From an uncultured Syntrophaceae bacterium (GTDB taxonomy: Bacteria; Desulfobacterota; Syntrophia; Syntrophales; UBA2185): a stretch of 36,879 nucleotides of DNA. Positions 1-36,879 of the stretch are shown one piece after another; the stretch's first letter is position 1; every line of letters begins with the position of its first letter. Where the stretch lies: the NCBI GenBank assembly GCA_903893135.1, contig CAITLA010000042.1:1-36879 (forward strand), read 5' to 3'. The position numbers and the translations under genes are program-made. The notes below the pieces were generated by a model that saw only the letters and a list, made by a program, of their open reading frames with translations, had not been told where the DNA came from and did not search any database.

Positions 1-1814
1 CGGGTAAATTTACAGAAGATGAACAAGAGTTCTTGCTGGAGATCGCCGATGTTTTGGGAATAGCACTCAACAATCAGGAGATATACGGCAGAAGGAGAAA
101 GACAAGATTCGATTACCTCGTCACTCGCGGGTTTCTCAAGGAAGAAGAGCTGGATAGCGCCTGGGATAGAGCGAGAGAAGAAAATGAATCAATGGAAGGC
201 TTCCTGATGAACAAATATAAGATCTCCAGGAGTGATATCAACAGATCTTATGAAGAATATTTCCACTGCAAAGTTATAACCTTCAATGAGAAATTTCCCG
301 TCCCGGGAGACCTGTTAAAGAATTTAAAGAGGGAATTTCTCCGCCGTGAGATGTGGGTTCCCCTTCAAAGAGTGGACGGAAGTATCCATGTCATCATCGA
401 CGACCCCTACAATATCCTCAAGCGCGATACGATTGAAAGTGTCTTAAAAACGAAGGCGGTCAAATATGACGTAGCGCTCCCGGAAGACATCATTAAGTAC
501 ATCAATCTGTTCTACTCAACGAAGGAAGACGACCAGTCGATGACGGACATTCTGGGACGACTTGTTTCAGACGAAGAAGCTGACGAGGATGAAGGCGAAG
601 TTGTCACAGAGTCAGACAGCGTCATCATGCAGATTGTGAATAAGATCATTAACGACGCATATGCAAGGCGCTCATCTGACATTCACGTCGAACCAAATAC
701 TACGAAGAAAAACGTGGAAATCCGTTACAGAGTTGACGGGGAATGCATGCTTTATCAGACCCTTCCGTACAATTACCGGGCCGCTATCGTTTCAAGAATA
801 AAGATCATGTCCAATCTGGACATAACCGTAAAGAGACTCCCTCAGGATGGAAAGATAAAATTCAGGCGTGCCGGTGGCGATGAAATCGAGCTTCGCGTGG
901 CTACAATTCCTACGCAGGGCGGCGTGGAGGACGTGGTCATGCGAATACTCGCCAAGGGCACAACCATGCCCCTTGAAGAGATGGGGTTATTGGACAGAAA
1001 CTACAAAGGACTAATCGGCATTAGCGAAAAACCTTACGGCCTGATCCTATGTGTTGGCCCTACCGGTTCCGGAAAAACTACGACACTACATGCGGCGCTG
1101 CACCATATCAATACGCCGGACAAAAAGATATGGACGGCGGAAGACCCTGTTGAAATTACCCAGTACGGGCTTCGTCAGGTTCAGGTTCACCCCAAGATCG
1201 GATTAGATTTTGCCGCTGTTACGCGAGCCTTCCTCCGCGCTGATCCGGATGTTATTATGGTCGGCGAAATGAGGGATTTTGAAACGGCAAGAACTGGCAT
1301 CGAGGCATCATTGACAGGACACCTGGTCTTCAGTACCCTGCACACAAACAGCGCCCCTGAGACGGTCGTCAGGCTTCTCGATATGGGTATAGACCCCCTG
1401 AATTTTGCGGACTCCCTCTTGGGAATCCTTGCACAGCGTCTGGTGAGAACCCTCTGCACGGTCTGCAAGGAGAAATATAATCCATCAATCGATGAATATA
1501 ACGAATTGGTGGAAAGTTACGGTCATGATCTTTTTGAAAAACTGAACATACCCTACACAGACGACCTGATCCTCTATCGTCCAAAGGGATGTGAGGCTTG
1601 CGGCAAGACAGGATACAAGGGAAGACTGGGTATCCATGAACTCCTCCTCAATACAGACGTGATTAAGAGATTGATTCAGAAGCACGCATCTGTTGAGGAG
1701 ATTCGCGAAGCGGCAATTGCCGAAGGGATGACCACCCTGCTTCAGGACGGACTGCAGAAAGCCCTCAAGGGCGTAACGGACGCAAAGCAGGTTCGAAGGG
1801 TCTGTATTAAATAA
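1..1814 (+). CDS. GspE/PilB-type secretion or pilus assembly ATPase with GAF-like N-terminus, 5' truncated
   Basis: The reading frame is open to the window edge from base 3, so the start lies outside; the TTG at 33 is not a convincing start. The first visible residues (FTEDEQEFLLEIADVLGIAL) look like the last strand and helix of a GAF domain, suggesting a GAF-GspE fusion. A GspE N-terminal (MshEN-like) domain follows, then the hexameric ATPase core. Walker A GPTGSGKTTT lies at about 1053-1080, the Walker B region DPDVIMVGEMRD at about 1237-1272, and the His box STLHTN near 1330-1350. A four-cysteine zinc site (CTVC near 1455, CEAC near 1590) is typical of GspE/PilB rather than PilT. The family powers type IV pilus or type II secretion assembly at the inner membrane. 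No partner genes are visible, so pilus versus secretion cannot be decided. It converges on mutS with a 38-base gap. Confidence 0.92.
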   Translation, partial: GKFTEDEQEFLLEIADVLGIALNNQEIYGRRRKTRFDYLVTRGFLKEEELDSAWDRAREENESMEGFLMNKYKISRSDINRSYEEYFHCKVITFNEKFPVPGDLLKNLKREFLRREMWVPLQRVDGSIHVIIDDPYNILKRDTIESVLKTKAVKYDVALPEDIIKYINLFYSTKEDDQSMTDILGRLVSDEEADEDEGEVVTESDSVIMQIVNKIINDAYARRSSDIHVEPNTTKKNVEIRYRVDGECMLYQTLPYNYRAAIVSRIKIMSNLDITVKRLPQDGKIKFRRAGGDEIELRVATIPTQGGVEDVVMRILAKGTTMPLEEMGLLDRNYKGLIGISEKPYGLILCVGPTGSGKTTTLHAALHHINTPDKKIWTAEDPVEITQYGLRQVQVHPKIGLDFAAVTRAFLRADPDVIMVGEMRDFETARTGIEASLTGHLVFSTLHTNSAPETVVRLLDMGIDPLNFADSLLGILAQRLVRTLCTVCKEKYNPSIDEYNELVESYGHDLFEKLNIPYTDDLILYRPKGCEACGKTGYKGRLGIHELLLNTDVIKRLIQKHASVEEIREAAIAEGMTTLLQDGLQKALKGVTDAKQVRRVCIK

Positions 1815-1852
1815 TAAGAAGATAAGCAAGAATTGCCTAGGTGACGGAACTA

Positions 1853-4474
1853 TTATAGGAGTCTGTCCTTCCAGGAGCTGAGCTTCTGCAAGGCCTCAAG
1901 GGGCGTCATATTCGGAATATCCAGCAATTTGAGCTCGCTTGCGATCATGTCCTCCCCGTCCATAAAGAGGTTTAACTGGGTCTTGTCCTTTTGGGCCGAT
2001 TTCCTGCCACGGGCGATCTTAGGCATGCCGACCTCGTCGAATTCACCCTTTTCAAGGTTATTCAGAATCTCCCTGGCCCTGACAATGACTTCATCGGGCA
2101 CTCCGGCTATTCTCGCCACCTGAATGCCGTAGCTCCGGTTCGTTCCGCCTTCAACGATTCTTCTGAGGAAGATGATCCTGTCTCCCCACTCCTTGACGGC
2201 AATATTGAAATTCTTTATCCCCTCCTTCGTCAAAGCCAGGTCTGTCAACTGGTGATAGTGAGTGGCAAAGAGCGTGCGTGCCCCTATGAGCTTCGCATTG
2301 TGAATGTATTCCGCCGTTGCCCAGGCAATGCTGAGCCCGTCAAATGTACTAGTCCCCCTGCCAACCTCGTCAAGGATGATCAGACTTCTCCTTGTGGCAT
2401 TCTTCAAGATATTGGCAACTTCGTTCATTTCGATCATAAAGGTGCTCTGTCCCTTGGCCAGGCTGTCCGCCGCCCCGATACGCGTAAATACACGGTCGAT
2501 AACACCGATGCGTGCTTCCAGCGCCGGCACAAAGCTTCCCGCCTGGGCGAGGATCACTATGAGGGCGATCTGCCTGATGTATGTCGATTTTCCCGCCATA
2601 TTCGGGCCGGTGATAATGAGGAGGCGGTTTTCATCCAGATCGAGATGGACGTCATTGGGCACGAAACCGTCCGGCAGCGGCATCCTTTCCACGACAGGAT
2701 GCCTGCCGTCCCTTATTGCAATCCTGTCTTCACAATCGACAATAGGACAGCAGTAGTTGTAGCGCTCCGCCGCCTCCGCCAGGGCTGCAAGGCAATCGAG
2801 GTTGGCAATATGCGAGGCTGTGGTCTGAATCCGTTTTATTTCCTTCGATATCTCTCCCCTGACTTGGACGAAGAGATCATATTCCCGCTCTTTCCGACGG
2901 TCCTCTGCGGTAAGAACGGTATGCTCGTATCCTTTCAACTCCTGATTGATATACCGTTCTGCATTTACGAGGGTCTGTTTCCGGATATAATCATGGGGAA
3001 CGAGATCTGTATTCGCCTTGGTGACTTCAATGTAATATCCGAAGACACTGTTAAATCCCACTTTCAGAGAATTGATCCCCGTTCTTTTTCTCTCCCTTTG
3101 TTCAAGGGCGGCGATCCACTTTTTCCCGTCTCTGCTCGCGGATATGAGCTCGTCGAGTTCTTGATCATAACCCTCCTTGATGACTCCACCTTCCCGAATT
3201 GTCATCGGAGGGTCCTGCGCAATGGCTCTCTCAATCACGCCGCAGATATCCGGCATTTCGTCAATCCCGGCATAAATTGAAGCCAGGAGCGATGAATCCG
3301 AGCCACAAATGACGGCCCTGATTTGCGGCAGCGCATTCAGAGATGTCTTCAGGGCAATCAAGTCGCGCCCATTGGCGACACCCATAGAAACCCTGCTTGC
3401 CAGCCTTGCCAGGTCATAGACACTGGAAAGGGCATTCCTCATATCCCCCCTCAGTATGTGGTGTTCCTTAATTTCAGATACCGCTGCCAGTCTTTCTCTG
3501 ATTTTCTCCGGATCCACGAGAGGATAGTTGAGCCACCACCTGAGCCTCCTTGTGCCCATGGACGTGATTGTCTCGTCGAGAATATGAAAGAGGGACCCTT
3601 CCTTTCTGTTCTCGGTTATGGTTGTAAATAATTCAAGATTTCGCTTGGCGATTTCATCCATGACGAGATAGCTATCGGTCTCATACCAATGAATGGCATT
3701 TATATGGCAAAGGTGGTCCTTCTGCGTTTCTTCCACGTAACGGATGATGGCGCCTGCTGCAGCTACCGTGGCCGGATGTCCTAATATGCCTTCCTTAGCC
3801 AGGAGTTCGTGAGAGAAATATTCTCTTAATCGGCCGCACGCGGCATCATAATCAAAATAATCTGCCGCGAAAAAATTTATTCTGGGCCGAGGATCCCTCT
3901 GCGACAACGTTTTCACAACAGCTTTTTCACGAAAGTCCTCCTCGATGATGACTTCGCGAAAATCGAGGCCGCTTATTTCCGCTATGAATATATCCCTGTT
4001 TTGAGACTCCGTGACCAGGAATTCCCCTGTAGATATATCCAGGAAAGCAAGGCCGAACCTGTCGTCTCGGAACGCAAGAGCCATCAAGAAGGCATTTTCC
4101 TTGATGTTCGTGTTATCTTCATCGACAAAGAGAGAAGGCGTGATAATGCGCACCACTTCCCTTTTCACAATGCCCTTTGCTTCTTTTGGATCTTCTATCT
4201 GTTCACAGATTGCTACTTTGAAGCCCTTCTCGATGAGCTTTGCGATATACGATGACGCGGCATGGTAGGGTATGCCGCAGAGAGGGATGCTGTCATCCTT
4301 TCCCTTGTTCCTTGACGTGAGAGTAATCTCCAGAATCTTGGAAGCGGTAATTGCATCTTCAAAAAACATCTCATAGAAATCCCCCATCCTGAAAAAAAGG
4401 ATGCAGTCCTTGTGCTGCTCCTTGATTTCCAGGTACTGCCTCATGGCGGGGGTTAAATTCATGGTGCCAGTCAT
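1853..4474 (-). CDS. mutS: DNA mismatch repair protein MutS
   Basis: A full-length MutS of 873 residues that recognises mismatches and small loops. The N-terminal mismatch-contact motif (GDFYEMF) is at about residues 32-38. The core, lever and clamp domains follow, then the ABC-type ATPase with Walker [10 protein letters not shown] near residue 620, STFMIEMNE, and Walker [13 protein letters not shown] near 700. Near residue 830 the peptide QLNLF matches the canonical beta-clamp binding motif QLxLF. I chose the ATG at 4474 because it overlaps the stop of the upstream gene as ATGA; a GTG two codons earlier (4480) is also open. It is the last gene of a minus-strand run with rubredoxin, rubrerythrin and a membrane protein, so mismatch repair may be expressed with oxygen defence here. 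No mutL is in the window. Confidence 0.98.
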
Positions 4475-4869
4475 TCCCACTTATTACCCTTTTTTGTGAG
4501 GTCGATATACTCCACCCGCTCTACCCTTCCCCTGTCACTGATGAAAGAATTGAGGAGCCAGCTAATGACGCTGATGATGAGGGAGCCGATTACGGCCGTC
4601 CAGAACCCGTAAACCTCAAACCCAGGAATGATGCCCGATGCCATCTTCAGCATCAGGGCGTTGATGATAAAAGTGAAAAGTCCCAATGTCAGGACATTAA
4701 TGGGCAGGGTGAGAATCAGTAAAATAGGTCGGAATAATGCATTCAGGATTCCCAGCGCGGCTGCCGCGAAGAAGGCGGAAAAAAAACCGCTGATGTGGAT
4801 GCCTTCCAGTAGGTAGGAAGCTATGATAATAGATGCCGTAAGAATTACCCAGCGTATTAAAATTCCCAT
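4471..4869 (-). CDS. Phage holin family 4-type small membrane protein (YvlD-like)
   Basis: A 132-residue, very hydrophobic protein with about four membrane segments: near residues 5-25, 27-52, 55-75 and 88-108. The charged tail begins around [11 protein letters not shown]. The pattern [18 protein letters not shown] followed by [13 protein letters not shown] is characteristic of the YvlD/phage holin 4 superfamily of bacterial inner-membrane proteins, whose function is poorly known and which are usually not phage-encoded. I prefer the ATG at 4869. A TTG at 4887 would overlap the rubrerythrin stop as TTGA and add six residues, and a GAGAG sequence lies 11 bases before the ATG. Its stop overlaps the mutS start, implying translational coupling. 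Confidence 0.85.
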
Positions 4870-4883
4870 GACAATAAATTCTC

Positions 4884-5396
4884 TCAATCAAAATGTGTGA
4901 ATTGCTCCTTCGTTGCGCCGCAAACAGGACACTCGTCAGGAAGCGCTCCATCCGATACGTAACCGCATAGTGTGCAGACGTAGTATGTGGTTTCTCTCTC
5001 CTCCATCACGTGGCTCATCGCTTCTTTATAAAGCTTTGCATGAACCTCTTCCACATCCTTGCTCTGGCTGAAATGAAGCACCGCCGCCGAGTTCCCTTCC
5101 GCTTCTGCCTGTTTGACGAACTCATCATAGGCAACCCCGGCAACTCTTGTTTCCGATTCAAAGCTCATGGCAAGGTTTTCCTCGGTGCTCTTCACCCTCC
5201 CCAGGACCAGTAGTGCCCGTGCCCCGTGGATCTCTTCCGAAAACGCTATGACACGAAAAAGTTTCGCGATCTGAGAGTATCCTTCCTCCTTGGCCTTTTC
5301 AGCATAGGCTTTCAGCCTTAGCGCCGCCTTAGCTTCACCCGTATATGCTTCATATAACGCATCTGTTGTGCTCATCCCCGGTGAACCTGTCTTCAT
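4884..5396 (-). CDS. Rubrerythrin-family protein (diiron peroxidase with C-terminal rubredoxin)
   Basis: A 170-residue rubrerythrin-type protein; family members reduce hydrogen peroxide in anaerobes using electrons from rubredoxin. The ferritin-like helical domain shows YTGEAKAALR and FSEEIHGAR (first Glu, then the ExxH pair), SETRVAG, and DVEEVHAK (ExxH). The C-terminus is a rubredoxin-like iron site: CTLCGY, a spacer, then CPVCG. Where classical rubrerythrins have GExxE, this protein reads SETRV, so the second Glu is Val; the second rubrerythrin in this window (25131) keeps GEKLE. It is therefore a divergent subtype. The start at 5396 is the first ATG; an ATG at 5375 (MSTTDALYEAY) is equally plausible. 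It lies 104 bases downstream of a rubredoxin gene, a likely electron donor. Confidence 0.93.
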   Translation of the reverse strand: MKTGSPGMSTTDALYEAYTGEAKAALRLKAYAEKAKEEGYSQIAKLFRVIAFSEEIHGARALLVLGRVKSTEENLAMSFESETRVAGVAYDEFVKQAEAEGNSAAVLHFSQSKDVEEVHAKLYKEAMSHVMEERETTYYVCTLCGYVSDGALPDECPVCGATKEQFTHFD

Positions 5397-5500
5397 AATT
5401 GTTCACATCCATGGAAAAAAAGTGTAACCGGTAAGCCCTTAAGAGACGCGAATCCACTCGGCTCAGATTCTCAAAGGTCCCTTCCCGTATCAATTTCTCG

Positions 5501-5659
5501 TTATTCAGGCGAAAACTCTTCCTTGCCAGCGCCACATATGGGACATACCCATTCATCGGGAAGTTTTTTAAACGCAACGCCGGGAGGGATGCTACCTTCC
5601 TTATCTCCCTCGGCAGGGTCATACACATATCCACAGATACCGCAAATATACTTTTCCAT
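5501..5659 (-). CDS. Rubredoxin
   Basis: A 52-residue complete rubredoxin read directly from the minus strand. It starts [15 protein letters not shown] and ends [12 protein letters not shown] before TAA. The two iron-binding knuckles are CGICGY (Cys6, Cys9) and CPICGAG (Cys39, Cys42), with the usual [20 protein letters not shown] core. It donates one electron at a time from NAD(P)H:rubredoxin reductase to rubrerythrin. AGAAGGGATGTGG lies just upstream of the ATG at 5659. The gene is the first of the rubrerythrin-mutS run. It is shadowed by a longer open frame in another phase (5350-5667) that has no recognisable family features. Confidence 0.95.
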
Positions 5660-5937
5660 TTTTCCACATCCCTTCTATTGATATTGCATGATAAACGTAA
5701 AGAAAGATTTGAAAGATTTCCTTCTCGTCAGTATCATCAGGTTAAGAGTCACAAGGCTCTCACTAACATTTATTGACAAGAAGATTGTCTTGTATTATAA
5801 GGCGCAACTCGAATCGGCTTTTTTAATATCCACTTTAGAAAGATTTATCAAGACTTTTTCACGAAACTATAAATCGTATAAGACGATAGTTGACTTTAGG
5901 ATTATCTTATACTATTGAAAATATTGAAATCGACTAT
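5660..5937. other. Intergenic region between rubredoxin and tRNA-Asn
   Basis: An AT-rich spacer holding the divergent control region of the minus-strand rubredoxin cluster and the plus-strand tRNA. It contains a sigma-70-like element (5773-5801) overlapped by a small perfect dyad GACAA-N5-TTGTC (5775-5789). A weaker TTGACT at 5890-5895 lies close to the tRNA. A 76-codon open frame at 5688-5918 has lysine- and leucine-rich, AT-driven composition and no family resemblance; I do not call it a gene. Confidence 0.5.
5773..5801 (+). promoter_or_regulatory. Sigma-70-like promoter candidate upstream of tRNA-Asn
   Basis: A perfect TTGACA (5773-5778) is followed after 17 bases by TATAAG (5796-5801). 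The predicted start near 5808 gives a leader of about 130 bases before the tRNA. A dyad GACAA-N5-TTGTC overlaps the -35 box and could be an operator. The tRNA is the only convincing gene downstream, but a closer weak promoter (TTGACT at 5890) could serve it instead. Confidence 0.45.
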
Positions 5938-6013
5938 TCCCCGGTAGCTCAGTCGGTAGAGCAGATGGCTGTTAACCATCGGGTCCGTGGTTCGAGTCCG
6001 CGCCGGGGAGCCA
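5938..6013 (+). tRNA. tRNA-Asn (anticodon GTT)
   Basis: A 76-nt cloverleaf with encoded CCA. The acceptor stem TCCCCGG (5938-5944) pairs with CCGGGGA (6003-6009), with discriminator G6010 and CCA at 6011-6013. The D-arm contains AGCTCAGTCGGTAGAGC. The anticodon stem is GATGG/CCATC with loop CTGTTAA, giving anticodon GTT at 5971-5973, which reads Asn AAC/AAU. The T-arm contains GGTTCGAGTCC. All invariant positions look intact. Confidence 0.98.
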
Positions 6014-6020
6014 AAATAAT

Positions 6021-6069
6021 ATTAAGGGGTTACACATTTCTATATGTAGCCCCTTAATAGCTTTTATTC
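6021..6069 (+). terminator. Hairpin terminator candidate behind tRNA-Asn
   Basis: A 14-bp stem (6021-6034 with 6045-6058, one G-T pair) around GGGG/CCCC and a 10-base loop, starting 7 bases after the CCA end. The tail AGCTTTTATT is only moderately U-rich, so this could be a terminator or a processing barrier. The AT-flanked GGGGTTACA motif may also be a relic of an integration site; I cannot show that. Confidence 0.6.
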
Positions 6070-6108
6070 CCTTCCTCTCTCCACTTGCTCCCCACTTCTT
6101 GAACCATA

Positions 6109-6137
6109 AAAAAAGGCGGCTGCCCTCACACCCGCCT
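6109..6137 (-). terminator. Intrinsic terminator (minus strand)
   Basis: Read on the minus strand, AGGCGG, a 12-base loop, CCGCCT and then a run of T: a textbook Rho-independent terminator. It lies immediately after the stop of the 47-codon minus-strand frame at 6139-6282, so it may have ended that transcript or the larger unit it came from. Confidence 0.65.
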
Positions 6138-6138
6138 A

Positions 6139-6282
6139 TCAAAAAGAACACCTCGTCCGGCTTCTCAGAATCGCCCAGGTTGAATGATCGCTGCCGCTGT
6201 CATTTTTTTCTTTCTCCTTCTGGGCGGTCGAAACGGCCTTCTGCCAGGCTTCGCGTTGATTAGTGAGTTCGAGCTTAAGCAT
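6139..6282 (-). CDS. Hypothetical small protein, possible gene remnant
   Basis: A 47-residue frame from ATG 6282, beginning MLKLELTNQREAWQKAV and ending TRCSF. The first half is charged and helical, the second looks less protein-like. There is no good ribosome binding site. Support comes mainly from position: its stop is followed within two bases by an intrinsic terminator. I do not recognise a family. It may be the tail of a decayed gene. Confidence 0.25.
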   Translation of the reverse strand: MLKLELTNQREAWQKAVSTAQKEKEKNDSGSDHSTWAILRSRTRCSF

Positions 6283-6357
6283 ACTTTTCTAAGATGTTCT
6301 TCCTGAAATGTTGTTTTAATGATTCGACAACTGAATGCAACGTTTCAAATGCATATC

Positions 6358-6495
6358 TTAAATTATACCCTTTACGTAATCGTCAGGCGTTATAAGAGCA
6401 GAAAAGCCCAAAGCGATTGAGTTGGCAAAATCGGCTTCGGGCTTCCCTGGAATAACCTCTCTCCAGAAGGAGAGAAAAACGGAGGGAAATATAGT
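6358..6495 (-). pseudogene. Protein-like remnant without start codon
   Basis: A 45-codon minus-strand frame bounded by stops and containing no ATG, GTG or TTG in a usable position. The central residues FWREVIPGKPEADFANSI and the end PDDYVKGII read like a real protein C-terminus. Part of the same DNA folds as a hairpin (6404-6444), so the protein-like look could be an accident of a repeated palindrome. I recognise no family. Confidence 0.25.
6404..6444 (-). repeat. Two-step inverted repeat downstream of lipoprotein gene
   Basis: Nested arms AAGCCC (6404-6409) with GGGCTT (6439-6444), and AGCGATT (6412-6418) with AATCGGCT (6429-6436). On the minus strand the distal arm runs into GGGCTTTTCT. 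It could therefore terminate the transcript of the lipoprotein gene ending at 6597, about 150 bases upstream. Confidence 0.4.
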
Positions 6496-6596
6496 TTAAT
6501 TATACTTTATTTGGAGAGTCCGTCAACGGTTTTGTGAAAGGATCAAGAACAAAAAATGTAACATATGGCTTTGACTTAAACTGGGGTCATAGGATA

Positions 6597-7910
6597 TTAT
6601 TTTTTTGATTCGATGAGCTTTCTTGCAAGGATTGGCATACTGGAAAGTAATTCTTCCTCCTGCCCTGACGAACACTTGAGGGTGCCGATACCCAGGGTTC
6701 GCATCGTTTTTATATCCGTGCGCGCTGCCTGGAGAACGTATGAATTTCCCAGCATGGCAAGACGTCCTGTAACGGCCTGATTTGCCGCAAGCCATTTTCC
6801 GAGTTCCACGATCTCTTTTTCGGCAACCAGCCCTGAGTGTTGCAGCTTCAATTCCTGCATTACCTGCATCATATTTTCACGATTCACCAACGAAAATTGG
6901 CCCAATATGAAAAGTTCCTCCCGAAGGGCATGGGTGAGAATGAGCGCAACAACGTTGAGACGCTCGATGGTATCAAAATCGTAGACCACAAGCTTGGCCT
7001 TGTCCGTTACTGGCGTTTCCGTTTGCATCTCATGTTCCAGTTTCTTCTCGAACTCCTTACGTTTATCGGCTGCCTCTAACTCAGGCCGCGGTACAGGGGC
7101 AACTTTTGCGATAATTCTCGGGGTTTCCGTATCTTTCTTCATATCAGGTACGGGTTTTTGCAGCGCTTCTGCAATGGGCGCGGGCTTTTTTTCAATTGCA
7201 ACTTCGGGCGGTGCAGAGGCAATTTTAGGTACCGAAGGCGGTGCTAAAGCAATCTTCGTCTCAGGAGGTGCCGGTTTCTTTGTCTCTTCTTCAGGCATAA
7301 GCCCCCCTTTGCGAATGGCCGTTGCCAGCAAATCTCCTTTTGCCTGCGAAAACAATTTCCTATACATTCTTGGATATAATTTATTTAAAAAATAATCTCT
7401 GCTCAAGTCATCAGTACCTGAACCCTCGACAAGTTCAGAAAATAAATAGCACATTCTGGTCTCTGTATTGAAAAAGTTGATAGAGTATTTATAACTAGGT
7501 GATCTTGATCCATCCCTTGTAATAATCATTACATAGTCCGCATATAACGCTTTACCGTATTGTTTTAATAATGCGTAGTCATCTTTTAACCACCAGTATT
7601 GATCGACGGGAAGTACATCTGTTCCTACAGCATAATTTACATCTTCTTGGGGTACTGCTTCATATATTCCCGTATCCTGTAAATGTTCAGTAACCATTTT
7701 AATCATCAAATTTGACCATCTATCATGAGGTAAACCAAACCCGTATCTTCCCGGGTTGGCTGAAATAGGCAGAATAGCTACACGCAATTTGATGGATGGT
7801 TGCGGTGGAGCAATTGCCTTAAATTGAATTGTTGTACAGGCATTAAAACAAAGTAAGGTAACTATTAAAGGGATAACAGAAATACTTTTCCAGGAAGTAA
7901 TCTTCTTCAT
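6597..7910 (-). CDS. CsgG/LpoB-like outer-membrane lipoprotein, large
   Basis: A 437-residue putative lipoprotein. The ATG at 7910 is chosen because AAGGGA sits 7 bases upstream and the protein then begins MKKITSWK, a hydrophobic segment and LCFNAC, an acceptable lipobox (lipidated Cys near residue 21). Residues 25-200 form one domain (RVAILPISANPGRYGFGLPH and a YADYVMI strand) resembling GNA1162/DUF799-type or CsgG-like folds. A Pro/Ala/Lys-rich linker spans about 205-290. The last 140 residues (LVVYDFDTIERLN, LVNRENMMQVMQELKLQ, AVTGRLAMLGNSYVL) fit the CsgG/LpoB-like pattern. Such proteins assemble at the outer membrane in secretion or peptidoglycan synthase activation. No curli genes are nearby, so the exact role is unknown. 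A promoter at 8032-8060 drives it alone. Confidence 0.75.
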   Translation of the reverse strand: MKKITSWKSISVIPLIVTLLCFNACTTIQFKAIAPPQPSIKLRVAILPISANPGRYGFGLPHDRWSNLMIKMVTEHLQDTGIYEAVPQEDVNYAVGTDVLPVDQYWWLKDDYALLKQYGKALYADYVMIITRDGSRSPSYKYSINFFNTETRMCYLFSELVEGSGTDDLSRDYFLNKLYPRMYRKLFSQAKGDLLATAIRKGGLMPEEETKKPAPPETKIALAPPSVPKIASAPPEVAIEKKPAPIAEALQKPVPDMKKDTETPRIIAKVAPVPRPELEAADKRKEFEKKLEHEMQTETPVTDKAKLVVYDFDTIERLNVVALILTHALREELFILGQFSLVNRENMMQVMQELKLQHSGLVAEKEIVELGKWLAANQAVTGRLAMLGNSYVLQAARTDIKTMRTLGIGTLKCSSGQEEELLSSMPILARKLIESKK

Positions 7911-7992
7911 TCTATTTCCCTTAAATGAACCATTTTCTTCTAATTGTGGCTGAAAATTCATTAGCATGTCTATTTTACCCAGAATTAAATCT

Positions 7993-8017
7993 AATTGGCA
8001 GATCATATCAGCCAATT
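7993..8017. promoter_or_regulatory. Perfect inverted repeat in lipoprotein leader, possible operator
   Basis: AATTGGC (7993-7999), 11 bases, GCCAATT (8011-8017). It sits just downstream of the expected transcription start for the lipoprotein gene. The spacing of about 18 bases centre to centre fits a dimeric repressor, or a hairpin in the leader. The regulator is unknown. Confidence 0.4.
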
Positions 8018-8031
8018 ATGAAGCTGAATAA

Positions 8032-8060
8032 CTTATAATTCAGAACTATATGCATTTCAA
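8032..8060 (-). promoter_or_regulatory. Sigma-70-like promoter of the lipoprotein gene
   Basis: Minus-strand TTGAAA (8060-8055), a 17-base spacer, and TATAAG (8037-8032). Each box has one mismatch to consensus. The predicted start near 8025 gives a leader of about 115 bases containing the 7993-8017 dyad. Confidence 0.6.
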
Positions 8061-8484
8061 TAAATATTATTTAAGTTGGACAGTCCGTTTTTTTTTGCAA
8101 AAAGGAAAATAGTGGTCTTGAAATATAAACACTTGGATACCGTATCTAACCCCATAAAATTGGGCGGCACTTCCGTTGCGCTCCATAGCGGTAGGTAAGC
8201 TCTGATGTTGTTAGATCAAATATTTCAAACGCAAATCCTCAAAATATATCATCCAGCATGCTTGTTGCTTTGTAGGTGCAGACAGCGACCGGCCGGATGA
8301 CTGTTCTTGAATAATCCAAAACGGTTTTTTTCATTGAATCCTTCCTATAACAAAGCATCCAGCAATTTTGACTGGCATACTTTCTTTCAACCGGTATGTA
8401 ACATCGACTGTATTCTTTAAGAGAAAAGTTTTTTAAAATATTGTATGTTTTATTTGTCAATCAATATTCTCCGAGGAATGAAAA
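8061..8484. other. Divergent intergenic region before the histidine kinase
   Basis: About 420 bases. The part nearest the lipoprotein has a run of T (8090-8097) and nothing recognisable. A 31-codon minus-strand frame with a strong ribosome binding site lies at 8239-8334. The 100 bases before the kinase are AT-rich, with a minus-strand TTGACA (8455-8460) but no well-spaced -10 box. Confidence 0.45.
8239..8334 (-). CDS. Hypothetical 31-residue peptide
   Basis: A short frame from ATG 8334 beginning MKKTVLDYSRTVIRPVAV and ending MLDDIF. It is supported by AGGAAGG five bases before the ATG, among the best ribosome binding sites in this window. There is one Cys, no membrane segment and no known family. 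The frame continues upstream to 8460 without resemblance to a protein, so the short form is preferred. It is divergent from the histidine kinase. Confidence 0.35.
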   Translation of the reverse strand: MKKTVLDYSRTVIRPVAVCTYKATSMLDDIF

Positions 8485-9729
8485 ATGAAAGATAAAGGCA
8501 AGACAAAGGCGCAACTCATAAAAGAGATGGCAGAAAAGCATCTACGCATTAGAGAGCTGGAAAAATCAGAAACCGAGCGCGTGGGGGCGGACGAAGCGTT
8601 GCGTTTGAGTATGGAACGGCTCCAGCTGGCACTCGATGCAGCGAATTCAGGAACCTGGGAATGGGATCTGCGAACCAACGAGAACATCTGGTCTGAGGAG
8701 TTGTGGAAGCTCTACGGGTTGGAACCTCATAGTTGTGAACCTTCTTACGAAGCCTGGCTGCATACGATTCATCCCTATGATCGGGCAAAGACCGAGCAGG
8801 TGGTTATGGAGGCAGCACGGAAGGGCACTGAACTGAATGCGGAATGGCGGGTGCTTCTTCCAGATGGTGAGGAGCGCTGGTTGATGTCCCGGGGACGTCC
8901 CTTGCTCGACGCCAATGGACAGGCAGAACGCTTCATCGGGGTTGTCATTGACATTAGCGAGCGAAAGCGGGCTGAGGAGGCGCTGCGGGAGTCAGAACGA
9001 CGATTATCCGAAATCATTGATTTCGCGCCTGATGCAACCTTTGCCATTAACAAAGAAGGAGAAGTCATCGCCTGGAACCGGGCTATTGAAGAAATGACCG
9101 GAGTTCGAGCCTCTGAAATCTTAGGAAAGGGCAATTACGAATATTCTTTGCCCTTTTATGGGGAACGGAGACCCATACTGATTGACCTCGTATTCAGCAC
9201 TGAAGAAGAAATCGAGCAGAAATACCATATTGTCAAGAAGGAGGAGGACATCTTCATAGCTGAGGCTGACGTAATACTAAGAGGATCAAATCGAGTGGTT
9301 TGGGGGAAAGCAAGCATCCAGCGCGACAATAAGGGTAGCATCACCGGTGCTATCGAGTCTATCCGTGACATCACCGAGCGCAGGCAGGCGGAAATAGATT
9401 TGGCAGAACGCACAATGCAGCTTGAAGCCGCCAACAAGGAACTGGAGAGCTTTAGCTACTCAGTCGCCCACGACCTGCGTGCCCCTCTGCGAGCTATTGA
9501 CGGGTACGCGCGCATGATCCTCAAGAAACAAGGTGATAAATTTGACAAGGATACCCTGGACAGATTTAACGTAATCAGATCCAACGCGCTTCTGATGGGC
9601 CAGCTTATTGACGATCTACTGGCCTTCTCCCGCCTGGGCAGGAAGTATATATCTCTTACGCTGCTGGACATGGATGTCCTTGTCAGGGATGTATGGAAAG
9701 AAATGCAAAACATGAACCCATGTTGCTGA
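8485..9729 (+). CDS. PAS-PAS sensor histidine kinase, N-terminal part (frameshifted)
   Basis: 414 residues with no signal peptide or membrane segment, so a cytoplasmic sensor. A short charged coil (1-40) is followed by PAS/PAC 1 (about 45-160, with [14 protein letters not shown] and a closing [12 protein letters not shown]). PAS 2 spans about 168-305 ([18 protein letters not shown] to [10 protein letters not shown]). The HisKA domain carries the phosphorylated His in [16 protein letters not shown] (about residue 329). The frame stops at 9729 just as the linker to the ATPase domain begins, and the missing domain continues in the next frame (9693-10097). GAGG lies 8 bases before the ATG at 8485. 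An earlier ATG (8478) reads only four codons. No response regulator gene is adjacent. Confidence 0.85.
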
Positions 9730-10097
9730 CAGTCAACAGCATCCCTCCAGGCTGCGGAGACAGGGCGCTAATTAAACAGGTGTATATCAACCTTCTTTCC
9801 AATGCCGTCAAATTCACGAGGAACCGGGAAACCGCACATATTGAAGCTGGAGGCTACTCCGATGGAAACGAAGTCGTGTATTATGTCAGGGACAACGGTG
9901 TCGGCTTTGACATGCAATATTGCGATAAATTGTTCGGAGTTTTTCAGCGTCTTCATAGTGCTGATGATTTCGAGGGGACCGGCGTTGGCCTCGCAATTGT
10001 CCAGCGTATTGTGCACAGGCACGGCGGACGGGTATGGGCGGAAGGCAAGATAGACCAGGGTGCTTGTATTTACTTTACACTTGGCGTAAGCAAATAA
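9693..10097 (+). CDS. Histidine kinase HATPase_c domain (C-terminal part of the frameshifted kinase)
   Basis: 134 residues that complete the kinase starting at 8485. The N box is [12 protein letters not shown]1 [10 protein letters not shown] box FGVFQRLHS and G2 [12 protein letters not shown], ending [19 protein letters not shown]. This is the arrangement of phytochrome-like soluble kinases. The start at 9693 overlaps the preceding frame and has no ribosome binding site, so it is unlikely to be an independent start. Fusion of the two frames would give a kinase of about 530 residues. Either a real mutation has inactivated the gene or a base is missing in the sequence near 9711-9729. Confidence 0.8.
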
Positions 10098-10123
10098 ACT
10101 GTTTTTATGGATGCGAAGGAGCT

Positions 10124-10993
10124 TTATGGCTCTTTTGAAGATCGTTTCTCTGCCGCTCTAGAAGGGTTCGCAGGCTTTCCGGTATTCATAGCACCGTCAA
10201 GGGCAGATCCCTTGGCAGCCGGTTCCGATGGTTCCGGAGGCGCCTTCATATCTTCGCCCTCAATTCTGTCCGGTTCACTCAGCATCTCTTCGTATTCCGG
10301 TATCACCACGCCCCTTCTAACCATGATTTCGTATATTTTATCAGAGCGGCTCTCAACAAACTTTGAAGTGCCGGCGGGATTATATCTTATAGGATTGGGA
10401 AGGGCCGCTGCCAGCCTTGCTGCCTCCTGGGCTGTCAGGTCTGATACTGCTTTGCCAAAGTAGTGGCGCGCAGCAGTCTCGATACCGAACAGGCCATCAC
10501 CCCATTCCACGACATTCAGATAAAGCTCGATAATTCTCTTCTTGGAAAGATTTCTCTCTAACCGCCATGTGAGGATCGCTTCCTTTATCTTGCGGACGGG
10601 ATTTTTTGAAGGAGTCAGATACAGGTTCTTTGCGAGTTGCTGGCTTATGGTGCTTCCGCCGAGGACAAACTTTCTCTTCTTGATGTCTTTTTCAATGGCC
10701 TTATGTATGGCCTCGTAATCAAACCCTTCATGAGTCCAGAATTTATCGTCTTCCGCAATAATCACCGCCTTTATCACGTACGGAGGAATCTGCGACAGTG
10801 GCACCCATTGCTGAATGATTTTTTTCTTCTTGCCCTGACTCTGCCACTCTTTTTCCCGATACTCCATGAAAGCCGTCTTTTTAGGATACACCTTCCTCAG
10901 CTTTGAGACATCAGGGTAAACGAAATACAAGCCGATACTCAGAAAAAGGGCAGATATAAGGGTAACAACAAGAATGCTGATTAATCTTTTCAT
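10124..10993 (-). CDS. mtgA: Monofunctional biosynthetic peptidoglycan transglycosylase
   Basis: 289 residues with one N-terminal membrane anchor (about 4-26) and a GT51 glycosyltransferase domain that polymerises lipid II in the periplasm. The catalytic Glu motif is AEDDKFWTHEGFD (about residues 80-92). Other signatures are GGSTISQQLAKNLYL, RKIKEAILTWRLE and ELYLNVVEWG. There is no transpeptidase domain, so it is MtgA-type rather than class A PBP. The C-terminal 50 residues (Pro/Ala/Glu/Lys-rich, after LSEPDRIEGED) are an extension not usual in MtgA and look disordered. No strong ribosome binding site precedes the ATG at 10993. Confidence 0.93.
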   Translation of the reverse strand: MKRLISILVVTLISALFLSIGLYFVYPDVSKLRKVYPKKTAFMEYREKEWQSQGKKKKIIQQWVPLSQIPPYVIKAVIIAEDDKFWTHEGFDYEAIHKAIEKDIKKRKFVLGGSTISQQLAKNLYLTPSKNPVRKIKEAILTWRLERNLSKKRIIELYLNVVEWGDGLFGIETAARHYFGKAVSDLTAQEAARLAAALPNPIRYNPAGTSKFVESRSDKIYEIMVRRGVVIPEYEEMLSEPDRIEGEDMKAPPEPSEPAAKGSALDGAMNTGKPANPSRAAEKRSSKEP

Positions 10994-11393
10994 CTTAAGT
11001 CAAGGAATCCCCCCTCCCCTCTTGTAAAGGAGTTCAAGAAGGATTTTCAATACGTATTTGATGGCACGCGCCATCAGGAATGCTTCATATATCAGATTAT
11101 CATATTATGAAAGCACGGAGTAGCATCCGGACTTATTGATAAACACCTTTTTTGACCAATTATAATGAAATTACGAACGCATGAACTGCCATATTATTGA
11201 AGCGAAAAGGCATGATTTTATTTGATTTTATTGAAAACTTCACGATTTTGTGAAAATTTACTTTGACTTATGGGAATATTTTTTGTAGAAGATGACGTTA
11301 GCTTTTTTTGTGTGCAGCTTGTCATCCATTGTCAAAATCTGTGCACCGTTAACATAGTGGGGCATCCCCCGAATGAAAAAGAGGAGGTACTTC
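10994..11393. other. Divergent intergenic region between mtgA and the NlpC/P60 gene
   Basis: 400 bases of AT-rich DNA. A perfect dyad GATGGC-N4-GCCATC lies at 11060-11075, closer to mtgA. For the plus strand, TTGATA (11136-11141) and a perfect TATAAT (11161-11166) are 19 bases apart, a possible but loosely spaced promoter for the gene at 11394. A small dyad TTCAC-N6-GTGAA lies near 11240. A 92-codon minus-strand frame (11258-11536) mostly overlaps the real plus-strand gene and is not called. Confidence 0.4.
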
Positions 11394-12359
11394 ATGATGA
11401 AACGGCAGATTTTCCTATGGATGGGACTGATTGTCCTGTTCACTGCATTTGGCCTCAACCAGGAGGTCTTTGCAAAGGAATATAAAGTCAGGCGAGGCGA
11501 TTCACTCGCCAAGATTTCAAAAAAGTTCGGCGTCACCCCTCAGGCCTTGATGGAAGCAAACGCTCTCACTAGTGATGCCCTTCGACCCAGACAAGTCCTC
11601 ATCATTCCCGATAACGGCAAGAAGAAAATAGCCAAATCCAAGAAGACCCCTTCCTATGGCTCCGAATACTACGTGGTGAAAAAGGGGGATACCCTTAAAA
11701 CCATCGCAAAGAAAACAGGCCATCCCGTAAGTGAAATCAGCAGGCTGAATCATGTCAATGCAAGAGCCTTGAAAATAGGGCAGAAACTTGTCCTTGCCAG
11801 GCACGGTCCTGTGAGACAACTGGCGACAGCGAGAACTGATGAAACAGAGGAATCAGTCGAAGATGATGACTTTTTGGGCGATGATGATGACCTTGTCATG
11901 AACGATGACCCGGCAGAAGTGACAAGGGATGCAGATTCAAGCTCAGAATTACTCGGCAACTGGGACAGTCCCAATGAACGGTCATTGTTTGTCAGGGTCG
12001 CCAAAGGATTTTTAGGCGCACCCTATCGATTAGGGGGATCGTCGGTCAGGGGTTTAGATTGCTCCGCGTTTGTAAGAAAGATTTACGAATTCTTTGACGT
12101 CAGCCTTCCCAGAACGGCGAAGGAACAGGCACATGTGGGGAAGCATGTATCGAGAGATGAACTTAAAGAGGGAGACCTCGTCTTCTTCAATACGAGGCGG
12201 GCCTATGGACATGTGGGGATATATATAGGAAACAATGAATTCGTCCACGCCTCAGCCGGCCGGGAGAGAAGAGTCAGGATAGATACCCTCGACAAACCTT
12301 ACTATGACAAACGCTTTGTCAAAGCCGTCAGGATCAAGGGGTTAGACAGCGGAGTATAA
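11394..12359 (+). CDS. LysM-LysM-NlpC/P60 cell-wall endopeptidase
   Basis: 321 residues, secreted. The ATG at 11394 has GAGGAGG six bases upstream. The signal peptide ends near NQEVFA. LysM 1 (YKVRRGDSLAKISKKFG to RQVLIIP, about residues 30-73) and LysM 2 (YYVVKKGDTLKTIAKKTG to QKLVLA, about 91-136) bind peptidoglycan. An acidic Asp/Glu linker spans about 146-185. The NlpC/P60 domain has catalytic Cys in GLDCSAFV, His in GHVGIYIG and a third residue in the HAS segment. The family cuts D-gamma-glutamyl-meso-diaminopimelate bonds. A strong terminator follows, so it is probably monocistronic. Confidence 0.95.
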   Translation: MMKRQIFLWMGLIVLFTAFGLNQEVFAKEYKVRRGDSLAKISKKFGVTPQALMEANALTSDALRPRQVLIIPDNGKKKIAKSKKTPSYGSEYYVVKKGDTLKTIAKKTGHPVSEISRLNHVNARALKIGQKLVLARHGPVRQLATARTDETEESVEDDDFLGDDDDLVMNDDPAEVTRDADSSSELLGNWDSPNERSLFVRVAKGFLGAPYRLGGSSVRGLDCSAFVRKIYEFFDVSLPRTAKEQAHVGKHVSRDELKEGDLVFFNTRRAYGHVGIYIGNNEFVHASAGRERRVRIDTLDKPYYDKRFVKAVRIKGLDSGV

Positions 12360-12401
12360 TCCACCTTTATAGCGTGGGGAAAAAGGAAAAAGGTTGGAAA
12401 G

Positions 12402-12430
12402 ATGGGACATAGACATGTCCCATTTTTTTT
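12402..12430 (+). terminator. Intrinsic terminator
   Basis: A perfect 9-bp stem ATGGGACAT/ATGTCCCAT with loop AGAC, followed by a run of T. It lies 43 bases after the NlpC/P60 gene stop. Confidence 0.9.
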
Positions 12431-12640
12431 CACCATATGTCCACGAGGGAAGCTGGATACTGACTAAGACACATTTCTATTGATTTATTCGCATACCATA
12501 TATATCCTTAACCCGGTATAGACAGCAAAGATCCGTCGCAGTCAGGCAATTACGGAACGAGAGTTGCCGTTTGCATAGAGGAGCCGAGCACGGCAAAACA
12601 GAGTAAATGAATAATTATAAGAATTGTGAAGGAGGCAGAC

Positions 12641-13393
12641 ATGCATAAGAAAGCGCTATCATTCATCATTGTTTTAATTTTTTCCTTTTCTATTGGCGGC
12701 TGTGTTACCACGGCCACTTACGAGAAGAAATCCGCGGAGGCCGATAGTCAGGCAAAGGAACTCGCAGCCGTGAAGGCAGACAGAGACGATCTGGATAAGG
12801 TTTTGAAAGCCAAAACTGATGACCTGTCAAAGTCAATCGCGGATCTCAGGCAGAAAACTGCTGACCTCGAAGCTGAAAATACAAGACTGAAGGAAAATGT
12901 CGCTGAGTTAAAAAAGAAGGAGGCAGAGGTTCAGTCTGAGAGCAATACCTATAAACAACTGACGCAGGAAATGAAGGGTGAGATTGCCAAGGGCCAGATC
13001 ACAATTTCAGAACTTAAAGGAAAATTGACACTGGATGTGGTTGACAAGATCCTTTTTGCCTCCGGACACGCAGAGGTGACAAAGGAAGGACTGGCAGTTT
13101 TGCAGAGGGTCATCGACATCCTCAAAAACGTCAAGGATAAGGCGATCCGCACTGAGGGGCACACCGACAATGTAAAGATCAAAGGCGCCCTCGTCAAACA
13201 GTACCCCACCAACTGGGAACTTTCGGCAGCTCGAGCCATCAACGTCGCAAAATATTTACAGCAGCAGGGAATTGATCCCACACTTCTATCAGCCACTGGT
13301 TTTGGGGAATACAAGCCGGTAGCAGGTAACGACACTTCCGAAGGGCGGGCTAAAAACCGGAGGATTGCTATTATTCTCCTGCCAAAGGAGTGA
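12641..13393 (+). CDS. OmpA/MotB-domain lipoprotein with long coiled coil
   Basis: 250 residues. The ATG at 12641 has AAGGAGG five bases upstream. The signal peptide ends in IGGC, a lipobox with Cys near residue 21. Residues 30-135 are an almost continuous coiled coil rich in Lys, Glu, Ala and Asp, followed by an OmpA-like peptidoglycan-binding domain: ILFASGHAEVTKEG, RTEGHTDNVKI, NWELSAARA, SATGFGEYKPVA and KNRRIAIIL. It should span the periplasm from a lipid anchor to peptidoglycan. The 210-base leader after the 12402 terminator contains small dyads (GCCG-N4-CGGC near 12582), but no known riboswitch could be recognised. Aconitase starts 18 bases downstream without a convincing ribosome binding site. 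Confidence 0.93.
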   Translation: MHKKALSFIIVLIFSFSIGGCVTTATYEKKSAEADSQAKELAAVKADRDDLDKVLKAKTDDLSKSIADLRQKTADLEAENTRLKENVAELKKKEAEVQSESNTYKQLTQEMKGEIAKGQITISELKGKLTLDVVDKILFASGHAEVTKEGLAVLQRVIDILKNVKDKAIRTEGHTDNVKIKGALVKQYPTNWELSAARAINVAKYLQQQGIDPTLLSATGFGEYKPVAGNDTSEGRAKNRRIAIILLPKE

Positions 13394-13411
13394 AAGCATA
13401 ACAAGAATCTC

Positions 13412-15349
13412 ATGGGCAAGACGATCACCGAAAAAATAATTGAAGCACATATTGTTTCAGGTAGATTCGTTCCCGGAACTGAGATCGGAATTAGAATCGA
13501 TCAGACCCTGACGCAGGACGCCACAGGGACCATGGCCTATCTTGAGTTTGAATCGATGCACGTCCCGAGAGTCAGAACGGAATTGTCCATAAGTTATATT
13601 GATCATAATACCATTCAGAGCGGGTTTGAAAATTCCGATGACCACAGGTACCTGCAAACTGTAGCGCAGAAGTATGGCATATACCTTTCACGGGCGGGTA
13701 ACGGTATCTGTCACCAGGTGCACTTTGAGAGGTTTGGAAAACCAGGGAAAACGCTCCTCGGTTCCGACAGCCACACGCCCACGGGTGGCGCCCTCGGCAT
13801 GCTCGCCATCGGCGCCGGGGGTCTGGATGTGGCTCTGGCCATGGCGGGGGAACCCTTCTGCTTTACCTGTCCCAGGATAATCAAGATCAATCTTACCGGT
13901 ACACTGCCTCCATGGACATCCGCCAAGGATATTATCCTGAAGGTTCTTGAGATATTTACCACGAAGGGAAATGTCGGGTTCATCTTTGAATATGGGGGAG
14001 AAGGTACGGCGACTCTTTCGGCGCCCGAGAGGGCTACCATAGCCAATATGGGCGCGGAATGCGGCGTAACCACATCCATCTTCCCGAGCGACGAGATGGC
14101 GCGGATTTTCTTGAAGGCCCAGAAGCGGCATGATGACTGGCAGGAAATAAGAGCCGATCTGGATGCAGAATATGACCGAATCGTTGATATTGACCTCTCT
14201 CATATCGTTCCACTCACAGCAAAACCGCACAGTCCAGATAATATAAGCCCCGTGAGAGACGTGGGAGGAATTCGAGTGGACCAGGTCTGTATCGGAAGTT
14301 GCACCAATTCATCATACAAAGACCTCGCAACAGTCGCCAGGATTTTAAAAGGCAATGTGGTTCACCCGGAGGTCAGTTTTATCATTGCACCTGGCTCACG
14401 ACAGGTACTGGAAAATCTTGCCAGAGAAGGTTATCTTACGGACCTCATTATGGCAGGGGCGAGACTCATGGAAAGCGCATGCGGATTCTGCATCGGCAAC
14501 AGCCAAAGTCCCCAGACAAGAGGGGTGTCCCTCCGAACATCAAACCGAAATTACCTTGGCCGGTCAGGCACACTTGATGCACAAGTCTATCTTGTAAGTG
14601 CCGAAACCGCGGCAGCCTCAGCCATAACGGGGAGAATTACGGATCCCCGTGACCTCGGTGTGGTCTATCCTCAAGTGCCCATGCCCGACCGTTTTTATAT
14701 TGATGACAGTATGATCATCAAGCCCGAGTCGACTGAGAACTCTTCTGCCATAGAAATTTTCCGCGGTCCGAATATAGGCGTTCCGCCTGCGAATGACCCG
14801 TTTCCGGAGATGATTAAGGGTGAAGTCACCATCAAGGTGGGAGACAAAATCACGACTGATCATATTGTTCCTGCCGGCACCAGGATGAAATATCGATCAA
14901 ACATACCCAAATACTCGGAGTGTTTTTTTGAACCGCTCGATGGGCAATGTTCCGAACGTGCTACAAAAATCCGGGACAAGGGAAAACACAATATAATCAT
15001 CGCCGGACTTTCATACGGGCAGGGTTCGTCGAGAGAACACGCCGCCATATGCACGATGTTCCTGGGTGTGAAGGCCGTCATCGCTAAGTCTTTCGAAAGA
15101 ATTCACGCGGCAAATCTGATAAACTTTGGAATACTTCCCGTTACATTTAAGGACGACAGGGACTACGAGCGTATCAACCAGGGGGACAGCCTTGAGATTA
15201 CCGACGCCAGAAAGACCATCGAGGGAAGCGAAAAGATGCTCGTAAGGAATGTCTCTAACAGTTTAACATTTGAGGTTAATTACAATCTGTCAGAACGGCA
15301 GAAAAAAATTCTTCTTGCCGGCGGTGCACTGAATCTAAGGCACATCTGA
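13412..15349 (+). CDS. Aconitate hydratase, short AcnA-like type
   Basis: 645 residues, shorter than E. coli AcnA (about 890) and matching the bacterial and archaeal short aconitase family. It isomerises citrate to isocitrate with a labile [4Fe-4S] cluster. Visible signatures are QDATGTMAYLEFE, LLGSDSHTPTGGALGM, and the cluster Cys in GSCTNSS (one) and ACGFCIG (two). The swivel domain has KITTDHIVPAG and YGQGSSREHAA (substrate-binding Ser/Arg). It runs directly into isocitrate dehydrogenase, forming the oxidative branch toward 2-oxoglutarate. The ATG at 13412 agrees with the family N-terminus. Confidence 0.96.
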   Translation: MGKTITEKIIEAHIVSGRFVPGTEIGIRIDQTLTQDATGTMAYLEFESMHVPRVRTELSISYIDHNTIQSGFENSDDHRYLQTVAQKYGIYLSRAGNGICHQVHFERFGKPGKTLLGSDSHTPTGGALGMLAIGAGGLDVALAMAGEPFCFTCPRIIKINLTGTLPPWTSAKDIILKVLEIFTTKGNVGFIFEYGGEGTATLSAPERATIANMGAECGVTTSIFPSDEMARIFLKAQKRHDDWQEIRADLDAEYDRIVDIDLSHIVPLTAKPHSPDNISPVRDVGGIRVDQVCIGSCTNSSYKDLATVARILKGNVVHPEVSFIIAPGSRQVLENLAREGYLTDLIMAGARLMESACGFCIGNSQSPQTRGVSLRTSNRNYLGRSGTLDAQVYLVSAETAAASAITGRITDPRDLGVVYPQVPMPDRFYIDDSMIIKPESTENSSAIEIFRGPNIGVPPANDPFPEMIKGEVTIKVGDKITTDHIVPAGTRMKYRSNIPKYSECFFEPLDGQCSERATKIRDKGKHNIIIAGLSYGQGSSREHAAICTMFLGVKAVIAKSFERIHAANLINFGILPVTFKDDRDYERINQGDSLEITDARKTIEGSEKMLVRNVSNSLTFEVNYNLSERQKKILLAGGALNLRHI

Positions 15350-15368
15350 TAGACAGGTCATCTCCTTT

Positions 15369-16637
15369 GTGATAGAAAAAAGTATGAAATCGTCAGGCAA
15401 AAAATCTGTTCCTTTGATGGATAGGATAAAAGTCAAGTCTACCATCGTCGAGATGGATGGTGACGAGATGGCGAGAATCATGTGGAAGCTGGTTAAGGAC
15501 AAGCTGCTCCTTCCCTATCTTGCCATGGACATCGAATACTACGATCTTCACATCAAGAATCGTGATGCAACGGACGACCGGGTTACAATTGCTGCGGCAA
15601 GAGCTATTATGAAACACCGCGTAGGGGTCAAGTGCGCGACGATCACACCGAATGAAGAAAGGGTCAAAGAATACAATCTCAAGAAACTGTGGAAGAGCCC
15701 CAATGCAACAATCAGGGAGATGCTTGACGGAACTGTCTTTAGAAAGCCAATCCTCGTGAAAAATATCCGGCCATCTGTATCCACTTGGAAGAAACCCATC
15801 ACCATAGGCAGACACGCGTATGGCGACGTTTACAGCAGTACGGAGATGCGGATAACCTCTCCCGGAAAGGCAGAGCTCCTTTTTACACCCATAGGAGGCG
15901 GCTCACCCATCAGGCAGACCATTAAGGAATTTAGAGGACCGGGGATTATCCAGGGCACGCACAATACCGACGAGTCCATAGAAAGTTTCGCAAAAGTCTG
16001 CTTCATGTATGCCCTCGATCAAAAGATTGATCTCTGGTTCAGCGGCAAGGATACCATCTCCCAGATATACGATGGCCGCTTCAAGGATATATTTGAGAAA
16101 GAGTATGCAAGAAACTGGAAGGAAAAATTCAATCGCGCAGGTATCTCATATTTTTATACACTAATCGATGATGCTGCGGCCCGCATCATGAAGTCTGAAG
16201 GCGGCCTGCTGTGGGCTCTCAAGAACTACGATGGAGATGTCATGTCCGATATGATAGCATCAGCGAACGGCAGTCTGGCCATGATGACCTCCGTCCTGGT
16301 TTCTCCTCATGGGTATATCGAGTACGAAGCGGCTCACGGCACGGTACAGAAACACTATTACAAATATCTCCGAGGCGAAGAAACATCTACAAACCCCATG
16401 GCAATAATCTTTGCCTGGTCGGGATACCTCCGCAAGCGCGCCGAGATCGACGTGACTCCCGAAGTAGGCTCGTTTGCGGACAAACTTGAAAAGGCGGCCC
16501 TTTCTGCTGTGGCATCCGGTATCATGACAGGCGATCTCCTCTCGGTTGCAAAGCAGAGCCTTAAGAACAGGAAGGTCAATACGGAAGCATTCATCGATGC
16601 AATTGCCAAAAATCTCAGAAAGAAACTATTTGGTTAA
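15369..16637 (+). CDS. icd: Isocitrate dehydrogenase, eukaryotic-type (NADP-dependent family)
   Basis: 422 residues. The protein follows the mitochondrial/cytosolic IDH1-IDH2 pattern rather than the E. coli type: VEMDGDEMARIMWKLVKD, YDLHIKNRDATDD, VGVKCATITPNEERV, WKSPNATIRE, IGRHAYGDVY, KSEGGLLWALKNYDGDV and AAHGTVQKHYYKYLRGEET. It oxidatively decarboxylates isocitrate to 2-oxoglutarate. The cofactor loop reads VQKHYY where human IDH1 has VTRHYR, so the phosphate-binding Arg is Lys; NADP is still likely. The listed start is a GTG at 15369; ATGs at 15384 and 15417 are possible and the last would fit the family best. It is 19 bases after aconitase and overlaps rlmN. Confidence 0.95.
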   Translation: MIEKSMKSSGKKSVPLMDRIKVKSTIVEMDGDEMARIMWKLVKDKLLLPYLAMDIEYYDLHIKNRDATDDRVTIAAARAIMKHRVGVKCATITPNEERVKEYNLKKLWKSPNATIREMLDGTVFRKPILVKNIRPSVSTWKKPITIGRHAYGDVYSSTEMRITSPGKAELLFTPIGGGSPIRQTIKEFRGPGIIQGTHNTDESIESFAKVCFMYALDQKIDLWFSGKDTISQIYDGRFKDIFEKEYARNWKEKFNRAGISYFYTLIDDAAARIMKSEGGLLWALKNYDGDVMSDMIASANGSLAMMTSVLVSPHGYIEYEAAHGTVQKHYYKYLRGEETSTNPMAIIFAWSGYLRKRAEIDVTPEVGSFADKLEKAALSAVASGIMTGDLLSVAKQSLKNRKVNTEAFIDAIAKNLRKKLFG

Positions 16638-17667
16638 GCCGAACCTGAAAGACATGTCCATGGCGGAGCTTGAGACCTTCATCTCGAGATTTGGCAAGGA
16701 AAAATACCGGGCACGGCAGATTATGAAGTGGCTTTACCAGTCGAATGCCGGATCCTTTGAGGATATGACAGACCTTTCCAAGGCCTTCCGGAATGAGATA
16801 CATGATGCAGCGAGAATCGCCGAGCCGGAGATTGTAAAAACACAGGTCTCAAAGGACGGCACAAAAAAGATCCTCTTCGAATTGGAAGACGGTCTTTTTA
16901 TTGAAAGTGTCCTCATTCCAGGAAAGAATCACTGGACGGTTTGCGTTTCTACGCAGGCTGGATGTCAGATGGGGTGTACATTCTGTATGACCGGCAGGCA
17001 GGGATTTAAGAGAAACCTCCTCCCCTCGGAAATAACGGGACAGATAACAAAACTCCGGGCGGAGACGCCGGAGGGAGAAAATATAAAGAACATAGTCATG
17101 ATGGGAATGGGGGAACCTCTGGCCAACTATGAAAATACCCTTAAGGCAATCAGGATAATCACCTCCGAGATCGGATTCGGTTTTTCCCACAGGAAAGTCA
17201 CCGTATCGACCTGCGGGATTGCGCCGATGATAGAGCAGCTCGGTAAAGATATATGCGTCAATCTCGCGATTTCGCTAAATGCCCCGGATGATATTACGAG
17301 AAGCAATCTCATGCCTATCAATAAAAAGTATCCCATAGAAACACTTCTTGATGCCTGCAGGAATTATCCCATGCCTGGGCGGCGAATGCTCACATTCGAA
17401 TACATTCTTATTGCCGGCGTGAATTCGAGGCCGGAAGATGCGGAAAAACTGGCGCGTCTCCTAAAAGGGATGCGATGCAAGATTAACCTGATCGCTTTCA
17501 ATGAATTTCCCGGTTCAAGATTCAGAGCGCCTTCTCTGGATGAAATGCGGGTCTTTCAGCAGATTCTCCTCGACCACCATTACACGGCCATCATCCGGGC
17601 GAGTAAGGGAAGCGATATCCTGGCAGCCTGCGGCCAACTGAGCGGCCAGAGGAGCGAAAGGGGGTGA
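16630..17667 (+). CDS. rlmN: 23S rRNA/tRNA adenine C2-methyltransferase RlmN
   Basis: 345 residues from a TTG at 16630, which overlaps the end of icd by 8 bases and gives the family-typical beginning MVKPNLKDMSMAELE; an ATG at 16654 is the alternative. It is a radical-SAM enzyme methylating A2503 of 23S rRNA and A37 of some tRNAs. The radical-SAM cluster motif is CQMGCTFC (CxxxCxxC). The family signatures GMGEPLANYEN, VSTCGIAPMI and the C-terminal methyl-carrying Cys in DILAACGQLSG are intact. The frame extends upstream inside icd to 16546, but that part has no RlmN resemblance. Confidence 0.96.
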   Translation: MVKPNLKDMSMAELETFISRFGKEKYRARQIMKWLYQSNAGSFEDMTDLSKAFRNEIHDAARIAEPEIVKTQVSKDGTKKILFELEDGLFIESVLIPGKNHWTVCVSTQAGCQMGCTFCMTGRQGFKRNLLPSEITGQITKLRAETPEGENIKNIVMMGMGEPLANYENTLKAIRIITSEIGFGFSHRKVTVSTCGIAPMIEQLGKDICVNLAISLNAPDDITRSNLMPINKKYPIETLLDACRNYPMPGRRMLTFEYILIAGVNSRPEDAEKLARLLKGMRCKINLIAFNEFPGSRFRAPSLDEMRVFQQILLDHHYTAIIRASKGSDILAACGQLSGQRSERG

Positions 17668-17771
17668 TGGAGAAACGCGGACTACCATGAGATGAGAAAC
17701 GATTGTGCATCTCTTATCAGCACACACTTACTTACCGCTTACAGATTGAGGATCAAAAGGAGGAATACTGT

Positions 17772-19100
17772 ATGCCTGGAGTCTTCAAAGATTATGCAAA
17801 GAACAAATTAAAAAAACCGGCGCCTCTGAAAGGAATCAGGGTAATAGAGGTCTGTACACTGCTCTTCGGACCGGCAGGCCCATCGTTTCTGGCCGAAATG
17901 GGAGCTGAAGTGATCAAGATCGAATTACCCCCTGCGGGAGATGTAACGCGTTCCCTGAATCCCTTCGGATGGTTTTTCAAGGAACAAGGCCCGATGTTCA
18001 TGCACATCAACCCATCCAAATATTACATGGCCCTGGACCTGCACAAGGATATGGCCCAGAATATCTTCAAAGAGCTCTGTGCCAAAGCGGATATTGTCGA
18101 GTTCAACCTACGGCCCGCGGTAACGAACCGCTGGAACATCGGTTATGAAGATATCAAGAAAGTAAACCCCGGCATAATTTACATTGAGAAAAACGGATTC
18201 GGCCAGTGGGGCCGCTACGCCGAGGAGGACCGCCCTTCTAACGACGGCGCAGCGCAGGCGCTCTCGGGCTATGCCTGGATGTCAAGTTTTTCCAAGAGAC
18301 CCCCGCTCAAGCAGAGCATCTGGATCTGCGACGTATACGGAGCGATGATGGGTGAAGTTGCCGTGCTGGCGGCCCTTCATCACCGGAAAAGAACCGGCAA
18401 GGGGCAGTTTATAGAAATGTCACAGAGTGAAAATATCATGCGTGCCATGGGGTGGATCTGGCCCTACCAGCAGATGACAGGCAAGGGGGCGGAACCATCG
18501 GGGAACAGGGATCAGTGCATCTGCCCTGCCGATACGTTCCTTTGTAAAGACGGCAATTTTGCCGCCCTTGCGGCGCCGGCCCCGGATGAATTTAAGGGTC
18601 TATGCGCGGCCATGGCTAAGCCGGAACTGGCTGACGATGCCCGATTCAAGGATCATACGACCAGGCTCAAAGATGAAAATGCCCTGGCAATCCTCAAGAT
18701 CATCGCCGGCTGGGCAGTAGGGAAGACAGCCGACCAGATCGAGAACCTGGGCAAGAAGCACGGTTTCGCTGCTACCCGGCTTCACAACGCCAAAGATGAA
18801 TTCGAAGATCCCCACCGCAGGGATCGAGGCTTCATCAAAGAGATTGACGACCCCATGTACGGAAAGTATGTCGATCACGAAATCCCCATAATGATGTCCA
18901 AAACGCCGCCCAAACATCGCTGGACCGTAAGGCCTGTGGGTTTTGACAATGACTTTATCATGACCAAGATCCTGGGCAGAAACCAGACCCAACTGGACGA
19001 ACTCTATACGCACGGTGTCCTGGGAAGATGGAAGGACCAGCAAGGCCGCAGGCCGCCCCCAGATTGGGACGGGCAATCCGGCGCTATATTAAGGAGGTGA
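17772..19100 (+). CDS. Class III (CaiB/BaiF-type) CoA-transferase, subunit 1
   Basis: 442 residues from ATG 17772 with AGGAGG 8 bases upstream. The family moves CoA between carboxylic acids through a covalent aspartyl-CoA intermediate. Signatures are LKGIRVIEVCTLLFGP, FLAEMGAEVIKIE, DLHKDMAQNIF, GFGQWGRYAEEDRP, and the catalytic Asp in SNDGAAQALSG (about Asp158). It is followed six bases later by a diverged paralogue (19107). Adjacent class III pairs are known to form two-subunit CoA-transferases, for example benzylsuccinate CoA-transferase BbsEF. The acid substrate cannot be read from sequence. There is no neighbour in this operon besides the paralogue. Confidence 0.92.
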   Translation: MPGVFKDYAKNKLKKPAPLKGIRVIEVCTLLFGPAGPSFLAEMGAEVIKIELPPAGDVTRSLNPFGWFFKEQGPMFMHINPSKYYMALDLHKDMAQNIFKELCAKADIVEFNLRPAVTNRWNIGYEDIKKVNPGIIYIEKNGFGQWGRYAEEDRPSNDGAAQALSGYAWMSSFSKRPPLKQSIWICDVYGAMMGEVAVLAALHHRKRTGKGQFIEMSQSENIMRAMGWIWPYQQMTGKGAEPSGNRDQCICPADTFLCKDGNFAALAAPAPDEFKGLCAAMAKPELADDARFKDHTTRLKDENALAILKIIAGWAVGKTADQIENLGKKHGFAATRLHNAKDEFEDPHRRDRGFIKEIDDPMYGKYVDHEIPIMMSKTPPKHRWTVRPVGFDNDFIMTKILGRNQTQLDELYTHGVLGRWKDQQGRRPPPDWDGQSGAILRR

Positions 19101-19106
19101 TGAAAC

Positions 19107-20456
19107 ATGGCAGACTACAAGAGAGCAAAATGGTCGGCATGGGCAGACAATATCAGGTCACTTGATGATCCGGCACACAACTTTGAAAAACCCGAGGCCC
19201 TGGATGACCTTGTCGTAATCGATTTGAGTTCGCGGAGCATGGCAGGATGTTTCTGTTCTTCCATGCTGTCAGAACTCGGCGCAGAGACTATTCGCATCGA
19301 ACCGCCGGGGGGCGACCTCGTCAGGACCTACTCCCCCAACGGGATAATGGTAAAGGATACAGGACTCGCGTATCTCCAGGAGGGGCGAAACAAGTACCAT
19401 GTAACGCTGAACATGGAGACGGAAGAAGGGAGAGACATACTGAAATCTCTTGCCGCCCAGGCGGACGTACTTATCGAGACCTATCCGGCAGGAACTATGG
19501 ACAAGTGGGGAATCGGCTACGAGGCGCTCTCAGAGATCAATCCCCGCCTCATCTTTGCATCGATTTCCACCTTCGGCCAGTTTGGTCCGGAGAGCAAAAG
19601 AAAGCAGTATGATTATGACAACGTTTCCCAGGCACGCTCCAGCATACAATATGCGACAGGAGAGGTACTGCCTGAAGGAAAGACTGTAAACGATGTGCCA
19701 CACGCCGTTCCCACAAAGGCCGGGCCATGGATAGCGTGGGCCGTTTCCGGCACTTTCGCAGCCATGGGCATTCTGGCAGCCCTTTATCATAGGGATATGA
19801 CAGGCGAGGGCCAGGCAATTGACGTATCCACACCAGAAGCTTACGGCCGCCTGAATGATTATCAGCTCATGTGGTATGGCGAGGCCGGCGTGATCAATGA
19901 GCGCTTCGGCAGCCTTGATACAGCTTTATGGCTGTATGGCTTTTATCCGACCAAGGACGGCGGCGTCTTCCTCGGAGGTCTCCGCCTGGAGATGTGGAAA
20001 GCCTTCGTGGATATTATTGGAAAATACGACGAGTGGAAGGCTGAAGAATGGACGACGCTCGCGCCTTTCATGAAAAAAGACTGGCAGCTCAAGTATCAGT
20101 CCATGATCGATCCGCTGACGGCACAGTACACAAGTGAAGAACTCACAAAAAAATCTGTTGAATATGCGAAAAGCGGCAGGCTGGCGCCCATCACTCCCGT
20201 CGTAGCGGAGATCGTGTCGCCATGGAAAGCTATGCAAGATGAAAACTGGCTGGACCGGGGCATGTTCACACCGGTTCAGGATCCTGTCTACGGCTCTGTT
20301 TTTTGTGCCCAGGCACAGTGGAAGGCAACGGAAACGCCGCCGAGAACAAAATGGGCCTGTCGACCAATAGGTTACGACAATGGATTCATATACCTCAAGT
20401 ATTTTGGATATGGCCCGGTGAAGCTCAAGGAACTGGGAGGCAAGGGTATTATCTAA
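19107..20456 (+). CDS. Class III (CaiB/BaiF-type) CoA-transferase, subunit 2
   Basis: 449 residues from ATG 19107 with AAGGAGGTGATG just upstream. It is homologous to the preceding gene: LDDLVVIDLSSRSMAG, LSELGAETIRIEPPGGDL, IETYPAGTMDKWGIG, STFGQFGPE. The candidate catalytic Asp is Asp171 in DYDNVSQARSS, in the same DxxxQA pattern as Asp158 of the partner. Glycine content after the Asp is lower than in the partner (SQARSS against AQALSG), so the two subunits may not be equally active. It is tightly coupled to the first gene and followed by gene debris. Confidence 0.91.
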   Translation: MADYKRAKWSAWADNIRSLDDPAHNFEKPEALDDLVVIDLSSRSMAGCFCSSMLSELGAETIRIEPPGGDLVRTYSPNGIMVKDTGLAYLQEGRNKYHVTLNMETEEGRDILKSLAAQADVLIETYPAGTMDKWGIGYEALSEINPRLIFASISTFGQFGPESKRKQYDYDNVSQARSSIQYATGEVLPEGKTVNDVPHAVPTKAGPWIAWAVSGTFAAMGILAALYHRDMTGEGQAIDVSTPEAYGRLNDYQLMWYGEAGVINERFGSLDTALWLYGFYPTKDGGVFLGGLRLEMWKAFVDIIGKYDEWKAEEWTTLAPFMKKDWQLKYQSMIDPLTAQYTSEELTKKSVEYAKSGRLAPITPVVAEIVSPWKAMQDENWLDRGMFTPVQDPVYGSVFCAQAQWKATETPPRTKWACRPIGYDNGFIYLKYFGYGPVKLKELGGKGII

Positions 20457-20459
20457 ATA

Positions 20460-20668
20460 ATGACACATCCCAGACGGGCTACCGCCATGTTCCGGCCGGA
20501 ATTCTATCCCCACCGGCCGGAACATATCGAATTAACCCAGACCCACATATCCTATATTTTCATCGCCGGAGATTACGTATATAAGGTCAAGAAGGCCATT
20601 GTTTCGAGTTTCTCGATAATTCCTCTTTACGCTCTTAGTTGATTTTTTAGGGCAGGAAACCCGGGAGG
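20460..20668 (+). pseudogene. Decayed 5' end of a phosphotransferase/AAA-ATPase-type gene
   Basis: The frame from 20460 (or ATG 20487) reads MFRPEFYPHRPEHIEL, then THISYIFIAGDYVYKVKKAI. This is the conserved beginning of bifunctional aminoglycoside-phosphotransferase-like/P-loop proteins, usually about 500 residues. After KKAI the family continues with an FGFLD-type motif; here that motif (FEFLDNSSL) appears in a different phase, around 20603-20640, showing a frameshift followed by stops. The rest is gone: bamD ends at 20670 on the other strand. It is a truncated and frameshifted remnant of about 60 codons. Confidence 0.7.
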
Positions 20669-20669
20669 G

Positions 20670-21398
20670 TTATTTTGTGCTTTTTGATTCTTTCTTGCTC
20701 GCCTCTTCCTGGGTAAGTCGCTTCTTTGTTTCACCGATGAAGTAAGATACCTTGTAGTCCAAACCAAGATTTGCATAATCCTTCGCAATTGTCTCAAATC
20801 TTTTCAGGGCGGATTTATACTGCTTTTTCTTGAAGTAGAAGTGACCTACGTAGAATTCGTGTTCTGCAAGATTCTTTTTACATTCCCGAAGCGTCTTCTC
20901 TGCCATCAAGGAAAATTTACTGTTAGGAAAGCGCGCAATAAGTCTTTCAAATTCTTTTCTGGCTTTGTTTGCCTCGGTCTGATCACGGTCTATGCTATAC
21001 ATCTGCTTATAGTGGCACATGCCAAGCTGATAAATCGCGTAAGGCACATTCTCATGCGTTGGATGGAGGTTGATGAAGTCGTTGTAGGCCAGCTCGGCCT
21101 CCCCATACTCCTCATCACTGAAATGCGAATCGGCAATACCCAACTCCGCAAGGAGGGCAAGCTTACTTAGCGGATACTGATCCCTCACCTTTTGGAAATA
21201 TTCAATTGCCCTCTTGTACCAGCCATTCTGATACGCGTCATATCCCTTCTGATAAAGCTGCTCCGGTGTGCCTTTTGCCCTGTCGGGCTTCTCCCACAGA
21301 TGCGTAATATGAGTCCACAAGCCACATCCGGAAAGAGAAAATACCGCGATAATGACAAAAATTAAAACTGTATTTTTCCTGCGCACTTTTTCAGCCAT
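20670..21398 (-). CDS. bamD: Outer-membrane assembly lipoprotein BamD
   Basis: 242 residues with a lipoprotein signal ending LSGC (Cys about residue 25). It is followed by TPR-like helical repeats typical of BamD/ComL/YfiO: YQKGYDAYQNGWYKRAIEYF, YPLSKLALLAELGIADSHF, EAELAYNDFINLHPTH, VPYAIYQLGMCHY, FERLIARFPNSKF and a final KKQYKSALKRFETI. Family length and order are normal. The protein is the essential accessory subunit of the Bam complex inserting beta-barrels. It starts three bases after the trxA stop, so trxA and bamD form an operon. Confidence 0.95.
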   Translation of the reverse strand: MAEKVRRKNTVLIFVIIAVFSLSGCGLWTHITHLWEKPDRAKGTPEQLYQKGYDAYQNGWYKRAIEYFQKVRDQYPLSKLALLAELGIADSHFSDEEYGEAELAYNDFINLHPTHENVPYAIYQLGMCHYKQMYSIDRDQTEANKARKEFERLIARFPNSKFSLMAEKTLRECKKNLAEHEFYVGHFYFKKKQYKSALKRFETIAKDYANLGLDYKVSYFIGETKKRLTQEEASKKESKSTK

Positions 21399-21401
21399 TG
21401 A

Positions 21402-21734
21402 TCACAAAGCCTTCTTGATCAACCCTTCGAGACGTTCCTTTGGAGAAAGGCCCACGAGCTTATCCATCATATCACCCTTATTGAACAGGATGAGAGTCGG
21501 TATGCTCATTACACCATAGGTCGTAGCTGTTTTGGGATTGTCATCAATATTTATCTTTCCTACTTTAACGCGGCCCTTATATGCCTCTGCGAGGTCTTCC
21601 ACAACAGGCCCAACGGCCCGGCAGGGACCACACCATGGTGCCCAGAAATCGACAAGAACGGGCTTTTCCGATTTGAGCACCTCCTGTTCAAAATTGGCGT
21701 CCGTAAACTGAACCAGGGATTCCCCTTTGGCCAT
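21402..21734 (-). CDS. trxA: Thioredoxin
   Basis: 110 residues, a single thioredoxin fold with active site WCGPCR (about residues 34-39) and cis-Pro in SIPTLILF. It lacks a signal peptide, so it is a cytoplasmic disulfide reductase. GAGGAGG lies six bases before the ATG at 21734. A promoter candidate lies at 21766-21795. It is the first gene of the trxA-bamD unit, divergent from the nucleoside phosphorylase. Confidence 0.97.
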   Translation of the reverse strand: MAKGESLVQFTDANFEQEVLKSEKPVLVDFWAPWCGPCRAVGPVVEDLAEAYKGRVKVGKINIDDNPKTATTYGVMSIPTLILFNKGDMMDKLVGLSPKERLEGLIKKAL

Positions 21735-21765
21735 GCTGCATCCTCCTCGACAACTTTATAAGACT

Positions 21766-21795
21766 CTAATACTATAATGCCACAAAGGATGTCAA
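21766..21795 (-). promoter_or_regulatory. Sigma-70-like promoter of trxA-bamD
   Basis: Minus-strand TTGACA (21795-21790), an 18-base spacer and TATTAG (21771-21766). The start would fall near 21759, giving a short leader of about 25 bases. Confidence 0.5.
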
Positions 21796-21817
21796 ACGCA
21801 ATTTATTATCCTGTATT

Positions 21818-21846
21818 TTGACAGACACAAATGAATCTGGTATAAG
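21818..21846 (+). promoter_or_regulatory. Sigma-70 promoter of the nucleoside phosphorylase operon
   Basis: A perfect TTGACA (21818-21823), a 17-base spacer and TATAAG (21841-21846), the best match in the window. The expected start near 21853 is about 30 bases before the gene. It is back to back with the trxA promoter. Confidence 0.75.
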
Positions 21847-21884
21847 GACACATCATCAATGACAGGAGTCTCTTGGAGAATCAA

Positions 21885-22595
21885 ATGGCACCTCTGGGCA
21901 TCATATCCGGCATAGTTCTTCTGCAAGGCAAAGGTATCTTCGATAATCTGGAAGAAAGGGAAATGGCAACTGAATTTGGCAAGGCCCTCGTCTTCATCTC
22001 GGATGCCATCGCATTCATACCGAGACACGGTAAAGACCGACGGCACCATATCCTTCCTCACCTTATTAATCACCAAGCCAATCTCAAGGCGTTGACGGAT
22101 CTCGGTGTTAAAGAGGTCATCAGCGTCAATTCTACGGGATCCCTCAAGAGAAATCTGGCACCCGGTACGTTTGTCATACCGGACGACTTCCTCGTGCTTA
22201 CGGGCACACCCACCACAGTCGGCGGACGGGCATTCCACATCACACCAAGACTGGATGAAGAAGTACGGCAGAAGTGGATAGCCGCAGCAAAGGATTGCGG
22301 AATTGATGTCGTAAATGGAGGAGTATACTGGCAAACGAAAGGCCCCAGATTTGAGACGAAGGCGGAAATCAGAATGATGTCCCAGTTTGCCGATGTGGTC
22401 GGTATGACCATGGCGAGTGAGGCAGTCGTTGCGCAGGAATTGGGACTATCATATGCGTCCTTATGCTCCGTGGACAACTATGCGAATGGCCTCGGAGAAA
22501 GAGAATTGGCGGTGGATGAAATACTTCAGCATGCCCGGAGAAATGCTGATGTAGTATTAAAAATAGTCACGAGATACATGGAAAGGAGAAAATGA
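21885..22595 (+). CDS. Purine nucleoside / methylthioadenosine phosphorylase family protein
   Basis: 236 residues from ATG 21885 with GGAG six bases upstream; a TTG at 21873 with its own GGAG is possible. It belongs to the trimeric PNP/MTAP family, which splits purine nucleosides with phosphate. Signatures are FIPRHG (phosphate site), NHQANLKALTDLGVKEVIS, NSTGSL, IPDDFLVLTG, YWQTKGPRFETKAEIRM and GMTMASEAVVAQELGL. The purine-recognition loop reads SVDNYANGLG; the Asp there hints at 6-aminopurine substrates such as methylthioadenosine, but this is a tentative reading. The usual N-terminal glycine motif is altered to LGIISGIVLL. It overlaps the next gene by four bases. Confidence 0.88.
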   Translation: MAPLGIISGIVLLQGKGIFDNLEEREMATEFGKALVFISDAIAFIPRHGKDRRHHILPHLINHQANLKALTDLGVKEVISVNSTGSLKRNLAPGTFVIPDDFLVLTGTPTTVGGRAFHITPRLDEEVRQKWIAAAKDCGIDVVNGGVYWQTKGPRFETKAEIRMMSQFADVVGMTMASEAVVAQELGLSYASLCSVDNYANGLGERELAVDEILQHARRNADVVLKIVTRYMERRK

Positions 22596-23110
22596 TGAAA
22601 TTTTCCACGAAAGGGGACGGAGGAGAAACAAGTTTATTAGGCGGGCAGAGAGTCCCTAAATACGATCCCAGGCCGGAGACCTACGGGGTATTGGACGAAG
22701 CAAGCTCCGCACTTGGGGTAGCCAGAGCCACAACAAAAAACCAGAAGATCAAAGACATTATACTCAGCGTGCAGAAAGACCTGCTCATCATGGGGGCGGA
22801 GCTTTCCAGCGTTCCGGAAGATATTCAAAAGCTAACGCGCAGGATTGGGGAAGAAGACGTTAAGCGCCTGGAACAAATTATTGACGAACTGCAGAAGAAT
22901 ATCACCTTGAAAAACGAATTTATCTACCCCGGGGAAACGCCAGTATCGGCCGGGATAGATGTGGGAAGAACCATCATAAGAAGGGCCGAGAGAAAAGCTG
23001 CCAGCCTCAAGAATGAAGGACTCCTTCAAAGTACCGAAATCAACAGATACCTCAACAGATTGGCAGACATGCTATTCGTGCTCGCTCGGTACGAAGAGCA
23101 GAAAGGTTAA
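22592..23110 (+). CDS. Cob(I)yrinic acid a,c-diamide adenosyltransferase, PduO type
   Basis: 172 residues, overlapping the upstream phosphorylase stop as ATGA. It transfers adenosyl from ATP to cob(I)alamin. N-terminal nucleotide motif STKGDGGETSLLGGQRV (residues 5-21), VLDEASSALGVAR, then the conserved VGRTIIRRAERK and the C-terminal YLNRLADMLFVLARYEE. This is the PduO/MMAB family, not CobA/BtuR. Adenosylcobalamin would serve mutases or ribonucleotide reductase. Pairing with an MTA/PNP-type phosphorylase suggests shared handling of adenosyl-derived by-products, but that is inference. Confidence 0.95.
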   Translation: MMKFSTKGDGGETSLLGGQRVPKYDPRPETYGVLDEASSALGVARATTKNQKIKDIILSVQKDLLIMGAELSSVPEDIQKLTRRIGEEDVKRLEQIIDELQKNITLKNEFIYPGETPVSAGIDVGRTIIRRAERKAASLKNEGLLQSTEINRYLNRLADMLFVLARYEEQKG

Positions 23111-23112
23111 CG

Positions 23113-23547
23113 CTAAAACGCCCCCAGTTGGCATGGTTTAACCTTAATCTTTAAGGCCTCACATGCCGATGAAACCCCCATTTTCGGAATGCCGAATTTT
23201 TCAGCAATACTCCAGGCAGTGGCGCAGGGAAGACGGTCGTTCACAAGAGCGCCGCGTATGGCCCCTTCCAGATCAGCTTGAACGGTTTCTGCAGGTTTGA
23301 CAGCCATCTTTTGCGGGCTGTAACCGAAAAGTCCTAACTGACATTTGCTTAGTTCGATCTCCATAAGATCAATAGTGACACCGACTTCCTTCATAGTCAC
23401 GCCCAGTTCTGCGGCAGTATTGCTTGCATCGGCACAGGCGATTTTGCCGGCGGCAGTTTTTTTCTCCAGCGCTCCGGCAATCTCCTGATTCAAGCTGATG
23501 CCGGACGAATGTTTAGCTTTATAATTTCCTCTGTCTCCGTGTGTCAT
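23113..23547 (-). CDS. Conserved hypothetical protein with two CQLG repeats
   Basis: 144 residues, function unknown. It is built from two similar halves. The first runs from KIACADASNTAAELGV to KCQLGLFGY, the second from RLPCATAWSIAEKFGI to PCQLGAF. Each half has an early Cys, a helix-turn-helix-like stretch (A-x-x-A-E-x-G-V/I), and ends in CQLG-x-F. The Cys pairs could bind metal, and the helical pattern resembles small winged-helix regulators, but neither is shown. GGAG lies 9 bases before the ATG at 23547. It is co-directional with the upstream paaK-like ligase with a 51-base gap and converges on the cobalamin adenosyltransferase, two bases away. Confidence 0.7.
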   Translation of the reverse strand: MTHGDRGNYKAKHSSGISLNQEIAGALEKKTAAGKIACADASNTAAELGVTMKEVGVTIDLMEIELSKCQLGLFGYSPQKMAVKPAETVQADLEGAIRGALVNDRLPCATAWSIAEKFGIPKMGVSSACEALKIKVKPCQLGAF

Positions 23548-23598
23548 TTTTGTATTCTCCGAATTTGTTTATTCCTTTACAGATTGCCCCTTCCCCAT

Positions 23599-24897
23599 CT
23601 ATTCCTTTCTATTATCGATAACCCGAATTGCCTTCCCTTCAGTGGCGGGAATACTGCCAGGTTCGACTAACTTCACTCTTGGTGTGATCAGAATATCAGC
23701 CTTCAATTCATCAATAACCCTTTTTCTCAGATTTTCAAGGGGCCTTAAATCACCGGTAAAGACCTCATTCTGCACCTCTACCTTTACGGTCATGTAATCA
23801 TCATAACCTTCTCTTTCCAGAATAATCACAAAATTATTGCCTACGCCAGGTATTTCCATCAGCTTCTTTTCAATCTGGATAGGGAATATATTGACCCCCT
23901 TGATAATCATCATATCATCTGTCCGACCTTTGATACGCTCGATCCTCCGGTGAGTTCTCCCGCATGCGCACGTTCCGGGGATAATGCGCGTCAGGTCCTT
24001 TGTACGATACCTGATGATGGGCATACCCTCCCTCATCAGTGTAGTCATAACAAGTTCCCCCTCTTCGCCGTCGGAAACGGGCGTTAGGGTTTTCGGATCT
24101 ATGATTTCCACGAAATAATGGTCTTCCCAGATGTGCATTCCATCCTGACAGGGACATTCGAAAGACACACCCGGTCCGTTCATTTCCGAAAGGCCATAGG
24201 AGTTGTAAGCCTTGAAACCATAAAACTCTTCGATTTTTTTTCTCATCCTTTCCGAATGCGGTTCGGCGCCAATAAAAGCGATCCTGAGTTTTGTATCCCT
24301 TACGGGATCGACCTTCAATTCCTCAAAAACCTTTGAGAGATGAAGGGCGTAGCTCGGAATTATATGGATGGCTGTTGTACCGAAATCGCGCATCAATTGA
24401 ATCTGACGTTTGCTGTTGCCCGCCCCTGCCGGTATTACCAGGGCTCCCACCTTCTCGGCGGCATAGTGAAATCCGAGCCCGCCGGTAAAAAGACCGTAGG
24501 TCATCATGTTCTGGAAGACATCCGTCTTTCTCATGCCCGCCATATATACGCAGCGGGCAAGGACATCCGTCCATGCCTGGACGTCAGCGGCTGTATGAAA
24601 TACGACAATGGCCCGTCCGGTGGTCCCGGAGGATGCATGCATTCTGATCAGCTCATCCTTTGGAACGGCGATAAAACCATAAGGCCAATGATCTCTCAAA
24701 TCGTCCTTCGTGGTAAGAGGAATATTTCTGATATCGTCGAGAGATTTAACAAGATCAGCGTCCAGTCCAATTTCCTTGAACATCTTGTCATAATAGATGG
24801 ATTTCTGAGCCTTTTTGATTGTCTTTTTAAATCTTTCGAGCTGTATGGCTTCGAGCCTTTCACGAGCCATAATCTCAATATCTTTGTCCCAATACAC
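23599..24897 (-). CDS. paaK: Phenylacetate-CoA ligase-type acyl/aryl-CoA synthetase
   Basis: 433 residues from GTG 24897, chosen because GGGAGG lies six bases upstream and the product begins MYWDKDIEIMARERLEAIQ as in PaaK. A TTG at 24957 would add 20 residues unlike the family. It is an adenylate-forming enzyme (acid + ATP + CoA). Signatures are MHASSGTTGRA (P-loop, about residues 85-95), AFIGAEPHSERMR, YNSYGLSEMNGPGVSFEC, EGELVMTTL, IRYRTKDLTRII, CACGRTHRRIERIKGRTDD and IKGVNIFPIQIE. The C-terminal Lys region PATEGKAIRVID is present. In anaerobes these enzymes activate phenylacetate or other aryl acids; the true substrate is uncertain, as no aromatic-ring genes are adjacent. Confidence 0.93.
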   Translation of the reverse strand: MYWDKDIEIMARERLEAIQLERFKKTIKKAQKSIYYDKMFKEIGLDADLVKSLDDIRNIPLTTKDDLRDHWPYGFIAVPKDELIRMHASSGTTGRAIVVFHTAADVQAWTDVLARCVYMAGMRKTDVFQNMMTYGLFTGGLGFHYAAEKVGALVIPAGAGNSKRQIQLMRDFGTTAIHIIPSYALHLSKVFEELKVDPVRDTKLRIAFIGAEPHSERMRKKIEEFYGFKAYNSYGLSEMNGPGVSFECPCQDGMHIWEDHYFVEIIDPKTLTPVSDGEEGELVMTTLMREGMPIIRYRTKDLTRIIPGTCACGRTHRRIERIKGRTDDMMIIKGVNIFPIQIEKKLMEIPGVGNNFVIILEREGYDDYMTVKVEVQNEVFTGDLRPLENLRKRVIDELKADILITPRVKLVEPGSIPATEGKAIRVIDNRKE

Positions 24898-25130
24898 TTG
24901 ACGCCTCCCGTCCTCGCTCTTAATGTCACTCCTACAATTCGTTTCAAATTTTATCAAGATATTTTTACCTATTGTTTAACTGGTATATTTGATAATCTGG
25001 GCCTCCATGCAGCTAAGAACCGGCAGGCCTTTAAAAAGAAAAAAGTCTTGCTTTAAGAGGTACAGTCAAGTAGAAAAAATACACGATAATTATAATGCTA
25101 TAAATAGCTCAGTGGAGGAATTCGAGGAAT

Positions 25131-25709
25131 ATGGGAAAGTCAATTAAAGGATCGAGGACAGAAAAAAACCTGCTGGCAGCCTTCGCCGGTGAGTCGCAGG
25201 CAAGAAACAGATATACCTATTTCGCCAGCGCCGCCAGAAAAGAGTGTTTTGAACAAATTGCGCACATTTTCTTGGAAACGGCGGAAAACGAAAAAGAACA
25301 CGCCAAGGTATTTTTCAAGCATCTGGAGGGAGGCGATGTGGAGATCGCTGCTTCCTATCCCGCAGGCGTCATAGCAGACACCAGGAGCAACCTCATGGAG
25401 GCGGCAGCCGGAGAGAAGCTGGAGTGGTCCACTCTATACCGAGAATTTGAGCGGATCGCCAGAGAAGAGGGGTTCCCTGGAATTGCGAACTCCTTTGCTC
25501 AAATTGCGAAGGTGGAAATGTTTCATGAGGTGAGATACAGAAAATTTATAAAGAACATCGAGAACAAAGAAGTATTTAAGAAGAAAACACCCGTAAAATG
25601 GCACTGCATAAACTGCGGTTACATCTTCGAGGGAACCGAAGCGCCAGCTGAATGTCCCGCGTGCAAACATCCACAATCATACTACGAAATATTGGCGGAA
25701 AATTATTAA
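25131..25709 (+). CDS. Rubrerythrin (classical)
   Basis: 192 residues of canonical order: a four-helix diiron domain and a C-terminal rubredoxin domain. Diiron ligand motifs are FAGESQARNRY, ENEKEHAKVF, AAAGEKLEWSTLY (full GExxE) and KVEMFHEVRYRKF. The iron-sulfur-like Fe(Cys)4 site is CINCGY and CPAC. The protein detoxifies hydrogen peroxide in the cytoplasm. Its sequence is closer to the Desulfovibrio type than the rubrerythrin at 4884, and unlike it, no rubredoxin gene is adjacent. A perfect TATAAT at 25091-25096 precedes it but without a good -35, so regulation by an activator is possible. Confidence 0.97.
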   Translation: MGKSIKGSRTEKNLLAAFAGESQARNRYTYFASAARKECFEQIAHIFLETAENEKEHAKVFFKHLEGGDVEIAASYPAGVIADTRSNLMEAAAGEKLEWSTLYREFERIAREEGFPGIANSFAQIAKVEMFHEVRYRKFIKNIENKEVFKKKTPVKWHCINCGYIFEGTEAPAECPACKHPQSYYEILAENY

Positions 25710-25728
25710 CCGGGAATGCATAAGTTCT

Positions 25729-26301
25729 ATGACAGGCGTTATTTTATCCGGCGGAAAAAGCGCGAGAATGGGAATGAACAAGGCTTTCCTCGAGATTGAA
25801 GGCAAGCGTCTGATCGATAGAACCATGCTGATGTTCAGGGACATATTCCGGGAAGTGATCCTTGTAACCAATTCCCCCCTGGATTATCTTGATCAGGACT
25901 GCATTATTGTCTCCGATATATTCAAGAATAAGGGCGCCCTGGGAGGCATATATACAGGACTTTTCTATGCCTCTTGCAATCATGCCTTTGTTTCTGCCTG
26001 CGATATGCCCTTCATAAACAGGTCGTTCATAGAGCATATGATTGAATACGCAGACAGATATGACATTGTGGCGCCGGAACCTTCTGACGGTCTCCAACCT
26101 CTCCATGCCATTTATTCAAAGCGATGCCTTCCTCCTATCAAGAAGCTTATGGATATGGACAGCCTGAAGATCACCGGCTTTTATAGAGGATTAAAGACCA
26201 TGGTGATCAAGGAAGAGACTATCAAATCTTTTGATCCGGAAGGAAAGATGTTCCTGAATGTCAACACGCAAACGGATTTTGAACGTATTTCCTCGCTCTG
26301 A
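25729..26301 (+). CDS. mobA: Molybdenum cofactor guanylyltransferase MobA
   Basis: 190 residues with a nucleotidyltransferase fold. The N-terminal GTP-binding motif GVILSGGKSARMGMNKA is nearly invariant. ACDMPFI carries the metal-binding Asp, PLHAIYSKRCL is typical, and the C-terminal FLNVNTQTDFER is the usual MobA ending. The enzyme attaches GMP to molybdopterin for enzymes of the DMSO reductase family, such as formate dehydrogenase. It lies 19 bases after rubrerythrin and 68 before fixC, all on the plus strand; the functional link to its neighbours is unclear. Confidence 0.95.
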   Translation: MTGVILSGGKSARMGMNKAFLEIEGKRLIDRTMLMFRDIFREVILVTNSPLDYLDQDCIIVSDIFKNKGALGGIYTGLFYASCNHAFVSACDMPFINRSFIEHMIEYADRYDIVAPEPSDGLQPLHAIYSKRCLPPIKKLMDMDSLKITGFYRGLKTMVIKEETIKSFDPEGKMFLNVNTQTDFERISSL

Positions 26302-26369
26302 TATCTTTTAATCTCTCGCAGAGGGGATTCTGAAAAATATTATGCGGAAAGCCAAGAGGCATCGGGGAA

Positions 26370-27656
26370 ATGGATAAATTCGATGTGATAATTGTGGGAG
26401 CGGGACTGGCTGGCCTTGGGGCGGCGTATACGCTCGCAGGGAACGGTCTTGAGGTGCTGGTTCTGGAGCGGGGGGACAATCCCGGCGCAAAGAATATGAC
26501 TGGCGGCCGTCTTTACTTGAACCCCGTTCGCAATTTGTTTCCCGGCCTATTCGACAATGCCCCTGTCGAGCGCTTCATAACCCATGAAGGAATATCAATC
26601 ATGGCAAAGGACCGCTCGGTGACACTCAACTATTCCGAAAATGAACTCACGGACGAACCCCATCAGAGCTACAGTATCCTCAGATCGAAGTTCGACAGAT
26701 GGCTCTCGGAACGGGTGGAAGATAAGGGGGTCGCGATCTTACCTAAGATCAGGGTCGATGACGTCATCAAGGATAGCGGGCAAATTATAGGTGTCATTGC
26801 AGGCGCTGACGAACTACGGGCCGACGTTGTGCTTGCCTGTGACGGTGTATTATCGCTCGTCTCCGAAAAAGCCGGCCTGCGATCGCCCGCTGCGCCCGGC
26901 AGCTTCGCCCTCGGCATCAAGGAAGTAATCGCTCTGAATTCCGGGGTCATCAATGAACGTTTCAATCTGGAAGGTGACGAAGGAGCGGCGCGCCTCTTTG
27001 TGGGAGAAGTAACCCGTGGGAAATTCGGAGGTGGCTTTCTCTACACAAACAAGGAGAGTGTCAGTCTGGGCATCGTTGTCGGCATCGAGGATGCTGCAGA
27101 AGACAGGCTTCCTATCGAAGTACCCGCCCTCCTGGACGCTTTCAAGGAGCGGCCGGAGATCGCCCCCCTAATCAGGGGAGGAAGCACAGTAGAGTATTCG
27201 GCGCATATTATACCGGAGGGCGGCTTCAAGGCAATTGGCAATCTGTGCGGAAACGGCATCCTGGTCGCGGGTGATGCTGCCGGGCTCGCAATGAACATCG
27301 GTTTCACGGTGAGGGGCATGGAATTTGCGCTGGCTTCAGGCCACTTCGCCGCCCAGGCCATCATGAAGGCGAAGGAAGCCGGGAATTTTGATGCTCCGAC
27401 CCTGAGCATTTACAGGAGGCTTCTCGAAGACAGTTTCGTTCTTAAGGATTTGAGAAACTTCCAGGAAACACCTGCTGTGATCGGAAATCCGCGGGTTTTC
27501 AACCATTACCCGGAGCTGATCGGAGCAATCATGAGAGATGTTTACTCCGTTCCCGCAGGTCCCAAAGATAGGCTGTACCCGACTATTAAAAAACATCTGA
27601 CTCTCCCCGAATTGTGGGCCCTGTTCATAGATATGAAAGGGGTAATGAAGATATGA
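26370..27656 (+). CDS. fixC: FAD-dependent ETF:quinone oxidoreductase-like protein FixC
   Basis: 428 residues, the same length as E. coli FixC. The N-terminal FAD site is VIIVGAGLAGLGAAY (residues 6-20). GAKNMTGGRLY, SYSILRSKFDRWL, GIKEVI, GGGFLYTNKESVSLG, EYSAHIIPEGG, GILVAGDAAGLAMNIGFT and a final MKGVMKI follow the FixC pattern throughout. It takes electrons from FixAB (ETF) and, with the ferredoxin FixX, passes them to a quinone or other acceptor. Its stop overlaps fixX (ATGA), indicating translational coupling. The start at 26370 has GGGGAA just upstream. Confidence 0.96.
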   Translation: MDKFDVIIVGAGLAGLGAAYTLAGNGLEVLVLERGDNPGAKNMTGGRLYLNPVRNLFPGLFDNAPVERFITHEGISIMAKDRSVTLNYSENELTDEPHQSYSILRSKFDRWLSERVEDKGVAILPKIRVDDVIKDSGQIIGVIAGADELRADVVLACDGVLSLVSEKAGLRSPAAPGSFALGIKEVIALNSGVINERFNLEGDEGAARLFVGEVTRGKFGGGFLYTNKESVSLGIVVGIEDAAEDRLPIEVPALLDAFKERPEIAPLIRGGSTVEYSAHIIPEGGFKAIGNLCGNGILVAGDAAGLAMNIGFTVRGMEFALASGHFAAQAIMKAKEAGNFDAPTLSIYRRLLEDSFVLKDLRNFQETPAVIGNPRVFNHYPELIGAIMRDVYSVPAGPKDRLYPTIKKHLTLPELWALFIDMKGVMKI

Positions 27657-27937
27657 GCGAAAGGCTGGACTTGAAGGCTAAACTGGGGCTCGATGTGTTC
27701 AAGCCTGCCCTAGAACCCCACATCAAGATCAAACAGGGGATGGAAAAAGACCTGCGCCTGAAACCGGCTATCCGTGCTTGTCCGGCGGGCCTCTACAGCG
27801 AGAATGACAACGGCGAGGTCGTCCTTACTATAGACGGGTGTCTCGAGTGCGGCACCTGCCGGCTTGTCTGCGGCACAGAGATTCTCGATTGGAATTATCC
27901 TCCGGGGGGAACCGGTGTGCAGTACCGTTTCGGTTAG
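27653..27937 (+). CDS. fixX: Ferredoxin-like protein FixX
   Basis: 94 residues (E. coli FixX has 95). The ATG at 27653 overlaps the fixC stop. The conserved RACPAGLYSENDNGEV segment and a Cys cluster CLECGTCRLVCG fit one [4Fe-4S] cluster, and the ending YPPGGTGVQYRFG matches FixX. It accepts electrons from FixC. The frame is open 39 bases further upstream inside fixC, but that extension is not family-like. It is followed after 157 bases by the acyl-CoA dehydrogenase. Confidence 0.95.
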   Translation: MSERLDLKAKLGLDVFKPALEPHIKIKQGMEKDLRLKPAIRACPAGLYSENDNGEVVLTIDGCLECGTCRLVCGTEILDWNYPPGGTGVQYRFG

Positions 27938-28094
27938 GCACGAGATATTTTTCATGGCGGCAATACAAGCTGTATAGTTGAAGTTTTTTAAATTCCATGT
28001 CGTTGCGACTGAAAGACTCTGCCATAATGTCAATGGGACGGGGCATCCTGGCCGAAATGACCGTCTGGACAATAAAATCGAGGGGATGAATGTT

Positions 28095-29234
28095 ATGGAT
28101 TTTAAATTTACTGAGGAACAAGAACTGATTCGTAAAAATGTGAGAGAATTTTGTGTGAAGAACGTGGAACCCATCGCCGCGGAAATCGATGAGAACAGCC
28201 GCCACCCCGCCGAGTTGTTTGAAAAACTCTCTGATGGGGGCTGGATGGGCATACCCATTCCGCAGGAATACGGGGGAGCCGGGGCGGACTTTTTAACCAA
28301 TATCATTGTAGTGGAAGAACTTTCCCGGTCATGCTCCTCCACGGGGTTTACCGTGTCGACTCATGCCAGCATCATGTGCATGATGATACTTCTATTTGGT
28401 ACGGAAGAGCAGAAGAAGATTTACCTGACCCCCATGGCAGAAGGCAAGCGTTTGGGGGCTTTCTGCCTGACCGAGCCCGGTGCAGGCACCGACGTCATGG
28501 CCGTCACTACCGCCGCAGTTTTAGACGGCAATGAATATGTCATCAATGGAACCAAGACCTTCACGTCCAACGGCCCCATTGCGGGGACATTCATTGTCTT
28601 CGCATGGACGGACAAATCTGCCGGTCGCAAAGGCATGAGCACATTCATAGTCCCCAGAGAAACCCCAGGTCTCAGAGTGGGTGAGCATTTCAAGAAGATG
28701 GGTCTCCGGTCTTCACAGACATCAGAGATCATCTTCAAAGACTGCCGCGTGCCGAAGAATAATCTTCTTGGGAAGGAAGGGGCCGGTCTCCAGATGGCAA
28801 TGGCCGGCTTCGATGGCGGCCGGGTGGGAATTGCCGCGCAATGCATCGGTATTCTCCAGGCAGCACTGGACGAATCTATCCGGTATTCCAAGGAGAGGAT
28901 TCAATTCGGTTCCCCCATAGCCCGTAACCAGGCCATCGCCTGGATGATAGCGGACATGGCCACGGACCTCTCCGCTGCCCGCTTCCTCACCTACCACGCA
29001 GCCTGGCTCAAAGACCAAAAGCTGCCATTCAGTAAGGAAGCCGCCATGGCTAAACTCTATGCATCGGAGGCAGCCATGCGTCATACCGTGAAGGCAGTTC
29101 AGATACATGGCGGATACGGCTACTGCAAAGGCGCCAAGGTGGAGCGTTTGATGCGTGACGCCAAGATTACGGAAATATATGAGGGAACGTCAGAGGCACA
29201 GCGGATGGTCATCTCGGGGATCGTGCTCCGCTGA
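28095..29234 (+). CDS. Short-chain acyl-CoA dehydrogenase
   Basis: 379 residues from ATG 28095, with GAGGGG nine bases upstream; an ATG at 28086 would sit directly on the ribosome binding site. It resembles butyryl-CoA-type dehydrogenases: DFKFTEEQELIRKNVREF, IPIPQEYGGAGADFL, AFCLTEPGAGTDVMAV, YVINGTKTFTSNG, GLRSSQTSEIIFKDC, IQFGSPIARNQAIAWM, IHGGYGYCKGAKVERLMRDA. The catalytic base is Glu363 in EIYEGTSEAQR, the position used by short- and medium-chain enzymes. FAD-bound electrons go to ETF (fixAB) encoded directly downstream. The substrate chain is not determined by sequence. The spacing from fixX suggests its own ribosome binding region but the same transcript. Confidence 0.95.
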   Translation: MDFKFTEEQELIRKNVREFCVKNVEPIAAEIDENSRHPAELFEKLSDGGWMGIPIPQEYGGAGADFLTNIIVVEELSRSCSSTGFTVSTHASIMCMMILLFGTEEQKKIYLTPMAEGKRLGAFCLTEPGAGTDVMAVTTAAVLDGNEYVINGTKTFTSNGPIAGTFIVFAWTDKSAGRKGMSTFIVPRETPGLRVGEHFKKMGLRSSQTSEIIFKDCRVPKNNLLGKEGAGLQMAMAGFDGGRVGIAAQCIGILQAALDESIRYSKERIQFGSPIARNQAIAWMIADMATDLSAARFLTYHAAWLKDQKLPFSKEAAMAKLYASEAAMRHTVKAVQIHGGYGYCKGAKVERLMRDAKITEIYEGTSEAQRMVISGIVLR

Positions 29235-29280
29235 GCACCTGCTCAACTAAGCCCAGCTTTTTAGGATGAGGAGCAAGTTT

Positions 29281-30048
29281 ATGCCTTCCATTATTGCCTG
29301 TTTTAAATGGGTCATCGATGAGGCCTACATCCGGCGCGGCCCGTCCGGCGATTTGGATTTCTCCTCCGTGGATTACAAGATTGGCGAGTATGACCGCAAT
29401 GCCATCGAGGAAGCCGCCCGGCTGAAAGAAGACCTTGGAGGCAAGGCCATCGCCGTCACTGTCGGTATGCCCGAGGCTACGAAAGGCGTCAAAGATGCCC
29501 TCTCCCGTGGGACCGACGAGGCCTATTTTATAGCCGACAGTTCTTTCGGCAATCTGGATTCTTCCCAGACTGCCCTCATCCTGGCTGAGGTCATCCGCAC
29601 CAGGATAGAACAATATGACATTATCCTCTGCGGCGAGGGTTCCAGTGACCTCTATGCCCAGCAGGTCGGCCCCCGCCTGGCAGAACAACTGGGGATACCC
29701 TGCATTTCCTTCGTACAGAAGCTCTCCATTACAAAGCACCAACTCGTCGCGGAGCGTCGCGTCGAAGAAGGCATTGAAGTAATCACGGCGCCCCTGCCTG
29801 CCCTGGTAACAGTTCTACCCGATATCAATGTCCCCAGGATCCCCGGGGTCAAAGACACCCTGATGGCGGGAAAGAAGCCCACCGTGAAGATTACAAGAGA
29901 TGAACTTCCGCCCTTCGGTGGGCCCCTGCTACGAACGATCAGCCTCACAGCTTCAAGGATAGAACGGAGCTGCGAGAGATTCGGGACAGACACCGCAGAG
30001 ATAGCCCGATTTGTGGGATCATTGCGCAAGAAAGGCGTCATCGGTTAA
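29281..30048 (+). CDS. fixA: Electron transfer flavoprotein beta subunit, FixA type
   Basis: 255 residues from ATG 29281, with GAGGAG seven bases upstream; the first ATG at 29266 lies within that ribosome binding site. The protein follows E. coli FixA/YdiQ: SGDLDFSSVDYKIGEYDRNA, KDALSRGTDEAYF, DIILCGEGSSDLYAQQVG, PLPALVTVLPDINVPRIP and KKPTVKITRDEL. It binds AMP or FAD and takes electrons from the dehydrogenase. It is quite different from the EtfB at 36721. It is adjacent to fixB. Confidence 0.94.
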   Translation: MPSIIACFKWVIDEAYIRRGPSGDLDFSSVDYKIGEYDRNAIEEAARLKEDLGGKAIAVTVGMPEATKGVKDALSRGTDEAYFIADSSFGNLDSSQTALILAEVIRTRIEQYDIILCGEGSSDLYAQQVGPRLAEQLGIPCISFVQKLSITKHQLVAERRVEEGIEVITAPLPALVTVLPDINVPRIPGVKDTLMAGKKPTVKITRDELPPFGGPLLRTISLTASRIERSCERFGTDTAEIARFVGSLRKKGVIG

Positions 30049-30058
30049 AGGAGATCAT

Positions 30059-31006
30059 ATGTCAGGAGTGTGGATAATTTCGGAAAACCGCAGGCAATCC
30101 ATGGAGATCTTAAACATCGGCCAACAGTTAGCCGATAAGATGGGAACGCGTGTATCCGCGCTTCTTTACCAAAACCGCGAACATGTGGAGGACTGCATCA
30201 ATCATGGAGCGGATGAGGTCATGCTCCTTCCCCCACTGAGCAGTGAACAGCCCCTGGAAAGCCACATCCCTGTTATCATCGAAGAAGCAAGAAAAGGAGA
30301 ACCCGATCTGATCCTCCTCCCCGCCACGCCGAGAGGAAAAAATATGGCAGCCCTGATAGCGGCACGACTGAATGTAGGACTCGTGAGCAGTTGTACGAAA
30401 ATAGATTTTAACGAGGAGAGCAAAACGTTGGTTATGGAACGCTTGTCACACGGAGGAGCGGCGGTGCAGAAGGTGATTTGCACGGCCAGCCCTGCCATGG
30501 CTACCATCCCACCGAGAACTTATGAGACGGCTATGCCGGAGACAGGACGACAAGGGAATGTCCGGGACCTCCCGCCACCACCAGCTTCCGCAATTAAAGT
30601 AATCGAGAGGAAACTGAAGGAAAGGGAGACGAAAGACATCTCCGAAGCGCGGGTCGTCGTCTGTGTAGGAAGAGGCATAGAGAAGGAGGAAGACCTGGCC
30701 ATCGCCCGTCAATTCGCCGAAGTCGTGGGCGGTGCAATAGGTTGCACGAGGCCGATTGCCGAAGAGTTTCACTGGCTGCCTGAAGAGCTCTGCATCGGTC
30801 TTTCCGGCGTACAGATAAAACCGGATCTCTACTTTGGCATCGGGGTTTCCGGCCAGATTCAGCATGTGACCGGCATACGTAATGCCAAGGTGATCGCCGC
30901 CGTGAATAAGGATGATAATGCCCCTATCTTCAAGGCAGCCGACTTCGGCATCATCGGCGATCTCTATGACGTGATGCCGAAACTCATCTCCGAATTAAAG
31001 AAATGA
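30059..31006 (+). CDS. fixB: Electron transfer flavoprotein alpha subunit, FixB type
   Basis: 315 residues from ATG 30059, with AAAGGAG five bases upstream. The N-terminal ETF domain is followed by the conserved C-terminal FAD domain: VVVCVGRGIEKEEDLAIA, GGAIGCTRPIAEEFHWLP, LCIGLSGVQIKPDLYFGIG, SGQIQHVTGI, KVIAAVNKDDNAPIFKAAD, and GIIGDLYDVMPKLI. The Arg/Ser/Gln residues contacting FAD are in place (TRPIAEE, GVSGQIQH). It forms ETF with fixA. It ends the fix operon; an 801-base gap follows. Confidence 0.95.
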   Translation: MSGVWIISENRRQSMEILNIGQQLADKMGTRVSALLYQNREHVEDCINHGADEVMLLPPLSSEQPLESHIPVIIEEARKGEPDLILLPATPRGKNMAALIAARLNVGLVSSCTKIDFNEESKTLVMERLSHGGAAVQKVICTASPAMATIPPRTYETAMPETGRQGNVRDLPPPPASAIKVIERKLKERETKDISEARVVVCVGRGIEKEEDLAIARQFAEVVGGAIGCTRPIAEEFHWLPEELCIGLSGVQIKPDLYFGIGVSGQIQHVTGIRNAKVIAAVNKDDNAPIFKAADFGIIGDLYDVMPKLISELKK

Positions 31007-31721
31007 AGCAAAGGGAAATATTTCCTTCTGAAATATGGCGATAGCACCGAACCGCAAGATCAGCCCCTGCCCTGCATCACAGCCTCTTTAGCACAGACCG
31101 TAAATCGTCAAGAATCGCACTAACCATGTCCTCATGAAAAAGCCCCGCATCATGATGAGACCACAAAACAAGTGATGCAAGGGAGCGACTGGTGATGCTT
31201 TTATGCATCGTGGGCTTGTTTCTTGTGCAATGCAGATAACTAAGCCATTTCATTAACTATATTCCCTTATTTTTCAAAAGTAATCAGTTATCAATCTTGT
31301 AAGGTCAGACCGCTCTGCTTGTGGTCTCTATATAGGATATACCAAATCCTCCATCTCTTTCCTGTCGAAGCCGACATAATGTTATAGACATAATAATTGT
31401 CATATTCCTGTGAAGGTAACTCTCGCCACGCGGCCCTGCGCCTTCTTATGCAAGATATGGAGAAGATCATGCAGCAGAAAAGTCACTTACTCAGGGCCCG
31501 AGTTACCTATATGATGACTAGTTATAATGAATATATAGCTTCGCAAAAATGCCTGAGATGCGCAAAAGACACCAAGAGATTGCTTCCCTTGCCTTTGATG
31601 AAATATTAGTATATTTCATTGCTTGATATATGTGTAAGCAAGCCGTTGATGTCTACTAATATATGTCGTTTTGATGCACGCGGTAATGCAACATACCTCA
31701 CTTAGCCCCTCATCAGAGCCA
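31007..31721. other. Long intergenic region after fixB
   Basis: About 715 bases with no secure gene. Near the start is the palindrome GGAAATATTTCC (31014-31025). Between 31140 and 31217 lies a structured stretch: outer AAGCCC/GGGCTT, a hairpin GATGC-N6-GCATC (31194-31209) and the direct repeat GTGATGC (31172-31178, 31192-31198), possibly a terminator for fixB. A 70-codon plus-strand frame (31397-31609) ends in RLLPLPLMKY; it has no ribosome binding site and no family resemblance, and is not called. Two dyads (31598-31641) precede the sigma-54-like promoter. Confidence 0.5.
31598..31641. promoter_or_regulatory. Two adjacent dyads, possible activator (enhancer) sites
   Basis: ATGAAATA-N6-TATTTCAT (31598-31605, 31612-31619) and TTGCTT-N11-AAGCAA (31619-31624, 31636-31641). 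They lie about 110-150 bases upstream of the expected start for the sigma-54-like promoter, a normal distance for an enhancer-binding regulator. The second has the spacing of a dimer site. Which regulator binds is unknown, and none is encoded in the window. Confidence 0.4.
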
Positions 31722-31738
31722 TTGGCATATAAATTGCG
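31722..31738 (+). promoter_or_regulatory. Sigma-54 (RpoN) promoter candidate
   Basis: TTGGCATATAAATTGCG: GG at 31724-31725 and GC at 31736-31737, exactly 10 bases apart, with TTGGCA and TTGC matching the -24/-12 consensus apart from the seventh base. The transcription start would be near 31748, giving a leader of about 60 bases to the GTG at 31808. This promoter class needs an ATP-driven activator, so the operon is probably induced by a signal or substrate. Confidence 0.7.
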
Positions 31739-31807
31739 GTATGTACGCAAGGGATAGTCAAAGTCGAGAAATATAGTCCAATCTATAAAACCATTGGAGG
31801 TGGGGCC

Positions 31808-33385
31808 GTGGCAAAATTTATGACTGCAGAAGAAGCGATTAAGCTGATCAAGAATGGAGACACTGTGGCGACTTCCGGATTTGTCGGAATGGGTCATCCG
31901 GAAGAACTTTCGAAGGCTGTTGAAAAGAGCTTTTTGGAAACAGGTCAACCGAACAACTTGACGCTTACATTTGGCGCAAGCCAGAATGACGGAAAATCAA
32001 ACTGGGGACTGAATCGCTGGGCAAAAGAAGGTCTGGTGAGAAAGGTCGTATCTGGCCATTGGGGATTACAGCCTGATTTAATCAAGATGGCTGTTGCCAA
32101 TAAGATAGAGGCATACAATATCCCCCAGGGCGTGATTCTCCACGTATTTCGGGCGACCGCCGGCAAGAAACCGGGCATCATTACACATGTCGGCCTGAGG
32201 ACATTTGTGGATCCTCGAGAGACGGGAGGAAAACTAAACAGCATCAGCCACGAAGAGTACGTCCGCTTAATGGAAATCGATGGCAAGGAATATCTGTTCT
32301 ATAAGGCCATCCCCATCAATGTTGCCATCGTCCGCGGGACGACGGCAGATGAAAATGGCAATGTGTCCATTGAAAGAGAGGCCATATCCCTGGAATTTGC
32401 CCTATTGGCGCTTGCTGCCAAGGGGTCAGGCGGTAAGGTCATCGTGCAGGTGGAAAGGGTGACAAAAGCGGGTACGCTTCATCCGATGATGGTCAAGATA
32501 CCGAAAATATGGGTGGATGCAATCGTCGTCGCAAAGCCTGAGAACCACTGGCAGGTTCCCATGGCCGAGCAATATAATCCGAGCCTTTGCGGTGAAACCA
32601 GAGTTCCGCTGAGTCGCATACCGCCCATGAAGATGAGCGAAAGAAAAGTAATTTGCCGAAGGTGCGCCATGGAGCTTATCCCGAACGCAGTCGTAAACAT
32701 GGGTATCGGCATGCCGGAAAGCGTCGGGGCGGTTGCAGCCGAAGAGGACTTGATCGAATTGATGACATTCACGGTCGAGCCGGGAGCGATTGGAGGCATG
32801 CCCGGTGCCAAGCTCTATTTCGGGACTGCAGTCAATCCGGAAGCCTTGGTTGACCATCCCCTCATGTTTGATTTCTATGATGGCGGCGGCCTCGACCTGG
32901 CGGTCCTAGGGATGGCGGAAATGGATCAGTTCGGAAATGTGAACGTCAGTAAGTTCGGTCCCAGAATAGCCGGAGCGGGGGGATTTATTAATATCAGCCA
33001 GAGCGCAAAGAAGGTGGTTTTCTGTGGAACACTCACGGCAAGCGGTCTTGAGTTAGGGATCGGCGATGGAAAGCTCAAGGTAGTAAAAGAAGGCAAGGTG
33101 AAGAAATTAGTCAAGAAGGTGGAGCATATCACGTTCAGCGGTGAATACGGAAAGACAAGCGGTCAGAGTATCCTTTACGTTACGGAACGGGCCGTTTTTA
33201 AACTTACGCCTGAGGGCGTCATGCTGACAGAAATTGCTCCCGGCCTGGATATGGAGAAGGATGTATTATCTCAGATGGAATACAGGCCGCTCATCGCCCC
33301 TAAGGTTCAATTGATGGATGCACGCCTTTTCAAGGACGGGCCGATGGGCATCAAACCAGAGATATTGAAGAAGGCTAGTCTCTAA
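31808..33385 (+). CDS. Acetate/propionate-type CoA-transferase, class I, fused subunits
   Basis: 525 residues from GTG 31808, with GGAGG seven bases upstream. Both halves of a class I CoA-transferase are fused, as in propionate CoA-transferase and YdiF. The alpha-like half begins FMTAEEAIKLIKNGDTVATS and GFVGMGHPEELSKAV, and has VGLRTFVDPRETGGKLN. The beta-like half has the catalytic Glu in FTVEPGAIGGMP (about Glu324), AVVNMGIGMPE, DLAVLGMAEMDQFGNVNV and GAGGFINISQSAKKVVF. It swaps CoA from acetyl-CoA or another donor onto a carboxylic acid. It is the first gene after the sigma-54-like promoter and precedes the dehydratase-like gene by 45 bases, so it probably activates that enzyme's acid substrate. 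Confidence 0.94.
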   Translation: MAKFMTAEEAIKLIKNGDTVATSGFVGMGHPEELSKAVEKSFLETGQPNNLTLTFGASQNDGKSNWGLNRWAKEGLVRKVVSGHWGLQPDLIKMAVANKIEAYNIPQGVILHVFRATAGKKPGIITHVGLRTFVDPRETGGKLNSISHEEYVRLMEIDGKEYLFYKAIPINVAIVRGTTADENGNVSIEREAISLEFALLALAAKGSGGKVIVQVERVTKAGTLHPMMVKIPKIWVDAIVVAKPENHWQVPMAEQYNPSLCGETRVPLSRIPPMKMSERKVICRRCAMELIPNAVVNMGIGMPESVGAVAAEEDLIELMTFTVEPGAIGGMPGAKLYFGTAVNPEALVDHPLMFDFYDGGGLDLAVLGMAEMDQFGNVNVSKFGPRIAGAGGFINISQSAKKVVFCGTLTASGLELGIGDGKLKVVKEGKVKKLVKKVEHITFSGEYGKTSGQSILYVTERAVFKLTPEGVMLTEIAPGLDMEKDVLSQMEYRPLIAPKVQLMDARLFKDGPMGIKPEILKKASL

Positions 33386-33430
33386 AACATTAACAATTAG
33401 TCAAGAAAAAAATTTAAGGAGAACAACAAA

Positions 33431-34900
33431 ATGGCATTAAAGACAAGAGAGGAATACAAGAAATCATTAAAGGCAATGAGGCCGAATATCTACAAATTTG
33501 GAGAGTTGATCGAGGACGTCACAACTCATCCGGCGACAAAGCGCGTGGTCGAAAGCCATGCAAGGGCAATTGACGCATCACATGACCCGAAATTAGCGGA
33601 GGATTTCACTACCACCTCCACTTTCATAAGCGGTGAGAAGATCCACAGATGGAATTCCATGATGGAAACCCTTGAAGATATCATGGGCAATTCCAAGATG
33701 AAGAGATGGATGTACCGCCTGACGGGAAGCTGCAGCGGGGCTGTGTGCGTAGGCTGGAACGCCCAGAACGTTATGTGGAATGTCACGGCGCAAATGGACA
33801 AGGAATTGGGAACGAAATATCAGGAGCGTCTCAAAAAATGGATTATCAATACCCAGAAAAATGGCCTTCTCGTAGCGGGCGCTCTTACAGACGCCAAAGG
33901 GGACCGCAGCCTGAGACCATCACAGCAGGCGAATCCGGACAGCAATCTGCATATTACAGAAGTCCGCGAAGGTGGTATCGTAATCAGTGGAATGAAGGCG
34001 ATGATTTGCGGTGTGGCCGCCTCTAACGAAATATTTCTTTTGCCGGGAGGCGCCTACAGGGAAGAGGATCAGGATTATGCCGTTAGCTGCGTTGTGCCGC
34101 GGGATATAACGGGTCTTACAATCGTGGAGGCCCGGAGGCCAAGCGACACCAGAGAACTGGAAGGCGGATTCGACATTCCGGACTCAGGCATCACCCAGTC
34201 TTTCCTGTTTTTCAAAGACTGCTTTGTCCCTAATGACAGGGTTTTCATGTGCAAAGAATCCAAATATACAGGCAATATAATTGGATATTTTACAGCTAAC
34301 TACCGTGCGTGCATCGGCGCATGCGTCGCCGGTCAGGGAGACGTGATGATCGGCGCTGCGGCGCTTATGGCGAGGACGAACGGATTGGCGGCAAGCACAT
34401 TTGCGGGCAAGATGGTAGAGATGGCTGTTAATAATGAAACTACATACTGCATGGGAATTGGCGCGATGGCCCTGGGGAAGAAAGGTCCCGGTGGTATGTG
34501 GGTTTCAGATCCCTTGACCGCTCATGCCAATAAAGTCCATGTGGCAACTCTTCCTTATGAAACAAAGCGCATCTGCCAGGACATCGGCGGCGGTATCGTT
34601 GAAACAGGATGTTTCCCGTCTTCGAAGGACTTTAATGACCCAAAATTAGGAGCCATGGTTCAATCGGCTCTGAAAGCCTCCGGTAAGTTCAGCGCTGAAT
34701 CAAGGGCGCGCACAGCAAGGCTTTCTGAGTGGCTGACGCTTGGCGCGGGCGTTCCCGGATGTATGCACGGCGGCGGTTCCCCTGACGGAGCAAAGCTGGT
34801 TGTCAGATCTCTGACCCCCGTTGACCAGTTTGCCGAATACGCGAGAAAAATTGCCGGTATAACTGAAGAAATACCGGAGCCGGAAAAAAAGAAGAAATAA
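33431..34900 (+). CDS. 4-hydroxybutyryl-CoA dehydratase (AbfD)/HpaB-family flavoprotein with altered cluster ligands
   Basis: 489 residues, with AAGGAG before the ATG. The HpaB/AbfD acyl-CoA dehydrogenase-like fold is recognisable: YKFGELIEDVTTHP, GALTDAKGDRSLRPS, VPNDRVFMC, GQGDVMIGAAALMA, DIGGGIVETGCFPS and MHGGGSPDGAKLV. AbfD of Clostridium aminobutyricum binds [4Fe-4S] through Cys99, Cys103, His292 and Cys299. Here the Cys pair is Cys101 and Cys106 (one residue wider), the His position is Tyr291 (NYRACIGAC), Cys298 is kept and Cys294 is an extra Cys. AbfD Tyr296 corresponds to Ile295. It therefore probably does not catalyse the standard reaction, or binds its cluster differently. It might dehydrate, isomerise or oxidise another acyl-CoA. 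It follows a CoA-transferase and precedes a transporter. Confidence 0.8.
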   Translation: MALKTREEYKKSLKAMRPNIYKFGELIEDVTTHPATKRVVESHARAIDASHDPKLAEDFTTTSTFISGEKIHRWNSMMETLEDIMGNSKMKRWMYRLTGSCSGAVCVGWNAQNVMWNVTAQMDKELGTKYQERLKKWIINTQKNGLLVAGALTDAKGDRSLRPSQQANPDSNLHITEVREGGIVISGMKAMICGVAASNEIFLLPGGAYREEDQDYAVSCVVPRDITGLTIVEARRPSDTRELEGGFDIPDSGITQSFLFFKDCFVPNDRVFMCKESKYTGNIIGYFTANYRACIGACVAGQGDVMIGAAALMARTNGLAASTFAGKMVEMAVNNETTYCMGIGAMALGKKGPGGMWVSDPLTAHANKVHVATLPYETKRICQDIGGGIVETGCFPSSKDFNDPKLGAMVQSALKASGKFSAESRARTARLSEWLTLGAGVPGCMHGGGSPDGAKLVVRSLTPVDQFAEYARKIAGITEEIPEPEKKKK

Positions 34901-34916
34901 TAAGCTAAAGCGAATT

Positions 34917-34937
34917 GCCCCGCCCACAGGGCGGGGC
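34917..34937. repeat. Perfect GC-rich hairpin between dehydratase and transporter genes
   Basis: GCCCCGCCC, loop ACA, GGGCGGGGC: nine perfect base pairs with a three-base loop, 17 bases after the dehydratase-like stop. There is no U-run after it, so it is more likely an mRNA 3'-end stabiliser or partial terminator than a full terminator. It would let the transporter gene be expressed at a different level. Confidence 0.6.
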
Positions 34938-35086
34938 ATCCGGCTAAAGAAAAACGTACAAATTTCTGGAAAACGATCTTTTCAAAAAATGCTGTTGGGA
35001 TGCTGATTTTTTTTGTCCGTAAAGAACCGAGGTAGAAATTAGTTGCACCAAAGAGGCATATAAAAAAATTTAAGGAGGAGAATCGT

Positions 35087-36418
35087 ATGAGTGCAAAGGT
35101 AGCCGCAGGAGTTGATCCTGTAAAGGCCAAGAAGATGCTTACGTATCGGTGGATTACTTATGGAATGTTCTTGTTAACGTATATTTTTGTATATTTCGAC
35201 CGTGTTTCGCCGGCGGTTGTTGCGCCGGAACTGATGAAGGAATTCGGTCTCACAGCAACGACCCTTGGTATTTTATCATCGATGTACTTTTATCCTTATG
35301 CAGCAATGCAGTTCCCGTCGGGAGTCCTATCCGATAAAATCGGCCCCAGGCTTTCGGTTAGTATGTTTTTCGTCATAGCGGCAATCGGTACTGCATTGTT
35401 TGGTTTGGCCCAGACGTTCGGCTGGTGTATCTTCGGCCGCTTTTTAATGGGTGTCGGCGTCGCGGTTGTTTGGATGCCTTGTATGAAGATCCTGTACAAC
35501 TGGTTCCGGCCGAATGAATTAGCGACACTTACAGGTGTGATGCTCACCTTGGGCAATGTCGGCGCGATACTCGCGTCCGCACCGCTTGCGTTTCTGGTGG
35601 GTATCGTCGGATGGCGGAATTCATTCTTATGGCTGGGCGCTTTTATGGTCCTCATATCTATCGTTGACTACCTGATCATCCGAAATAAACCGGCCGATAT
35701 GGGTTACCCAACAGTTTCGGAGATCGACGGCATCGATTACTACCCGGCACAGACTGCCGCACAGAAGACGACATTTAAAGAGAATTTTGTTAAACTGCTA
35801 AAAATGAAAAACTACTGGTTGATATCCCTTTACGCCTTTGTGATCTACGGTACGGTCATGGGATTTCAGGGACTCTGGTTCATTCCCTATGCGCAGCAGA
35901 TATACGGTATGCCCAAGCAGCAGGCGGCCAACATGCTCATGTTCTGGCCAATTGGGATGGCGATAGGATGCTTTGCGGCCGGTTGGTGTTCCGACCGTGT
36001 TCTTAAATCACGCAGAAACACATCTTTCTACGGCATGCTAATCTACGTTGCGACCTGGATACCGATAGCTTTCTTTACCGGCTCAATTCCCGTTGCGTGG
36101 TTCTATCCCCTGCTATTTGTCATGGGCTTCTTCTGCGGCGCATATGTGCCCAATTATGCGCATATAGCTGACGGTCAGCCGACCAGCTTCATGGCGACAT
36201 CCAACGGGATGCTGAATATATGGTACTTTATAGGTGGGGCTTTATATCAGTTATTGATGGGTGTTGTGCTTGACTTCTATGGAAAGGTTAACGGTAAATT
36301 TCCGGTGGAAGCCTATCAGGCCACCTTTATGTTCTGTGCGGCATCGCTCGTAGTAGGCGCCGTGGCGATGTACTTCACAACGGATTCTAAACCGATCATA
36401 ACCAAGAAGGCGGCGTAA
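35087..36418 (+). CDS. Major facilitator superfamily transporter (organic anion type)
   Basis: 443 residues with 12 predicted membrane segments and a large central loop (about residues 195-250). The ATG has AAGGAGGAG eight bases upstream. The MFS motif A is GVLSDKIGPRLSVSM (about residues 80-94); its counterpart in the second half is GWCSDRVLKSRRNTS. FLLTYIFVYFDRVSPAVVAPELMKEF and NWFRPNELATLTGVMLTLGN resemble the anion:cation symporter and hexuronate/phthalate-type branch, so a carboxylate is a good guess for the substrate. It lies behind the CoA-transferase and dehydratase-like genes and could import the acid they use, or export the product. Confidence 0.9.
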   Translation: MSAKVAAGVDPVKAKKMLTYRWITYGMFLLTYIFVYFDRVSPAVVAPELMKEFGLTATTLGILSSMYFYPYAAMQFPSGVLSDKIGPRLSVSMFFVIAAIGTALFGLAQTFGWCIFGRFLMGVGVAVVWMPCMKILYNWFRPNELATLTGVMLTLGNVGAILASAPLAFLVGIVGWRNSFLWLGAFMVLISIVDYLIIRNKPADMGYPTVSEIDGIDYYPAQTAAQKTTFKENFVKLLKMKNYWLISLYAFVIYGTVMGFQGLWFIPYAQQIYGMPKQQAANMLMFWPIGMAIGCFAAGWCSDRVLKSRRNTSFYGMLIYVATWIPIAFFTGSIPVAWFYPLLFVMGFFCGAYVPNYAHIADGQPTSFMATSNGMLNIWYFIGGALYQLLMGVVLDFYGKVNGKFPVEAYQATFMFCAASLVVGAVAMYFTTDSKPIITKKAA

Positions 36419-36437
36419 GGAAAAAGTTTAGACCATT

Positions 36438-36518
36438 CACATGGGGGGTATGGCAGACAGTATGCACTGTGGGTGGGCTTCGGTTAATTTCCGAAGCCCC
36501 CATACCCCCTTTAATGTG
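36438..36518 (+). ncRNA. Three-way-junction RNA-like element (structured intergenic hairpin)
   Basis: An 81-base element. Outer stem: CACAT (36438-36442) with ATGTG (36514-36518), continued by GGGGGTATGG (36444-36453) with CCATACCCCC (36500-36509). Inside are hairpin A, ACAGT-ATGC-ACTGT (36457-36470), and hairpin B, GGGCTTCGG (36475-36483) with CCGAAGCCC (36491-36499). It begins 20 bases after the transporter gene. It may terminate or stabilise that mRNA, or act in the leader of the ETF gene; it may also be a mobile palindromic repeat. It matches no RNA family I recognise. Confidence 0.5.
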
Positions 36519-36720
36519 AAAGGCCTTAATTTGCTGAAAAACAGTTTGCCAATGAATCGCAAATAGTCGGGTTAACAGATAAACAATGTGACGCCTTATA
36601 GCATCCGCTATGCATTCGGCATTCTTGTCAGCCCAGTTGCAGGAAAATGGAAACTGATAAGGCGTATTCGTATATTTTATGCAAAACAACTCTGAAACAT
36701 AACCAGGAGTGAATATTTTT
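36519..36720. other. Leader region of the downstream ETF gene
   Basis: Two hundred bases before etfB, part of the 302-base gap after the transporter gene. A perfect nine-base closing pair, ACGCCTTAT (36591-36599) with ATAAGGCGT (36657-36665), brackets 57 bases containing a small TAGC-N4-GCTA hairpin. This has the outline of a riboswitch-like leader, but no known aptamer signature is present, and a repeat of that length could arise by chance. No strong promoter was identified. Confidence 0.35.
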
Positions 36721-36879
36721 ATGGAAATTGTTGTATGTGTAAAACAGGTACCTGATACCACAGAAGTTAAAATTGATCCTGTCACCAATACGTTGATCAG
36801 GGAGGGAGTGCCGAGCATCGTTAACCCCTTCGACAAATATGCTCTCGAGATGGCGCTGCGGCTTAGAGACAAACACGGA
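36721..36879 (+). CDS. etfB: Electron transfer flavoprotein beta subunit, 3' truncated by window edge
   Basis: 53 residues visible from ATG 36721, with AGGAG about ten bases upstream. The start MEIVVCVKQVPDTTEVKIDP and then IVNPFDKYALEMALRLRD is the common EtfB beginning, close to ETFs of butyryl-CoA dehydrogenase and bifurcating systems. It is clearly different from the FixA-type subunit at 29281. The rest, and presumably etfA, lie beyond the window. Being downstream of the CoA-transferase, dehydratase-like and transporter genes, it probably carries electrons for the same pathway. Confidence 0.92.
   Translation, partial: MEIVVCVKQVPDTTEVKIDPVTNTLIREGVPSIVNPFDKYALEMALRLRDKHG

Follow-up and report, generated by a model that had tools for sequence, protein, structure and literature searches.

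The window, by which we mean the whole 36,879-nt stretch of contig CAITLA010000042.1, encodes a 489-aa protein that belongs to a real and conserved variant of a known enzyme kind, the flavoproteins related to AbfD. This variant is without description in the literature that we searched, which consisted of open-licence papers and contained no paper on the subfamily. Its members, here called Tyr-type, keep the three cluster cysteines of AbfD but have a CxxxxC spacing and a tyrosine at the position of the histidine ligand. We see about an even chance that the protein is an acyl-CoA enzyme with the AbfD fold that depends on FAD and an iron-sulfur cluster and catalyzes something other than the dehydration of 4-hydroxybutyryl-CoA. 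The textbook example of radical chemistry by a flavin together with an iron-sulfur cluster is AbfD, for which the proposed mechanism depends on His292, Tyr296, Glu257 and Glu455. In a subfamily with the three cysteines but without the rest, nature itself has tested what each part of the mechanism is needed for.

The gene (33431..34900, forward strand) starts with ATG, and residue numbers such as C101 and Y291 refer to its 489-aa product. Its assignment to the AbfD/HpaB fold draws on Pfam, the match to AbfD, the alignment and the predicted model. A Pfam profile search found both HpaB_N and HpaB far over their cut-offs. The cut-offs of the NCBIfam HpaB equivalogs were not reached (101.8 versus 480.2 bits and 73 versus 885.2 bits). 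Among solved structures, the closest are two 4-hydroxybutyryl-CoA dehydratases, from Clostridium aminobutyricum (AbfD, 1u8v) and Nitrosopumilus maritimus (6vjr). A phmmer match to AbfD covers residues 3-477 (E 6.6e-86), with 35-38% identity over the whole length. For the AlphaFold2 model, predicted with 64 relatives (pLDDT 92.4, pTM 0.90), Foldseek ranked 1u8v at the top (TM 0.93/0.93, rmsd 1.6), followed by 6vjr (TM 0.93/0.91) and then HpaB-type flavin monooxygenases (2yyk, 2yyi and 6eb0; TM about 0.8), which share the superfamily fold and the two Pfam domains. While the Tyr-type clade has three invariant cysteines, the aligned Thermus HpaB monooxygenase has no cluster cysteines, and the Pfam label HpaB alone hides the Tyr-type CxxxxC proteins. 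In the predicted model the AbfD fold is retained along its whole length, as an earlier note on this DNA had claimed. The TDxKGDR and HGxGSP motifs are shared with AbfD, and the MHGGGSP named in the earlier note lies at residues 445-451.

A MAFFT alignment of AbfD and family members matched C101 to Cys99, C298 to Cys299, Y291 to His292 and I295 to Tyr296, all as the earlier note had read them by eye. C106 meets Cys103 only through a one-residue insertion, and a gap-free match between the two was absent. The stretch from Y291 to C298, on the other hand, aligns with H292-C299 of AbfD without a gap and lies within one long helix of the predicted model (residues 277-316), so that the register of the ligand loop is firm. 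The codons of residues 100-108 (SCSGAVCVG), with C101, C106 and the insert at column 103, occupy positions 33728..33754 of the forward strand. Those of residues 290-300 (NYRACIGACVA, gap-free against AbfD 291-301) occupy 34298..34330 on the same strand and include Y291 for His292, I295 for Tyr296, C298 for Cys299 and V299 for Lys300.

These features are shared by the entire clade. Residue conservation was counted in 66 dereplicated relatives of the Tyr/CxxxxC type, where C101, C106, C298, Y291 and the CxxxxC spacing were each present in 66/66 and the CxxxC of AbfD was absent. The inserted residue is Gly in 64 of the 66, and its column is a gap in all 29 AbfD-type rows. More positions have changed than the earlier note listed. 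Besides Tyr296, which became Ile in 64/66, Glu257 is replaced by Gln (62/66), Thr190 by Cys or Ala (66/66; Cys in the window protein) and Lys300 by Val (66/66), while the Glu455 column is Gly in every relative and the Glu455 loop is gone. Like AbfD, 6vjr has the three cysteines and keeps the CxxxC, His, Tyr and Glu residues. Reportedly, His292, the three cysteines, Glu257, Glu455, Tyr296 and Thr190 are all required for the dehydratase activity of AbfD. Since nearly all of the required residues are gone, the window protein should not dehydrate 4-hydroxybutyryl-CoA by the published AbfD route, and judging from the sequence, the proton and electron route of AbfD would be unable to operate as published. 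Very probably the protein catalyzes a different step, one in the anaerobic degradation of small acids.

Several candidates for a replacement ligand did not hold up. The extra Cys294 that the earlier note pointed out is present in the ligand loop, but relatives have Ala, Pro, Gly, Thr or Tyr at this position. Because it is not conserved, Cys294 is an unlikely ligand and gives no support to the idea of a substitute. A substitute histidine was also rejected, as there was no other His at the ligand position and no newly conserved, clade-specific His among the 66 relatives. A selenocysteine or in-frame stop at a key site was likewise rejected; the stop in L066 lies only close to the C-terminal end. 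The earlier account of the sequence is confirmed, with the one correction that Cys294 lacks conservation, and its interpretation is partly supported.

Relatives at 52-94% identity were found by a scan of genome contigs and a genome search. Tyr-type relatives come from at least ten phyla, their record titles naming 11; most are metagenome-assembled genomes, so that single assignments may be wrong. They include Bacillota (Pelotomaculum, Moorella and Desulfosporosinus), Thermodesulfobacteriota (Syntrophaceae and Desulfopila), Myxococcota, Zixiibacteriota, Thermoplasmatota, Chloroflexota, Pseudomonadota, Bacteroidota, Synergistota, Aquificota and, as a partial gene, Calditrichota. Among named relatives, Syntrophaceae genomes come closest to the window, at 94%. 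A strong match was present in 13 of 297 sampled genomes of the same phylum, host genome included, and the gene is therefore patchy in the phylum. No relative of at least 60% identity occurred in the plasmid collection. The Tyr/CxxxxC type is a distinct and widespread subfamily of mainly anaerobic lineages and is not peculiar to one genome.

The spacing and the fourth ligand position are coupled across the family. Among 155 dereplicated members, CxxxxC is accompanied by Tyr in 66 and by Gln in 17, but in none by His, while CxxxC is accompanied by His in 61/62 and by Ala in the remaining one. Rows that show both spacings are CxxxC/His rows with an extra cysteine, plus one CxxxxC/Tyr row. A careful tree, from which the motif columns were excluded, recovered the Tyr and AbfD clades as separate groups, each with support 100/100, and a Gln clade with 100/99. 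The window protein thereby falls outside the AbfD clade; the tree does not fix the branching order among the clades. An AU test did not reject Tyr plus Gln as one clade (p-AU 0.24), although a FastTree tree placed the Tyr clade together with a group of the CxxxC/His type (support 1.0). Considering the AU result, the loss of His and the change in spacing as two proven independent events were not upheld. Spacing and His appear to have changed together in one or two events, and because the events are so few, the coupling is not statistically independent evidence. The invariant cysteines, the coupled changes and the clade-wide trait argue well for the different cluster geometry that the earlier note had proposed.

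The Gln-type paralogs resemble the Tyr type in their one-residue Gly insertion, their three cysteines and the absence of the His ligand. They differ in that Gln takes the place of the His and Ser/Thr that of Tyr296, that they form a separate clade and that they lack Cys394. We observed them as L004, which comes from the host genome of the window, and as L030, L050-L053, L154, L156, L160, L170, L171, L176, L178-L180, L184 and L188. The host genome has five family members besides the window gene, of which L002 and L003 are canonical CxxxC/His proteins. EtfAB was not seen around these two, so within the host genome its linkage does not hold for the family as a whole. L191, L202, L203 and L204 have lost most or all of the cluster cysteines but keep His at 292, and their sequences suggest that this branch, close to the base of the tree, probably has no cluster. 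Two further variants were observed. L055, L183, L186, L193 and L200 have HFCSMC (CxxC), with Val in place of the His, and L005, L048, L035 and L072 (from 7830) are CxxxC/His proteins in which one more residue separates the His from the final Cys (HRMNCGGAC) and Glu455 is missing.

In the window, the gene sits between a CoA-transferase and a transporter, as previously described; all genes given here are on the forward strand. Upstream is a 525-aa family I CoA-transferase (31808..33385; Pfam CoA_trans) of the FadX/YdiF-like kind, which scores 425 bits with the FadX model, under the cut-off of 750, and is nearest to E. coli YdiF (2ahu, 443 bits). Downstream is a 443-aa MFS transporter (35087..36418; Pfam MFS_1), for which no NCBIfam model exceeded its cut-off. 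Further upstream are genes for a FixC-like flavoprotein of the ETF:quinone oxidoreductase type (26370..27656; NCBIfam FixC 417 bits, cut-off 610), a FixX-like small ferredoxin (27653..27934), a 379-aa short-chain-type acyl-CoA dehydrogenase (28095..29234; Acyl-CoA_dh Pfams), a FixA-like EtfB (29266..30048; Pfam ETF, best NCBIfam models FixA-type and under cut-off) and a FixB-like EtfA (30062..31006; Pfams ETF and ETF_alpha, NCBIfam FixB-type models under cut-off). The ferredoxin was recognized by eye from its translation, CPAGLY...CLECGTCRLVC...WNYPPGGTGVQYRFG, and had no Pfam match at 1e-6; a FixX-like gene also lies between FixC and the acyl-CoA dehydrogenase in L110. The best PDB match of the acyl-CoA dehydrogenase is chain C of 5ol2, which we take to be the butyryl-CoA dehydrogenase of a Bcd-EtfAB complex. 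Its best-scoring model is acryloyl-CoA reductase, yet this score is under the cut-off, and an acrylate-type pathway is for this reason only an idea. A sigma-54 (-24/-12) promoter-like site, TGGCATATAAATTGC, lies at 31723..31737 on the forward strand, 85 bp before the CoA-transferase start. It is the only exact sigma-54 match in the window, where 0.05 are expected, and falls inside the 800-bp gap between EtfA and the CoA-transferase, which is followed by the gene under study and the MFS transporter.

Similar neighbors recur in relatives. Among 75 loci, EtfB was found near the gene in 27, an acyl-CoA dehydrogenase in 26, EtfA in 25 and a PAS/CBS sigma-54 activator in 15. An acid-activating gene was present in roughly 22 of the 75 (PaaK in 8, a FadX-type CoA-transferase in 7, an AMP ligase in 5 and an AbfT-type CoA-transferase in 3, one locus being counted with two genes). 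None of these neighbors occurred in 29/75 loci, for which contig ends account only in part. Relatives have a sigma-54 site in the same place as the window. Sites at most 2.4 kb upstream were found in 12/78 loci, four of which are the window and its 94% relatives. These 12 sites in 168,307 bp of upstream sequence compare with 9 in the other 1.59 million strand-bases, an enrichment of about 12.6-fold. Together, the neighbors suggest inducible catabolism of a short-chain acid. The repeated linkage to acid-activating genes and to acyl-CoA dehydrogenase/EtfAB also supports the dedicated acyl-CoA substrate that the earlier note had proposed. These recurrent links to CoA-activating enzymes, to acyl-CoA dehydrogenase/EtfAB and to sigma-54 control point to a catabolic pathway, and a search for its substrate is now possible. 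Activating enzymes and transporters vary among loci, so one single substrate is not proven, and reading the substrate from the neighbors was rejected as BCCT, RACo, PaaK and MFS proteins disagree on one compound.

Other neighbors were seen at individual loci. A BCCT transporter comes after the gene in Desulfopila aestuarii (L078:7532-9190); the model closest to it is that of the carnitine/gamma-butyrobetaine antiporter, with 450 bits against a cut-off of 541. A conserved membrane protein of about 460 aa, probably a permease, adjoins the gene at L111:4487-5875 and likewise in L063, L076, L097, L125 and L130, and matched neither Pfam nor NCBIfam. In two genomes, RACo-type (corrinoid reductive activator) proteins lie directly 3' of the gene (L101:7474-9258 and L104:7488-9284). 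Directly 5' of a 60% identical homolog is a 600-aa frame without a Pfam match (L036:8026-9825, reverse strand).

We propose that a small carboxylic acid would be imported by the MFS transporter and converted to its CoA thioester by the CoA-transferase. The enzyme would bind the thioester beside FAD and an iron-sulfur cluster coordinated by Cys101, Cys106 and Cys298. With His replaced by Tyr or Gln, the fourth cluster iron is probably open or weakly capped; in the window protein it may be open to the substrate as in aconitase, or weakly capped by Tyr291. The reaction would be an elimination or isomerization of a short-chain acyl-CoA, and the short-chain acyl-CoA dehydrogenase linked to the gene, with EtfAB and FixCX, would also act on its substrate or product. 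It is possible, although we hold this tentatively, that these proteins form a class of acyl-CoA enzymes that is new and uses radical or Lewis-acid chemistry, in which a flavin works with a three-Cys [4Fe-4S] cluster whose open or Tyr/Gln-capped fourth iron binds the substrate, catalyzing an undescribed reaction in an unrecognized short-chain-acid pathway of anaerobes from many phyla.

There is a small but appreciable chance that the protein is instead a divergent 4-hydroxybutyryl-CoA dehydratase or vinylacetyl-CoA isomerase that reaches AbfD activity via compensating residues. Its whole-length identity and TM of 0.93 to AbfD are consistent with this, as are the CoA-transferases of the acetyl-CoA hydrolase/transferase family (AbfT-like) that adjoin the gene in L098, L125 and L130. 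However, H292, Y296, E257, T190 and E455 are replaced in essentially the entire clade, and the host genome already has CxxxC/His paralogs of the AbfD clade; isomerase activity by itself is harder to exclude. We consider it unlikely that the enzyme releases a neutral group such as trimethylamine or dimethyl sulfide from an onium acyl-CoA, for example gamma-butyrobetainyl-CoA or DMSP-CoA. A good neutral leaving group would make the acid-base residues for water loss unneeded, and BbuA, a flavoenzyme of a different family, provides a precedent by eliminating trimethylamine from gamma-butyrobetainyl-CoA (PMC8364193). The BCCT transporter of Desulfopila fits such a substrate, and a 3-(methylthio)propionyl-CoA ligase model ranks second for the AMP ligases in Desulfopila and L080. 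Yet BCCT occurs at one locus only, the window and other loci have MFS, ABC or unclassified permeases, and the PaaK-type ligases elsewhere are a poor fit.

A cluster-free flavoprotein, either acyl-CoA dehydrogenase-like or non-catalytic and with the cysteines in another role, is equally unlikely. The earlier note had raised a cluster-free reaction. In favor of it, the His ligand and the electron-transfer residues of AbfD are gone, and members lacking the Cys set exist (L191, L202, L203 and L204). Those four have lost most or all of the cysteines, whereas the Tyr type has all three in 66/66 over at least ten phyla. That the three cysteines are retained together speaks for a cluster. About as unlikely is an all-cysteine cluster with Cys394 (codon at 34610..34612, forward strand) as ligand of the fourth iron. 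In its favor, this clade-specific cysteine is invariant in 66/66 and situated in a two-residue insertion (GC) that is a gap in AbfD-type and Gln-type rows. Against it, homology with acyl-CoA dehydrogenases would place the loop beside the FAD adenosine of the neighboring subunit and away from the cluster.

Elsewhere, the window contains a tRNA gene (5938-6010; Rfam 65 bits), a gene for a 645-aa aconitase-family protein followed by one of the isocitrate/isopropylmalate dehydrogenase family (13412-16637), and two adjacent class III CoA-transferase genes (17703-19100 and 19107-20456).
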